A stretch of DNA of 64,000 bases from Kofleriaceae bacterium (lineage in GTDB: Bacteria; Myxococcota_A; Polyangia; Haliangiales; Haliangiaceae). Location of the stretch: the NCBI GenBank assembly GCA_018057825.1, contig JAGPCY010000001.1, forward strand, positions 62,001 through 126,000, read 5' to 3'. The translations under genes and the position numbers were made by a program. Below the pieces are notes generated by a model. That model saw only the letters and a program-made list of their open reading frames with translations. It ran no database searches and was not told where the DNA came from. This document shows positions 1 to 64,000 of this stretch, one piece after another; position 1 is the first letter of the stretch; each line of letters opens with the position of its first letter.

Positions 1-1850
1 AGGACGTCCTCGGCGATCCCGGCGCGCGACCGCGCCAGCTCGGCCATGCGCTGCTCGATCGCGCGCAGCTCGCGGGCGATCTCGGCCTTGAGCTTGGGAT
101 CGCCGGTGCGGGCCAGCTCGGCCAGGAGCTCGGCCAGGCGCTTCTGGTGGGCCTCGAGCTCGTCGGCGATGTCGAGCATGCCCTCGAGCTGCTCGCGCTC
201 GAGCCAGTCGGCCAGGAGGATCGCGTCGTCCTCGAGCTCAGCCACCACCTGCTTGTCGAGGGGGGCCAGCCGTCCGGTCGGGCGACCGCGGGCGGTGGTG
301 GCCTTGTCGAGCAAGCGCTCCTCGGCGCCGACCAGCTTGGTCAGGCGATCGCGCACGCCGGTGATCGCCGCGCGCAGCCCGGGATCGGCCAGCGGATCGT
401 CGGCGAAGGCCGCGGCCAGGGTGCCGGCCTCGACCGCCAGCTCGTCGAGCCCGCGGTGCAGGCCCTCGCGATCGACCTCGCCGTCGGTCGCGACCAGGCG
501 CGCGCCCAGCGCGATCACGACATGCTCGGCCAGCGTCGCCAGCCGCGCCAGGTGCTCCTCGTGACGCTCGCGCGGCGAGAACACCCGCAGCCGGAACGGC
601 TTCGACACGCCGCGGTTGGGCCCGTCGATCGCGTCGTTGTCGGTCGCCTCGAGGTGGTAGCTGACCACCGCGCCCGGCGGCAGGCTGAGCTCGGCGAGGT
701 CCCACACCAGCTTGCCCTGGGTCCGGGTCGGGGCCTCGGCGAGCTGGGCGATCGGCTTCTTCTCGACCTTGCCGGCGATGTCCCACACCAGCTCGATCGC
801 GCCGACGCCGAAGTCGTCCTCGGCGACGTAGGCCAGCTCGATCCGCTTCATGTTGGTGACGTCGAGCTCGTCGCCGGGCGCGAACAGCTCGACGGTCGGC
901 ACCTGATCGGGCTCGACCTCGATCGTGCGCGCGGCCAGCTCGAGGCGGGTCGGCTTGCGCGGCGTGGTCAGCTCGAACCGATAGCGGGCCGGGCCGTCGA
1001 CGACGAAGTTGGCGGCCAGGCCGGCCGGCCCGGCGACCAGCGGCACGCGCTCGGGCGGGCTCGGGGCGTCGGCCGGGCCGCGCTCGAGGAGAAGCGTCAC
1101 GGTCTGGGCCGGCTCGAGGGCGGTGGTCGTGACGGTCACCGAGGTCCCGACCAGGGCCCGGAAGTCCCCCGCGGTGGCGTCGAGGCGGCTGGCCGGCCGG
1201 CGGGTGTAGGCCGGCGGCGTCAGGGTGATCGTCAGATCGCCAACCAGCGGCATCGACGACAAGGACGCGCCGTTCCACGGCCGGGCCGGCGGCGCCAGGA
1301 GCGTGCGCCAGCCATCGGCCAGCGCCGCGCCGGCCAGCGTCACCACCACCGCCACCGCCGCCGCGCTCGCGCCGAGGATCGCGCCGGCGCGCCGCTCGAG
1401 GCGACGATCGAACAAAGACGCCCGGGTCACGCCCTTCAAGCGGCGCGCGGTGCCGTCGGTGAGCGCCTCGATCAAGACCCGCGACGGCGCGCCCGGGCCG
1501 TCGGCGGTGCGAGCCAGCTCGACGGTCGACAGCAGATCCGACGCCACCGGGCGGTGACGCGCGCCGATCCACCGCGCGACCGCGTCGTCGGTGCCGAAGC
1601 GCTTGAGCGGCGCCCATACGCCGCCGACGATGGCGGCGACCAGGGCCAGGAACCCGATGAGCCCAGCCCCCGCCACCAGCGCCAGCGAGGTCGCGCGACC
1701 CGGCGACAGCGCCAGCGCGACCAGCGGCAGGAGGGTCGCCAGCGTCAGCCACGCCGCGAGCAAGAGGTACAGCGCGGCCGCGGCGAACTGACGGCGCAGG
1801 CGCACGCGCACGTCGGCGAGATAGGCGCGGATGAAGTCGATCGAAGGCAC
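1..1850 (-). CDS. DUF4175-like large membrane protein, partial (C-terminus outside window)
   Basis: This frame stays open from a GTG at 1850 to the left edge (about 616 codons seen). The N-terminal ~80 residues contain two hydrophobic helices (around [15 protein letters not shown] and a second [15 protein letters not shown] stretch) and a third near residue 150. After that comes a soluble beta-rich part and, from about residue 480, a long acidic/basic alpha-helical part (repeated EL, LA, RE) that runs off the window. This layout is that of the DUF4175 proteins of proteobacteria and myxobacteria, whose function is unknown. It is divergent from the sigma-factor gene, with a 109-nt gap. The GTG is the first start giving a short leader before helix 1. 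The family call is from memory of architecture; the coding frame itself is clear. Confidence 0.75.
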
Positions 1851-1959
1851 AGGGAGGCCGAGGTCGCACCCGGGGCGGGCCGACGTGGCGCAGTGTAGCG
1901 CGCGCGGCGCGGGTGCGCAGGCGGTAGCGTCCGAGGAGCGACGTAGGTATAACCGGCCG

Positions 1960-2667
1960 GTGACCAAGCGCGCCGGGCTGGCGACTGCGCGGGCCCCGGC
2001 CGGGGCCGCCGCGCCGTCCACCGCGCCGAGCCCGACGCCCCCGGTCCCGACCGACGACCGGATCCTGGTGCAGCGCGCCCAGGCCGGCGACCGGGTCGCC
2101 TTCAAGGCGCTGTTCGAGCGCTACCAGCGCCGGGCCTACGCCCTGGCCTTCGGCGTGGTCCGCAACCAGGACGACGCCCTCGACGTGGTCCAGGACGCCT
2201 TCATCAAGGCCCACCGGCACCTCGACAAGTTCGAGGGCCAGGCGTCCTTCTATACGTGGCTCTACCGGATCGTCATGAACCTGGCGATCGACCACCTGCG
2301 CAAGCACCGGCGCCACAACCCGGTCGACTTCACCGACCAGACCTCGGAAGAAGGCGTCTCGGATGACGCCTTACTGCCCAAGATCATTGGTGGAAACCCC
2401 GCCCGGGCCCTCATGGATCGAGAGATCCGCGAGCGGATCAGCGACGCCCTGGACGCCCTGTCCGACAACCACCGCGCGGTCCTGGTGATGCGCGAGCTCG
2501 ACGGCCTGTCCTACGAGGAGATGGCGGTCGCCATGCAGTGCAGCAAGGGCACGATCATGTCCCGGCTGTTCCACGCCCGGAAGAACATGCAGAAGCTGCT
2601 CGCCGATCTCTATCAGGGGCCGCCGATCTCCGGCGACCTAGCGGAAGATCGCGACCCGGATGAATGA
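1960..2667 (+). CDS. ECF-type RNA polymerase sigma factor
   Basis: A 235-residue sigma-70 family protein of the extracytoplasmic-function type. Region 2 lies around residues 45-110, with the typical [14 protein letters not shown] helix and a [18 protein letters not shown] segment. Region 4 lies around residues 165-225, with [19 protein letters not shown] as its helix-turn-helix. A Pro/Ala-rich N-terminal tail of about 30 residues precedes region 2. An ATG at 1831 is in frame, but it would overlap the start of the divergent gene and add a low-complexity leader, so I chose the GTG at 1960; a GAGGAG lies 22 nt upstream, which is far. The next gene, 60 nt downstream, encodes a one-TM protein that is probably its anti-sigma partner. 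Confidence 0.9.
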
Positions 2668-2727
2668 CGCCCCGGGGTCCCTGCGTCATAGCACCAGACC
2701 CGACCGCCTAACCAACGCGTACCCACC

Positions 2728-3309
2728 GTGTCCAAGCCAACCTCCCTCGACATGATGCTCGCCGCTGACGGCGAGCTGGGCGACGCCCCCGCGCCGACTG
2801 GCCCCGAGGCCGAGGCCACCGCGGCCTCGGTCCACGAGCTGGGCGAGCTGGTCCGCGGCCACCTCGAGCTGGCCGCCGATCAGGCCGAGCCGCGCCTGGC
2901 CGGGCTGTGGGAGCTGGTCGAGCGGCGCCTCGACCTGGCCGAAGAGGCGGTCGCCCCGCCGGCCCCGGCCGCGCGGCCGGCCCCGGCGTCGCTGTGGGGG
3001 CGGGCCTGGTCGTGGTTGACCGGCCACCGCAGCCACGTGATCACCGGCTTCGTGTCGGCGGGCGCGGTCGCCGCCCTGGCCCTGGCCCTGCGGCCATCGT
3101 CGGAGCCGCGGGTGGTGGTCCGCACGGTCAGGGTGCCGGCGATCGAACCCACCGCGGTCCTGGCCCGGACCCCGCCCGAGGTCGAGTCGCTCGACGTCGG
3201 CGACGGCACCGGGACCGTGTTCACCATCGACGACGAAGACGGCGAGACCGCCGTCATCTGGGTCGAGCCGGCCGAGCTGGCCGCGCCTGACCCCACGGAG
3301 GGCATATGA
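2728..3309 (+). CDS. Putative anti-sigma factor, single-TM
   Basis: A 193-residue protein with a GTG start. It has an acidic, helical cytoplasmic N-terminus (residues 1-90, leucine-spaced helices around VHELGELVRGHLELA), one membrane helix at about 103-121 (VITGFVSAGAVAALALAL) and a short acidic C-terminal tail outside. No zinc-binding HxxxCxxC motif is present. It sits directly after an ECF sigma gene, and its stop overlaps the start of the next gene (ATGA), so the three are probably one transcript. Size, topology and position fit an anti-sigma factor that holds the sigma factor at the membrane. That role is inferred from context, not from a recognised domain. Confidence 0.6.
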   Translation: MSKPTSLDMMLAADGELGDAPAPTGPEAEATAASVHELGELVRGHLELAADQAEPRLAGLWELVERRLDLAEEAVAPPAPAARPAPASLWGRAWSWLTGHRSHVITGFVSAGAVAALALALRPSSEPRVVVRTVRVPAIEPTAVLARTPPEVESLDVGDGTGTVFTIDDEDGETAVIWVEPAELAAPDPTEGI

Positions 3310-3776
3310 CGTCTCTGGGTCGCCTCGCGATCGCCGCCGCGGCGATCGGCCTCGTCGCGTTCGCCGCGCCCGCCCGGGCCGAGATCGCGTGTACGGTCCT
3401 CGAGATCGAGGCCGCCACCGCGGCCACGCCGTCGATCGATCCCAAGCTCCGGCCCCTCGAGCGCAAGCTCAAGAAGCCGCCGTTCACGTCGTGGAACTCG
3501 TTCCAGCAGCTCGGCACCACCCAGCTCGGGCTCGACCTGCAGAAGTCGGCCTCGGCGGCGCTCGTGCACGGCAAGATCAACCTCCACGTCCGCGACGTGA
3601 TCGAGCGCCCGGGCAAGCGGGCTCGGCTCCAGCTCGGCATCGCCCTCGACGACGGCGCGGGCAAGCGGGTGATCGACACCAAGGTCAACGTCGACGTCGG
3701 CGACTACTTCGTCGCGGGCCGACCGCTGCCCGGCGACAAGGGCCACCTGGTGGCCGTGACCTGCACCAAGCCGTAG
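3306..3776 (+). CDS. Small secreted protein of unknown function
   Basis: A 156-residue protein with a clear Sec signal peptide: a positively charged start, a hydrophobic IAAAAIGLVAFA core, and an APARA-E cleavage site near residue 25. The mature part has two cysteines, near the N- and C-termini, which could form a disulfide. It alternates charged beta-strand-like segments (KINLHVRDVIERPGKRARL) with a basic patch. The start ATG overlaps the preceding putative anti-sigma gene by four bases, so it is likely the third gene of the sigma operon and could be a periplasmic partner or target. I do not recognise a family. Confidence 0.7.
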   Translation: MTSLGRLAIAAAAIGLVAFAAPARAEIACTVLEIEAATAATPSIDPKLRPLERKLKKPPFTSWNSFQQLGTTQLGLDLQKSASAALVHGKINLHVRDVIERPGKRARLQLGIALDDGAGKRVIDTKVNVDVGDYFVAGRPLPGDKGHLVAVTCTKP

Positions 3777-3865
3777 CGCACCGAACGGCCGGGCGCGGGT
3801 CGCCGCGGGCCCCAGCCGCGCCGGTCGTGTATATGTAGGGCCCGTGCGCTGTCCCCCGAGTCGGT

Positions 3866-5992
3866 ATGCCTAGCTGGTGGCGGCGCCGCGCCCTCCGCCG
3901 CGCCGCGATCGCGGCCGCGGTGGTGGCGATCCTGGCGGTGGCCGCGGTCGTGGCCTACCCGCGGGTCGGCGCGTGGTACGTGCGGTCGCGCGCCGTGCCC
4001 CGGCTGGCCGAGCGCTACGGCGCCGCGGTCACGGTCGGCGCGGTCGACGTCGGCTGGGGCCACGCCACCCTGCGCGACGTCACGGTGGCGCCGCGCGGCG
4101 CCGCCCCGGCGATCCACCTCGGCCGGGTCGAGGTCGACTTCGATGGCCTCGCCACGCTGGTCGGCCGGGCCGAGGTGTCGCGGGTCGCGATCGTCGGCGG
4201 CGCGATCGAGGTGGTCCGCGGCGCCGACGGCGCGACCAACCTCGACGGCTTCCGGCGGCCGACCAGCGGCGGGGTCGGCGGCCGCCGTGGCAGCACCCCG
4301 ATCGACTTCTCCGGGTTGGCGGTCCGGTTCCGCGACGACGGCACCGGCGCCACCGGGTCGGCGACCCTGGCCGGGCGCCGGCGCGGCGATCGCCTCGAGG
4401 CCACGCTGACCGAGCTGGCGATGACCAGCGCCGACGGCCCGGCCCTGGCGGCGACCGCGGTCGTCGTCGAGCGCGAGGCCGGTCGCTTGGCCGCCACCGT
4501 CGACGGCGGCCAGCTCCAGATCTGGACCGGCCTGGCCCTGACCGGCATCGCCGGCACGATCGCCCAGGCCGCGACCCCGGGACAGCTCGCGGTCGATCTG
4601 ACCGGCGGCTACGGCGGCGTCGCCGGGACCCTGTGGACCGCCCGCGGCTGGGTCGAGCCCGCCACCGCCGCCGGCGAGGTCCGGATCAAGGCCGACGCGT
4701 TCTCGCTGGAGAAGCTGGCGCCGCTCCTCGAGGGCCGGCGCGTCCTGGTCAACTACCCGCGCACCGTGGTCGACGCCGATCTGGTGCTGGCCCGCCGCGG
4801 CGACGTCGCGACCATGCGCGGCGGCTTCCACGTCGCCGATCTCACCGTCGCCCACCCGATGATCGCCGATCAGCCGGTGGCGATCGAGTCGCTGTCGGGC
4901 GAGGTCGACGCCGCGTACGATCGCGCGACGCGGACCCTGACCCTGCGCCAGGGCGATCTCGGCACCCGCGGCCTGCCGTTCGGCCTGACCGGCGAGGCCG
5001 TGCTCGGGCCGCGCCTGCGGCCGACCAAGCTGGCCGGTCGGCTGGTGGTCCCGGCGGTGCCGTGTCAGCAGGTGCTGACCGCGCTGCCGGCCCAGCTCAC
5101 CGGCGAGATGACCGGCTTCGAGCTGACCGGGATGTTCTCGACCGATCTCCGGGTCGCGATCGACTGGGCCGACCTCGACGCCACCACCCTCGGCGGCTCG
5201 GTCGGGATCCGCGGCTGTAAGGCCCGGCGGGTGGCCAAGGCGGTCGAGCGGCTCGACGACAGCTTCGAGCACTGGGTCGAGGTCGGCACCGACGAGTGGC
5301 TGTCCTTCGAGGTCGGCGCCGGCAACCCCGACTTCGTGCCGATCACCGAGGTCTCGCCCTACCTCCTGGCCTCGCTGCAGACCACCGAGGACGGCGCCTT
5401 CTACCGCCACCGCGGCTTCATCCCCAGCGAGTTCCGCACCGCGCTCATCCGCAACCTCAAGGCCGGCGGGTTCCGCTACGGCGCGTCGTCGATCACCATG
5501 CAGATGGTGAAGAACGTGCTCCTGTACCGGAAGAAGACCCTGGCGCGGAAGTTCCAGGAGCTGTTCCTCACCTGGGCGGTCGAGAACTACCTGACCAAGG
5601 ATCGGATCTTCGAGATCTACGTGAACGCGATCGAGTACGGGCCTGCGCTCTACGGCATCGGCCCGGCCGCGCGCGCCTACTTCGGCAAGTCGGCCTCGGA
5701 CCTGACCCTGCGCGAGGCCGCGTTCTTCTCGTCGATCTTGCCCAACCCCAAGGAGCGCTACCGCCAGTACTGCAAGGGCGAGCTGCGCCGGTGGACCGAG
5801 GACAAGATCGGTCGGATCCTCGACAAGATGCTCGAGCGCCAGCGCATCACCGCGGCCGAGCACGCCGAGGCCAAGGCCAGCCCGCTGGTGTTCGCCAAGG
5901 ACGGCACCGAGACCGAGGCCCAGTGCCTGCGGCGGGTCGAGCAAGCCTTGAAGAAGGCCCGCCCGACCAACCCGATGGCGCCGCCGCGCTGA
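3866..5992 (+). CDS. AsmA-like/GT51 fusion: monofunctional peptidoglycan glycosyltransferase
   Basis: A 708-residue inner-membrane protein. Residues 13-35 form the membrane anchor. Residues ~40-450 are a long beta-rich region built from repeated amphipathic strands, as in AsmA/DUF748-type proteins. From about residue 480 there is a GT51 transglycosylase domain: TTEDGAFYRHRG carries the catalytic Glu (~507), GASSITMQMVKN is the second motif, RKFQELFLTWAVE the third, and KDRIFEIYVN and the second acidic motif follow. It polymerises lipid II into glycan strands; there is no transpeptidase domain, so it is not a class A PBP. The gene stands alone, with the same orientation as the sigma operon. 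The large N-terminal AsmA-like domain is unusual compared with MtgA (~240 residues). Confidence 0.85.
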   Translation: MPSWWRRRALRRAAIAAAVVAILAVAAVVAYPRVGAWYVRSRAVPRLAERYGAAVTVGAVDVGWGHATLRDVTVAPRGAAPAIHLGRVEVDFDGLATLVGRAEVSRVAIVGGAIEVVRGADGATNLDGFRRPTSGGVGGRRGSTPIDFSGLAVRFRDDGTGATGSATLAGRRRGDRLEATLTELAMTSADGPALAATAVVVEREAGRLAATVDGGQLQIWTGLALTGIAGTIAQAATPGQLAVDLTGGYGGVAGTLWTARGWVEPATAAGEVRIKADAFSLEKLAPLLEGRRVLVNYPRTVVDADLVLARRGDVATMRGGFHVADLTVAHPMIADQPVAIESLSGEVDAAYDRATRTLTLRQGDLGTRGLPFGLTGEAVLGPRLRPTKLAGRLVVPAVPCQQVLTALPAQLTGEMTGFELTGMFSTDLRVAIDWADLDATTLGGSVGIRGCKARRVAKAVERLDDSFEHWVEVGTDEWLSFEVGAGNPDFVPITEVSPYLLASLQTTEDGAFYRHRGFIPSEFRTALIRNLKAGGFRYGASSITMQMVKNVLLYRKKTLARKFQELFLTWAVENYLTKDRIFEIYVNAIEYGPALYGIGPAARAYFGKSASDLTLREAAFFSSILPNPKERYRQYCKGELRRWTEDKIGRILDKMLERQRITAAEHAEAKASPLVFAKDGTETEAQCLRRVEQALKKARPTNPMAPPR

Positions 5993-6043
5993 GCGAGGCG
6001 GCGGGCCGACGGATCACGAGGTCACGGCTCGACCGGCAGGCGA

Positions 6044-6925
6044 TCAGGGCACCTCGAGGCGCAGGTGGAAGACGCCGCCGGGCAGGTCGGGGGTGACCTG
6101 GGGGGCCAGCTCGGCGATCCGGCGCTCGAGCTCGGCGATCAGGCAGCGCCCACCGGGTCGCGACGGCAAGTCGCCGCCGGCCTGGTACTGGAACGTCCGC
6201 GCGGCGGGCGCCAGCTCGATGCGGAGCGCCAGCCAGCCCGGCGTCGGGTGGTCGCGCTTGCAGGCCGCGACCTCGGCGGAGTCGTTGTACGTGCGGACCA
6301 AGGTCTCGAGCAGTCGCCGGCTGGTCGCGTCCCGCTGGTCGGCGACGCGCACGTGGACCTGCTCGACCTGCAGGGCCTCACCCGAGATCGGATCTTGCCG
6401 GGGCGCACCCGAGGTGAACATCATCCGCGCGAACTGGGTCCGCGACGGGCCGCTCTGCAGCGCCTCGGACCACTGCGACCAGTGTAGACCCGCCGGCTGG
6501 ACGATCTCGAGGCGGCACACGTCGCCGCGGCACTCCAGATCGTGGACCACGCCGTCGGGAGCGTCGGCGAACACCCCGGTGAGCACCGCGGCCACCCGCG
6601 CCTCGGTCTCTGGGTCCTCGGTGGTCCGGCGCTCGAAGAGGTCGCGGGGGCTCCGGATCCGCTCGAGCTCCTCCTCGGCCTCGGCCAGCGCGGTCACGGC
6701 GGTGGCGAGCTGGGCCTCGCAGGGCGCGGTCGGATCGGGCGCGGCGGCGGGCCGCGGCGGCGTGGCCTCGCGGCAGATCGGCACCTCGGCCCGCGGCGCG
6801 GCGGACGGGGCGGACGGGGCGGGGGCCGCGGCGGGTGACGGCGCGCGCCGCGCGAGGTACAGGTTGGCCGCGAGGCTGGCGACCAGCGCCAGCCCGAGCA
6901 CCCCGACGGCGCCTGGTCGGCGCAC
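6044..6925 (-). CDS. Membrane-anchored protein of unknown function
   Basis: A 293-residue protein. The GTG at 6925 gives a short basic start, then one helix (AVGVLGLALVASLAANLYLA, ~5-24), then a Pro/Ala-rich linker and a soluble C-terminal domain with six or more cysteines (ICRE, PCEAQL, LECRGDVCRLEIV, AACKRD, GRCLIAEL), suggesting a periplasmic disulfide-bonded domain. A short helical segment (ALAEAEEELERIRS) precedes it. An upstream in-frame extension lies antisense-like over the neighbouring gene and is not credible. It follows the previous gene by 2 nt and ends the long minus-strand run that begins at pspA. I do not recognise the domain. Confidence 0.75.
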   Translation of the reverse strand: MRRPGAVGVLGLALVASLAANLYLARRAPSPAAAPAPSAPSAAPRAEVPICREATPPRPAAAPDPTAPCEAQLATAVTALAEAEEELERIRSPRDLFERRTTEDPETEARVAAVLTGVFADAPDGVVHDLECRGDVCRLEIVQPAGLHWSQWSEALQSGPSRTQFARMMFTSGAPRQDPISGEALQVEQVHVRVADQRDATSRRLLETLVRTYNDSAEVAACKRDHPTPGWLALRIELAPAARTFQYQAGGDLPSRPGGRCLIAELERRIAELAPQVTPDLPGGVFHLRLEVP

Positions 6926-6927
6926 GG

Positions 6928-7467
6928 CTACACCACGACGCCTTCCCAGCGGCTCCACCACCGGGTCGGCGTGAAGTCGGGGATGGGCAGCGGCGCCAGC
7001 GCTGGCTGATCGGGGCGCCAGAAGCTGCGGAACGGCGGCTTGTCGCCGCGGGTGAAGACGTGCTCGAGGTAGGCGTAGTCGCAGGCCGAGAAGTCGGCGA
7101 GCCACTGATCGAGGTCGCGGACGCCGGCCTGGTGGAACAAGGTCAGCGAGTACTGGCAGGCCTCGCGCTCGTAGGCGCGCAGCTCGGCCAGGAGCTCGGG
7201 CGTCCAGGGCCCCGGGTGCTTGGCGATCGCCCGCGCCGCCGGCGAGACGTTCCACTGCACGGTGTGGCCGAACAGGTGGACGATGATGAACAGCGCGTCC
7301 TCGGCCGATAGATCGTGATCGACCCGGATCTCGGCGCCGTCGAGGTCGCCGGTGAACGGGCTCGGCACGTCGGTGATCACCACCGGGATGCCCCAGCGCT
7401 CCTCGATCACCCGCTCGACCTGCGCGAAGGCGTCGACGAACCGATCGCGCGGGGCCGCGGTGGTCAC
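6928..7467 (-). CDS. Uncharacterised protein with HLFGH metallopeptidase-like motif
   Basis: A 179-residue cytoplasmic protein with no signal or membrane segment. The centre reads ALFIIVHLFGHTVQWN (about residues 79-94), which resembles the zinc-binding helix of ImmA/IrrE or zincin proteases, but the catalytic Glu of HExxH is replaced (H-L-F-G-H). A following YEREACQYSLTLF helix provides further acidic and Cys residues and could supply a third ligand. It lies 4 nt after the small helical gene and 2 nt before the membrane-anchored gene, so all three are likely co-transcribed. Either it is an inactive zincin relative or an unrelated fold; the function is unknown. Confidence 0.7.
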   Translation of the reverse strand: MTTAAPRDRFVDAFAQVERVIEERWGIPVVITDVPSPFTGDLDGAEIRVDHDLSAEDALFIIVHLFGHTVQWNVSPAARAIAKHPGPWTPELLAELRAYEREACQYSLTLFHQAGVRDLDQWLADFSACDYAYLEHVFTRGDKPPFRSFWRPDQPALAPLPIPDFTPTRWWSRWEGVVV

Positions 7468-7471
7468 GGCG

Positions 7472-7756
7472 TCACTTGACCGCGGCCGCGACCTTGGCCT
7501 GGGCCATGTCGTGGAGGACCTGCATGACCGCGAAGGCCACGGTCTCGGCCAGGAGCTTGGTGACCTTGGCGTGCTGGTCGTCGGTCAGGTCGCCCTCGAC
7601 CGCGCGCATCGCCGCCTTGAGGTTGTCGGCCTGGGTCGCCAGCTCGGCGGCGTCGACCTTGCCGTCGGCCAGGGCCGCGGCGAAGTGCTCGAGCTGGCCG
7701 ACGTGGGCCTCGAGGTCGGGGTGGTTGTCGTCGTCGATCCAGTTGGCGCGGGCCAT
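7472..7756 (-). CDS. Small helical cytoplasmic protein, unknown function
   Basis: A 94-residue protein, almost entirely alpha-helical and acidic, with no cysteine, signal or membrane segment. Heptad-like leucine/alanine spacing (HVGQLEHFAAALADGK; LTDDQHAKVTKLLAETV) suggests a helical bundle or an adaptor. The start ATG at 7756 is preceded by a good AAAGGAA ribosome-binding site. It is 74 nt downstream of the AAA+ ATPase gene and 4 nt upstream of the HLFGH protein. The position suggests an accessory part of the same system, but nothing in the sequence names a function. Confidence 0.75.
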   Translation of the reverse strand: MARANWIDDDNHPDLEAHVGQLEHFAAALADGKVDAAELATQADNLKAAMRAVEGDLTDDQHAKVTKLLAETVAFAVMQVLHDMAQAKVAAAVK

Positions 7757-7830
7757 GGCGGTTCCTTTCGGATAGGTCGGCGGAGGTCAGTCGGTGGCGG
7801 GCGGGCAGGCGGTTGCGGGTCGGCGGGTCG

Positions 7831-9651
7831 CTAGCGACCCTCGAGGATCTGCTTGATGGCGGTCGCGCGCTCCTGGGCGCGCTCGCGGCCGCCGAGCTCG
7901 GACAGGCGGGCCTGCTTCACGGGCGGCAGGAACTCGACGTCGGTGCACTCGATGATCGCGACCAGCTCCTGCAGCTCGCGCTCGAGGGTCTGGGTCGACG
8001 GCATGAAGTTGGCCAGCGCGGTGGCCAGGGCGTCCTTGGTGATGCGGTCGGCGCCGGCCAGGAGCGAGGTCCGCCAGGCCCGGCCGACGATGCCCTCGAT
8101 GTCGGCGCCCGACAGGTTGCCCTTGTGGGGCAGGGTCTCGGGCAGATCCTCGTCGAGGAGCGTGGCCCCGGCCTTCCTGGCGAGGACCTTCAGCATCTTG
8201 CGCAGCTCGTCGTCGTCGGTCGGATAGAACAGCGGGATGTGGACCTCGGCGCGGCCCTGGCGCTTGATGTCGATCGGCAACAGATCGGGGCGCGCGGTCA
8301 GGAGCATCCAGATGATCTTGCCGCGGTAGCGGGTGTCGCCCATCTGGTTGGCGATCATCCCGAAGATCCGCGCCGACACCCCGGAGTCGCCGCCCCCGGA
8401 GTCGCGATCGCCGAGCACGGTGTCGGCCTCGTCGATCACCACCACCACCGGGCCCATCGAGCGCAGGAGGCCCAGCACCCGCTCGAGGTTGCCCTCGGTC
8501 TCGCCGACGTACTTCGAGCGGAAGTTCTTGAGCACCACCGCCGGCACGCCGATCGAGCCGGCCACGCACTGGGCCAGAAACGACTTGCCGGTGCCGACCG
8601 GGCCGTTGAACAGGTAGCCCATCGGCACGGTGTCGGTGTGGCCCTTCTTGATCAGCGCGGCGTCGTCGAGGAGCCGGCGCTTGGCCGCTTCGTGGCCGAC
8701 CACGGTGTCGAGACCCCACTTGGGCTCGACGAACTCGAGCATGCCCTGGGCCTGGCGCTCGATCAGGCGCTTCTTCAGGTCGCGGAAGTAGGTGGCGTCG
8801 AGGCGGCGGCCGCTCTCGCGCGACGAGCGGATCAGGACCTCGAGATCGGTCAGCGCGATGCCGGCGGTCAGCTTGCCCAGCTCGGCGGTGCCGAAGTCCG
8901 AGAACGCCGCGACGTCGACGCCGCGGGTGGTCGCGGCCAGGAACGCCTCGCGCTCGCTGGCGTCGGGCATCGGCACCTCGATCGCGGCGACGTGGGGGTT
9001 GCCGGCCAGGCGGTCGTTGACCTCCGACAGCCGCGGGTCGATCAGCACGACCGCCAGGTTCAGGCGCTTGACGTAGGGCGACGACGCCCAGTTGAGCAGC
9101 GTCACGAGCTGGGTCTGATCGCCCAGGCTCAGGCGATCGCCCGACGGCGCCACGAACGAGGCGTGGTCGATCACGATCGCCGCCGACAGCCGCTTGTCGG
9201 CGTCGGCCATGACGTTCTTCTGGATGAACAGGTCGAGGGCGGCCAGCGCGGTCACCGGATCGCGCTTGAGCTGGCGGACGTCGCCCAGCACCCGGTTGAC
9301 CTTCTCGACCATGTCGGCCAGCCGCTTGGCGTTGGCGCCGGCCAGGCAGCGGATGCCGCGGGCCAGGTCGTAGTGGAGGAGGAGGTCCCAGCGCCCGAAG
9401 AGCTGCTCGGCGAGGAACTCGGCCAGGCCGCCCCAGCGGGTGTCGGCGGCCTCGGCCGGGCCGAGCCGGACCAGATCGAACACGTTGCCGTGCAGCACGA
9501 ACATCGACGTCGTGCCCGAGAAGTACAGCTCGGCCAGCTTGCCGGCCCACGGCGGGAAGTGGGACGGCAGCGCGCTGGTTCGGCGGACGCCGTCGGAGCC
9601 AGCCAGGGTCTTGTCGGCCGGGGCCGTGGGGGCGGTGGGTTCGGTGGTCAC
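7831..9651 (-). CDS. Classic AAA+ ATPase with degenerate N-terminal AAA-like half
   Basis: A 606-residue ATPase. Residues ~40-270 resemble a nucleotide-binding domain without a Walker A (FVLHGNVFDLV near 51-61 and IVIDHASF near 159-166). Residues ~310-560 are a full AAA domain: Walker A GPVGTGKS at 350-357, pore-loop-like SKYVGETEGN near 379-388, Walker B VVVVIDEAD near 402-410, an LLTARPDLLPIDIKRQGR sensor/Arg-finger region, and a helical lid with a GADIEGIVGRA segment. The aromatic-V-G pore loop followed by ETE is the pattern of protein-threading classic AAA enzymes such as Vps4. The GTG start overlaps the stop of the coiled-coil membrane gene. Context suggests it remodels a complex that includes PspA; that is inference. 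Confidence 0.85.
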   Translation of the reverse strand: MTTEPTAPTAPADKTLAGSDGVRRTSALPSHFPPWAGKLAELYFSGTTSMFVLHGNVFDLVRLGPAEAADTRWGGLAEFLAEQLFGRWDLLLHYDLARGIRCLAGANAKRLADMVEKVNRVLGDVRQLKRDPVTALAALDLFIQKNVMADADKRLSAAIVIDHASFVAPSGDRLSLGDQTQLVTLLNWASSPYVKRLNLAVVLIDPRLSEVNDRLAGNPHVAAIEVPMPDASEREAFLAATTRGVDVAAFSDFGTAELGKLTAGIALTDLEVLIRSSRESGRRLDATYFRDLKKRLIERQAQGMLEFVEPKWGLDTVVGHEAAKRRLLDDAALIKKGHTDTVPMGYLFNGPVGTGKSFLAQCVAGSIGVPAVVLKNFRSKYVGETEGNLERVLGLLRSMGPVVVVIDEADTVLGDRDSGGGDSGVSARIFGMIANQMGDTRYRGKIIWMLLTARPDLLPIDIKRQGRAEVHIPLFYPTDDDELRKMLKVLARKAGATLLDEDLPETLPHKGNLSGADIEGIVGRAWRTSLLAGADRITKDALATALANFMPSTQTLERELQELVAIIECTDVEFLPPVKQARLSELGGRERAQERATAIKQILEGR

Positions 9652-10541
9652 GAGGCCTCGGTGACGTCGGTGGTGAGGATCGACGGCGCGTCCTCGCGCT
9701 CGGACAGGCCGGTGATCGACTGCAGCTCGCGGATCGTCTCCTCGGTCTGCGACATGCCGGCGGCGACCGCGTCGACCTGGATCGACAGCTCGTCGGGGTT
9801 CTGGTGGCTGATCGCCATCTCGGTCAGGGCCTGGATCTTCGACTCGATGCGGTCGAGCTCGATGGTCACGAACTCGGCGTTGTTCTTGGCCTTGTTGTAG
9901 TTGTCGAGGCGGAGCTGGGCGGTCGCGACCGAGTCGACCAGCGACCGCAAGATGCGCTCGTCGCCCCGGGTCTCGGCCTCCTTCTGGCGCGCGGTCAGCT
10001 CGTCGAGCTGGCGCTGGATGCCGGCGCCGTCGGCGGCGCGCAGGAACCGGCCCAGGGCCTGCTGCGACAGGAGCAGCCGCAGGAACACCCACAGCAGGCG
10101 ATCGAGGGCCGGGGTCCGCAGCTCGTGGGCCGCGCCCGAGGCGTCGCGGGTGTCGCCGCGGACCGCGTTGGCGATGCGCTGCATCTCGACGCAGCGCGCG
10201 CGCAGCCGCAGGAAGCGGTTGCGCCGATCGGCCTCGAGGGAGCCCAGGGTGTCGGCCAGGCGCTGGCGCGCGCTCTGGCGATCGCCGGAGAACGCCGCGG
10301 CGGCGTCGGCGCCGCGCTCCTCGCGCCGGGCCTTGGCGTCGATCGCGGCCTGGAACCGCGGCAGGGTCGTGAGGCCGGCCAGGTAGGCCAGCTCGCCGGC
10401 GGCGACCAAGGGCAGCGCGACGTCGGGCCGCCCGGAGATCACCGCCGCCGCGGTGGCGCCGCCGAAGATGAGCAGGTTCCACCGGTAGGTGAAGGCCTCC
10501 TTCAGGTACCGCAGCCAGCCGGCCTTCTTCTTGCCCGACAT
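9648..10541 (-). CDS. Two-TM inner-membrane protein with cytoplasmic coiled coil
   Basis: A 297-residue protein. A basic amphipathic N-terminus (GKKKAGWLRYLKEAF) leads into two closely spaced hydrophobic helices at about 22-37 and 43-60. The remaining ~230 residues are soluble, charged and mostly helical, with long heptad stretches (RQLDELTARQKEAETRG; QLRLDNYNKAKNNAEF), indicating a coiled coil that probably faces the cytoplasm. The ATG overlaps the stop of the ABC ATPase gene, and its own stop overlaps the GTG of the AAA+ gene. It is a good candidate for the membrane receptor linking PspA, the ABC transporter and the AAA+ enzyme. I know of no named family for it. Confidence 0.8.
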   Translation of the reverse strand: MSGKKKAGWLRYLKEAFTYRWNLLIFGGATAAAVISGRPDVALPLVAAGELAYLAGLTTLPRFQAAIDAKARREERGADAAAAFSGDRQSARQRLADTLGSLEADRRNRFLRLRARCVEMQRIANAVRGDTRDASGAAHELRTPALDRLLWVFLRLLLSQQALGRFLRAADGAGIQRQLDELTARQKEAETRGDERILRSLVDSVATAQLRLDNYNKAKNNAEFVTIELDRIESKIQALTEMAISHQNPDELSIQVDAVAAGMSQTEETIRELQSITGLSEREDAPSILTTDVTEAS

Positions 10542-11701
10542 CAGTCGCCGCTCCGCTGCGACGACTCCAGTCGCTCGATGATGTCCTTGATGCCGTACAC
10601 CGTCTCCTGGAACGCCGGGTCGCGCATCATCTCCTTGGCCGGCTTGTCGGGCGGCGCGATCTTGACCTCCTTCAGGATCGTCCCCGGGGACGACGAGAAG
10701 ATCAGCAGGTGATCGCCCAGGTAGACCGCCTCCTCGACCGAGTGGGTGATGAAGAACACCGTCGGCGACTGCTCGCGCCACAGCTCGATCAAGAGGTCCT
10801 GCATGCGGGCGCGGGTCGGCGGATCGAGCGCGCCGAACGGCTCGTCCATCAGGATGATCTTGGGCTCGAGGATGAGGGTGCGGGCGATCGCCACCCGCTG
10901 GCGCATGCCGCCCGACAGCTCGCTCGGGTACTTGTGGGCGTCCTTCTTGGGCGACAGCCCGACCTTCCCCAGCCAGACCATGGCGCGGTCGAGGCGCTCG
11001 CCCTTGGCGACGCCGCGGCACTCCAGGCCAAAGGCGATGTTCTCGAGGACGGTGCGGTGATCGAAGGAGGTGTAGTCCTGAAACACCATCCCGCGGTCGG
11101 CGCCCGGGCCGCGCACGACCTGGCCGCCGACCAGGACCGTGCCCGAGGTCTGGGGGAACTGCGGCGCCAGCCCGGCGATCATTCGGATCACCGTCGACTT
11201 GCCGCAGCCCGACGGCCCGAGGATCGGCACCATCTCGCCGCGCCCCGGGTGATCGTCGATCCGGAAGCTGACGTCCTTGATGGCGGTGAATTTGCCGTAG
11301 CTCTTGGTGACCCGGTCGAAGACCACGACCGGGGTCGGCGTGGCCGGGGCCAGCGGGGCCAGGCGGGTGCCGCCGCTGACCCGCGGCGCGGCCCGCTCGG
11401 CGGTCGGCTTGGCCGGCGTCACCGGCGCAGGCGCGGGCCCGGCGCCGCCCAGGCGGGGCGTCGGCGCGGCCTCGGGCTTGGCGGCCGAGCTGGCGGCTAG
11501 CTCGCGTTCGAGGTCGCGCAGCGCGGCCTCGGCGGCGACCGGATCGATCGGCGCGGCCTTGGCCTCAGGGGCGGCGCCAGCCGTCGGCGTGCCAGCCGTC
11601 GGCGTGCCAGCCGTCGGCGTGCCAGCCGTCGGCGTGCCAGGCGTCGGCGCGCCAGGCGTCGGCGTTGCGGACGTGGGCGGATCGTCGTCGGCGGCGCTCA
11701 C
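10541..11701 (-). CDS. ABC transporter ATP-binding protein, nitrate/sulfonate/taurine type
   Basis: A 386-residue ATPase subunit of an importer. The C-terminal ~260 residues are a standard ABC domain: Walker A GPSGCGKST (~161), Q-loop VFQDYTSFDHRTV, signature LSGGMRQRVAIARTL (~260), Walker B IILMDEPFGALD and the H-loop FFITHSVEEAV. This is the TauB/SsuB/NrtD group. Unusually, the first ~125 residues are a low-complexity Ala/Pro/Thr tail containing six 15-nt repeats encoding TAGTP. The GTG start lies 1 nt after the permease stop. The gene ends in an ATGA overlap with the coiled-coil membrane gene. It powers the permease encoded just upstream. Confidence 0.92.
   Translation of the reverse strand: MSAADDDPPTSATPTPGAPTPGTPTAGTPTAGTPTAGTPTAGAAPEAKAAPIDPVAAEAALRDLERELAASSAAKPEAAPTPRLGGAGPAPAPVTPAKPTAERAAPRVSGGTRLAPLAPATPTPVVVFDRVTKSYGKFTAIKDVSFRIDDHPGRGEMVPILGPSGCGKSTVIRMIAGLAPQFPQTSGTVLVGGQVVRGPGADRGMVFQDYTSFDHRTVLENIAFGLECRGVAKGERLDRAMVWLGKVGLSPKKDAHKYPSELSGGMRQRVAIARTLILEPKIILMDEPFGALDPPTRARMQDLLIELWREQSPTVFFITHSVEEAVYLGDHLLIFSSSPGTILKEVKIAPPDKPAKEMMRDPAFQETVYGIKDIIERLESSQRSGD
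11576..11665 (-). repeat. Tandem 15-bp coding repeat (six units)
   Basis: Six head-to-tail copies of gccagccgtcggcgt; the first four are identical and the last two vary. On the minus strand they encode the TAGTP/GAPTPGTP tract near the N-terminus of the ABC ATPase. The perfect units suggest recent slippage, so the tail length may differ between strains. Confidence 0.9.
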
Positions 11702-11702
11702 G

Positions 11703-12548
11703 TCAGAGGTCCTTCCGGTAGTGGAAAAACGCGCGCTGCAAGAAGCGCAGCGTCCAGTCGATCGCGAAGGCCAGGAGCGCGATCACGAACAGCATGAGGT
11801 AGGCGGTGGCCTGCCCGAAGCGCTCGTTGTTGTTGATGAGCGCACCCAGGCCGGCCCGGACGTTGATGGCCTCGACCAGGGCGATGTAGCCGAAGGCCAG
11901 GCCGAACAGGAAGCGCAGGCTGGTGACGATGTCGGGCAGGGCCAGGGGGAACAGGACCTTGGTGATGATCTGGAACCGGCTGGCGCCCAGGGTCTGGGCG
12001 GTCTCGACGAAGCGCTCGGGCACGAGCGCGATCGTCCGCACCGTGTCGGTGAAGACGAACGGCACGGTCGCGAAGAAGATGAACATCACCATGCGCTTCT
12101 CGCCGATGCCGAAGAACATGAACGTCACCGGCACCAGCACGCTCACCGGCACGCTGCGGCCGAAGATCACCAGCGGCTGAAAGAACGCGGCGACGCCGCG
12201 GAACGACCCGGCGATCGTCCCGAGGCCAACCCCGACCACGGTCGCCAGGGCGAAGCCCTTGAGCACCCGCCACAGCGAGGCGATCACGCTGTCGGCGAGG
12301 ATGCCGTCGGGCAGGCGGTCGAGGGCGGCCCACACCTCGCCCGGGCTGGGCATCTTGGCCGGCCCGACGATGCGCTCGACCACCGGCCCGCGGGTGACGA
12401 ACCACCACACGCCGAAAAGCAGCGCCACGCACGCCAACCCGAGCAGCTTGCCGATCACGCTCGGCGGCTCGGCGCGCAAGGTCGCGTACCACGGGCGCGG
12501 CCGCGGGATCGCGGCGGTCGCGGTCGCGGGCGTCGGCGTGTCGCTCAC
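11703..12548 (-). CDS. ABC transporter permease, nitrate/sulfonate/taurine type
   Basis: A 281-residue inner-membrane permease of the binding-protein-dependent transport family (BPD_transp_1, SsuC/TauC group). It has about six membrane helices, the first at ~37-52. The cytoplasmic coupling helix carries the conserved EAA-type motif (TAQTLGASRFQIITKVLFP). The conserved LVEAINVRAGLGALI stretch near the C-terminus is typical of the TauC/SsuC group. The GTG start overlaps the stop of the substrate-binding/OmpA gene (GTGA). With the adjacent ATPase and the tethered binding domain it forms one importer; the substrate is not evident from sequence. Confidence 0.92.
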   Translation of the reverse strand: MSDTPTPATATAAIPRPRPWYATLRAEPPSVIGKLLGLACVALLFGVWWFVTRGPVVERIVGPAKMPSPGEVWAALDRLPDGILADSVIASLWRVLKGFALATVVGVGLGTIAGSFRGVAAFFQPLVIFGRSVPVSVLVPVTFMFFGIGEKRMVMFIFFATVPFVFTDTVRTIALVPERFVETAQTLGASRFQIITKVLFPLALPDIVTSLRFLFGLAFGYIALVEAINVRAGLGALINNNERFGQATAYLMLFVIALLAFAIDWTLRFLQRAFFHYRKDL

Positions 12549-14290
12549 TGCGCCTCGGCCGGCACCACCCGCACCTCGACCCGCCGGTTCTTGGCGTGGT
12601 TGCCGGGATCGTTGGGATCAGCCGGGCTGTCCCAGCCCTTGCCCTCGACGGAGAACTGGTTGGGCGGGAGCTGGAACTTCTTGATCAGCGCCTCCTTGAC
12701 CGCGTTGGCGCGATCCTCGGACAGCTTCTTCACCAGGCCGGGGTCGGCCTGGCCCTTCATCGAGCCGTCGGTGTGGCCCTGGATCAGGATGCGCGCCGCG
12801 CCGTACTGCTTGCTGACCTTGGCGATCTCCTCGACGACGAAGTCGACGTTCGGGTCGTACAGGCCCTCGGTGGGCTCGCCGTTGGCGCCGCGCTTCTCGA
12901 CCTTCTTGTACAGATCGGCCGAGTTGGGGAAGAACTGCACGACGACGGTCTTGGTCAGGATCGTCGACTCGACCGGGATCTGCGAGGCCGCGACCGGCGC
13001 GAAGGTGACCTCGTACTCATTGCGCTGCTTGGCGTACTTCTCCTCGGCGCCCAGCTTCTTGATGAACGAGAAGTCCATGATCTGGTCGAACTCGACCTTG
13101 TTGGACAGCACGCCGACCGCCTTGTAGAGCAGGAAGGCGGTGTTGTAGGTCCGCTCGAAGTTGGTCGGGTTGTTCTGGTTCAGGAAGAACTCGCGGTTCT
13201 CGGCGTAGTTGGTCCAGTGGGCGTCGGCCAGCATGCCCAGGGTCTCGTCGGCCGGGATGCCGAAGCCGTCGCTCATCCACTTGGCGACCTGCTGCTTGGC
13301 GGCGTCGTCCTTGAGCGCGGTGGTGGCGTCGAGGATGCCGCGGACCAGGCCCTCGATGATCTCGGGGTTGTCGCGGGCGAAGTCGGCGCGGGCCCACCAC
13401 ACGTCGGCGATCAGGTGGTTGGCCTGGAGGGTCGAGACCAACAGCTCGTTGCCCGGCAGCTTCTCGGCGATGCGGTAGATGTCGGGCGCCCACGACACCA
13501 CGGCGGCGATGTCCTTCTGGGTCGCGTAGGCGCGCGCCGCCTCGAACGCGGTCTTGGTGAAGATCATCTCGACCTCGTCGGGCTGAACGCCGCCGTTCAG
13601 GAGCGCGTTCAGGAGGAAGTAGTGCGACGGCGAGTTCTGGGCCAGGACGACCTTCTTGCCGCGCAGGTCGGCGATCTTCAGGCCCTTGCGGACGACGATG
13701 CCGTCGCCGCCGTTGGACCAGTCGACCTGGTGGAAGACCCGCGGCATGGTCCGCGGATCGACCTTCAGGCCCTCGATGAGGAGCGGCAACATGTCGACGG
13801 TGGCCCAGCCGATGTGGACCTCGCCCGAGGCGACGACGTTGCGCATGTCGACCGGGTTGTCGGCCAGGACCAGCTCGACCTTGAACGGGTTGCCCTTGGC
13901 GTCCTTCCACTCCTTCTTGGCCTTCATGCCCTCGTTGGCGTAGATGATCGGCGCCCAGCCGGCCCAGACGTTGATCGCGAACTTGACGACGCGATCCTTG
14001 CCCAGGGCCTTGTAGTCGGAGGTGCCGGGCACCGGCGGCAGCTTCTGCGCGGCCTCGAAGGTGTACTCCTTGACCGTGGTGACGCCGTTGATGTCGTCCA
14101 TCTCGGCCGCGGTCGGGGTCCCGGCCTGCTGCTTGATCTCGTTGATGTCGACCTTGGCCGAGCCGGCGCCACCGGTGTTCTTGGGCTTCGACTTCGACGA
14201 GCCGCGCATGATCGCGAACCCGACCAGGCCGAGGATGACGACGACGACGGCGATGAAGAATGCGGGCTTCGGCTTACCAGACTGCGCCAT
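12545..14290 (-). CDS. Membrane-anchored substrate-binding protein fused to OmpA domain
   Basis: A 581-residue protein. Residues ~10-28 form an uncleaved anchor (FFIAVVVVILGLVGFAIM). Residues ~90-420 are a periplasmic substrate-binding domain of the NMT1/SsuA/TauA type, beginning FAINVWAGWAPIIYANEGM. The last ~135 residues are an OmpA-like peptidoglycan-binding domain with the typical ILIQGHTDGS, LSEDRANAVKEAL and NRRVEVRV motifs. The chain therefore reaches from inner membrane to cell wall. The ATG at 14290 is chosen over an in-frame start at 14329 because it has an ideal AAGGAGAG site and a short leader. It lies 54 nt downstream of pspA, and its stop overlaps the permease start. I recall similar fusions annotated in other environmental bacteria. 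Confidence 0.9.
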   Translation of the reverse strand: MAQSGKPKPAFFIAVVVVILGLVGFAIMRGSSKSKPKNTGGAGSAKVDINEIKQQAGTPTAAEMDDINGVTTVKEYTFEAAQKLPPVPGTSDYKALGKDRVVKFAINVWAGWAPIIYANEGMKAKKEWKDAKGNPFKVELVLADNPVDMRNVVASGEVHIGWATVDMLPLLIEGLKVDPRTMPRVFHQVDWSNGGDGIVVRKGLKIADLRGKKVVLAQNSPSHYFLLNALLNGGVQPDEVEMIFTKTAFEAARAYATQKDIAAVVSWAPDIYRIAEKLPGNELLVSTLQANHLIADVWWARADFARDNPEIIEGLVRGILDATTALKDDAAKQQVAKWMSDGFGIPADETLGMLADAHWTNYAENREFFLNQNNPTNFERTYNTAFLLYKAVGVLSNKVEFDQIMDFSFIKKLGAEEKYAKQRNEYEVTFAPVAASQIPVESTILTKTVVVQFFPNSADLYKKVEKRGANGEPTEGLYDPNVDFVVEEIAKVSKQYGAARILIQGHTDGSMKGQADPGLVKKLSEDRANAVKEALIKKFQLPPNQFSVEGKGWDSPADPNDPGNHAKNRRVEVRVVPAEAQ

Positions 14291-14344
14291 GACGCTCTCC
14301 TTGCGGGCCCCGGGGCCCGGCTGACACATCGACCAGGGACAGGA

Positions 14345-15097
14345 CTACTTCTCGGTCTCGAGGCTGCGCTCGGCGGGGCCGAGATCCTTCTGCGCCTCGA
14401 CCACCGGCGTGACCTCGGGCGCGCGCATGCCGAGCGACACCTCGAGATCCTTCAAGGCGTCCTCGGCCATCGACTTCTCCATCCGCTCCTCGGCGTCGAT
14501 GTCGGCGATGCCCTGCTGCGACAGATCGGACGCGACCCGGGCCTTGCCGCGGTTGGCGTCGATCTTGCCCTGGATCACCTGCTCGAGCTGGCCGAAGTCG
14601 GTGGTCACGTTCAGGTCGAAGCTCTGGGACAGCTTGGCGACCTCGGCCTCGGCCTCGGACATCTTCAGCTCGGCGTCGTACTGCTGAATCTTCGACTTGA
14701 CCTCGGCCAGCTTCTTGTTGGCGTGCTGGATCTTCTTCAGGTTGTTCTGGTACGCGCCCTCGTGCATGGCGAGCTGTTGCTTGTTCTGCTCGAGCTGGCC
14801 CTTGGCCTTCTGCAGCTCGAGGGCGAACTTGGCGGCGGTCGCGCGGTCGCCCGCCTTCAGGTAGGCCTTGGCCTGGGCCTCGAGCTTGCCGGCGTGGGCC
14901 TCGCCGTCCTTGACCTGGCGGGCCACCCGCTCGACCAGCCCGCGGTACTGCTCGAGCCCGACCCGGCCCTCCTTGAGCTGCTCGACCGCGCTGTCGTACT
15001 CGTATTGCATCTGGGCGATCGGGTCGGCCTCCCAGAAGAAGTTGGCCAGCTTGTTCAGCTGAGCGCGCAGAGCACTGAACATCTTTCCGAAGATCAT
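14345..15097 (-). CDS. pspA: PspA/IM30 (ESCRT-III-fold) family protein
   Basis: A 250-residue, almost wholly alpha-helical coiled-coil protein. The amphipathic N-terminus (MIFGKMFSALRAQLNKLANFF-like start) followed by DPIAQMQYEYDSAVEQLKEG is the typical helix 1-2 region. Helices of 40-60 residues rich in Glu, Lys, Ala and Gln follow to ~200, then a less ordered tail. Size and pattern match PspA/Vipp1 proteins, which coat and repair the cytoplasmic membrane. The start has a GGGGAG site 8 nt upstream. It is the first gene of the minus-strand run that holds the ABC transporter and AAA+ ATPase. No pspF, pspB or pspC is visible in the window, so its regulation differs from that of enteric bacteria. 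Confidence 0.88.
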   Translation of the reverse strand: MIFGKMFSALRAQLNKLANFFWEADPIAQMQYEYDSAVEQLKEGRVGLEQYRGLVERVARQVKDGEAHAGKLEAQAKAYLKAGDRATAAKFALELQKAKGQLEQNKQQLAMHEGAYQNNLKKIQHANKKLAEVKSKIQQYDAELKMSEAEAEVAKLSQSFDLNVTTDFGQLEQVIQGKIDANRGKARVASDLSQQGIADIDAEERMEKSMAEDALKDLEVSLGMRAPEVTPVVEAQKDLGPAERSLETEK

Positions 15098-15504
15098 GCG
15101 GTCTCCCCTGGGATGGCGGTCGGACGATGGCCCGCGCCGGGCCCGACATTACGGCGCGGGGCCGGTGGCCTCAAGCGACCGGGCCGGCAATGGGCGGGCG
15201 CGGCGGAGGCCGGGCGGCGCGTGCGGGTGGACGCGGACAGGCGAATACCGTAAGGCGCGCGGCCGGCGACGCAAGGGTCATCGATGGCCGTGGCGGCGGG
15301 CCCGCGACCGTCGGGGCGGGTGGACGCTTGAGGGCGTCGCGGACGACCAGGGTGATTTGAGGGCGACCTCGGCGTTCGCGGCGCCCACGCCGGCGGTGGT
15401 GACCTCGCCCCGGTGACGTCCCATGGGGCGGCGGCGCGGGCGCCGGCCCGCCGCGGTCGATTTCGGCGGCGCGGCTCGGCCCGCCGCGTGCAATCGCGGT
15501 CGGC
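15098..15504. other. Intergenic region between divergent pspA and FHA genes
   Basis: 407 nt without a convincing gene; short frames crossing it have no start context or family resemblance. It must contain the promoter(s) for the pspA run (minus) and the FHA gene (plus). I see no clear -24/-12 (sigma-54) element of the kind used by enteric psp operons and no strong hairpin terminator. Confidence 0.6.
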
Positions 15505-16425
15505 ATGGAGCCGATGATCCAGCCCACGTTTCGTCCGCCGACGCCGCTCGGCGATCTCGAGGCCTTCGTCGCCGCGTTCGCGGTGCTGCGGCGCCTGCAC
15601 GAGGCCTGCATCGCGCCGGGGCTCCTGGTGGTCGCGGTCCACGACAGCGGCGTGGTCACGAGCCACGTCCACCTGGTCGACGACGGCGAGCACGCGGTCC
15701 TGGGCAGCCACCCGCGCTGCCGCCTCCGGGTGATCGCCGACCCCGGGCTGTCGACCCGGCACGCGGTGGTGGCCTTGGCCCGACGCGGCGACGGCGCGGC
15801 GCTCCAGGCCTGGGCGGTAGGGCCGTCGGGGCTGCGCACCGCCGACGGCACGAGCTGGGGGACCCTGCTCACGGCCGGTCCGGTGGCCTTCGCGATCGGC
15901 GCGACCCGGGTGTTCGCGTTCGCGACCGGGCCGGGGGCGGCGGCGTGGACCGGCGAGCCGGCCACCACCTGGGCGGCCTTGCCGCCGCGGCGGCCGCCGG
16001 TCGGCACGGTGTTCCCGGTGCGGCCGGGGGTGAGCTTCGACGGCGACGATCCGACGGCGGCGATCGATCCGGCCCAGGCCGGCCTGCGGGTGCGGGCCCT
16101 GCGGATGGGCGGCGAGGTGATCGGCGTGCTCCAGCTCGATCTCGGCGAGCTGCGGGCTCACGTCCCGGTCACCGACGTCGGCCTCGAGCGCGGCGTCCTC
16201 CTCGGGCGCGCCGATCGCTGCGACGCCGGCGGGCGGTTCGCCGGGCTGTCGCGGATCCACGCGCTCCTGGTGGCCCGCGATGGCGAGGTCTGGCTGTACG
16301 ACGCCTCGAGCCACAACGGCCTGGCGGTCGAGGGGCGGCCGGTCACGCGCTGTCGGCTCGACGGCGAGGCCGTGGTGTCGCTGGGCCGGGCCCTGACCGT
16401 GACCTGGCAGGCTCGGGGGCGGTGA
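15505..16425 (+). CDS. Protein with two FHA domains
   Basis: A 306-residue cytoplasmic protein. The C-terminal FHA domain (about 225-295) has all hallmarks: GVLLGRADRCD, LSRIHALL (the SRxH phosphothreonine-binding motif) and SSHNGLAVEG (the N-G motif). An earlier FHA-like segment (about 65-120) has LGSHPRCRLRV and LSTRHAVV but no N-G. FHA domains bind phosphothreonine and usually act with Hanks-type Ser/Thr kinases, which are abundant in myxobacteria. None is encoded in this window. It is divergent from pspA. Downstream, in the same frame after the TGA, begins an array of hexanucleotide repeats. Confidence 0.85.
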   Translation: MEPMIQPTFRPPTPLGDLEAFVAAFAVLRRLHEACIAPGLLVVAVHDSGVVTSHVHLVDDGEHAVLGSHPRCRLRVIADPGLSTRHAVVALARRGDGAALQAWAVGPSGLRTADGTSWGTLLTAGPVAFAIGATRVFAFATGPGAAAWTGEPATTWAALPPRRPPVGTVFPVRPGVSFDGDDPTAAIDPAQAGLRVRALRMGGEVIGVLQLDLGELRAHVPVTDVGLERGVLLGRADRCDAGGRFAGLSRIHALLVARDGEVWLYDASSHNGLAVEGRPVTRCRLDGEAVVSLGRALTVTWQARGR

Positions 16426-16434
16426 GCGCGGGGA

Positions 16435-16701
<267 letters not shown>

Positions 16702-16705
16702 AGCG

Positions 16706-17449
16706 CTACTCGGTTGGCGCGGTCGGGGTGGCCAGGCCGGTGGCCTCGGCGAAGGTGGCGTAGCGGCGCGTCACGTTCCACACCAGCCAGTTGCCGCCGC
16801 GGTTGGGCAAGACCCACGGCGTGTACGCGTAGAGCGACGCGGTGGCGTGGTTGGTCGGCGTGACGGTGGTCGGATCGAGGGTGCGGCGGGCCCGTCCGAC
16901 GCGCCACTCGCCGGTGCCATCGACCGAGGCGTCGAACCACCGGCGAAGGGTCGCGGCCGCGCACTCGACCTGACGATCGAGCCCGCGATAGGTCGCCGAG
17001 CACGAGCGGCCGTCGGGGCAGCCGCAGCCGAAGGCGTAGTCGACGCGACTGGCGGTCGGCGTGCGGGTCGCGCTCACCAGGCTCTTCTCGACCTGCATGC
17101 GCGCCACCATCACGATCGGGTTCACGCCGTGGGCGCGGGCGCCGGCGACGATCGCCTCGGCGGCGGTCTGGTCGCCGACCGTGGCGTCGGCCAGCCACGA
17201 GCGCGTGCGGTACGGCGTGGCCTCGAAGAAGGCCTGCAGCGCCGCGGCGTCGAGGTAGTCGACGTCGACGAAGAAGGCGTCGGTCATGATCGCCTGGCGA
17301 TCGAAGCGCGCGGCCAGGCCGTCGGCCTTGTCGTCGGCGCTGACCGGATCGTAGTCGCTGGCCTCGTCGTGATCGACGTAGGGCGCGTCGTCCTCGAGGG
17401 CGCAGGCGGTGGTGGCGACGGCGAACAGGCAGGCGAGGGCGAGGCGCAC
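16706..17449 (-). CDS. Probable lipoprotein with lysozyme-like/glucosaminidase-like domain
   Basis: A 247-residue exported protein. The GTG at 17449 gives a short signal ending VATTAC-A, a weak lipobox, followed by an acidic linker ([16 protein letters not shown]). The main domain (from ~60) contains [19 protein letters not shown] and [11 protein letters not shown], the pattern around the catalytic Glu of bacterial glucosaminidase/lysozyme-fold cell-wall hydrolases, then a Cys-rich segment ([11 protein letters not shown]). It is 119 nt downstream of the FecR-like gene, the last in that direction. No good ribosome-binding site is visible, so the start is uncertain. The hydrolase call is tentative. 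Confidence 0.6.
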
Positions 17450-17568
17450 GGTGGACGGAGAAGCAACCGGTGGACCACCGCGGCGGCGGGCCAACCGCGC
17501 AGAACCGCGGGCCGCTGCGACCGACTGCCACCTCGCGGTTGCACATCGCCGACCGCAGTCGGCCGCGG

Positions 17569-18807
17569 TCAGGGCGTCTGCGGCGCGGTGGCGGCCAGGC
17601 CGCGAGCGGCGGCGGCCCGGACCTCGGGGCTGGGGTCGGCGCTGGCCTGCGCGAAGCGGCGGCGGGCCTCGGCGTCCTCGCCGCCGTCGTGGAGGAGCCA
17701 GCCGAGGGCCACGGCGGCGGGGCCGACGTGCACTGAGCCCGGATAGGCGCCGAGGAACGAGCGGAACGCGCCGATCGCTTGCGGTCGCTCGGCCCGCGCC
17801 AGGGCGACGGCGTACCAGTACGCGGCGTCCTCGGACAGCGCGCCGGCGCCGTCGAGGAGCTCGACCTGGGCGAAGCCGGCAGCGGCGCGATCGAACTGGC
17901 CGGCGCGGAGCGCGTCCCACGCCGCGTCGTAGGCCAGGTCGGCGGGGTCGCGCGGCGGGGGCGGCGGCGGCGTCGGGACGGACGGCGGCTCGACCGGCGC
18001 GGCCTCGACGGGCGCGGCGTCGACGAGCGCGGGCGCTGGGGCGCGGCGGTCGCGCGGCGGCGCGGCGGTCGGGCGGGGCGGCGCGGCGGTCGGACGGGGC
18101 GGCGCGGCGGTCGGCGCGCTGGCGACGCTGGCGATCGCCGGAGGGGGCGCGCCCGTCGACGGAGCGACGGCGATCGAGGGCGGCGCGTGCCAGGCCTGGC
18201 CGGCCGCCAGGACCGCGGCCGGGCGACCCTCGACCCGCACCTCGACGCGGCCGTGGGTGACCACGACGTCGCGCAGCGCCCCGTGATCGGCGACCACCGA
18301 GAAGCTCGTGCCCCGGACCTCGACCTCGGCGTCGCGGGTCCGCACCCGGAACCGATCGCCCGGGTGCAGGGCGACGACGTCGACCCGGATCGCGCCGTGC
18401 TCGAGGAGCACGACCTCGTCGCCGGGCCGGCCGGCGAGGGTCAGGCGCGCGTCGGCCGCGGGGCGCACCAGGCCATGGGGCAGGTGGGCGTCGACGGTCG
18501 GGCGACGCGCGACGATCAGGAACGCGGCAGCCGCCGCCAGGACCGCCGCGCCCGCGGGGCGCCCCCAGCGCCGCGCCGTCGATGGCGCTGGCGCCTCGGC
18601 GCGAAGCAGGAGCGCGGTGCGGACCTCCTCGCGGCGCGCCGCGCTCGGCGGGGTCGGCGTGAGCTCGCGGGCCAACGCGATCACCTCGGCGGCGCCAGCG
18701 AGCTCGGCGCGACAGCGCGCACACGCGGCCAGATGTTCGGCCCACGCCGCGGGCGCGCCCTCGGTGACAGCGCGCGCGCGCTCGGCCGGCGACGGACACC
18801 GCGTCAT
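17569..18807 (-). CDS. FecR-domain anti-sigma factor with zinc-binding N-terminus
   Basis: A 412-residue membrane protein. Residues ~20-35 hold EHLAACARCRAEL, the HxxxCxxC zinc-binding motif of ZAS-type anti-sigma factors. One membrane helix follows at ~78-96 (AGAAVLAAAAAFLIVA). Residues ~100-195 form a FecR domain (VEVRGTSFSVVAD; VTHGRVEVRV). A repetitive Pro/Ala linker with PTAAPPR repeats comes next, and the C-terminal ~120 residues look like TPR/YbgF helices (AYWYAVALARAE; VALGWLLHDGGEDAEA). The ATG overlaps the stop of the sigma gene. It probably binds that sigma factor in the cytoplasm and senses envelope state outside. The fusion of ZAS, FecR and TPR parts is common in myxobacteria, from memory. 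Confidence 0.82.
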   Translation of the reverse strand: MTRCPSPAERARAVTEGAPAAWAEHLAACARCRAELAGAAEVIALARELTPTPPSAARREEVRTALLLRAEAPAPSTARRWGRPAGAAVLAAAAAFLIVARRPTVDAHLPHGLVRPAADARLTLAGRPGDEVVLLEHGAIRVDVVALHPGDRFRVRTRDAEVEVRGTSFSVVADHGALRDVVVTHGRVEVRVEGRPAAVLAAGQAWHAPPSIAVAPSTGAPPPAIASVASAPTAAPPRPTAAPPRPTAAPPRDRRAPAPALVDAAPVEAAPVEPPSVPTPPPPPPRDPADLAYDAAWDALRAGQFDRAAAGFAQVELLDGAGALSEDAAYWYAVALARAERPQAIGAFRSFLGAYPGSVHVGPAAVALGWLLHDGGEDAEARRRFAQASADPSPEVRAAAARGLAATAPQTP

Positions 18808-19397
18808 CGCGCCTCCCGATCGATCGCCGCGCGGATCGCCTTGCGCGCGTCGTGCAGCCGGCGCCACAAGGTGCCTTCGGGGATGCCCAGGGCGCGCGCG
18901 ACCTCGGCGCCCGGGAGCTGTTCGAGATCGCACAGCGCGAAGGCCACCTGCTGATCGTGAGGCAGGGCCCCCACCGCGCGCTCGACCTGCTGCAGCAAGC
19001 GGCGGCGATCGAGCTGCGCGTCGAGCGGGGCCTCGGCCGCTGCCGGCACTGCCACGAACGCGAGCTGACGGGCGCGTCGGCGCCGCTCGCCGCGTCGGTC
19101 GTGGCGCGCCAGGTTGGCGGCGATGCCGAGGATCCAGGTTCGCACCGTCGAGCGCCCGGCGAAGCCGCGGGCCGCGCGCCGGACCTCGAGAAACGTCGCC
19201 TGGACCAGATCGTCGCGCGCGTCGTCGTCGAGGAGCCCGAGCCGGCCGACGAAGCGGTAGACGACGTCGTGGAAGCGGTCGAACAGGGCGCCCAGGGCCG
19301 GCCCGTCGCCGGTGCCGACCGCGGCGACCAGGGCCTCGTCGGACAGCTCGTCGGTGACGCCCTCGACCCGCCGCAGGGGGATCAGGCGCCCGCTCAT
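18804..19397 (-). CDS. ECF-type RNA polymerase sigma factor
   Basis: A 197-residue sigma factor. Region 2 (about 25-95) contains DLVQATFLEVRRAARGF and VRTWILGIAANLARH; region 4 (about 135-190) contains LEQLPGAEVARALGIPEGT and LWRRLHDARKAIR. The ATG overlaps the stop of the outer-membrane gene upstream and its stop overlaps the anti-sigma gene start, so all three are translationally coupled. It may recognise the two GGA(A/T)C elements at 20332-20373 between this operon and the divergent envelope operon, which would make it autoregulatory and the controller of the TonB/receptor genes; that is inference. Confidence 0.88.
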   Translation of the reverse strand: MSGRLIPLRRVEGVTDELSDEALVAAVGTGDGPALGALFDRFHDVVYRFVGRLGLLDDDARDDLVQATFLEVRRAARGFAGRSTVRTWILGIAANLARHDRRGERRRRARQLAFVAVPAAAEAPLDAQLDRRRLLQQVERAVGALPHDQQVAFALCDLEQLPGAEVARALGIPEGTLWRRLHDARKAIRAAIDREAR

Positions 19398-20299
19398 AGG
19401 CCCCCGTACCGGACGCCGACGCCGAGGTGTCCGAGCAGGCGGGCCTCGCGCGGCAGCTCGCTCTTGCCCTCGAGGTTCTCGACGTGGGTCGCCTGGGTGA
19501 GGACGCCGGCGGCGGCCAGCTCGATGGCCCACCGACGGGTCAACGCGAACCCGATGGTCGCGTGGACGTCGGCGCGCAGGCCGCCGGTCTCGACGCGGAT
19601 CCCGCGGGCGCGGTCGCGGGTGTCGATCTGGCCGATGCCACCGGCGAAGCCTGGCGTGACGTGGACGCTGCCGATCGTCAACGGCACATCGATGCCGACC
19701 AACAGCTCGATCGCGCGCCGATCGAGGCTGCGCTCCCACTCGCCAGGGCCAGACACCACCTGGGCCAGCCGGTGCCGGACCGCCGCGCATACCGGCCCGA
19801 GCGTGATGCAGGCGCCGATCTGTGCGCCCAGCCAGCGCGTGCCATCGCGGGCCAAGGCGGCGTCAGGGCCGAGGAAGAGGTGCACGCGGCCGCGGGTGCC
19901 CACCGGCGCCGGTGGCGCGAGCGAGGCCGGCGGCTCGCCGGCGCCAGGCTCGCGGGGCGGTGCCATCCGGGGCGCGAGCAGCGGCGCGGCGACATCGCCG
20001 CGGACGAAGGACTCGATCACGGTGGCGGCGGTGGCGGCGTCGGCGACCGCGCGCTCGAGGCGCTGGCCGCGATGCTCGAAGGCGACCACCACCGCGCCGT
20101 CGCGGGCGCTGACCGTGACCGCCAGCGTCGGGCACTCGGGGGCGCCGTCGGTCAACGCGCGGGCCGCCAGGATCGGCGCGATCGCCGCCACCAGGGACGG
20201 CTCGCCGGCGATCGTCGCGGCCGGGCCACAAGGCGCCGCCGCCGCCACCCCGACCGGGGCGGCCAGCACCGCGAGGACCGCGAGGGCGCGTCGAAGCAT
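19394..20299 (-). CDS. Secreted/outer-membrane protein of unknown function, first gene of sigma operon
   Basis: A 301-residue exported protein with a classical signal peptide (MLRRALAVLAVLAAPVGVAA, cleavage near AAA-AP). Two cysteines follow in the first 60 mature residues. The second half (from ~125) alternates hydrophobic and polar residues with glycine-rich turns (RVHLFLGPDA; VHVTPGFAGGIGQI; LLGHLGVGVRYGG), consistent with a small beta-barrel ending in an outer-membrane-like strand. An ATG 12 nt upstream (20311) is possible; I prefer 20299 because it begins the signal peptide and lies at the same distance (~30 nt) from the -35-like element as the divergent gene does. Confidence 0.7.
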   Translation of the reverse strand: MLRRALAVLAVLAAPVGVAAAAPCGPAATIAGEPSLVAAIAPILAARALTDGAPECPTLAVTVSARDGAVVVAFEHRGQRLERAVADAATAATVIESFVRGDVAAPLLAPRMAPPREPGAGEPPASLAPPAPVGTRGRVHLFLGPDAALARDGTRWLGAQIGACITLGPVCAAVRHRLAQVVSGPGEWERSLDRRAIELLVGIDVPLTIGSVHVTPGFAGGIGQIDTRDRARGIRVETGGLRADVHATIGFALTRRWAIELAAAGVLTQATHVENLEGKSELPREARLLGHLGVGVRYGGL

Positions 20300-20331
20300 G
20301 GGAGCGATCATTGTGTGGCCGCGGCCGCGGC

Positions 20332-20373
20332 GATCCTTCGCAAAAAAAAATCGACCTCACGAGCGAAGGAACC
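20332..20373. promoter_or_regulatory. Divergent pair of ECF-like -35 elements around an A-tract
   Basis: The motif GCGAAGGA(A/T)C occurs on the plus strand at 20363-20372 and on the minus strand at 20341-20332, facing outward, separated by nine A residues and a short spacer. GGAAC is the usual -35 core of ECF sigma factors. In both directions about 30 nt separate the motif from a start codon (20402 and 20299), which would place the transcription starts at or just before the ATGs. I see no clear -10 elements. Confidence 0.5.
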
Positions 20374-20401
20374 TGGCGGGCGTGGGCACCCACAGTCGAC
20401 C

Positions 20402-21025
20402 ATGCGATCCGTCCTCGCGCTCGTCGTCGGGTTGGCCCCCCTGGCCGCCGCCGCCGCTCAACCGGCGCCGGCCCAGCCCCCACCGCCCCCGGCCGATCGC
20501 TTTCCATACCGCGCCGACGGTTGCTTGCTCGTCGACGCTGGGGTCGTCGTCGGGGCCCCAACCGCGCTGCCGACCGGGATGACCGCCGGGGTCAGCGGCG
20601 GCGCCTCGGGCGGCGCCGGGCCGGCCGCGCGCTGGCTGCGCCTCGGCGGCCGAGCCGCGGTCACCACCGCCACCGAGTCGGACGTCGCGTGGACCGTGAC
20701 CCACCGCGAGGTCCTCGCGCGGGCGACCGCGACGGTCCGTCACACCGCCGGTCGCGGCGAGATCGGCCTGCGGCTCGGCCTGGGCGGCAGCCTCCTCCAC
20801 GAGCGCCGGCACCGCAACCAGGGCGAGCGGGCCGGCCTCGAGGGCGACGACCTCGAGACCACCGCGCTCGCGCTGGTCCCGGCCCTCGACGTCGAGCTCT
20901 TGGCCGATCTCGCGGTGGTCGGCCCGTGGGGCCTCCAGCTCGCGGCCGGTCCGTCGGTGGCGCGGGTCGACGGCGCCGTCTCGGCTCGCTGGCTGGCCTC
21001 GGTGGGGGTGTCGTGGCGGCGCTAG
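20402..21025 (+). CDS. Outer-membrane-type exported protein, unknown function
   Basis: A 207-residue protein with a signal peptide (ALVVGLAPLAAAAAQPAPA) and a proline-rich start of the mature chain. The rest shows alternating strands ending in aromatic or hydrophobic residues (LVDAGVVVGAPTAL; RGEIGLRLGLGGSLLHE; LASVGVSW), consistent with a small beta-barrel or surface protein. It is the first gene of the plus-strand operon and its end overlaps the next start by 13 nt. It is divergent from the sigma operon, and a GGAAC -35-like element lies 30 nt ahead of the ATG. No named family recognised. Confidence 0.7.
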   Translation: MRSVLALVVGLAPLAAAAAQPAPAQPPPPPADRFPYRADGCLLVDAGVVVGAPTALPTGMTAGVSGGASGGAGPAARWLRLGGRAAVTTATESDVAWTVTHREVLARATATVRHTAGRGEIGLRLGLGGSLLHERRHRNQGERAGLEGDDLETTALALVPALDVELLADLAVVGPWGLQLAAGPSVARVDGAVSARWLASVGVSWRR

Positions 21026-22113
21026 GCGCGGGGCGAGCAGCGCTGGCCGCGCTCGCGCTGGCCGCCTGCGATGACCTGGCCGGCTTCGACGGCGAGGTGC
21101 CGCCGCTGGCCACGGTCGCGGTCGAGGTCACCGGCTCCCTCGACGACGTCCGGGTGCCAGGGGCTGACGACGAGGCGCTGCGCGCGGCGGTGGTGTGGGC
21201 GACCCTGTGGGTGCCCGAGGCGCTCTGCCTGGTGCCGCCGGCGACGCCAGAGATCGCCGCGGTGGTCGCCGCCGGCTGCCGCGAGCCCCTGGCCTTCACG
21301 CCGATGCGGGTCGGTCCGTCGGCGCCGGTGGTCGACGGCGCCGCGGCGATCGACCTCCTGGCGCTGCCCTCGGCCGAGGTCCTGGTCGGCGCGGTGACCG
21401 GCCGCGTCGGCTACGCCAGCCTGGTGGTGTTCGACGATCGCGACCGCTCAGGCACCCTCGAGCTCGGCCGGCCGCGACGGCTGCCGAGCGGCGGCTTCGA
21501 TCCCGAGATGGACGTCTTGAGCGACGACGTGATCTACGGCGCCAGCCTGGTCGCGATGTCGGCGCCGGACACTCGCCTGGCGTTCCGCGAGGGCAGCTTC
21601 GCCGAGACCGCGTTCTTTCCGCGCCGCGGCTGCGGGGCGCCGCCACCGGCATTCTCGCTGGTGTCGGCCGGCGGTTTCACCCTCGAGGCCGCCATCGCCG
21701 CCACCTTGGCCGGCGAGCTGCCGGCCCAGGATCCCGCGAGCTGTCGCGAGGCCGCGCTCGCCGATGGCCCGGCGGTGGTGGCGCTGCGTCCGACCACCGA
21801 GGTCCGCGAGGTCGGTTGCGAGCAGCGCCGTCAGGACGGCAGCGTGCGCTATCGCCAGCCGCCCGCCGAGGCGCCGGACCTGACCGGCCGGGCCATCGCG
21901 TGCGCGCCGATCGCGTCGCTGGGCGAGCCCGATCCCGACACCGCGTCGATCATCCAGCTCGTCGTCGCCAGCCATCCCGACGAGAAGTGCCGCGGGATCA
22001 CCCACTACACGCTGGTCGGCTGCGATCGCGGCGAGCTGACCTGCGACGCCCCCGAGTGGGACTTTCGCGCGTCGCCGCCGTCGTGGTGGCCGTGCCCGGT
22101 CGAGGCGCCATGA
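21013..22113 (+). CDS. Predicted lipoprotein, unknown function
   Basis: A 366-residue exported protein. The GTG at 21013 begins a short signal ending in a good lipobox (LALAAC, Cys ~19). The mature part has eight or more further cysteines, mostly in the second half (GCREPL, RRGCGAPP, ASCREAA, VGCEQR, AIACAP, EKCRGI, VGCDRG, LTCDAP), so it is probably disulfide-rich and anchored at the outer membrane. The central VGYASLVVFDDRDRSGTLEL segment looks like a beta-sandwich (calcium-binding-like DxDxxG spacing). It overlaps both neighbours in the receptor operon. It could be a surface binding partner of the receptor; no family recognised. Confidence 0.75.
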   Translation: MAALGAGRAALAALALAACDDLAGFDGEVPPLATVAVEVTGSLDDVRVPGADDEALRAAVVWATLWVPEALCLVPPATPEIAAVVAAGCREPLAFTPMRVGPSAPVVDGAAAIDLLALPSAEVLVGAVTGRVGYASLVVFDDRDRSGTLELGRPRRLPSGGFDPEMDVLSDDVIYGASLVAMSAPDTRLAFREGSFAETAFFPRRGCGAPPPAFSLVSAGGFTLEAAIAATLAGELPAQDPASCREAALADGPAVVALRPTTEVREVGCEQRRQDGSVRYRQPPAEAPDLTGRAIACAPIASLGEPDPDTASIIQLVVASHPDEKCRGITHYTLVGCDRGELTCDAPEWDFRASPPSWWPCPVEAP

Positions 22114-22898
22114 TCCGCGCTGTCGCTGTAACGATCGCGCTCGTGCGCACCGCGGGCGCGGGCTGGGCCGAGCCGGCCGCGACCGAGACGCCGACGACGG
22201 ACCCCGCGACCGCCGCGCCGCCGGCGGCCGAGGCGCCGGCGGGGCCGCTCATCACCGACGAAGAAGAGGGCCCGCCCAAGCTGTCGCTGCCGACCGAGGC
22301 CGATCGCCAGGCCTGGCGGCGCCCCGGGTTCCGCCTGTTCCTCGGCGCCAGCTACGGCGAGCTCCACGGCCTGGGCGGCGCGCCCAGCGGTCGCCTCCTC
22401 GGGCCGACCCTGCGCCTGGGCGTCCGTCTCGACGAGACCTGGTCGATCGCGGGGTCCTTCGTCTACGCGTCGGCCAGCCGGGCCGGCGCGCTGTCGGGGC
22501 TGCGCTACGCCGGCACGATCGATCCGACGTGGCACGTCACGCCGTCGGTGAGCCTGGCTTTCGGGGTCGGCTTCGGCGGCATCGTCGAGGGCGTCACCGG
22601 GCGCGCCGACGCCGGGCCGCTGCCCGATGAGATCGAGTCGTCGTACACGTTCCCCGACGCCTCGACGCCGGTCGCGCGCTGTAGCGGCGCCGGGGCGACC
22701 GGGCTGGTGCGCGGCGAGTGGGCGCTGGTGCTCGGCCCGCGCTCCCAGCTCGCGATCGCCGCCGAGGTGCTCGGCCAGTGGACCGCGTGCGTCGACGACA
22801 CCGGCCGGATCGAACCCGACAGCGGCGACGCGATCGTGCGCCGACAGTTCTGGCCCCACGTCGGCGCCAGCCTGACCGCCGGAGTGACCTGGCGATGA
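22110..22898 (+). CDS. Outer-membrane beta-barrel protein, unknown function
   Basis: A 262-residue exported protein. A short signal peptide (VAVTIALVRTAGAGWA) is followed by a Thr/Pro/Ala-rich linker and then a barrel-like region with alternating strands (GFRLFLGASYGELHG; PTLRLGVRLDETWSIAGSFV; WALVLGPRSQLAIAAEVLG), ending in VGASLTAGVTW, close to an outer-membrane C-terminal signature. One Cys pair is present (ARCSGAG, TACVDD). Start and stop both overlap neighbours (ATGA), so it is translationally coupled to the lipoprotein and to the TonB-dependent receptor. Confidence 0.75.
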   Translation: MIRAVAVTIALVRTAGAGWAEPAATETPTTDPATAAPPAAEAPAGPLITDEEEGPPKLSLPTEADRQAWRRPGFRLFLGASYGELHGLGGAPSGRLLGPTLRLGVRLDETWSIAGSFVYASASRAGALSGLRYAGTIDPTWHVTPSVSLAFGVGFGGIVEGVTGRADAGPLPDEIESSYTFPDASTPVARCSGAGATGLVRGEWALVLGPRSQLAIAAEVLGQWTACVDDTGRIEPDSGDAIVRRQFWPHVGASLTAGVTWR

Positions 22899-25504
22899 GG
22901 GCGCTCGTGTTCGCCGCGATCGTGGTCGCGCTCGGCGCCGCGCGGGCCGTGGCCCAGCCCGACGCCGGGCCGCCGGTCGACGCCGGGCCGCCGGTCGACG
23001 CTGGGCCGCCGGTCGACGCCGGGCCGCCGGTCGACGCCGGGCCGCCAGTCGACGCCGGGCCGACCTTCGAGCCGCCGCGGCCCCTCGGCGAGGCCACGGT
23101 GCCGTACCCGTCTGACGCGCCGGCCCACGCCGCGCCGATCGTGGTCACGGTCAAGCTCACCGTCGAGCCCGACGGCACGGTGTCGGCGGTGACGCCGGTG
23201 TCGGCGCCGCAGCCGCCCTTCGATCAGGCGGTCGACGGCGCGGCCCGGCAGTTCCGCTTCGAGCCCGGTCGCTTCGGCGGCCAGCCGGTCGCGGTCGAGG
23301 TCAGCTTCACCCACACGTTCTTGCCGCCGCCACCACCGCCGCCGCCGGCCGCGAGCGGTCCGGTGGCCAATGCGATCCTGCGCGGCCGCCTGGTCCAGCT
23401 CGGCACCCGTGCGCCGGTCGCGGGCGCCACGCTCACGATCACCGTCGACGGCCATCGGCTCGAGGCCGACGCCGATCGCCGCGGTCAGTTCGAGGTCGCG
23501 ATCCCGGCCGGGCGGGCCGCGATCATCGTCACCGCGCCCGGCCACTTGCCGTTCGTGCAGGAGGAGGTGGTGGCCGAGGCCCAGGCGCTGGCCGTTACCT
23601 ACTACGTCGAGCGCGATCGCTACGACCCCTACGAGATCGTCGTCCTGGGCGAGACCCAGCGCGAGGAGGTGTCGCGCATCAGCCTGCGCGGCCCCGAGAT
23701 CAAGCAGATCCCCGGCACGTTTGGCGATCCGTTCCGCGTCGTGCAGGCCCTGCCCGGGGTCGCGGCCGCGGTGTCGCTCCTGCCGTTTCCGATCGTCCGC
23801 GGCGCCAGCCCGAGCTCGACCGGCTTTCTCCTCGACGGCACTCGCGTGCCGCTGCTCTACCACCTGCTGTCGGGGCCGAGCGTCATCCACCCCGACTTCA
23901 TCGACGAGATCCAGTTCTACCCCGGCGGCGCGCCGGTGCCCTACGGCGGCTACACCGGCGGCATCGTCGACGGGCGCACCGTCCGCGCCCGCCGCGATCA
24001 GCGGCTGATCGACGTCGACGCCAACCTGCTCCAGGCCGGCGGGTTGATCCGCCAGCCGGTGCCGGCCCTCGACGCCACCGTCACCGCCGCCGCCCGCTAC
24101 GGCTATCCCGGGTTGATCCTGTCCCTGGCGTCCGACGAGGTCTCGCTGTCGTACTGGGACTACCAGCTCCGCCTCGACGGCGGCGACGCCAACGACGGCT
24201 GGACCGTGTTCGCGTTCGGCGCCAACGACACCCTGTCGACGCCGTCGCCGACCGCGCCCCCCGACGACCCGACCCCGCCTCTCGAGCCGTCGCTCATCCT
24301 CGGCTTTCACCGCCTCGATCTGCGCTACCGCGGCACCACCGGGCGGCTGGTCACGACCCCACGGCTGGTGCTCGGCTACGATCGCACGCAGTCGCAGGGC
24401 ACCGACTTCTCCGTGCTCCTGGCCGAGCCGTCGGTGCACGCGACCTGGCGGCGCGACGCCGGGTTGTCGGTGACCGCCGGCCTCGAGGGCTCGGTGCGCT
24501 CGATCGATCAGGGCATCGCGACCATGGGCGAAGATCCCGGCGCGGCGATCACCGGCGCCCTCGACCGCTTCACCAACGGCGCGGCGCTGGTCGAGGCGCT
24601 GTGGCGACCCGACCCGCGCTGGCTGGTCCGCCCCGGGGTGCGCGCCGATCTGTGGACCGATCCCAGCGCCACCAAGGTCGCGGTCGATCCGCGCCTGACC
24701 GTGCGCTACCGCCTGGCCCACCGCGAGCTGGCCGACGTCCCGCCCGACAGCGACGACAGCCAAGTCTGGCTCAAGGGCAGCCTCGGCGTCTACCACCAGC
24801 CGCCGCGGTTCGTCTTGCCGCTGCCCGGCCTCGATCTCATGCCCCTCGAGTACGGCCTCCTGCGCTCGTATCAGTCGAGCCTGGGCGCCGAGGTGCCCCT
24901 GGCCGAGCGCTTCCAGCTCACCGCCGAGGGCTTCTTCAACTACCTCGATCCGACGATCTTCGATCTGTCGGTCAACGCCACGTCGGTGGTGACCGAGGCC
25001 GGCGGCACCTTGTTCCCGCCCGCCGATGGCACCAGCCGCCCCGAGGAGATCATCGATCGCCTGACCACGCCCCAGCTCGGGCGCAGCTATGGCCTCGAGC
25101 TCTTGCTGCGCCGCCAGGCCAAGGACGGGCTCTTCGGCTGGGTGTCGTACACCCTGTCGGCGTCGGAGCGGCGGCGCGACGGCGCGTGGTCGCCCTACGA
25201 CTTCGATCGCAGCCACCTGGTCAACGTGGTCGCCGGGCTGCCGCTCCGGCGCAACTGGGACGTCGGCGTCCGCGTCCAGTACCAGAGCGGCAAGCCGGTC
25301 ACCACCACCGCCGGCTTCAACACCGCGCGCACCGACGGCTACCTGCGGTTCGACGTCCGGGTCGACAAGCGGGTGGTGTGGCGCGACTGGCTCCTCGACT
25401 TCTACGTCGACGTCACCAACGTCGCGCTCATGCCCGAGGAGGTCGCCGCCGGCCGGGTCATCCGTTACGTCCTGCCGACCGTCGGCCTGCGCGGCCGGCT
25501 GTAA
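22895..25504 (+). CDS. TonB-dependent receptor with N-terminal TonB-C-like and carboxypeptidase-regulatory domains
   Basis: An 869-residue outer-membrane protein. Signal peptide ~1-20; DAGPPV repeats 23-57; a TonB C-terminal-like domain ~78-150 (VTVKLTVEPDGTVSAVTPV; FDQAVDGAARQFRFEP; GQPVAVEVSFTH); a polyproline run; a CarboxypepD_reg-like beta domain ~157-235 (LVQLGTRAPVAGATLTI); then the plug from ~250 (RGPEIKQIPGTFGDPFRV, FPIVRGASPSSTGFLLDG) and a 22-strand-type barrel to the end. Receptors of this type import large or scarce nutrients using TonB. The ATG overlaps the previous stop, and exbB, exbD and tonB follow. The substrate is unknown. Having a TonB-like domain on the receptor itself is odd. 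Confidence 0.88.
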   Translation: MRALVFAAIVVALGAARAVAQPDAGPPVDAGPPVDAGPPVDAGPPVDAGPPVDAGPTFEPPRPLGEATVPYPSDAPAHAAPIVVTVKLTVEPDGTVSAVTPVSAPQPPFDQAVDGAARQFRFEPGRFGGQPVAVEVSFTHTFLPPPPPPPPAASGPVANAILRGRLVQLGTRAPVAGATLTITVDGHRLEADADRRGQFEVAIPAGRAAIIVTAPGHLPFVQEEVVAEAQALAVTYYVERDRYDPYEIVVLGETQREEVSRISLRGPEIKQIPGTFGDPFRVVQALPGVAAAVSLLPFPIVRGASPSSTGFLLDGTRVPLLYHLLSGPSVIHPDFIDEIQFYPGGAPVPYGGYTGGIVDGRTVRARRDQRLIDVDANLLQAGGLIRQPVPALDATVTAAARYGYPGLILSLASDEVSLSYWDYQLRLDGGDANDGWTVFAFGANDTLSTPSPTAPPDDPTPPLEPSLILGFHRLDLRYRGTTGRLVTTPRLVLGYDRTQSQGTDFSVLLAEPSVHATWRRDAGLSVTAGLEGSVRSIDQGIATMGEDPGAAITGALDRFTNGAALVEALWRPDPRWLVRPGVRADLWTDPSATKVAVDPRLTVRYRLAHRELADVPPDSDDSQVWLKGSLGVYHQPPRFVLPLPGLDLMPLEYGLLRSYQSSLGAEVPLAERFQLTAEGFFNYLDPTIFDLSVNATSVVTEAGGTLFPPADGTSRPEEIIDRLTTPQLGRSYGLELLLRRQAKDGLFGWVSYTLSASERRRDGAWSPYDFDRSHLVNVVAGLPLRRNWDVGVRVQYQSGKPVTTTAGFNTARTDGYLRFDVRVDKRVVWRDWLLDFYVDVTNVALMPEEVAAGRVIRYVLPTVGLRGRL
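22961..23063 (+). repeat. Tandem 18-bp coding repeat (about six units)
   Basis: Units of gacgccgggccgccggtc begin at 22961 and every 18 nt to 23051, with few substitutions. They encode the DAGPPV linker that follows the signal peptide of the TonB-dependent receptor. Near-identity suggests recent expansion or contraction. Confidence 0.92.
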
Positions 25505-25544
25505 CCCTCACCCTCGAACCTGACGCCTTCGCCAGAGGAACCCG

Positions 25545-26198
25545 ATGAACAACGACTCGATCGACGGCCAGCTCCTCGACCTCATGCTGCGCGCGGGGTC
25601 GCGCTGGGTGCTGTGGCTGATGCTGGCGCTGAGCGTCGCGGCGATCGCGGTGATGATCGAGCGGGTGTGGTTCTTCATCGCCGAGCGCGCGCCCCGGGCC
25701 CGCCTGGCCGAGGCCCTGCGCAAGCTGGCGTCCGACGGCCCGGCCGCCGCCGGCGCGGTCCTGGCCGGCGCCCGGTCGATGGAGGCCGAGGTCGCGCGCC
25801 GCTGCCTGGCCCACGCCGGTGACGGCGTGGCCGCGGTCGAGTCGCGCAAGGCCGCGGCGATCGAGGACGAGCGCCTGCGCTACGAGCAGCGCATCGCCTT
25901 CCTCGGCACCCTCGGCAACAACGCGCCGTTCGTCGGGCTGTTCGGCACCGTGCTCGGCATCATCCGCGCGTTCAACGACCTGGCCGGCTCGACCGGGCAG
26001 GGGACCCAGGCGGTGATGAGCGGCATCGCCGAGGCCCTGGTCGCCACCGGCGTCGGGCTCCTGGTCGCGCTGCCGGCGGTGGCGTCCTACAACATCTTCG
26101 TGCGGCGGACCGAGGCCGCGGTCGCCGGCGCCGAGTCGATCGCCCACCAGATCTTGGCCCACCTGAAGATCGAGCGTTCGCGCGGCGAGGGGGCCTGA
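25545..26198 (+). CDS. exbB: ExbB/TolQ-family proton channel subunit
   Basis: A 217-residue inner-membrane protein of the MotA/TolQ/ExbB family. Three membrane helices are visible: ~17-38 (VLWLMLALSVAAIAVMI), ~128-150 (NNAPFVGLFGTVLGIIRAF, the conserved GLFGTVxGI motif) and ~160-185 (GIAEALVATGVGLLVALPAV). A helical cytoplasmic loop separates helix 1 from helix 2. With ExbD it forms the proton-driven stator that energises TonB. It follows the receptor gene by 40 nt and is 1 nt from exbD. TolQ is the alternative, but the adjacent tonB and receptor favour ExbB. Confidence 0.92.
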   Translation: MNNDSIDGQLLDLMLRAGSRWVLWLMLALSVAAIAVMIERVWFFIAERAPRARLAEALRKLASDGPAAAGAVLAGARSMEAEVARRCLAHAGDGVAAVESRKAAAIEDERLRYEQRIAFLGTLGNNAPFVGLFGTVLGIIRAFNDLAGSTGQGTQAVMSGIAEALVATGVGLLVALPAVASYNIFVRRTEAAVAGAESIAHQILAHLKIERSRGEGA

Positions 26199-26199
26199 G

Positions 26200-26619
26200 G
26201 TGGCGGGCGGAGGCGCGCGTCGGCGCGGCATCGTCGCCGAGATCAACGTCACGCCGCTGGTCGACATCATGCTGGTGCTGCTGATCATCTTCATGCTCAC
26301 GGCGCACGTGATCGCGCGCCAGGCCATCGAGGTCGATCTGCCGCGGGCCAGCGCCGCCGGCGCGGCGCCGCCGACCACGCTCATGATCACGTTGACCCGC
26401 GACGGCGAGCTGGCCTTGAACGGCCAGCCGGCCACCGCCGCCGAGCTGACCCGCGCGGTCCAGGCTGCGGTCGCCAGCGACCCCAAGGCCCAGGCGGTGA
26501 TCGCCGGCGATCGCGCGGTCGCCCACGGCCGCGTGGTCTGGGTGATCGACACGATCAAGAACGCCGGCCTGACCGCCTTCGCGATCCAGATCGATCCGGC
26601 GGCCATGGTTCCACCGTGA
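26200..26619 (+). CDS. exbD: ExbD/TolR-family proton channel subunit
   Basis: A 139-residue protein with a GTG start. A short basic N-terminus leads to EINVTPLVDIMLVLLIIFML (about 14-33), the ExbD/TolR helix carrying the essential membrane Asp. A periplasmic domain follows, with the expected LTRDGELALNG and VIAGDRAVAHGRVVWVIDTI segments. It partners ExbB in converting the proton gradient into TonB movement. One nt separates it from exbB and its stop overlaps the tonB start. Confidence 0.93.
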   Translation: MAGGGARRRGIVAEINVTPLVDIMLVLLIIFMLTAHVIARQAIEVDLPRASAAGAAPPTTLMITLTRDGELALNGQPATAAELTRAVQAAVASDPKAQAVIAGDRAVAHGRVVWVIDTIKNAGLTAFAIQIDPAAMVPP

Positions 26620-27425
26620 GCCTCACCGTGAGCCCCGCGATCGCCGTGCGCCTGGTGGTCTGCGCCGTCGGGTCCCTCGTCCTGCACGTCGGGCTCGGCC
26701 GCGCCCTCGACGAGCTGCCGCCGCGACCGCCGGTGCGGACCCCGACCCGAGTCGCGGTCCGGGTGGTGGCGCCGCCGCCACCGCCGCCGGTCCTGGCCCC
26801 CGCCGAGCCGCCGCCGCCGCCGCCCCCGCCTGCGGTCACGCCGCCGCCGCCGCCGCCCCCGGTCGCGCGGCCACGACCGAGCCCCCGATCGACCAACCCG
26901 CCACCGCCGATCCCGCCACCGCCCGCCGCGCCGGCGATCTCGCCGTCGCCCACGCCGGGCGCCGAGACGGGCGTGGTCGCTCCGACCGGCGGGCGGCCGG
27001 TCTTCGGCGCGACGATGGAGTCGACCTCGTCGGGCGGCGCCGGGCCGGCGGTGCCGATCGGCAACACGTCGCGGCCGACCGCGGGCTCGGGGCCGGCGGC
27101 GCCGACCGCGCGTGGCACCGGCGAGGTCGCGGCCGCGGCGGAGGTCACGCGCATGCCCTTGCCGCGCGGCCGGTGCGCGGGCGCGTACACCGACGCCGCG
27201 CGGGCCGCCGCGGTCGAGGGCACCGTGGTCCTCGACCTGGTCGTCGACGAGCGCGGCCGGGCCCGCGACATCGTCGTCGTCGAGGGCTTGCCCCACGGCC
27301 TGTCCGAGGCCGCGGTCGCGGCGCTGCGCGCGTGCAGCTTCTCGCCCGGCGAACGCGCCGGCCAGCCGGTCGCGGTCCGGGTCCGCGGCTTCAAGATCCG
27401 GTTCGTCCTCGCCGACGCTCGCTGA
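26616..27425 (+). CDS. tonB: TonB energy transducer
   Basis: A 269-residue protein with a GTG start. The single N-terminal membrane helix is ~9-27 (RLVVCAVGSLVLHVGLG). A very long proline-rich stretch (~45-115, runs of up to eight Pro) spans the periplasm. A Gly/Thr/Ala linker follows, then the C-terminal TonB domain ~175-267 (YTDAARAAAVEGTVVLDLVV; RDIVVVEGLPHGLSEAA; FKIRFVLADA). It contacts TonB-dependent receptors to open their plug. It is last in the receptor-exbB-exbD-tonB series. Its C-terminal domain resembles the extra domain at the N-terminus of the receptor encoded upstream. Confidence 0.92.
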   Translation: MSLTVSPAIAVRLVVCAVGSLVLHVGLGRALDELPPRPPVRTPTRVAVRVVAPPPPPPVLAPAEPPPPPPPPAVTPPPPPPPVARPRPSPRSTNPPPPIPPPPAAPAISPSPTPGAETGVVAPTGGRPVFGATMESTSSGGAGPAVPIGNTSRPTAGSGPAAPTARGTGEVAAAAEVTRMPLPRGRCAGAYTDAARAAAVEGTVVLDLVVDERGRARDIVVVEGLPHGLSEAAVAALRACSFSPGERAGQPVAVRVRGFKIRFVLADAR

Positions 27426-27504
27426 GCCCGCGGCGACGTTCACGCCCGATAGACCCTCGCGCGCGACGGTCGTTACGGCGGTGGCGACGGGCCGCGGTCG
27501 CCGG

Positions 27505-28152
27505 TCAGGGGCGCTGGTAGCCGACCCCGAGGCGGTCGTCGGCGAGCATCAGGTGTTCGCGGTGGGGCGCGCCGTCCCGCACGGTGTCGATCGTGAGGTG
27601 GTCGCCGGTGCCGCGCCAGGTGCCGGACAGCTCGACGACCGGGGTGCCATCGACGGTGACGACGATGCCGACCGAGCCGTCGGCCCGCACCACGTAGCGC
27701 TTGCGGTGGACGGCGCCGACTTGCTCGGCGGTGCTGGTCCAGCTCCCGATCACGCCGACCCCTTCGCCCTCGCGGACGAAGGCCTCGAGGTACAGGCGCC
27801 CGCCGTCGACGAAGTACGGCGCGCGGCGGTGCGCCACCGCGGCGCCCGGACAGTCGAGGGTGAGGTGTCCGTCGGCGGCCTGGTAGGCGCAGGTGGCGAG
27901 CCCGGCGGCGCACCGCGCCAGGTAGGTGCCGTCGGCCTCGAACGTGAACGTCGGTGGGGACGCGGTCGCACCGACGACCGGATCGGCGATCTCGGTCCAC
28001 GGGCCGAGGAGCGCGGGATCGACCCGCGGCGACGCGTCGGCCGACGGACCGTCGACGGGCGCCGGCGCGAGGGTTGACGGATCGTCGCTGCAGGCGGCGG
28101 CGGCGAGGAGCGCGAGGGTCGCGAGCAGGGCGGGGCGAGCGGGGTGAGGCAT
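27505..28152 (-). CDS. Predicted lipoprotein, lipocalin-like small domain
   Basis: A 215-residue exported protein. The signal peptide ends in LLAAAACSDD, a lipobox with Cys ~21. A short acidic/proline linker (DGPSADASP) precedes a beta-rich domain (FTFEADGTYLARC; GHLTLDCPG; VIGSWTSTAEQ; RKRYVVRADGSVGIVV; ELSGTWRGTGDHLTI) that reads like the repeated hairpins of lipocalin-like or META-type secreted proteins. One cysteine trio could form a disulfide. It is convergent with tonB and divergent from the zinc-finger membrane protein. Function unknown. Confidence 0.72.
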   Translation of the reverse strand: MPHPARPALLATLALLAAAACSDDPSTLAPAPVDGPSADASPRVDPALLGPWTEIADPVVGATASPPTFTFEADGTYLARCAAGLATCAYQAADGHLTLDCPGAAVAHRRAPYFVDGGRLYLEAFVREGEGVGVIGSWTSTAEQVGAVHRKRYVVRADGSVGIVVTVDGTPVVELSGTWRGTGDHLTIDTVRDGAPHREHLMLADDRLGVGYQRP

Positions 28153-28321
28153 GGTGTCCACCAATGCATCGACGAGGCCAGCCGCGACGTCCGGCCCGTC
28201 GCCGCCGCGGGCCTCGCGCGGCCGGTGTCCCCGGGGACAGCGCGCGCCGCCCCGGGGACATCGCGGCGGCGCTGCGGTCGACCTCGCGCGGCGCCCGGGC
28301 CGGCGCGGTACAGTTGCCATC

Positions 28322-29449
28322 GTGCTCAGGCATCTCGGTGTGTTCGTGGCGGCCGCGGTCGCGTGGCCCGCGGTCGTGGGCTGTGACAGCGTCAAGCGCG
28401 AGGCCGCAGAGCTCCACGAGCGCCTGCGCAGCGAGCGCGGCGCCGGCGCGGCCGCCGAGGCCGAGGACGTCTTCGACGATCCGCCGCCAGGCCCGGCCGG
28501 CCTGCGCCCCGGTCGCTATCGCCTGCGCGCGGTCGGCGCGACCGTGACCCGCCGCAACGCCGCCGGGCGGGCCTGGGATCTGATCGACGGGGCCGGCCCC
28601 GATCCCGAGCTGACCGTGACCCTCGACGGTCGGCGGGTGGCGGCGTGCCCGGCGGCCGTCGACGTCACCCGGGTGCTGTGTCCCCTCGACGTCGAGGTCG
28701 CCCTGACCGCGTCGAGCGAGCTCGCGATCACCGTGGTCGACGACGATCTCACCGGCGACCAGCCGATCGGCGACGCGGTCGGACGCGACCTCACCCGGAC
28801 CGGGCGCGCCGGCGTCCTGCACAAGCTGGTGCCGCGCGGCCAGGTCACCTCGGCGGTGGTCGAGCTGATCGCGGTGCCGCCGCCGCCGAGCCCGTGGGCC
28901 AAGCACCGCGGCCTCCTGTGGGGGCTGGGCCTCGGCGTCGGCGCCGGCGTGCTGATCGTGCTCGCGTTCGGCTCGGCGCTCCTCACCCGCACGATGGTCT
29001 TGCCGCTGGCGCCGTCGACCAGCGACTGGACCTGCGCGTTCTGCGATCATCGCAACCCGAGCGGCGCCGCGGCCTGCGGCGAGTGTGGCGCCCGCCGCAA
29101 GAAGGCCCGGCCTCGCGATGGCGACGCCACCGTGCGGCCCGACGCTGATCGCGCCTTCGCGGTGGCGATGTTCGCGGCCGTCCTGGGCGCCGCGGTCTCG
29201 GTCCTCATCTCGGCGCGCGACGTGCCGATCGACGCCGCGGTCCCGACCGGGCTCGGCGCCGCCGGCCTGGCCCTGGCGATCGCCGGGTGGCTCCACGAGC
29301 GGACCTGGCGGTCGCGCACCGCCGAGGCCATCGTCGCCACCATCGCGGTCGTCGCCCTCGGGCCGCTGCTCGGTCAGTTCGTGGTCGCCGGGCTGGTGAT
29401 CGCGGCGGCCATCGGCGTCGTGGTCCTGTTGTTCTGGTTCGGCGACTGA
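28322..29449 (+). CDS. Membrane protein with C2-like domain and RanBP2-type zinc finger
   Basis: A 375-residue protein with a GTG start. The N-terminus is a lipoprotein-like or signal-anchor segment (FVAAAVAWPAVVGCDSV). A helical stretch and then a C2/beta-sandwich-like region follow (~95-165: LTVTLDGRRVAACP; LAITVVDDDLTGDQPIGDA). A membrane helix at ~200-222 comes next, then a cytoplasmic RanBP2-type zinc finger ~235-256 (DWTCAFCDHRNPSG; CGECGARRKK; spacing W-x-C-x2-C-x10-C-x2-C), then three more membrane helices to the end. This zinc-finger class is frequent in eukaryotes and less so in bacteria. The role could be protein or ubiquitin-fold binding at the membrane, but is unknown. Confidence 0.78.
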   Translation: MLRHLGVFVAAAVAWPAVVGCDSVKREAAELHERLRSERGAGAAAEAEDVFDDPPPGPAGLRPGRYRLRAVGATVTRRNAAGRAWDLIDGAGPDPELTVTLDGRRVAACPAAVDVTRVLCPLDVEVALTASSELAITVVDDDLTGDQPIGDAVGRDLTRTGRAGVLHKLVPRGQVTSAVVELIAVPPPPSPWAKHRGLLWGLGLGVGAGVLIVLAFGSALLTRTMVLPLAPSTSDWTCAFCDHRNPSGAAACGECGARRKKARPRDGDATVRPDADRAFAVAMFAAVLGAAVSVLISARDVPIDAAVPTGLGAAGLALAIAGWLHERTWRSRTAEAIVATIAVVALGPLLGQFVVAGLVIAAAIGVVVLLFWFGD

Positions 29450-29476
29450 GGCCGGCCGAGCGACCCGCGCGCGCGC

Positions 29477-30532
29477 TCAGGCCGCCGCGCGCAGGCTGGC
29501 CAGGTCGATCACGAAGCGGTAGCGGACGTCGCTCCCCAGGACCCGCTCGTAGGCCTGATTGATCTCCGCGATCGAGATGATCTCGACGTCGGACACCACG
29601 CCGTGGGCGGCGCAGTGATTGAGCATCTCCTGGGTCTCGGCCAGGCCGCCGATCAGCGAGCCGGCCAGGGTCCGGCCGCCCATGATCAGCGAGAACGCGT
29701 GGACCGCGGTGGCCTCCGGGGGCGCGCCGACGACGTACATCGCGCCGCGCGGCCGCAGGAGCGACAGGTACGCGTTGTAGTCGTGGGGCGCCGAGACCGT
29801 GTCGATGATCAGATCGAGCTGCCCGGCCCGCGGGGCCAGGCCGCCGGGCGCGCGAGTGTCGACGAAGTGGGTCGCGCCCAGCCGGCGGGCGTCGTCGGCC
29901 TTGCCGGCCGAGGTGCTGAAGACCGTGACCTCGGCGCCCATCGAGGCCGCCAGCTTGACCGCCATGTGACCGAGGCCGCCCAGGCCGACCACGCCGACCC
30001 GATCGCCGGGCTTGCAGCCGAACTGTCGGAGCGGCGAGTAGGTGGTGATGCCGGCGCACAGGAGCGGCGCCGCGGCCGCCGGGTCGAGGCCCGGCGGGAT
30101 CCGCAGGGTGAAGCGCTCGTCGACCACGATCTGGGTCGAGTAGCCGCCGAAGGTCGGCGTCTGGCGATCCATCTCGGTGCCGTTGTAGGTCGGGGCCGCG
30201 CCGGCCGCGCAGAACTGCTCGAGGTCCTCTGCGCACGGGCGGCAGGTGCGGCACGAGTCGACCAGGCAGCCGACCCCGGCCAGCTCGCCGACCGCCAGCT
30301 TGGTCACCTCGGCGCCGACCGCGGTGACCCGGCCGACGATCTCGTGGCCGGGCACCATCGGAAACCGCCCGGCGCCCCACTCGTCGCGGGCCTGGTGGAT
30401 GTCCGAGTGGCAGACGCCGCAGAACAGGATGTCGATGACGACATCCTTGGGGCCGGGCGCGCGGCGGTCGATGGTCAGCGGGGCGAGCGGTTGACCGGCG
30501 GCGGCGGCGCCCCAGGCGAGAGTCTTCGGCAT
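29477..30532 (-). CDS. Zinc-dependent alcohol dehydrogenase, cinnamyl-alcohol-dehydrogenase type (YahK/AdhC-like)
   Basis: A 351-residue medium-chain dehydrogenase/reductase. Catalytic zinc ligands: C41 in CGVCHSDIHQ, H62-E63 in VPGHEIVG, and a later Cys near 160 (LLCAGITTYSPL). The structural zinc is held by SCRTCRPCAEDLEQFC. The nucleotide-binding fold has GVVGLGGLGHMAVK. Length and motifs fit the NADP-preferring aldehyde reductase group (YahK, CAD), which reduces aldehydes to alcohols. It is convergent with the zinc-finger membrane gene and separated from the next lipoprotein by 131 nt, so it is probably monocistronic. Confidence 0.93.
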   Translation of the reverse strand: MPKTLAWGAAAAGQPLAPLTIDRRAPGPKDVVIDILFCGVCHSDIHQARDEWGAGRFPMVPGHEIVGRVTAVGAEVTKLAVGELAGVGCLVDSCRTCRPCAEDLEQFCAAGAAPTYNGTEMDRQTPTFGGYSTQIVVDERFTLRIPPGLDPAAAAPLLCAGITTYSPLRQFGCKPGDRVGVVGLGGLGHMAVKLAASMGAEVTVFSTSAGKADDARRLGATHFVDTRAPGGLAPRAGQLDLIIDTVSAPHDYNAYLSLLRPRGAMYVVGAPPEATAVHAFSLIMGGRTLAGSLIGGLAETQEMLNHCAAHGVVSDVEIISIAEINQAYERVLGSDVRYRFVIDLASLRAAA

Positions 30533-30663
30533 GCGAGAGCCCTTTGCGGCGGGCCCTCACGGCGCTCGGAGGACCCCGGTGGAGATGGCGGTGGAGATGG
30601 CGCTCGCGGGTGCGAGCCAGCCTGGTTGTAGCAGCCCACCGCGGGACCGGGGCCCTCAGGCGA

Positions 30664-31872
30664 TCACGGGATCGGGCCGACCGCGACCGTCAGCGAGTAG
30701 GCGTCGCCGGCCGCGCGGAAGGTGTCGATCACGATGAACACGTCCTGAGCGGCGGCGCCGGTGTTGTCGATCGTCACCAGGTCGGGCTCGCCGTCGCCGC
30801 CGCCGTCCTCGCCACCCAGGCACACCAGCGGCGACGCGTCGCAGGTCGCGGCCGGCGCGGCCACGACGTAGATCCCGGGATCGAAGGTGGTCCCGGTCGG
30901 GGTGACGGTCGCGGTCAGGCGCTGGCCGGCCGGGATCGCGAAGGCGTGGGCGCGGTCGGGACCGTTGGCGTTGAACCCGGTGCACGGCGAGCCGGCGTAG
31001 TTGTTGGTGTAGCCCGCGGTGGTCGCGGTGACGGTCGTGCTGGTCATGCCGCTCGGGATCGTGACCGTCGTGGCGGTCTGGCAGGTCTCTCCGGGCAGGG
31101 CGGCGGGGATGGCGGCCAGCGACAGGTTGATCGTGTAGGCGTCGCCGACCGCGCGGAACCCGTCGATCAGGATCAGCACCTGGCGCGGGGCGTCGGTGGC
31201 GTTGTCGAAGGTGATGGCGTCGGTCTCGCCGTCGCCGCCGTTGTCGTTGGAGGCCAGGCAGGTGATCGCGGCGGCGTCGCAGTTGGTCGCCGGCGCCGCG
31301 ATGAGGTAGATGCCGGGATCGAAGGTGGCGGCGGTCGGCACCACCGCCGCGTTCAGGCGGGTGTTGGCCGGGATCGTGATCGCGTGGACGCGGTCGGGGC
31401 CGGTCGAGTTCACGCCGGCGCAGCCCGGGTTGTAGTTGCTGGTGTAGGCGGCGGTGGTGGCGGTCACCGTGGTCGACCCCGGGACCGCCGGGGCGGTGAT
31501 CACCTCGGCGAGCTGACAGGTCTCGCCCGGCAGGGTGCTGCCGGCGTCGGGGCTGACCGCGGCGTCGGGGTCCGCTGCGGCGTCGGGGCTGACCGCAGCG
31601 TCGGGGCTGACCGCGGCGTCGGGGCTGACCGCGGCGTCGGGGTCCGCCGCGGCGTCCGGGATCACGGCCGCGTCGGGCGGCACCGCGGCGTCGACGTCGG
31701 CGGCGTCCGGCGTCGCCGCGTCGACCTCGACGGCGTCGGGGCTGGCCGCGTCGATGACGCGAGCGTCGGCCGTCGGGCCATCGGCGACCCGAGCGTCGAT
31801 CGCCGGGCCCGAGTCATCCGAGCACGCCAGGACTGAGAAAGCGAAAACCGCCAACGCCGAGTAGGTACGCAT
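30664..31872 (-). CDS. Lipoprotein with two repeated PPC-like domains
   Basis: A 402-residue surface lipoprotein. AAAGGGGG directly precedes the ATG. The signal peptide ends at SVLACSDD (Cys ~17). Residues ~25-112 are an acidic D-A-x-P-D-A linker. Two homologous domains follow (~113-255 and ~256-402), each starting LPGETCQ, containing FDPGIY(L/V)(I/V)AAPA, CLASNDNGGDGE or CLGGEDGGGDGE, and ending DAYT/DAYS. They resemble bacterial pre-peptidase C-terminal (PPC) beta-sandwiches, with conserved Asp/Asn loops that could bind calcium. Such proteins are a hallmark of this lineage. No catalytic domain is present. Confidence 0.82.
   Translation of the reverse strand: MRTYSALAVFAFSVLACSDDSGPAIDARVADGPTADARVIDAASPDAVEVDAATPDAADVDAAVPPDAAVIPDAAADPDAAVSPDAAVSPDAAVSPDAAADPDAAVSPDAGSTLPGETCQLAEVITAPAVPGSTTVTATTAAYTSNYNPGCAGVNSTGPDRVHAITIPANTRLNAAVVPTAATFDPGIYLIAAPATNCDAAAITCLASNDNGGDGETDAITFDNATDAPRQVLILIDGFRAVGDAYTINLSLAAIPAALPGETCQTATTVTIPSGMTSTTVTATTAGYTNNYAGSPCTGFNANGPDRAHAFAIPAGQRLTATVTPTGTTFDPGIYVVAAPAATCDASPLVCLGGEDGGGDGEPDLVTIDNTGAAAQDVFIVIDTFRAAGDAYSLTVAVGPIP
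31544..31680 (-). repeat. Tandem 18-bp-based coding repeat (D-A-A-V-S-P)
   Basis: Several near-identical copies of gcgtcggggctgaccgcg, interspersed with gtccg(c/t)(c/t)gcg variants, encode the DAAVSP/DAAADP linker of the lipoprotein. It is the type of surface-linker microsatellite seen again in this window at 22961 and 37396. Confidence 0.85.
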
Positions 31873-32034
31873 CCCCCTTTCATATGAAATCGAGGCGCGA
31901 AACTCAACGACATTCGGGGACGGCCCCGCGGGGTCGCCGGCGCGGGCCCTGGCGCCGCGGGGCGCGATCCTGGTACACGGACGCCCTGGCCGCCCGCGAC
32001 GGGGGGCCCCGTCCTCGACGAAGGAGTTGCGCGC

Positions 32035-33999
<1,965 letters not shown>

Positions 34000-34008
34000 G
34001 AGCGCCCC

Positions 34009-35292
<1,284 letters not shown>

Positions 35293-35320
35293 GCCACGCG
35301 GGGATCGGGAGATCGGTGCT

Positions 35321-35788
35321 CTAGAACCCGATGCCGACCGCCATCGCGCCGACGACGGCGGTCGCGCCGCCCGCGCGATCGATCGCGACCGTCGGGCCAA
35401 CCGTGGTCGGCCCGAGCGGGACGGCGTAGCCAGCGGCGGCGCGCAGCGCCAGGGCGTCATGGCCTGGCGCGTGCTCCCATCCGACCGCGGCGGTGACGCT
35501 CAAGCGGCGCCACGGGTACACCGCGATCCCGGTCGCGGCCAGGAGGTGGGTCGTGGCGTGGACGCGGGCGACGTCGATCAAGGCGACGATGGCCACGTGC
35601 GCGGCGAACCGCGTCGCGACGTCGGCGCCGATCGAGGCGCCGGTCGCGCCATCGACGTGGACGCCGCCGAGCGAGATCGCGGCGTGGCTGTGGTGGGCGT
35701 GGGCGCCTGCGGCCTCGGCGTGGGCGGGCGTGGGGGCGAACAGGAGGACCAGTGCCGTGGACGCAGACCATCGCATGGTCAGTTGCAT
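35321..35788 (-). CDS. Small outer-membrane barrel-like protein, copy 1 of a tandem pair
   Basis: A 155-residue exported protein. Signal peptide ALVLLFAPTPAHA-EA, a short His-rich stretch (HAHHSHA) that could bind metal, then alternating strands (VHVDGATGASIGADVATRF; VAIVALIDVARVHATTHLL; LSVTAAVGWEHAPGHDAL) ending in VVGAMAVGIGF, a barrel-type C-terminus. It is clearly paralogous to the gene at 35903-36349: ARVH(A/T)(T/G)THLL(A/T)ATGI, GWE(H/R)APGH and a terminal GF are shared. It is convergent with the thiolase gene, ending 29 nt from it. Confidence 0.75.
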   Translation of the reverse strand: MQLTMRWSASTALVLLFAPTPAHAEAAGAHAHHSHAAISLGGVHVDGATGASIGADVATRFAAHVAIVALIDVARVHATTHLLAATGIAVYPWRRLSVTAAVGWEHAPGHDALALRAAAGYAVPLGPTTVGPTVAIDRAGGATAVVGAMAVGIGF

Positions 35789-35830
35789 CGACCGCGGTCC
35801 GCAATCTTCGAGGGCACCGAACGGCTTGAA

Positions 35831-35872
35831 TGCGGCGGCCGGGGCATCTCGCTGGTGATCGCGGCGCGGTGA
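35831..35872 (+). pseudogene. Duplicated remnant of the thiolase 3' end
   Basis: About 42 nt matching 35251-35292 (the last codons and stop of the thiolase gene) with only a handful of mismatches, including ggggcatctcgctggtgatc, offset by exactly 580 nt. It ends in a TGA at the corresponding place, and a second copy of the minus-strand outer-membrane gene begins at the same distance after it. It is thus the edge of a tandem duplication and not a functional gene. Confidence 0.85.
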
Positions 35873-35902
35873 CCAGTGGTCCTCGACCGCGCGGCCCCGG
35901 CG

Positions 35903-36349
35903 TCAGAACCCGAGGCTGATCGTGACGGCGCCGTCGATCGCGGTGGCGCCGCTGGCGCGATCGAGGGTGATGGTGGGGACCACCTCCGCCGGACCGAGGT
36001 CGAAGCCGTAGCCGGTGGCGGTCCGGAACGCGAGCGCGCCGTGGCCGGGCGCGCGCTCCCAGCCGAGCGCGGCGGTCACGACCAGGCCGCCCCACGGGTG
36101 TACCGAGATGCCGGTCGCGGTCAGGAGGTGGGTGCCGGTGTGCACGCGGGCCACGTCGAGGAGGACCACCAGCCCCACGCGGTCGGCGAACCTGGCCTCG
36201 AGGTCGGCGCCGAGCGACGGCTCGCTGGGGTCGTCGACGTAGGCCGCGCCGACGGCGATCTCGGGGTCGCTGGGCTCGTCGGCGGCCGCTGGGAGCGCGG
36301 CCTCAGCCAGCGCGGACGACGGCGCGGTCAGCGCCAGGGCGAGGAACAT
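35903..36349 (-). CDS. Small outer-membrane barrel-like protein, copy 2 of a tandem pair
   Basis: A 148-residue exported protein. Signal FLALALTAPSSALAEAA, an acidic segment (DEPSDPEIAVGAAYVDDPSE) and then the same strand pattern as copy 1: SLGADLEARFADRVGLVVL, DVARVHTGTHLLTATGISV, GWERAPGHGALAF, ending GAVTISLGF. The His-rich segment of copy 1 is replaced by an acidic one, so the copies have diverged at the mature N-terminus. The divergence means the duplication is not recent, although the flanking thiolase scrap is still readable. Function unknown. Confidence 0.75.
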   Translation of the reverse strand: MFLALALTAPSSALAEAALPAAADEPSDPEIAVGAAYVDDPSEPSLGADLEARFADRVGLVVLLDVARVHTGTHLLTATGISVHPWGGLVVTAALGWERAPGHGALAFRTATGYGFDLGPAEVVPTITLDRASGATAIDGAVTISLGF

Positions 36350-36439
36350 CGAAGAAGGTGTCCGCTGAATGGCCGGTGAATCGACCGCCGGCGGCCGCCG
36401 TACAGGGCCATTCGACTCGTCAGATCGCGGGACGCGGTC

Positions 36440-37234
36440 GTGCGTCTTGGTCGCGTGCCCTGGTCTCGGTCGCTGTCCGCTCTGGTCCTGGTCCTGGTCC
36501 TGGCGAGCGGGGTGGCGCGCGCGGACGACGCCGCCCGCCTGTACGCGGCGTTCGCACATATCGACGAGTCCGCGGTCGTCTCGGCGCGCGGGTTCGGGGT
36601 GCCGCGCGGCGGGCCGTGGAACCGCGTCGTCGTCGGGCGGCACCGCCAGGGCGAGCACGTGGTGGCCCGACTGGTGCTGGTGCGCTGCGACCGGGTCTGC
36701 CGCGGCCAGAGCCTGTGGCTCGGCGAGGCCGAGGTCATCGAGGTCCTCGGCGTGATGGATCTCGACGGCCCGGCGGTCGGGGTGCCGGACCACGCGGCGC
36801 ACCAGCGGCCAGGCGCGTGGTACCCGATGCTGGCCATCCTCGGTGGGGCGCGGCGCGCGCGCTTCCCGGTGCTGGTGGTCCGGACCCGCCACGAGGAGGT
36901 CGGCACCGGCGCGACCCGCTGGGGCCGTGACGTGACCGGCACCGCGATCGAGGAGCGCCTGCGGCTGATCTCGCTGCGCGCGGCCGAGCAGGGGCGGGTG
37001 GTGTTCGACGAGGCGACCATCGACCGATCGGTGATCGGGGCCGGCACCAGCCGGACCCTGCGCTTCGAGCGGGTCGCGCGCCGCGGCCGCCTGCGCATCG
37101 CCGCCACCGAGGCCTGGCACGACGACAGCCTGTCGGCGTGTCTGCCACCGCCGCCGGTGGCCTACGCCTACGAGTGGCGCGACCGCGGCTATCAGCGGGT
37201 CGACGCGGCGCCCATGCGCGCCGGTTGTCACTGA
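36440..37234 (+). CDS. Exported protein of unknown function
   Basis: A 264-residue protein with a GTG start. The signal peptide has a long hydrophobic core (LSALVLVLVLASGVARA-DD), cleaved near residue 28. The mature part has two cysteines close together (RCDRVCRG) and one pair near the end (SACLPP, AGCH), with mixed strand/helix content (HVVARLVLVRCDRV; RRARFPVLVVRTRHEE). It is divergent from the outer-membrane gene pair and 59 nt upstream of a lipoprotein gene on the same strand. I do not recognise a domain. Confidence 0.7.
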   Translation: MRLGRVPWSRSLSALVLVLVLASGVARADDAARLYAAFAHIDESAVVSARGFGVPRGGPWNRVVVGRHRQGEHVVARLVLVRCDRVCRGQSLWLGEAEVIEVLGVMDLDGPAVGVPDHAAHQRPGAWYPMLAILGGARRARFPVLVVRTRHEEVGTGATRWGRDVTGTAIEERLRLISLRAAEQGRVVFDEATIDRSVIGAGTSRTLRFERVARRGRLRIAATEAWHDDSLSACLPPPPVAYAYEWRDRGYQRVDAAPMRAGCH

Positions 37235-37293
37235 TCGCCGCCGCTTACCCGTGGCGCCACCGTTGGCGAGGTGGCGTGCGGTAGGATGGGCGG

Positions 37294-38049
37294 ATGCCTC
37301 GGATCGGTCTCGTACTACTCGTCGGTACGCTCGCCGGCTGCGCGTTCGAGCCGCGCGGGCTCGGCGATCCCGCCGACGCGGACCCGGCGGCCCCCGACGG
37401 CGCGGTGATCGACGGCGCGGTGATCGACGGCGCGGTGATCGATGCCATGCCGATCGACGCGATGCCGATCGACGCGGGGCCACCGTGCATCCTCGAGCGG
37501 ACCACCGGCGGGTTGTCGGCCGGCCAGGTCGGCGCCGACGGCGGCTCCGAGGGCCCGTTTATCGACTGCGGCGCGACCGAGCTGCCGGTCGGGGTGCGGG
37601 TGCGGCTGAGCGATCAGACGACCGAGAACGGCGGCCGCTCGGCCCACGGCTTCACCCTGGTGTGCGCGACCGTGGCGGTCAGCCCGACGGTCAGCGTCAC
37701 CAGCCAGAACGACGTCGAGGTCACCGGCAACGGCATCGCCGACTGGACCCCCTCGACCCAGTCGGCCGCGGCGCTGTGTCCCCCGGGCTGGATCATCCAC
37801 GGCCTGGTCGCGCACCGCGGCGCGAGCGACAACCTGTTCTCCAACGTGTCGTTCACGTGCGCGCGGATCGCCGCCGACGCCTCGGTGACCTCGGACCGCA
37901 TGACCGTCGACGTCGCCAACTCGGGCCAGGCGACCGCCAACCGCGACGAGGCGAGCTGCACGACCGGCGTGGTAGTCCGCGCGGACACCCGACGCGGCGC
38001 CGGCATCGACGCGGTGTCGCCGATGTGCAGCGCGCTGCGCTGCCAGTAG
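37294..38049 (+). CDS. Lipoprotein of unknown function with D-G-A-V-I linker
   Basis: A 251-residue lipoprotein: the signal ends in LVGTLAGCAF (Cys ~16). The linker carries three perfect 15-nt repeats of gatcgacggcgcggt type (DGAVIDGAVIDGAVID), then DAMPIDAMPIDAGPP. The globular part (from ~70) has six cysteines and conserved-looking GFTLVCATV, LCPPGWIIHGLVAHRG and NVSFTCARIA segments, suggesting a disulfide-bonded beta fold of the kind found in secreted myxobacterial proteins. It ends 10 nt from the convergent GST gene. No known family. Confidence 0.75.
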   Translation: MPRIGLVLLVGTLAGCAFEPRGLGDPADADPAAPDGAVIDGAVIDGAVIDAMPIDAMPIDAGPPCILERTTGGLSAGQVGADGGSEGPFIDCGATELPVGVRVRLSDQTTENGGRSAHGFTLVCATVAVSPTVSVTSQNDVEVTGNGIADWTPSTQSAAALCPPGWIIHGLVAHRGASDNLFSNVSFTCARIAADASVTSDRMTVDVANSGQATANRDEASCTTGVVVRADTRRGAGIDAVSPMCSALRCQ

Positions 38050-38059
38050 CGGCCGTGGT

Positions 38060-38671
38060 TCAGGCCTTGGCCAGCCCCTCGGCGATCAGGGCCTCGCGCA
38101 CCGCGGGACGACCAGCGACCCGGGCCTGGAACGCCATGAGGTTGGGGAACTCCGACAGGTCGAGCTTCAGGAAGTTGGCCCAGCCGGTGACCACGAACAG
38201 GTAGGCGTCGGCGACGGTGAACTGGTCGCCGAACAGGTACGACTTGCCGGCGAGCTGCTGCTCGATCGTGGCGTAGCGCCGCCGCAGGTAGGCGATGCGC
38301 TCGTCGCGGACCTCGGGCGCGGTGCCGGGGGTGAACAGCGGCGAGTAGGTCTTGTGCAGCTCGGAGTTGATGAAGCCCAGGGTCTCCTGCAGCCGGTAGC
38401 GGGGCAGGGTGCCGTTGGCCGGGGCCAGCCCGCGGTCGGGGCGCTGATCGGCCAGGTACTGCACGATCGCCGGGCCCTCGGTCAGGACCTCGCCGTCGTC
38501 CAGGGCCAGGGCCGGGACGTAGCCCTTGGGGTTGATCTGCAGGAAGTCGGCGCCATCGGCGGTCTTCTTGGCGCGACCGTCGACCTTGATCAACTCGATC
38601 GGCAGATCGAGCTCCCGCGCGACGATGTGAGGAGACAGCGAGCAGGCGCCAGGCGAGTAGTAGAGCTTCAC
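38060..38671 (-). CDS. Glutathione S-transferase, beta-class type
   Basis: A 203-residue cytosolic GST. The N-terminal thioredoxin-like domain has KLYYSPGACSLSPHI, with Cys10 as in bacterial beta-class enzymes, NPKGYVPALALDDGEVLTEG (cis-Pro and glutathione site) and AIVQYLAD. The helical C-terminal domain has DQFTVADAYLFVVTGWAN. It conjugates glutathione or a similar thiol to electrophiles. The GTG start overlaps the stop of the nitronate monooxygenase gene (GTGA), so the two form an operon likely to deal with electrophilic or nitro compounds. Confidence 0.93.
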   Translation of the reverse strand: MKLYYSPGACSLSPHIVARELDLPIELIKVDGRAKKTADGADFLQINPKGYVPALALDDGEVLTEGPAIVQYLADQRPDRGLAPANGTLPRYRLQETLGFINSELHKTYSPLFTPGTAPEVRDERIAYLRRRYATIEQQLAGKSYLFGDQFTVADAYLFVVTGWANFLKLDLSEFPNLMAFQARVAGRPAVREALIAEGLAKA

Positions 38672-39744
38672 GGAGTCGGTTCCTTGGTGGTGGGTGGGGC
38701 GAGCAGCGCGGCGAACAGCGCGGCCGCAGTGCGATGGCGAAGGTTGGGTGCGATCTGGCCGCACCACAATGACAGGAGCTCGGGATTCTCGGCGGCCAAG
38801 GCGGCCGGGCGGAGCTGGGCGGTGAACCAGCCCTGGGCCGGGTACGGCAAGATCTCGGCGGCCCGCGCCGCCAGCTCGCGGGTCAGGCGGTTGGTCATGC
38901 CGCGGGCCAGGCGACCCGAGAAGGCCCGGGTCAAGGTAGTGGTGCGGGCGCGCTCCGACCACAGGAGCGCGCGGTGCAGCGGCGACGCGCCCGACTCCTC
39001 GCAGGCCAGAAAGCCGGTGCCGACCTGGATCGCGCTGGCGCCCAGCGCGTGGGCGGCCGCGCGGCCGCGGGCATCGGCGATGCCGCCGGCGGCGATCACC
39101 GGGGCCCGCACGCGATCGACGACCTGCGGCACCAGAGCCATCGTTCCCATGAGGGCGTCCTCGGCCGGGGTCAGGAAGCTCGGGCGGTGGCCGCCGGCCT
39201 CGGCGCCGGTGGCGACGATGGCGTCGACCCCGGCGTCGTCGAGCGCGCGGGCCTCGTCGAGGGAGGTCGCGGCGCCGATCGTGAGGATGCCGCGCCGTCG
39301 ACACGCGGCCAGGACGTCCGGCGGCGGCACGCCGAAGACGAAGCTCCACACCGGCGGCGCCACCTGGAGGAGCGCCTCGAGCTGCTCGGCCAGCTCGACG
39401 CCGCAGCGCGTGGGGCGGGGCGCGAGGGTCACGCCCAGCTCGCGGGCGTAGGGCTCGAACAGGCGCAGCCCGCGCTGGTAGTCGTCCTCGCTCAGCCAGT
39501 CGCCGCCGGGATCATGGCCGCCGACCCACAGGTTCAAGGCGAACACCCCGGCGGTCGCGGCCCGGAGCGACCTCCCGACCGCGAGCAGCTCGTCGCCGGA
39601 CAGGTGGTGCGCGCCGAACGAGCCGAGGCCGCCGAGGTCGGCGACCGCGGCGGCCAGCGCGACCGTCGACAGGCCGCCGCCGAAGGGGCCTTGCACGATC
39701 GGGTGGCGCAGGCCGAGGGCGGCGGTGAGGCGATTGGGCTCCAC
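38668..39744 (-). CDS. Nitronate monooxygenase family flavoprotein
   Basis: A 358-residue TIM-barrel FMN enzyme with a GTG start. Motifs: HPIVQGPFGGGLSTVALAAA, GLGSFGAHHLS, VPPPDVLAACRRRGI, ATGAEAGGHR (catalytic/FMN region), PVIAAGGIADARG and GASAIQVGTGFLA. It oxidises alkyl nitronates such as propionate-3-nitronate. It is divergent from an HxlR regulator with a palindrome in the short intergenic region, and coupled to a GST. The close relative 2-nitropropane dioxygenase is the same family. Confidence 0.9.
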   Translation of the reverse strand: MEPNRLTAALGLRHPIVQGPFGGGLSTVALAAAVADLGGLGSFGAHHLSGDELLAVGRSLRAATAGVFALNLWVGGHDPGGDWLSEDDYQRGLRLFEPYARELGVTLAPRPTRCGVELAEQLEALLQVAPPVWSFVFGVPPPDVLAACRRRGILTIGAATSLDEARALDDAGVDAIVATGAEAGGHRPSFLTPAEDALMGTMALVPQVVDRVRAPVIAAGGIADARGRAAAHALGASAIQVGTGFLACEESGASPLHRALLWSERARTTTLTRAFSGRLARGMTNRLTRELAARAAEILPYPAQGWFTAQLRPAALAAENPELLSLWCGQIAPNLRHRTAAALFAALLAPPTTKEPTP

Positions 39745-39808
39745 GGCGACACCCTAACCGGAATTCGTAACCCATCGATACGTAGTAACTGCTGGATACT
39801 AACTTCGT

Positions 39809-39826
39809 GGTAACCTCCCGGTTACC
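39809..39826. promoter_or_regulatory. Inverted-repeat operator upstream of HxlR gene
   Basis: GGTAACC-TCCC-GGTTACC is a perfect 7-bp inverted repeat with a 4-bp spacer, ending 3 nt before the regulator ATG. It lies in a local AT-rich pocket (39745-39829) between the divergent nitronate monooxygenase and HxlR genes, which also contains GTAACCC, TACGTA and two GATAC boxes. A dimeric winged-helix regulator binding here would block its own translation start region. Binding is inferred. Confidence 0.6.
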
Positions 39827-39829
39827 GAG

Positions 39830-40183
39830 ATGGCCCTGCGCGTGCGCAAGAACCCGGTCGAGGCGCCGCCGCTGTGCCCGCTGTCGGAGTGCATGCGGCT
39901 CCTGCGCGGCGCCTGGGCGCCCAACGTCATCTGGTACCTGAGCCAGCGGCCGCGGCGGTTCGGCGAGCTGCGCGTCGACATCCCGCGCATCTCGGCCCGG
40001 GTCCTGAGCGCGCGGCTGCGCGAGCTCGAGGCCAAGGGCGTGGTGTCGCGCGTGGTGGTGCCGACCACACCGCCGTCGGTCGAGTACGCGCTGACCGAGC
40101 TGGGCCGCGAGCTGGTGCCGGCGATCGCGGCGATCGTGCGGGTCGGGTTGAAGCTGAAGACGACGGCCAAGCGGCGCGGGTAA
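39830..40183 (+). CDS. HxlR-family winged-helix transcriptional regulator
   Basis: A 117-residue regulator. PLSECMRLLRGAWAPNVIWYL, RRFGELRVDIPRISARVLSARL and ELEAKGVVSRVVV match the HxlR/YodB/HypR winged helix, and VEYALTELGREL is the conserved C-terminal strand/helix. Cys16 and Cys21 lie just before helix 2; Cys in this region serves as the electrophile sensor in YodB-type members. It is divergent from the nitronate monooxygenase-GST operon and probably controls it and itself through the palindrome at 39809-39826. Confidence 0.93.
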   Translation: MALRVRKNPVEAPPLCPLSECMRLLRGAWAPNVIWYLSQRPRRFGELRVDIPRISARVLSARLRELEAKGVVSRVVVPTTPPSVEYALTELGRELVPAIAAIVRVGLKLKTTAKRRG

Positions 40184-40194
40184 GGCGGGGGGCG

Positions 40195-40407
40195 GAGGCG
40201 GAGGCGGAGACCGAGACCGAGACCGAGGCCGAGACCGAGACCGAGGCGGAGACCGAGGCCGAGACCGAGGCCGAGGCGGAGGCCGAGACCGAGACCGAGG
40301 CCGAGACCGAGACCGAGGCGGAGGCCGAGGCCGAGGCGGAGGCCGAGACCGAGGCGGAGACCGAGACCGAGGCGGAGACCGAGACCGAGGCCGAGACCGA
40401 GGCGGAG
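40195..40407. repeat. Second GAG-(A/G)C(C/G) hexanucleotide array between convergent genes
   Basis: 213 nt of tandem 6-mers, only GAGACC, GAGGCC and GAGGCG. It starts 12 nt after the HxlR stop and abuts the recD stop codon directly. It has the same kind of unit and the same location (tail-to-tail spacer) as the array at 16435-16701, but a different frame relative to the upstream gene and no GAACCC/GATCCC block. That argues against a coding extension. Confidence 0.95.
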
Positions 40408-42377
40408 CTAGGTGTGCAGGCGTCGACCGAACCCGGTGCTGCGTACGGCGCGCCGCGCGCCGCCCTCGGCCAGGACCTCGGGGGCGCCGACGACGACCGC
40501 GCTCGAGCGCGCCCGGGTGAGGGCGGTGTAGACCAGCTCGCGACACAGGAGCGGCACGTCGGCCTCGGGCAAGACGAACGCGACCTGCCCGAACTCACTG
40601 CCCTGGGACTTGTGGACGGTCATGGCCCAGGCCAGCTCGAGGCCGCCGCGGAGCGCGTCGATCGGGAATGGCACCAGGTGCTCGCGGCGCTCGATCCGGC
40701 CGTCGTCGTCGGCCACCTCGAGCGACTTGCGGAACACCACGCGGTAGTGCTGGGGGCCGCCGTCGTCGGACACCCGGACCACCACGCCCTGATCGCCGTT
40801 CCACAGCCCGCGGGCGTAGTCGTTGCGGGTCTGGAGCACCGGCTCGCCGGGTAGGAACTCCGGCGCGCCGTCGACCGATGCCTCGGCCAGGACCAGGGCG
40901 TGGCAGCGGTCGCACAGCCCGACGCTGCCCAGGGCCCCGCTGCGGGTCACCGCGAGGAGCCGCGACGCCTCGTGCGCGGCCAGGAGCTCGGCCAGGGCGT
41001 CGGCGTCGTCGCCCTGCCAGCGACCGTCGACGCGACGGAACTCGCGGCGGGCGGCGTCGTCGAGGCGACGCCAGCGCTGGCGCCACCAGTGATCGACGAA
41101 GCTCAGGGTCCCGGCGACGTCGGCGGCGACGAACTCGACGCCGCGACCGACGACGTCGGTGGCGCTGGGCCGGACCGCGGCCAGGCGGTCGCCGCGACCG
41201 GGACCGAGGCGCTTGGCCTCGCCGGCCAGGACCGCGGCGGCGGCGGCCAGGATCGCGGCGCCATCCTCGCCGGCCTCGACCCGGTAGCTGCGGGTCAAGC
41301 GCGCGACCCCGGCGGCGCCGGCGCCGGCGGCGGCGTCAGCGATCAGATCGGTCAGGACCTGCCCGGCCTCGACCGACGGGAGCTGATCGGGATCGCCGAT
41401 CAGGATCAGGCGCGCGTCGTCGGACAGCGCCGCCACCAGGCGCTCCATGAGCGCCAGGTCGATCATCGAGGCCTCGTCGACGATCACCGCGCGGTACGGC
41501 AGCGGGTTGCCCTCGCCGTGGTGGAAGCCGCCGCCGGGCTGGCTGCGCAGCAACCGGTGCAGGGTCGCGGTCGGCACCCCGGCAGCCGCGGCGGCGCCCA
41601 GGCGACCGCGCACGCTCTCGCCCATCCGGTGCGCGGCCTTGCCGGTCGGCGCCGCGAGGGCCAGCTCGTCGTCGGCCAGACCGGCGTGGCGCAGGGCGGC
41701 CACGACCGCGGCCAGGGTGGCGGTCTTGCCGGTGCCCGGGCCGCCGGTGATCACCGACAGGCCCGCGGTCAGCGCGACCGCGGCGGCGGCGGCCTGCTCG
41801 TCCGACAGCAGGCGGTCGCGGGTCGCGGCGATCGCGGCCTGGGCCTCGGTCGTCGTCATGAGCGCGCGGCGGCCGCGCGCGGCCAGCCGTTCGGCGAGCC
41901 GGACCTCGAGCCACCACAGCCGGTGCGGGTACAGGGCGTCATCGTCGACGACCAGCGGCGAGGCCTGGTCGCCGGTGCGCCGCGCTGGGCCGGCCACGCC
42001 GTGGAAGCCCGAGGCCAGGTTCCGCAGGTCCTTCATCACCTCGCGCACGCTGACCTCGCCGCCCAGGCCGGCGGCCTTGACCACGCTCGCCACCAGCTCG
42101 GCGCCGGGGCCCTTGGGATCGAGGGGCAACCGGGTCGAGCCGCTGCGCACCGCCAGCATGAGGGCCAAGACGCCCAGGGCCAGCGATTGCTTCTCGCGGC
42201 CGCCGAGGAAGCGGTTCCACGCCACCAGCTCCTCGGCCAGATACAGGCCAGCGTCGCCGAGGTCGCAGCGCCGCGCGCCGACGCCGAGACGACGAAACAG
42301 CGCGTCGTCGCCGGCCGCCGCGCCGCCGCGGGCGCGGCGCACCGCGCCCAAGGGCGACAGCGCCAGGGTTCGTCCGC

Positions 42378-42381
<4 letters not shown>
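40408..42381 (-). CDS. recD: Exodeoxyribonuclease V alpha subunit RecD
   Basis: A 657-residue SF1B helicase. Motif I GGPGTGKTATLAAVV (~212), motif Ia LAAPTGKAAHRM, motif II VIVDEASMIDLAL, motif III LILIGDPDQLPSVEAG, motif V LAWAMTVHKSQGSEF and motif VI ELVYTALTRARS. The N-terminal ~190 residues are the RecB-contacting domain. Length is close to E. coli RecD (608). It is the fast 5'-3' helicase of RecBCD. The ATG overlaps the recB stop (ATGA). Its stop directly abuts the hexanucleotide array. Confidence 0.95.
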
Positions 42382-45553
<3,172 letters not shown>

Positions 45554-45557
<4 letters not shown>

Positions 45558-48500
45558 CGCAGACCTCCCAGGCGCGACCACAGCGGGCGGTAGCGGCGCT
45601 CGATCATCCGGTCGAGGTCGGGCGGCGCCGCGCGATCGGGGCGGTGGCGGATCGGCCCGTAGCCGAGGGAGCCCGGGCGTCCGTCCTTGGGCGGCTCGGC
45701 CTTGGCGTCCTTGCCGGCGAGGAGCTTCGTGGCCATGTCGAGCGACAGCAGGTAGTCGTGGCTGTGGGCGAACAGGTCGGTCACCAGCTCGGCCAGATAC
45801 GCGCGGGCGTCGTCGGGAGTCCACCGCGCGTGGCCGGCCCGCTCGAGCTTGTCCTTGGCGAGGATCAGGTGGCGCCAGCCGTCGGGGGCGCGGCCGGCCG
45901 CGGCCAGGACCACATGATCGAGGGCGGCGCGCAGCCGATGCCGGTCGGGGTCGCCGAGCTTGCCGGTCGCGAGCACGAGCGTGCCGCAGGTGGCGCCGGT
46001 GAGCTGCGACTCGCCGACCACGTCGACCCGGCGCGGCCGGCCGTCGAGCATCACGGTCAGGGCCACCGGCGACAGCGCGGTCGGGTGGGCGCCGCGCGGC
46101 GTGCGGCCCAGGCCGTAGCGCGTGAAGGGCTGGGTGCGGCCGCCGACTAGGTCGAGCTCGCCGGCCCAGCGCGCGACCATCGCGCGATGCTCGGCCTCGA
46201 CCACCTCGCCGAACACCCCGACCGGGGCCTGGCCCGACAGCCGGGCGTCGCGCCACACCGCGGTGACCGCGGCGTCGACCGCCTCGCCGGCCAGGTAGCG
46301 CTCGAAGGCGGCGCGGGTCAGGGTGGCGCGGAGCAGCGGATCGACGGTGAGCGGCTCCTCGTCGTGGTCGAGGCGCTCGTCGTCGTCGTCGTCGTACAGG
46401 GACAGCACCGCCTTGGCCCAGCCCTGGGGCGCGCTCTCGAGGAAGGTCCGCAGGTGCGGCAGGCGCACCACCAGCGGACCGTCGGCCACCGCCGGCGGCA
46501 GCGCGCCGTGGCCGAGCCCGAGGGCGCGGGCCAGATCGGCGCGGCGGGCCAGGGCGCTGGCGAGGGCGCGCGGCGGTGGCACCCGGCGATCGCCGGCCCG
46601 GGCGGCGTCGTCGAGGGTGCGCCGGACCTCGGCGGCGAAGCGCTCGCGCTCGGCCAGGGGATCGCCGGCGTCGCCCCACCGGTGCAGCGGCGCCCGGGTG
46701 GTCAGCGCGGCCAGCGCCCCGGTCGGTGCGATCCCGAGGTACGGCGCCAGCATCTCGGCCAGCTCGTGGACCACCGACGATGGCGCCCGCGGCTCGCCGG
46801 TGATCGGCTCGCGGTCGACGTACGACAGGCACAGCTCGCGGCGCGCCGCCAGGGCCAGCTCGAGGAAGGCGTAGCGATCGCGATCGCGCGCCGAGACGTC
46901 GCCGCGGCGGAGCTCGGCCCGCAGCTCGAGGCCGGTGCGGCGATCGGTCGACGGGAAGCCGCCTTCGCCCAGGCCAACCGCGAAGATGTGGGCGAAGGGC
47001 AGCGGGCGGTGCGGCGTGATGCGCGCGACGTGGACGCCGTGGGCCAAGGGCTCGCCGCGGTCGCCGCGAACCTGACCGAGCTGGCGGCGCGCCACCGCGG
47101 CGGCCTCGGCGTAGTCGAGGGCGCGTCCGTCGAGGTCGAGGGCGGCCAGGCGCGCGATCGCGTCGCGGACCCGCGCCAGCTCTCGCTCCTCGGCCTCGTC
47201 GCGATGGCCCAGGTACGCGGCCACCAGATCGTCGAAGATGCCAGCCCACTCGGTCAGCGGCGCGCGGTGGCCGCGCAGCCAGCGGGCGTCGGCGATGAGC
47301 GAACGCGCCAGGAGCGCGAAGGTCGCGGCCGAGGCCTGATCGTCGGCGGCCACCTCCTCGGGGCGATAGACCCGGCCCTCGAGGCTGGCGACCACGTCGG
47401 CGCCGGCCCGCGGCCCGGCCAGAAATGCGCCCAGGGCCAAGCGCTTGATGCCTTGATCCCAGTGGAAGGCGTCGACGTCCTCGAGGTACGTGCCGCGGTG
47501 ATCGTCGCGATCGGCGCCGTGGACGACGCCGAGGGCCTCGGTCCAGGCCAGCCAGTCGTGGGGATCGACGCCGGGGTGGCGGGCGAGCACCGCCGGGTGG
47601 GTCATGACGCCGAGGAGCTCGGGGCGACGGAAGTTGCCGAGCGGCAGGTCGAGGAGCAGCTCGAAGGCGGCGGCGGCCTGGCCGTGGCCGAGGGCCGGGA
47701 CGTCGACGACGTGGAACGGGAGCTGGTAGCGCGCGAAGGCCGGCGCGAGCTGCGGCAGGTAGGTCTCGACCGCGCTCGGGGCGATCAGGACCGCGAGCTG
47801 GTTGGCGGTGAGCGACGGATCGCGCTCGAGGCAGGCGCGCAGCTCGGCCGCGACCACCTCGAGCTCGCGGACCGGCGACGGGCACGCCAGGACGCGCACC
47901 CCGGCCGGGCGCACGGGCGCGGCGGCCGGCGCGCTGACCACCGGCGGCGCCGCGCGCACCAGGGTGTCGTGGGCCCACCGCGCGAGGGCGGTGGTCGGCA
48001 GGTCGGCCGGCTCGTCGCCCGCGGGATCGCCGAAGCGATCGTCGATGTCGCCGTCGGACAGCTCGGCCAGCGCCGCCAGGGTGTCGCGGCCCGGTCCACC
48101 CCAGCGCTCGAGGGCGACCGGCTCGTCGGCTGACACCGCGCCGCGGCGACCGCGCGGCCGGGAGACGTCGCCCCAGTACAGCGCGCACGGCGACAGCGCG
48201 TACACCGTCACCGGGCGGGCCTCGGCGAGGTAGGCCAGCGCGTCGAGGTACACCCGCTGGATGTACGACGAGCCGATCACGAACACCGGCGGACCCGACG
48301 GCGCCGGATAGCGCGCGCGGCGCCGGGCCATCGCCAGCTCGGGGATCGGGATCGGGTGTGGGCCGGCCACCCCGGCCAGGCGGAGCCAGGCGGCGTGCCA
48401 GATCGCGCCGTGCCAGCGCGCCACCGCGGGATCGAGGACGGCGTCGGGCTCGAGGGAGTGCCCGCGGCGCCAGGCCTCGAGCCACTCCGGCCGGTGCAGC

Positions 48501-48916
48501 GCGTACTCCCAGGTCCGATCGGCGAGCTCGGCCGCGAGCTGGACCCGGCGCGGGCCGACGCCGGCCTCACCGTCCGCCGCCAGGTAGGCCCGCGGCGCGG
48601 CCAGGGCCGGCTGCGCCAGCACCTCGCGGTCGGCCAGGACCGAGGCCAGGACCACCTCGAGGCCGGCCTTGTCGAGCGGGCGCAGATCGGGCGCGTCGGC
48701 GGTCAGCGCCTCGGCCAGCAGCTCCTCGAGGAAGACCGGGCGGTAGCCGGCGGCGATGCCGGTGCGGGTGGCGATCGCGTACTGGACCCAGCGGCGGACC
48801 ACGCGGCTCGGCACCGCGACCAGCGGTGGCGCGAACGGCGACGCCACCGGCGCGACCGCGGCGGCCAGCGCGCCGGCCAGCTCCTCGAAGCGGTGGCTCT
48901 CGACGACCCGCAGCAT
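45554..48916 (-). CDS. recC: Exodeoxyribonuclease V gamma subunit RecC
   Basis: A 1120-residue RecC: catalytically dead helicase-like scaffold that recognises Chi and binds the 3' strand. Recognisable segments: VAVPSRVVRRWVQYAIA near the N-terminus, FVIGSSYIQRVYLDAL, LPFHVVDVPALGHG, FRRPELLGVMTHPAV, FHWDQGIKRLALGAFL, IFAVGLGEGGFPSTDRR and the C-terminal nuclease-like fold. A run of five Asp (YDDDDDERLDHDEE) is an odd insertion. The start ATG at 48916 shares one base with the lnt stop (TGATG). A longer upstream frame is antisense-like and rejected. Length matches E. coli RecC (1122). Confidence 0.93.
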
Positions 48917-50502
48917 CAGGTGGTTCGCCTCCGCCGCACCCGCGCGACCAGGCCGGGCACGAGCCACCACGCCAGGGCCGCCCCCGCCGCGCCCCAGGTG
49001 AGCGGGCCGCCGATCGTGGCGTAGAGCGACTGGGCCCGCGGCGCGAGCTCGACCCGGGCCAGGAGCGTCGTCGGTGCGCCGCCGCGCTGGGTCGCGGTCC
49101 GGGCCAGCACGCGGCCGTCGCGATCGATCGCCGACGACGGGCCGGTGTTGACCGCGCGGATCATCGGCGCGCCGACCTCGATCGTGCGGTAGCGGGCCAG
49201 GGCCTCGTGCTGGTGCGGCTCGGCGTCGAGATCGAACCAGGTGTCGTTGGTGACGTTGACGATCAGGTCGGGGTCGAGGGCGGCCAGGGTCCGGCCGAAG
49301 CTCGGCACGACGTCCTCGAGGCACACCATGATCGCGATGCGCACCGGCGCGCCGCCGACCTCGACCGTGAGCAGGCGCGGCCCGTCGCCGGCGGCGTAGT
49401 GCCCCGCGCCCTCGGGCATCCACCGCGCGAGCGAGGGGAACCGCTCGACTAGCGGGTTGTACTCGCTGCCGATCATGCGGTGGATCTTGTCGGCGCGCCC
49501 GACGAAGCGACCGTCGGGCGCGATCGCGATCGCGCTGTTGTACCGATCGCGATCGTCGCTGGTGATCGCGCCGATGATGAGCGGGCCGGTGGCCGGGCCG
49601 CGCAAGGACAGCGGGTGGCTGCGATCGACGTCGGCGGTGAGGTCGCGCGGGACCTCGAACGGGTAGGCCGCCTCGCTCCACACCACCAGTTCGGCGCCGG
49701 CGTCCTCGAGGGCGCGGGTGGCCCGGCGCAGCGCGGCCAGGTGGGCGGCGCGCTCGCGCTGGGTGGTCGGCACGTCGACCCGGGCGTTGGGCTGGACCAC
49801 GCCGACCGCGATCGTGCGGGCCGGACCGTCGCCGCCCCAGCGCACCGAGCCGACCGCCAGCAATGCGGCCAGGGCCACCACGCCGGCCGCCGGCTGCCAG
49901 CGTCGGGTCGTGCGGGTCGCGGCGTCGTAGGCGGCGCCGGCGGTCGCGGTCAGGAGCGCCACCAGGCCGACCGTCGAGGCCGCGGCCGCCAGGTGGCGCA
50001 GTGGCCCGACGTCGATCTGCCCGAGCGCCAGGCTGAACGGGAACGGCGTCGGCGCGACGACCTCGACCACCACGAAGCCGAGCGGCAGGCACAGCGCCAT
50101 CGGCCAGGGCCCACGCGGATGGTCGCGGCGACGATCGCGCAGCGCGCGGGTCAGGCGGGCGCCGACCAGGAACACCAGGCCGTGGTAGAGGCCGAGCAAG
50201 ATCAGCCCGAGGATCGCGACTGGCGTCGGCAGGTGGGCGTTGACCTCGAGCAGGTACACCATCCAGTGGAAGCCGAGGACGGTGAAGGTCAGGGCCGCCA
50301 GCCCGCCGGCCAACCCAGCGCGACGTCGGGTCGGCGCGCGATCGATGGCCCACGCCAGCGGCAGGCCAGCCAGCCAGGCCAGCGGCCACGCGGTGATCGG
50401 CTGCGCGGCCAGCGCCCACAGGACGCCGCTGGCCACCGCGGCCGCGAGTCCAACCGCGACGCCGCGCCGTCCGGGCGCGGCCGGCAGCTCGAGCCAGCTC
50501 AT
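48916..50502 (-). CDS. lnt: Apolipoprotein N-acyltransferase
   Basis: A 528-residue inner-membrane enzyme. About seven membrane helices in the first ~230 residues and one at the C-terminus (WGAAGAALAWWLVPGLVA) enclose a periplasmic nitrilase-type domain with the catalytic triad: Glu in VVWSEAAYPF (~270), Lys in RADKIHRM (~337), Cys in IMVCLEDVVPSF (~392). It N-acylates the lipid-modified Cys of lipoproteins, of which this window encodes several. The ATG overlaps the stop of the lipid-kinase gene, and the stop overlaps recC. Length fits E. coli Lnt (512). Confidence 0.93.
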   Translation of the reverse strand: MSWLELPAAPGRRGVAVGLAAAVASGVLWALAAQPITAWPLAWLAGLPLAWAIDRAPTRRRAGLAGGLAALTFTVLGFHWMVYLLEVNAHLPTPVAILGLILLGLYHGLVFLVGARLTRALRDRRRDHPRGPWPMALCLPLGFVVVEVVAPTPFPFSLALGQIDVGPLRHLAAAASTVGLVALLTATAGAAYDAATRTTRRWQPAAGVVALAALLAVGSVRWGGDGPARTIAVGVVQPNARVDVPTTQRERAAHLAALRRATRALEDAGAELVVWSEAAYPFEVPRDLTADVDRSHPLSLRGPATGPLIIGAITSDDRDRYNSAIAIAPDGRFVGRADKIHRMIGSEYNPLVERFPSLARWMPEGAGHYAAGDGPRLLTVEVGGAPVRIAIMVCLEDVVPSFGRTLAALDPDLIVNVTNDTWFDLDAEPHQHEALARYRTIEVGAPMIRAVNTGPSSAIDRDGRVLARTATQRGGAPTTLLARVELAPRAQSLYATIGGPLTWGAAGAALAWWLVPGLVARVRRRRTT

Positions 50503-51452
50503 GCGCCGCGATCCGCCTTCGGCACGATCAGCGACAGCGCGCGCGGCACCACCTGGAAGGTCGCGGGCAGGAGGCCCGGCGTCTCGCCGTCGACGTCGAG
50601 CTCGACGATCTGGCTGGACTCGGCCGGCTCGGCGCGGACGATCCGGGCCCGGCGGTGGCTGACCTTGGGCAGGGTCAGGTGGGTGCCGTTGTACAGCCGG
50701 CGGCTCTTCAGGATGAAGTCGGTCATCGACATGTCGCCGATCGCGACCACGTCGAAGGCGCCGTCGTCGAGCTCGGCGTCGGGCGCGATCATCATGCCGC
50801 CGCCGAAGTACCGGCCGTTGGCGATCGCGACCGTGTTGATCGTCAGGTCGAGGCCGTCGGCCGGGCGATCGTCGAACGACATGCGCACGCGCTGGTTGTC
50901 GTACTGGATCATCGCGCGCGTGGTCGCGGCGTAGAACGACAGCGCCCCGAACCGCTTCTTCGACTGATTGACCAGGCGATCGGTCAGGCCCGACATGCCG
51001 AACGACGCGATGTTGGCGAACATGCGGACGCCGGTCCCGCCGGTGCGCGGCGTGAAGTCGATACGGCCGACGTCGATGCGGCGGCGAGCGCCGGCGGCGA
51101 GGATCGCGACCGCCTTGGGGAAGTCCTTGGGGATGCCGACCGTGCGCACGAAGTCGCCGCCGGTGCCGAACGGCAGGACCGCGAGCGCGCAGTCGGTGGT
51201 CAGCGGCACGCCGTCCTCGAACCAGCCGTTGGCGACCTCGTTGACGGTGCCGTCGCCGCCGACCGCGGCGACGATCTCGGCGCCAGCCTTGATCGCCTCG
51301 CGGGCCAGCCGGGTGGCGTCGCCCGGGCCGGCGGTCAGGACGTCCTCGAACGGCACCGCGCGGCGGAGGTGGTCGGCCAGCTCGGGCCAGCGACGGCCCA
51401 GGGAGCCGCCCTGGGACTTGGGGTTGGCGATCACGACCACGCGCGGAGGCAT
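50499..51452 (-). CDS. Diacylglycerol kinase-like lipid kinase (DagK/YegS type)
   Basis: A 317-residue soluble lipid kinase of the DAGK catalytic family. It starts VVVIANPKSQGGS (phosphate-binding start) and has GGDGTVNEV (65-73), ALAVLPFGTGGDFVRT (the second Gly-rich motif), and the C-terminal beta-sandwich with DLTINTVAIANGRYFGGGM, APDAELDDGAFDVV and VELDVDGET. It phosphorylates diacylglycerol or another lipid alcohol with ATP. It leads the dagK-lnt-recC-recB-recD series; the coupling with lnt suggests a common envelope-lipid theme, since Lnt releases lysophospholipid. Confidence 0.92.
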   Translation of the reverse strand: MPPRVVVIANPKSQGGSLGRRWPELADHLRRAVPFEDVLTAGPGDATRLAREAIKAGAEIVAAVGGDGTVNEVANGWFEDGVPLTTDCALAVLPFGTGGDFVRTVGIPKDFPKAVAILAAGARRRIDVGRIDFTPRTGGTGVRMFANIASFGMSGLTDRLVNQSKKRFGALSFYAATTRAMIQYDNQRVRMSFDDRPADGLDLTINTVAIANGRYFGGGMMIAPDAELDDGAFDVVAIGDMSMTDFILKSRRLYNGTHLTLPKVSHRRARIVRAEPAESSQIVELDVDGETPGLLPATFQVVPRALSLIVPKADRGA

Positions 51453-51543
51453 CGCGCGCAGTATCGCCCAAGGGCGCGACCGGTGGCGGCCGCGGCCGGG
51501 CCGAGATCGGACCGTCGGTCGCGGCGCGACGAGCGGCGGGCGC

Positions 51544-52191
51544 TCAGACCGTGGCGTCGGTCAGATAGCGCGCCACCGCGCGGTCGGCCTCGGCCAGGGC
51601 CAGGCGGCGTCCGGCCACCGGCCCGGCGATCAGATCGCAGTCGATCGCCACCAGGGCCTCGAGCTGCGTGGCCCGCTCGACGTGCCACGCCAGCGCCAGC
51701 CAGTCGTGGCGGTGGCCGACCTCGATGCGGGCGGCGAGCGCCGCGGCCGCGGCCGGATCGCGATCGCTGGCTGCGACCAGGTCCGCCGGCAGCTCCATGA
51801 TGTCGATCGGCGCGCCGGCCAGGATGCCCAGATCGGCGCCGCGCAGATCGACGTCGCGCACCGCGATCTGCACGCCGTGCTCGATCAGGTGCTCGATGGC
51901 TGGCAGGTGCATCGACGGCTCGAAGCGCGGGATGCGGACGATCAGCGCGTCGGTGCGGACGCCGCGAGCCTTGGCCCGCGCCAGCAGGTCGTCGAGGGTC
52001 GTCGGCGCGAGGTCGGCCGGGTCGGCGTCGACCAGGACCCGCGGCCCGGCGTCGGCGCGCCAGCGCGCGACCACGTCGACCGAGCAGGCGAGGTTGGGGC
52101 CGCTCACGGTTGGGCACTCGAGCGCGAAGCCGAACAAGCGGCGGCGGGGCAGTTCCACCAGCGGAGCCAGGTGCGCGACGTCGACATCCAC
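51544..52191 (-). CDS. Degenerate EAL-domain protein, probably catalytically inactive
   Basis: A 215-residue single-domain protein with a GTG start. The chain follows the EAL phosphodiesterase fold in order: FALECP in place of the EALxR strand, RVLVDADPADL, HLPAIEHLIEHGVQIAVRDVDL, GAPIDIMELPADLV (where active enzymes have K-I-D), WLALAWHVERATQLEALVAI and IDCDLIAGPVAGR (equivalent to GCDxxQGY). The metal- and substrate-binding residues E, N, DDFG and K are mostly lost. It may bind cyclic di-GMP or act as a protein-interaction module. It is divergent from the methyltransferase gene with a 61-nt gap. The assignment rests on pattern, not on a search. Confidence 0.65.
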   Translation of the reverse strand: MDVDVAHLAPLVELPRRRLFGFALECPTVSGPNLACSVDVVARWRADAGPRVLVDADPADLAPTTLDDLLARAKARGVRTDALIVRIPRFEPSMHLPAIEHLIEHGVQIAVRDVDLRGADLGILAGAPIDIMELPADLVAASDRDPAAAAALAARIEVGHRHDWLALAWHVERATQLEALVAIDCDLIAGPVAGRRLALAEADRAVARYLTDATV

Positions 52192-52252
52192 CAGACGATC
52201 GTAGCCACTTGCGCGCGCCCGTGGGTGCCGGCAGGGTTAGCGGATCGCGACA

Positions 52253-53716
52253 ATGTCCGACGTGGCGTCCGAGGCCGAGGTGGCGAGGCTGTTCGATGGC
52301 TTGACCGTCGCCGATGGCGGACGCGCAAGAGCTGCGCGCACGCGCGGCCAGGTGTTTACCCCCGCGGCCTTGGCCGCCGCGGTCGTCGAGCTGGGTCTGG
52401 CACTGGTCCGGCGACCGGCCCGCGTGCTCGATCCGGCCTGCGGCGACGGCGCGCTCCTGGCCGCGGTGGGCGCGCGGGCGCCCCAGGCGGTGCTGGTGGG
52501 GATCGAGCGCGATCCGACGGTGGCGCGGCGGGCCCGTCGGCGCCTGCCCGGCGCGCGGCTCTTCTGTCGCGACGCCCTCGACGGCGACCTCGCGGTCGCG
52601 GCCGAGCTCCTGGTCGGCAACCCGCCCTTCGTGCGCTCGATCCGGCTGCGCGCCGACGATCCCGACGGCTGGCGGGCCCTGCGCGGGCGGTTCGCGGCCA
52701 CGTCGTTCGGCGAGTGGGACGTGTACGGCGCGTTCCTCGAGCGCACCCTCGACTGGCTGGCGCCCGGCGGCGCCGCCGTGTGGATCGTGCCGTCGCGGTG
52801 GTTGATGGCGCGCTGGGCGGGGCCGCTCCGCGCGCACCTGGCGGCGCGCGGCGCGGTTCGCCAGGTCATCGATCTCGGGGCGCGTCAGCTGTTCGCGGCG
52901 GCGACCACCTACGCCTCGATCGTGGTGATGGGAACCGGCGGTGGGCCGCGGCCGATGCGCCTGACGCGCCACGATGGCCAGGCCTGGCGCGGCGTCGACC
53001 TCGACGTCGCGACCTTGGGCGCGGCGCCGTGGATCGCGCCGGCCCCCGGTGGTGGACGCGCCGCGCGTCGCCAGGGCGCCGACGCCTCGACCCTGGGCGC
53101 GGTCGCGCGGATCGCCAAGGGCGTCGGCACCAACGCCGATCGGGTCTTCGTCTTGCCCGACGCGACGGTGCGCGGCCGCTGGGTCGAGTTCGCCGGCGGT
53201 GCGATCGAGGCGGCGCTGACCCGGCCGTGCCTGCGCGGTCGCGACGTCGGCGCGGCCCCGCGGGCGCGCTGCCTGGTGCCGTACCAAGACGGCGAGCTCA
53301 TCCCGTGGCGCGAGCTGTCGCGCCGCTACCCCCGGGCCGCGGCCTACCTCGAGGCCCACCGCGCGCTCCTCGAGGCGCGCGAAGGCGGGCGGTTCGTCGG
53401 CGACCGCTTCCACGCGTTCGGGCGGCCGCAGAACCTCGCCTTCCTCCTCGATCCGTCGGCCAAGCTGGTCATCCCCGACGTGGCGCGGGCGCCGCGGGTG
53501 TGGCGCGACGACACGGGCGCGTTGCCCCTCGATAGCGCCTACGCGTTGCGGCCGCGCGTCGACGCGCCGCCGCCGTGGCGCGACCTCGATCGGCTGGCCG
53601 CGCTGTTCACCGACGGCACGGTCGCGGCCTGGTTGGCCCGCGCCAGCGTGCCGCTGCGCGGCGACTACCGGCGGATGAAGACCGCGATCCTGGCCCCGAT
53701 GCCGCTGCCGCGGTGA
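52253..53716 (+). CDS. Orphan N6-adenine DNA methyltransferase, TaqI/Eco57I-like
   Basis: A 487-residue enzyme. GQVFTPAAL precedes the SAM site [15 protein letters not shown] (~60). The catalytic NPPF is in [11 protein letters not shown] (~122). The second half ([35 protein letters not shown]) is the target-recognition part of M.TaqI/Eco57I-type class gamma enzymes. It would methylate adenine in a specific site. No restriction endonuclease or specificity subunit is adjacent, so it seems solitary and may serve regulation or phage defence. GC content resembles that of its neighbours. Confidence 0.85.
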
Positions 53717-53746
53717 CGGTCGTCGGCGGACCGAGCCCGGTCGCGG

Positions 53747-54880
53747 TCACGGCTCGTCGGCGGGCGCGGCCGGCGGCGCGAACGCGGTGTCGGTGGCGCG
53801 GGCGATCGCGGTCGCCAGGTCGGTGACCTCGACCCCCTCGGGGGCGTTGCGGCGCAGCATCAGCGTGCAGGTGCCGCACGCGGTCGCGACCACGCCACCG
53901 CCGGCGCTCGCGACCTCGGCCAGCCGGCGCCGCGCCATGGCGTCGGCGGTCGCCGGCATGGTCTTGGGCAGCAGGCCACCACCGCCGCAACACTCGGCGT
54001 CGCTGGCGTGCCACGCGAACTCGCGGACCTCGGCGACCGCGGCCAGCGCCCGGCGCGGCTCGGCGGTGACGCCCGACGAGCGCGCGAGATAGCACGGGTC
54101 GTGGTAGTAGACCGGTCGCTTGCGCTCGGGCGCCGGCAGCCGATCGGCGTGGCGGGCCAGGAACTCGGCGATCGACACCACCTCGGTGGCGACCGCGACG
54201 CCCTCGCCCTGGTACAGCGCGTTGATCGCGTAGTGGCAGGCCGAGCACCCGATCACGATGGTCTGGAAGCGGCGCAGCGCGGTCGCGACCTTGCTGGCGT
54301 GCCAGCGGAACTCGTCGGTCAGGCCGGCGGCCAGGAGCGGATAGCCCGCGCACGCCAGGCCGGCGTCGACCAGCGGCACCGGGCCGACGCCGAGGCGGGC
54401 GAAGACCGCCTGCGCCGCTGCGACGTCTTGCCCGCCTTTGTCGAGACTGTCGCATCCCGGCCAAAACCCGACCGTGCCGGACTCCGCGAAGTCCTCGAAG
54501 TTCTCTTTGGCCGCGGCCGCCAGGCGGACGTCGCGGGCGCGGAACCGCTCGCCGTAGCCGGCCAGGGCGGGGTGGCCGGCGCCGGCCCGCTGGGCCGCGG
54601 CGCGCCCGGCCAGGAGCACCAGGCCGGGCTGGTTGTCGTGCTCGCAGTAGACCGTGCAGTGGCGACAGCCGGTGCAGGCCCACAGCGGATCGGCGGTCTC
54701 GGCGCGCCACGGCTCGAGCCCCCGGCGCAGCCGGTTCAAGCGATCCATCTTGGCCTGCGGGATCAGGGTCTCGCGCCCGGTGGTGGTCGACACCGGGCAC
54801 GCGTGGCGGCACATCTTCGGGCAGTAGGTGCAGTCGTCGAGCTGGCGGGCGACGTCGGCGGAGGAGAAGCGATCCGACAC
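53747..54880 (-). CDS. Fe-S oxidoreductase subunit, GlcF/HdrD-like
   Basis: A 377-residue protein with a GTG start 9 nt after an AGGAG site. Two 4Fe-4S clusters are held by [15 protein letters not shown] (residues ~17-28) and [13 protein letters not shown] (~69-79). Two CCG-type domains follow: one with [18 protein letters not shown] and [10 protein letters not shown], one with [21 protein letters not shown] and ACGTCTLML. This is the electron-transfer subunit found with FAD enzymes such as glycolate oxidase (GlcF). It is the third gene of a set, 8 nt after the FAD subunit, and should pass electrons to the quinone pool. Confidence 0.9.
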
Positions 54881-54888
54881 GGGGGCTC

Positions 54889-56120
54889 CTAGCTGGCGTC
54901 GATCAGGGCGCCGGGGTTCATCACGCCGCGAGGGTCGAGCTGGGCGCGCAACGCGACCAGGTAGGGATCGAGCGCGGTCGGGCGCACGCCCAGGAGCCAA
55001 CCGCCGGCGGCGGTCGCCGCGGTGGCCGCCGCGGCGCTGGCGCTGCCGACCTCGCCGTCGGGGAAGGTGGCGAAGATCACCGCGCCGTCGCGGTCGAAGC
55101 GCGAGACGTGGAGGTGGACGCCCGGCACCGCGGCGCGGATCGCGTGGTAGGCCGGGCGCAGCGCGCTGGGCGCGGCGCTGATCTGGAGCTGCGGCCCCGG
55201 CTCGGGGCTGGGCTCGCCGCCGGTCCGCCGCCGCCACCACAGCTCGGCGATCGCCGGGTCGGCGTCGCGGCCACCCTCGGCCAGGGCGGCGCTGGCGATC
55301 AGATCGCGATCGCAGGCCGCCAGGTCGGTGGGGCCGGCGGTCGCGGCGACCAAGAGGGCCTCGCCCGGCACCAGGCCGGCGGCCGGGAAGTGGCGGGCGG
55401 CCTCGGCGGCGTCGACGATGCGCAGGCCGGCCGGCGCGCACTCCTCGGACAGCGCCAGGAACGCAGCGGCGATCGCGGCGTCGATCGACGGCAGGATGTA
55501 AGCGGCCAAGAGGCGCGCCTCGGGCCGGCGGTGGATCCGCAGCACCGCCGCGGTGATGAAGCCGAGCGTGCCCTCGCTGCCGCACAGCGCCCGCCCGAGG
55601 TCGGGCCCGGTCGAGCGGCGCGGCGCGACCCGGGTGTGGATCGTGCGGCCGTCGGCCAGGACCGCCGACACCCCGGCCACCGCGTCCTCGAAGAAGCCAT
55701 GGCGGGCCGACGACTTGCCTGGGGTCCGGACCCCGACCAGGCCGCCGACCGACGAGCCGAGGATGCCCGGCGGGTAGTCGCCGAGCGACAGCCCGCGCGG
55801 CGCCAAGAGCTTCTCGAGCGCCAGCCCGGTGAGGCCGGCCTGGACGTGGCACAGGAGCGAGGTCTCGTCGAGGTGGATGACCTGGGTCAGCCGCTCGGTC
55901 GAGACGTGGACCCGGCGGCGCTCGCCCAGGCCGCGCAGCCGGGCCGCGCGGTAGCCGGCGCCGACCGGGACGATCGCGGCGCCGGCGTCGGCGGTCGTAC
56001 GGATCACGTCGGCGACCTCGGCCGGCGACGCCGGGGTCACCAGCACCGCGGGCTGTCCGGACACCGGACTGACGTGGTCGCGGCCGACGATCGACTCGAG
56101 CGCCGCGGTCAGGGCCGCGG

Positions 56121-56124
<4 letters not shown>
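54889..56124 (-). CDS. FAD-binding oxidoreductase subunit, GlcE/GlcD-like
   Basis: A 411-residue FAD_binding_4/VAO-family protein. [19 protein letters not shown] and [15 protein letters not shown] form the FAD-binding start; [20 protein letters not shown] and [16 protein letters not shown] are the conserved pyrophosphate-binding motifs; the end has [16 protein letters not shown]-terminal oxidase cap is present. It lacks the His motif seen in its larger partner. Its ATG overlaps the stop of the AGPS-like gene, and the Fe-S gene follows, so the three probably form a GlcDEF-like complex. Confidence 0.88.
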
Positions 56125-57785
<1,661 letters not shown>

Positions 57786-57869
57786 GGCGCGACACTACGA
57801 GCCCCGGCGGTCGCGGTGCAAGACCGACCGGGCCTTGCGTCGCGCCGCCGGCCGATCGAATGTCCAACC

Positions 57870-58763
57870 ATGACCACTGAAGCGCGCTTCGCGCCCGAAC
57901 GCATCCGTCGGATCGCCGTCATCGGCGCTGGCACGATGGGCCACGGCATCGCCCACGTCGCGGCGCTGGCCGGCCACGAGGTGCGGCTCTACGACGTCAC
58001 CGCGGCGGCGGCCGAGGCCGGGCGCGCCAAGGTCGCGGCCAACCTGGGCAAGGGCGTCGACCTGGGCAAGCTGGCGGCCGACGCGCGCGACGGCGCGCTG
58101 GCCCGGCTGACCGCCACCGGCGAGCTGGCCGAGGCGTGCGGCGAGGTCGACCTGGTGATCGAGGCGATCCCTGAGGTCCTCGAGCTGAAGCAGAAGCTGT
58201 TTCGCGAGCTCGAGCGCCTGACCCCGGCGAGCGCGCTCCTGGCGTCGAACACCTCGTCGTTGCCGGTGGCCCAGCTCGCGGCCGCGGTCGGCGACGGCGC
58301 CCGCGTGATCGGCATGCACTTCTTCAACCCGGTCCACCTGATGAAGCTGGCCGAGATCGTCCGTCACCCGGGCAGCCACCCCGACGCCATCGCCACCGCG
58401 GTCGCGCTCGTCACCGCCTGGGGCAAGACCCCGATCACGGTCAAGGACAGCCCGGGGTTCGCGTCGAGTCGCCTGGGCATCGCGCTCGGCATGGAGGCGA
58501 TCCGCATGGTCGAGGAGGGCGTGGCCTCGGCCGATGACGTCGACACCGCGATGAAGCTCGGCTACGGCCACCCGATGGGCCCGCTCGAGCTGACCGATCT
58601 GGTCGGCCTCGACGTGCGCCTCGGCATCGCCGAGTACCTGGCCGACGCCCTCGGTACCAGCTTCGAGCCGCCGGAGCTGCTGCGCCGGATGGTCGCCGAC
58701 GGCAAGCTCGGCAAGAAGTCCGGCCAGGGCTTCTACCGCTGGGTCGACGGCAAGCGGGCCTGA
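57870..58763 (+). CDS. 3-hydroxybutyryl-CoA dehydrogenase
   Basis: A 297-residue enzyme. The Rossmann start is IAVIGAGTMGHGIAHVAALAGH; EVDLVIEAIPEVLELKQKLF and LASNTSSLPV are the next motifs; the catalytic His is in GMHFFNPVHLMKLAEIV (~149). The C-terminal helical dimer domain has SPGFASSRLGIALGMEAI, GYGHPMGPLELTDLVGLD and GKKSGQGFYRW. It oxidises 3-hydroxyacyl-CoA (short chain) with NAD, or runs in reverse. The ATG at 57870 is preferred over one 54 nt upstream because the extra residues are unlike the family. Length is slightly above the usual 282. Divergent from the AGPS-like operon. Confidence 0.94.
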   Translation: MTTEARFAPERIRRIAVIGAGTMGHGIAHVAALAGHEVRLYDVTAAAAEAGRAKVAANLGKGVDLGKLAADARDGALARLTATGELAEACGEVDLVIEAIPEVLELKQKLFRELERLTPASALLASNTSSLPVAQLAAAVGDGARVIGMHFFNPVHLMKLAEIVRHPGSHPDAIATAVALVTAWGKTPITVKDSPGFASSRLGIALGMEAIRMVEEGVASADDVDTAMKLGYGHPMGPLELTDLVGLDVRLGIAEYLADALGTSFEPPELLRRMVADGKLGKKSGQGFYRWVDGKRA

Positions 58764-58773
58764 GCCGCGGGCG

Positions 58774-59685
58774 CTACGACCGGTTGCGATCGCGGGTCGG
58801 CGCGCCGCGCCGCTCGGGGCGGTGACCGCGGGCCTTGCTCGGCCGCGGCGGATCATGGCGATCGATCGCCGTGGCCTGGGCGGCGGGCGACAGCGCCCAG
58901 CCGGCCAGCCGGGCCGCCGCCGGATCGGTCCGCTGCAGGGCGGCGATCCGCATCGCCGCCTCGGGATCGACCGCGCGGTCGTCGATGCGGACCTCGAAGT
59001 GCAGGTGCGGGCCGGTGGCGCGACCGGTGGCGCCGACGCGACCGAGCCGGGTCGCCCCGCCGATCGCCGCGCCGACCTCGACCTCGATGCGCGACAGGTG
59101 CGCGTAGCGAGTCACCAGCCCGCCGCCGTGGTCGAGGTAGACCACCTTGCCGTAGCCGCGCTGCACGCCGGCGAAGGCGACCACCGCGGCGCCAGCGGCG
59201 TAGACCGGGGTGCCGCGGTCGGCGCGGAAGTCGGTGCCCTTGTGGAACTTGGTGATGCGGCGCCGGATCGGATCGCGGCGCCACCCGAAGCCCGAACTCT
59301 CGACCCCCGGCACGGGCGACGCGGTCAAGATGGTGAGGTCCGGCACCGGCGGCGCTGGCACGGCGGCCAGCCAGCCCTGACCCAGCCAACCCTGGCCCAG
59401 CCACGCCTCGGTGCGGCGACCGAGCGCCACGGCCGCGTCGCGCAGCGCGACCATCGCCATCGCCGACATGTCCCCGACGGCGTCGAGCCGGGCGACCGCG
59501 GTCGGGACCCAGGCCAGCGCGCGATCGACGCGGCCGGCCAGCGCGGCGACGCCCCAGTCCTTCCAGTCGGCGGCGACCGAGCCGGCGGTCGACCCCGCGT
59601 CGCCGGTGGGGCCGGCGGCGCGCGCGTCCCCGGCGCCGGCCAGGGCCAGCGCGATCGCGGCAGGGACGAGCTGGACGCAGCGCAT
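58774..59685 (-). CDS. Secreted M23-family (LytM) peptidase
   Basis: A 303-residue exported protein. Signal peptide LVPAAIALALAGAGDARA. A helical region and a WLGQGWLGQGWL micro-repeat follow. The LytM domain (~125-255) has GFGWRRDPIR, FHKGTDFRADRG (HxxxD zinc ligands, ~147), YGKVVYLDHGGG, TRYAHLSRI and GPHLHFEVR (HxH, ~230), all zinc ligands intact. It is probably a cell-wall endopeptidase. The last ~50 residues are basic and proline-rich (RPSKARGHRPERRGAP), perhaps a wall-binding tail. It is convergent with the dehydrogenase gene, 10 nt away. Confidence 0.9.
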   Translation of the reverse strand: MRCVQLVPAAIALALAGAGDARAAGPTGDAGSTAGSVAADWKDWGVAALAGRVDRALAWVPTAVARLDAVGDMSAMAMVALRDAAVALGRRTEAWLGQGWLGQGWLAAVPAPPVPDLTILTASPVPGVESSGFGWRRDPIRRRITKFHKGTDFRADRGTPVYAAGAAVVAFAGVQRGYGKVVYLDHGGGLVTRYAHLSRIEVEVGAAIGGATRLGRVGATGRATGPHLHFEVRIDDRAVDPEAAMRIAALQRTDPAAARLAGWALSPAAQATAIDRHDPPRPSKARGHRPERRGAPTRDRNRS

Positions 59686-59844
59686 CGAGGGTCGAGTGTT
59701 TGCCGGGGCCGCGCAGGCGATCAACCCGGGCCGGCACAATTCGACGGCGCCGATGTAGGCGTCGGGAGCCCAGGTCTCGACGGCCGAAAGCCCATTCGCG
59801 GTGCTAGCGGTTGCGCGCCGACCGCCGGTGGCCACAATCGCGCG

Positions 59845-60318
59845 ATGTCGACGCCGCGCCGCGTGCTCACGATCGTGCTGGCCTTGCTCGCCGCCGCCGG
59901 CCTCGCGGTCGGCGTGCAGGGTGGTCGGTGGTGGTCGATCGGCGCCGAGCTTCACCTCGGGCCCAACGGCACGTGGTGGTGTCTCGACGGTGACTGCGCG
60001 GCGCGCGGGCTGGCGTGGACCGGCGGCAGCGGGCTGTGGCAGCGAGCGGCCCTGGCCACCTACGCCGGCGGGTTGGTGGCGGCGCTGGTGCTGGTCGGGC
60101 TGGCCGGTGCGGTGGCCGCCGGCCGCACGAGCCGACTGGTCGCGCTGGTCGGAGCGGTCGCGGTGGTGACCGCGGCGGGCAGCGGCGCGCTGTTTTATGC
60201 GCTGCGCCCGGCGATGGCCGCGGCCCACGCCGGCCGCGGCCTGGCGCTGTTCGCGGTCGGCCTGGCCGCGGCGGTCGCGGCGGTGGTCTCGGTGGCGCTG
60301 GCGACCCGCGCGCGCTGA
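59845..60318 (+). CDS. Small four-TM membrane protein, claudin/PMP22-like topology
   Basis: A 157-residue protein with four hydrophobic helices at about 8-23, 65-88, 96-115 and 127-150. The first loop (~27-62) contains GRWWSIGAELHLGPNG, WWCLDGDCAARG and AWTGGSG, giving tryptophans and a C-x5-C pair on the outside. That topology (four helices, large Trp/Cys-containing first loop) resembles claudin-like proteins, though no homology can be claimed by eye. The ATG at 59845 begins a short basic leader (STPRR) before helix 1; a longer upstream frame has no sense. It is divergent from the M23 gene (159 nt). Confidence 0.7.
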   Translation: MSTPRRVLTIVLALLAAAGLAVGVQGGRWWSIGAELHLGPNGTWWCLDGDCAARGLAWTGGSGLWQRAALATYAGGLVAALVLVGLAGAVAAGRTSRLVALVGAVAVVTAAGSGALFYALRPAMAAAHAGRGLALFAVGLAAAVAAVVSVALATRAR

Positions 60319-60319
60319 G

Positions 60320-60937
60320 TCACGCCGCGGCGACGTCCTCGATCGTCCCTAAGGCGGCGGCCAGCGACCGATACCAGGCCACCGCGCGCGCGGTGCGGCC
60401 GGGCAGGGCCCGGGTGCCCCACACGATCGCCAGCGCCGCGCGGGTGGTCGCCGAGGTCTTGGTGCGCTGCGCGTCCTTGACCGGGGTGCCACACGGGCCG
60501 GCGGCGTCGTGGAGCGCCAGCAGGCCGCTGGCGTCGATGGTCTGGCCAGCGGGGTTGAAGACGTAGGTCGTACCCGGCGGGCACACCGCGATCGACCACG
60601 GCGCCGCGCCGAGGTCGACGTCGACGACGCTTATCGGCAGGCCGGTGGCGAGGGAGACGTGGTTGCACAGATCGACGATCGGGTTGATCGCCGGAAAGCG
60701 TCCCTCGGCGTGAGCCGCCGCCAGGTACTCGCTGGCCGGCTTGCCGCGGCCCGACGGCTTGTAGCCGCCGTGGCGGAGCAGCGCGCGGACCTCGGCCCGG
60801 ACCGCGTCGTCGACCGTCCAGCCGTCGGCGGCGGGCCACGACGGGCCGCTGACCTCGCCGAGCGGGCCGGGCAGGTGGGTGACGAAGGCGCCGACCTCGA
60901 GCAGCGGGTGGGGCGCGATGGCGAGCGCGAGCGACAT
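60320..60937 (-). CDS. B3/B4 (tRNA-synthetase beta-type) domain protein
   Basis: A 205-residue soluble protein. The central SEYLAAAHAEGRFPAINPIV, DLCNHVSLATGLPISVVDVDL and FNPAGQTIDASGLLALHD fit the B3/B4 domain of phenylalanyl-tRNA synthetase beta, in its free-standing form. Free-standing versions may edit mischarged tRNA, but their role is poorly defined. The gene is convergent with the four-TM gene (1 nt gap) and ends 12 nt downstream of a FecR lipoprotein gene's neighbour region. No signal peptide or membrane helix. Confidence 0.75.
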   Translation of the reverse strand: MSLALAIAPHPLLEVGAFVTHLPGPLGEVSGPSWPAADGWTVDDAVRAEVRALLRHGGYKPSGRGKPASEYLAAAHAEGRFPAINPIVDLCNHVSLATGLPISVVDVDLGAAPWSIAVCPPGTTYVFNPAGQTIDASGLLALHDAAGPCGTPVKDAQRTKTSATTRAALAIVWGTRALPGRTARAVAWYRSLAAALGTIEDVAAA

Positions 60938-60949
60938 CCGCCGACCGTA

Positions 60950-62797
60950 CTACTTGCGGCGCCGCAGGTAGTAGTGCACCCCGTGCTCGGGGTGGGCCAG
61001 CCGGATCGCCACCACGTCCTTGCCGGCGGTCGCGACCTGGGCGCGGAACCGACCGCTGGCGTCGCGATCGATGCGCTGCCCGTCGATCGCCACGCTCCAG
61101 CCCTCGGCGGTGACCCCGGCGATGGTCAGCGGGTCGGTCCACTCGGCGCGCGCCGGCGGCGTGGTGATCTGCGCGGTCGGCGCGGCGTTGTCGAAGGCGA
61201 TCCGCAACGTGGTCGGCGGTGACGTCCGGTTTCCGGACACGATGGTGAAGCTGTAGCTGCCCTCGTCGAGGTCGGCCGGGGACAGGACGTGGGTGCCGGT
61301 CGACGAGCCGATCGTGCGGGTGGTGCCGCCGGCCGGGGTCAGCTTGAGCACCGAGGCGCCCTTGGCCTCGCTCCACACGAGCGTCACCTGCGGGATCCGG
61401 TTCTGGTAGGTGACGCCGTACTTGCGACCGTCGGCCTCGAACAGGTTGGTCGGCGGGGTCCGCACGACCGGCGCGGCGCCGCTGTCGCCGACCACCCGGA
61501 CCGACCCGGCCTTGGTCGCGCCGCCGTCGCACCGGACCCGGTAGCGGTTGGTGCCGGCGCTGGCGTAGAAGCGGGCGTGGCGGTCGCCGGCGATGCGCCG
61601 CGCCCGCGTGAACGAGCCGCCGCGATCGGCCAGCTCGAGGGTGCCACCGCCACCGCAGGCGTCGGCGAAGTCGACCTGGACCGCGACCCGCTTGCCGGGG
61701 TCGTGGACCACCGCGCCGGCGCCCGGGGCGAGCTCGAGATCGACCGTGGTCGGCACGCGATCGCGGATCGCGGCGGCGCCGTCCTTCGACAGCACGCCGG
61801 TCTCGCCGGCGGTGGCGGTGGCGTCGGACACCGTGCCGTCGAGGCCGACCTCGCCGCGCTCGACCCGCGCGGTGGCCTCGGCGCGGCCGATCGTCACGCT
61901 GGCGATGCCGCCGGCGCCGACCGTGATCGCGCCGCCCGGCACCGCGATCGCGACCGGGGTGGCGCCCGCGGTGATCGCGGCCGAGCCCGCGCCGGTCGAC
62001 AAGAGCGGCTGGTCGGCGGCGCCGATCGTCAGCTCGGCCGGGCCGGTCGCGGTGGCGCGGCCGTCGCCCCGGGTCACCTCGAGGCTGGCGCCGCGCGGCA
62101 GCTTGACGACGTCGCCGGGCGCCAGCTCGGCCGCGCCGGCCGGTAGCGCGCGGGCCGGGCCGCCGGCGGTGCGGGCGGTGACGCCGCGGCCGCGCACGGT
62201 CGCGGTGATCGCCGCCACGTCGGGGACCGGTGGGACCGGCGCGACCGGAGGCGGGGTCGGCTCGGGTGGCGTCGGCGCGGGGCGATCGACCCGCTCGATC
62301 AGCGCGCCGCCGATCGCGACCGTCAGGTGGCCGCCGGGCTCGAGGGCGACCTCGCCATCCGGGCGCGTGATGATCGCGCGGCCGACCGTGACCTCGACCC
62401 GCTGGCCGTCGGCGGTGGCGGCGGCGCGGACCCGGCCGCCGGCCTCGATGATCGCCGGCCCGGCCTCGGTGAGCACCGTGATCGCGGTGGCCTCGGCGCC
62501 GGCCTCGCCGCGCTCGAGCCGGGTCCCCGATGGCACGAAGCGCACCAGGCTGTCGGCGCCCATGCGCAGGATCGCCCCGCCGCGCAGTTCGAGGCGGGCC
62601 CACGAGGCCTCGCCGGTCCGCGCCGCGTCGCCGAGGACGAAGGGCTGGCCGATCGGCGCCGCGGCGTCCTTGCCGGTGTGCTCGCGGGTCACCGCGCCCT
62701 GGCCCTCGAGGAGCCGGGCGATCGGCGCGTCGCCCTTGCCGCCGCACGCGATCGCGGCCGCGATCGCCAGGACGGCGAGGCGGCGGCGCCGGGTCAC
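60950..62797 (-). CDS. FecR-domain lipoprotein
   Basis: A 615-residue exported protein. The GTG at 62797 begins a signal with a lipobox-like AIAAAIACGGKGD (Cys ~18). Two FecR-like beta-helical regions are visible, ~30-170 (LEGQGAVTREH, RTGEASWARLEL, GAILRMGADSLVRFV) and ~205-360 (ELAPGDVVKLPRGASLEV; AVPGGAITVGAGG). The C-terminal ~250 residues form two or three Ig/FnIII-like beta domains (VTYQNRIPQVTLVWSEAKG; SYSFTIVSGN; WSVAIDGQRIDRD). It overlaps the upstream outer-membrane gene (GTGA). It differs from the FecR at 17569 in having no cytoplasmic anti-sigma part, so it may act as a structural or sensing surface protein. Confidence 0.8.
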   Translation of the reverse strand: MTRRRRLAVLAIAAAIACGGKGDAPIARLLEGQGAVTREHTGKDAAAPIGQPFVLGDAARTGEASWARLELRGGAILRMGADSLVRFVPSGTRLERGEAGAEATAITVLTEAGPAIIEAGGRVRAAATADGQRVEVTVGRAIITRPDGEVALEPGGHLTVAIGGALIERVDRPAPTPPEPTPPPVAPVPPVPDVAAITATVRGRGVTARTAGGPARALPAGAAELAPGDVVKLPRGASLEVTRGDGRATATGPAELTIGAADQPLLSTGAGSAAITAGATPVAIAVPGGAITVGAGGIASVTIGRAEATARVERGEVGLDGTVSDATATAGETGVLSKDGAAAIRDRVPTTVDLELAPGAGAVVHDPGKRVAVQVDFADACGGGGTLELADRGGSFTRARRIAGDRHARFYASAGTNRYRVRCDGGATKAGSVRVVGDSGAAPVVRTPPTNLFEADGRKYGVTYQNRIPQVTLVWSEAKGASVLKLTPAGGTTRTIGSSTGTHVLSPADLDEGSYSFTIVSGNRTSPPTTLRIAFDNAAPTAQITTPPARAEWTDPLTIAGVTAEGWSVAIDGQRIDRDASGRFRAQVATAGKDVVAIRLAHPEHGVHYYLRRRK

Positions 62798-64000
62798 CGC
62801 CGCACCTTCTGCAGGTCGATGTTGAGGAAGGCCACGCCGCTGTCCTCGACCACCACGGTCTTGTCCTGGGTCCGGTAGCCGGCCAGCGAGACCGTCACCC
62901 GGTAGGTGCCCGGGGGCACGTCGACGACGAAGCTGCCGTCGGCGCCGGCGGTGATGGTCGCGCCGATCGGTGCGATCGCGATCGTGGCGGCCAGGCCCTT
63001 GCCGCCGAAGTCGCGCACCAGGCCCTTGATCTGCGACGGCAGCTTGACGCGCGTCAGGACGACGTCGACGCGCGCGCCCGCGCCGGCGGTCACCGCGACC
63101 GCCTGGGTCGCCGGCTCGAACCCACCACGCTCGATCGTCACGGTGGCGTCGCCCAGGGCGACCTCGGGGATCGTGAAGGTCCCGTCCTCGCCGGTGGTCG
63201 CGCGGCGCTCGCCGACGGTGACGGTGGCGTCGGGCACCGGCGAGCCGGTGGGGTCGGTGACCCGGCCGGCGATCGGGCCCGTCGTCGGCGGCGGCGGCTC
63301 GTCGACCGGCGGGGGGGTGTCGATCGGCGGCGGCGCGACCACCACCGGGCGCGGCGCGGCCGGCGCCGGCCGCCACGACAGGCCGAGCCCGATCGCCAGC
63401 CGCGGCTCGATCGCGATCAGCCGATCGGCGGGCAGCTCGGCGAAGCTCGGCCGGCTGCTGCCGCCGACCTCGACCAGGGCCTCGACGGTGAGCGAGCGGT
63501 TGAGGTCGCGCCGCGCGCCGGCGCCCAGGCGCCACGGGCTCTGGGACATCGCCGGCGCGTCGTCGCCGAAAAGCAGCTCGGCCGAGGCCTCGCCGAGGAC
63601 GGTCCACGGGCCGCGCCGATGCCGGGCGCCGAGCCCGACCAGGATCGCGTCGGCGTCGGAGTAGCCGAGCCCGACCCGGTCGGCCGGCGACAGCATCGCG
63701 GCGTCGACGGTCTCGGTCGAACGGTCGAGGCGCAGGCCGGCCGACGCGGTCAGGCCGATCGCGCCGTGGGTCGACGCCACCGCGCTGGCCTCGACGGTCG
63801 CGGCCGACGGCTCGATCGACGGCGCGTCGGCGCCCGGCATCCACAGCCCGAGCCGCAACCCGAGCGACCGGCTGGCCCCGTGATGCGCGATCGTGGCGGT
63901 GACGCGCGGGTCGCCGACCCAGCCGTCGTCGCCGGGGCCCCCGGTGTGGCGATCGTAGCGGCCGACCACCAGGCCGACGACCTCGAGCCAGCGGGTCGGC
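62794..64000 (-). CDS. Outer-membrane protein with carboxypeptidase-regulatory-like domains, partial (N-terminus outside window)
   Basis: The frame is open to the right edge (402 codons seen). The N-terminal visible part has barrel-like strands ([52 protein letters not shown]). After a Pro-rich linker come two CarboxypepD_reg/PEGA-like domains: ~IAGRVTDPTGSPVPDATVTV with FTIPEVALGDATVTIERGGF, and IKGLVRDFGGKGLAATIAIA with FVVDVPPGTYRVTVSLAGY. Such domains are usually extracellular or periplasmic binding modules. The stop overlaps the FecR lipoprotein start, so the two are co-translated. Full length and signal are unseen. Confidence 0.8.
   Translation of the reverse strand, partial: PTRWLEVVGLVVGRYDRHTGGPGDDGWVGDPRVTATIAHHGASRSLGLRLGLWMPGADAPSIEPSAATVEASAVASTHGAIGLTASAGLRLDRSTETVDAAMLSPADRVGLGYSDADAILVGLGARHRRGPWTVLGEASAELLFGDDAPAMSQSPWRLGAGARRDLNRSLTVEALVEVGGSSRPSFAELPADRLIAIEPRLAIGLGLSWRPAPAAPRPVVVAPPPIDTPPPVDEPPPPTTGPIAGRVTDPTGSPVPDATVTVGERRATTGEDGTFTIPEVALGDATVTIERGGFEPATQAVAVTAGAGARVDVVLTRVKLPSQIKGLVRDFGGKGLAATIAIAPIGATITAGADGSFVVDVPPGTYRVTVSLAGYRTQDKTVVVEDSGVAFLNIDLQKVRR

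Follow-up and report, generated by a model that had tools for sequence, protein, structure and literature searches.

An operon joining PspA, a Cdc48-like tandem AAA ATPase and a TauABC-type importer: a candidate ESCRT-III remodelling module of bacteria

The six-gene operon described here probably encodes an ATP-driven bacterial ESCRT-III module, in which a Vps4-analogous AAA ATPase would remodel PspA by gripping its C-terminal tail and a coiled-coil membrane protein (CC) would couple the pair to an envelope-spanning ABC importer. More tentatively, and with somewhat less confidence, the AAA protein may be a dedicated bacterial ESCRT-III remodelling ATPase, a Cdc48-like tandem that reads a linear motif in the PspA C-terminus (K-x-LGP or K-x-hydrophobic-COOH). 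It would then be a functional equivalent of Vps4/MIM in which both the AAA architecture and the motif differ, the full form of the system being wired to an ABC importer that reaches from the inner membrane to peptidoglycan. The kinship of PspA and Vipp1 with ESCRT-III is accepted. If the AAA protein acts on PspA via the tail, bacteria have an analogous version of the ESCRT-III/AAA partnership. Two purified proteins and one short peptide would be enough to test the idea.

The window, the whole stretch of 64,000 nucleotides from a Kofleriaceae bacterium that was analyzed, contains the operon on its minus strand at positions 7831–15097 (Table 1). The coordinates and all six open reading frames were confirmed, in agreement with a first-pass annotation that had described six genes on one strand joined by short gaps or overlaps. 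Read from the sequence, the junctions are a 54-nt gap (pspA/SBP), a GTGA overlap (SBP/permease), a 1-nt gap (permease/ABC ATPase), a TGATG overlap (ABC ATPase/CC) and a second GTGA overlap (CC/AAA); the earlier wording of ATGA/GTGA overlaps is therefore nearly right. Sigma-54-like sites with at most two mismatches occur 12 times in the window, against 12.7 expected, and none of these matches lies upstream of pspA. A sigma-54 promoter there, of the kind found in PspF systems, was rejected.

Table 1 Genes of the operon, with coordinates in the window.
Gene and product	Position	Strand	Evidence
pspA: PspA/IM30 family (ESCRT-III superfamily), 250 aa	14345..15097	-	Pfam PF04012 54.7 bits
SBP-OmpA: NMT1/SsuA/TauA-type substrate-binding protein with a TM anchor at the N-terminus and an OmpA peptidoglycan-binding domain at the C-terminus, 581 aa	12545..14290	-	Pfam OmpA 49.2, NMT1 30.3 bits
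ABC permease, TauC/SsuC-like, 281 aa	11703..12548	-	Pfam BPD_transp_1 71.9 bits; nearest NCBIfam SaoP, TauC
ABC ATPase, TauB/SsuB/NrtC-like, 386 aa	10541..11701	-	Pfam ABC_tran 101 bits
CC: two short TM helices then helical coiled-coil region, 297 aa	9648..10541	-	AlphaFold model; no Pfam/NCBIfam family
AAA: tandem AAA ATPase, 606 aa	7831..9651	-	Pfam AAA 76.9 bits; model; motifs in 69 homologues

The AAA protein models as a Cdc48-like tandem with a dead first domain (D1) and an active second domain (D2), not as a Vps4. The model (pLDDT 90.8) matches the folds of p97, Cdc48 and Rix7 across both domains. D1 (residues ~32–300) is degenerate, with HGNVxD where the P-loop is expected. D2 (residues ~300–606) carries a Walker A motif GPVGTGKS, a Walker B DE, arginine fingers and a K-Y-V-G pore loop, which bears out the YVG loop of the first-pass annotation. 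Across 69 homologues the P-loop, Walker B, arginine-finger and pore residues are invariant or nearly so and D1 lacks a P-loop; the pore aromatic is tyrosine in 55 sequences and tryptophan in 13. Pfam finds no MIT domain in the protein, and what the model shows at the N-terminus is a degenerate AAA domain that aligns with p97 D1. The Vps4 beta domain is absent from the small subdomain, the model showing no strand beyond residue 473. The name 'Vps4-like' given earlier thus survives as an analogy only.

Using the AAA protein alone as the query, 80 loci were gathered. Their same-strand companions include PspA in 54, SBP-OmpA in 54 and CC in 60, a linkage beyond chance; many of the remaining loci end at contig boundaries. 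The gene order is mostly the same, either PspA-SBP-PERM-ABC-CC-AAA or, in Planctomycetota, PspA-AAA-SBP-PERM-ABC-CC, and operon loci are labelled as belonging to about six phyla (Myxococcota, Acidobacteriota, Gemmatimonadota, Planctomycetota, Hydrogenedentota and Hinthialibacteria). Five genomes that yielded no CC contain stand-alone PspA-AAA dyads. The PspA-AAA pair is thus the core, and the dyad is the minimal form of the system. These dyads, which also lack the importer, argue against the view that the AAA protein serves the ABC importer or CC as a chaperone in assembly or quality control, with PspA only a membrane-protecting partner whose polymers it leaves untouched. That view is unlikely, although the AAA gene overlaps CC, lies furthest from pspA in most gene orders, and at one locus (L154) adjoins genes for an ABC ATPase and a binding protein with no PspA beside it; in Planctomycetota PspA directly precedes AAA, and distant AAA genomes retain a tail-conserved PspA while CC is undetected in most of them.

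PspA matches PF04012 over residues 1–218 (54.7 bits against a curated cut-off of 33.9). A profile of the operon PspAs gave no match among PDB sequences at E 0.001, which places operon PspA far from the solved PspA and Vipp1 sequences. The alignment of operon PspAs reveals a conserved tail motif, K-D-L-G-P-A, at residues 237–242. Flanked by variable stretches, K237, L239, G240 and P241 are kept in 34–36 of the 38 sequences, and K-x-LGP is present in most of them; the PspA of locus L138, which adjoins its AAA, keeps DLGPA at only 29% identity. Distant PspAs end in [KR]-x-[ILM]-COOH in 29/29 cases from AAA-bearing genomes vs 0/15 from AAA-less relatives, a contrast that amounts to roughly a single transition when placed on the PspA tree, so that its Fisher p of 4e-12 overstates it. 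The independent-contrast test of tail against AAA comprised one independent pair only and had no power. Among background open reading frames, 21/173 have [KR]-x-[ILM] C-termini. Direct alignment by hhalign failed between the distant PspA of locus L151 and the operon PspA profile; both match PF04012.

The tail could instead serve membrane or self-assembly functions. AAA unfoldases also read C-terminal tags of a general form like K-x-hydrophobic-COOH, and from this resemblance the tail could be taken as a degradation tag, by which the AAA protein would unfold PspA and pass it to a protease encoded elsewhere for turnover, rather than recycle it. This is improbable: the operon contains no protease gene, the AAA protein has no protease domain, and in the operon-type PspA the motif stops several residues short of the C-terminal end.

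The genes are also co-inherited. PspA is present in 7/68 Hydrogenedentota genomes; CC occurs in the same seven and a close AAA in six of them, the seventh having its operon interrupted by a contig end with no AAA seen. CC or a close AAA occurs in 0/61 Hydrogenedentota genomes without operon-type PspA. Three AAA-less genomes of two Myxococcota families (G044, G059 and G064; families f19 and f27) are also without any PspA, and six genomes with a solitary AAA all have PspA and CC elsewhere. PspA was not found in one AAA genome that is 85% complete (G123). One Myxococcota AAA subfamily adjoins rplU-rpmA-obgE and not PspA, as might be expected if this were an ordinary importer operon with pspA as an envelope-stress accessory, an unrelated house-keeping AAA and a merely historical linkage, but there is little to commend that reading when the gene sets are re-ordered yet intact in several phyla and the scattered genes are co-present in the same genomes, with shared absences. 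Synteny in many phyla, stand-alone dyads, co-inheritance and the conserved tail together support the first-pass placement of PspA and AAA in one functional unit.

The importer comprises an NMT1-type binding protein, a BPD permease and an ABC ATPase, a TauABC/SsuABC-type gene set by Pfam; its proteins do not reach NCBIfam equivalog cut-offs. An N-terminal hydrophobic segment that serves as a TM anchor was found in 49/49 binding proteins checked, as was an OmpA-like NRRVEV/I motif at the C-terminal end (49/49). In the ABC ATPase, a 15-bp tandem repeat at 11576–11665 codes for a PT-rich extension at the N-terminus. The importer may be tethered to peptidoglycan and CC may act as a receptor, as the first-pass annotation proposed.

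CC comprises TM helices at residues 20–35 and 39–58 followed by a coiled coil (AlphaFold model, pLDDT 87.5), and matches no family in Pfam or NCBIfam. Comparison of the CC and PspA profiles gave a probability of 0.1%. The 48-member CC alignment contains no Snf7 Pfam match, the Pfam matches there being stray, and a sequence search of the PDB returned weak matches. Foldseek with the CC model found nothing under E 0.001 (CdvB2 at 0.94). The VIA-align rows with Z scores of 7–9 do not rise above helical-bundle noise, as they mix unrelated coiled coils with BAR domains, Vipp1, PspA and Asgard ESCRT-IIIB; the matches to Vipp1, PspA and ESCRT-IIIB (Z 7–8) are tied with BAR domains. Homology of CC to ESCRT-III/Snf7 is not demonstrated by these comparisons.

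Members of the PspA family polymerize on the inner membrane, at its cytoplasmic face. In the module favored here, such a polymer would form on that side and the AAA protein, a putative threading ATPase in which one domain is dead and the other active, would grip the C-terminal tail of PspA (K-x-LGP in the operon form, K-x-hydrophobic-COOH in the distant form). It would thereby extract PspA subunits from the polymer, the job of Vps4 on ESCRT-III. CC, predicted to form a hairpin in the membrane and a coiled coil in the cytoplasm, may recruit PspA and AAA to the TauABC-like importer. The importer's binding protein would be held at one end by the inner membrane and at the other by peptidoglycan. 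Transport or the state of the envelope could in this way be coupled to local membrane remodelling.

The combination of genes, thought undescribed in the first-pass annotation, was already listed with the same parts by Ravi et al. 2024 (mSystems, PMC11237479), whose operons contain PspA, a 'Snf7 homologue' with a TM segment, a two-AAA-domain ATPase with an inactive N-terminal copy, an ABC ATPase, a permease and PBPB-OmpA (example OGG56892.1). The gene sets, compared by description, are the same, as is the arrangement of two AAA domains with the N-terminal one inactive, seen here by model and motif. Ravi et al. reached the proposal that the AAA protein remodels PspA independently, from operons, and called polymer disassembly unknown for PspAs without an AAA partner (PMC11237479). 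Their TM partner is called a Snf7 homologue, whereas for CC that kinship is the one left undemonstrated above. The PspA tail motif does not appear in the main text of their paper (PMC11237479). The conserved tail is an addition of the present analysis, as are the conservation across about six phyla, with the dyad as minimal form, the co-inheritance and the modelling of the AAA protein as a Cdc48-like tandem rather than a Vps4.

The pairing of an ESCRT-III-superfamily polymer former with a classical AAA ATPase resembles eukaryotic and archaeal ESCRT-III with Vps4/CdvC, and in both cases the polymer protein carries a short conserved C-terminal motif. Judged by its motifs, the operon AAA shares with Vps4 a classical AAA domain with active Walker A/B, arginine fingers and an aromatic pore loop. 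It differs from Vps4/CdvC in being a Cdc48-like tandem without MIT or beta domain, and the PspA tail motif looks unlike the MIM1 or MIM2 consensus. Cdc48/p97 and NVL/Rix7, the best full-length fold matches, share the tandem AAA domains, but the operon AAA lacks their N domain and its D1 has no P-loop.

The classical Psp systems (PspFABC, LiaIH, PspAMN) likewise have PspA as effector, but PspB, PspC, PspF, LiaF/I, PspM and PspN are absent from the six genes, which encode a transporter and a putative AAA remodeller instead. The importer shares its NMT1-type binding protein, BPD permease and ABC ATPase with TauABC, SsuABC and NrtABC, and differs from them in missing the equivalog cut-offs and in a binding protein that is anchored in the inner membrane and fused to an OmpA domain. 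In chloroplasts, Vipp1 is recycled by HSP70B-CDJ2-CGE1 (reviewed in PMC13051332). There a bacterial-type ESCRT-III protein is disassembled in an ATP-dependent manner, by an Hsp70 system rather than a dedicated AAA ATPase (PMC13051332).

The six open reading frames claimed by the first-pass annotation are present and tightly packed, encoding in order PspA, a substrate-binding protein fused to OmpA (SBP), a permease, an ABC ATPase, a two-TM coiled-coil protein (CC) and an AAA enzyme. All products except CC were assigned to Pfam families above curated cut-offs: PspA_IM30 for PspA, NMT1 with OmpA, BPD_transp_1 and ABC_tran for the importer proteins, and the AAA family for the enzyme. The annotation's interpretation, an AAA enzyme remodeling PspA in a module linked to the importer, was largely right in spirit; its impression that the combination was undescribed did not stand, as this comparative-genomics prediction is already published. 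Both the gene combination and the remodeling idea are found in Ravi et al. (2024; PMC11237479), matched by description (their accession OGG56892.1), where ATP-dependent membrane remodeling linked to solute transport is proposed. The conserved PspA tail, a motif not found in the main text of that paper, together with co-inheritance is the new, testable element here.

Coordinates of the operon and of associated features in the window and at other loci (L)
Sequence	Coordinates	Strand	Feature
Window	7831-15097	-	six-gene operon
Window	11576-11665		15-bp repeat, six copies, encoding the PTAGT repeat of the ABC ATPase N-terminal extension
Window	16435-16696		262-bp tandem repeat (6/12/18-bp GAGACC-type) within overlapping ORFs upstream of pspA
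Window	3866-5992	+	708-aa ORF past the operon end; by reading, a putative membrane-anchored peptidoglycan glycosyltransferase-like protein
L150	7828-8340		TerB-like gene ahead of the PspA-AAA pair
L151	7765-8256		TerB-like gene ahead of the PspA-AAA pair
L154	9348-14127		distant AAA adjoining ABC ATPase and NMT1-like lipoprotein without OmpA; no adjacent PspA

Searching one-per-species genomes with the AAA profile (alignment A1) yielded 80 loci, on which six protein profiles were then run. PspA and SBP-OmpA each accompany AAA at 54 loci, the permease at 52 and CC at 60. The exact gene order of the window recurs at 33 of the 80, with a few more showing this set with overlapping ORF calls, and the Planctomycetota order is PspA-AAA-SBP-permease-ABC-CC. 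The PspA-AAA dyad stands alone at five loci, in whose genomes CC was not found, which suggests that CC serves to couple the PspA-AAA core with the importer. At six loci AAA stands without any partner in its neighborhood; every one of those genomes encodes CC and PspA elsewhere. Genomes labeled Lysobacterales (Pseudomonadota; L058, L064 and L113) carry AAA at loci separate from PspA and CC, and in these the system outlives the break-up of the operon. Among 68 Hydrogenedentota genomes, window-type PspA occurs in seven, CC in the same seven and window-type AAA (E below 1e-90) in six of them; in the seventh, the contig ends ~800 bases beyond CC, in the direction in which AAA would be expected. None of the remaining genomes has window-type PspA, CC or a close AAA, and the AAA relatives that ten of them contain are more remote (E 1e-27 to 1e-46).

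The AAA family was detected in 36 of 141 Myxococcota genomes (E 1e-20), window-type PspA and CC being nearly restricted to G000, G009 and, with only a distant PspA, G124. In families f25, f3 and f7 (L150-L153), a distant PspA (PF04012 E 1e-16 to 1e-20) directly precedes AAA or CC-AAA, with the full importer set present once; the TerB-like gene may be a third regular partner in one family. A third group carries AAA by rplU-rpmA-obgE without adjacent PspA, which lies elsewhere in the genome. An AAA subfamily ~35% identical to the window AAA adjoins these genes at many of L139-L149 (families f12, f16, f19, f21, f24, f27 and f28), and at L142-L144 a neighboring product combines an N-terminal GRL...GxYxLxF-type stretch with a coiled coil. 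Three genomes from families of this group (G044, G059 and G064) have neither AAA nor any PF04012 match, and the 85%-complete G123 has AAA without PspA.

The operon PspAs (n = 38) comprise a helical core, a variable linker, a K-x-L-G-P tail (K 36/38, L 35/38, G 36/38, P 34/38) and further variable residues. The PspA adjoining AAA at L138 retains DLGPA despite 29% identity, and two more PspAs at other loci of the 8.9 Mb source genome differ at their C-termini. Distant PspAs of AAA-bearing genomes all end in [KR]-x-[ILM]-COOH (29/29; for example VKKTI, VKKTM, GGKSL and VKSM), a loose pattern that ~12% of background ORFs pass, as against 0/15 related PspAs from AAA-less genomes; this contrast amounts to about one evolutionary change, because the AAA-less rows form a single clade in the PspA-core tree. 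Ordinary PspAs, four of them from AAA-bearing genomes, also lack this terminus. The contrast draws its weight from the fixity of the tail over deep divergence while the preceding residues vary, also when AAA is encoded at another locus. AAA may grip PspA through this tail.

The AlphaFold model of the AAA enzyme is confident (alignment A4, 69 sequences; pLDDT 90.8). Taken together, the two halves match p97/Cdc48 and Rix7 in fold (Foldseek E 1e-20; VIA Z 22-24, ~460 residues), and the second half by itself matches Vps4, FIGL1 and p97 D2. In the second domain, the Walker A GK, Walker B DE and arginine-finger RxGR motifs are invariant and the pore loop reads Y/W-V-G. Since a conserved HGNV..D-type motif replaces the P-loop of the first domain, the MIT domain is absent and no strand follows residue 473, the expected place of the Vps4 beta domain, the enzyme is modeled as a tandem AAA protein with a dead first domain and not as a Vps4, and the label "Vps4-like" holds as an analogy only. 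The literature searched yielded no experimental work on this protein.

The importer ABC parts are closest to the TauABC/SsuABC/NrtABC type, with no equivalog cut-off reached. Every SBP inspected (n = 49) carries a hydrophobic segment at its N-terminus and terminates in an OmpA-type NRRVEV/I motif, and the SBP should thus span from the inner membrane to peptidoglycan. The CC model is all-helical (pLDDT 87.5): a pair of short membrane helices at the N-terminus precedes a long coiled coil. Judged from sequence, positive residues flanking this hairpin suggest a cytoplasmic location for both ends. Common descent of CC with PspA or ESCRT-III gained no support from any test run.

A structural study of PspA reports that it has weak ATPase activity itself, and names PspF, the AAA protein of some Psp systems, as dispensable for remodeling (PMC11746142). 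The chloroplast Vipp1 polymers are taken apart with Hsp70 chaperones (PMC13051332), whereas a dedicated AAA enzyme is proposed here.
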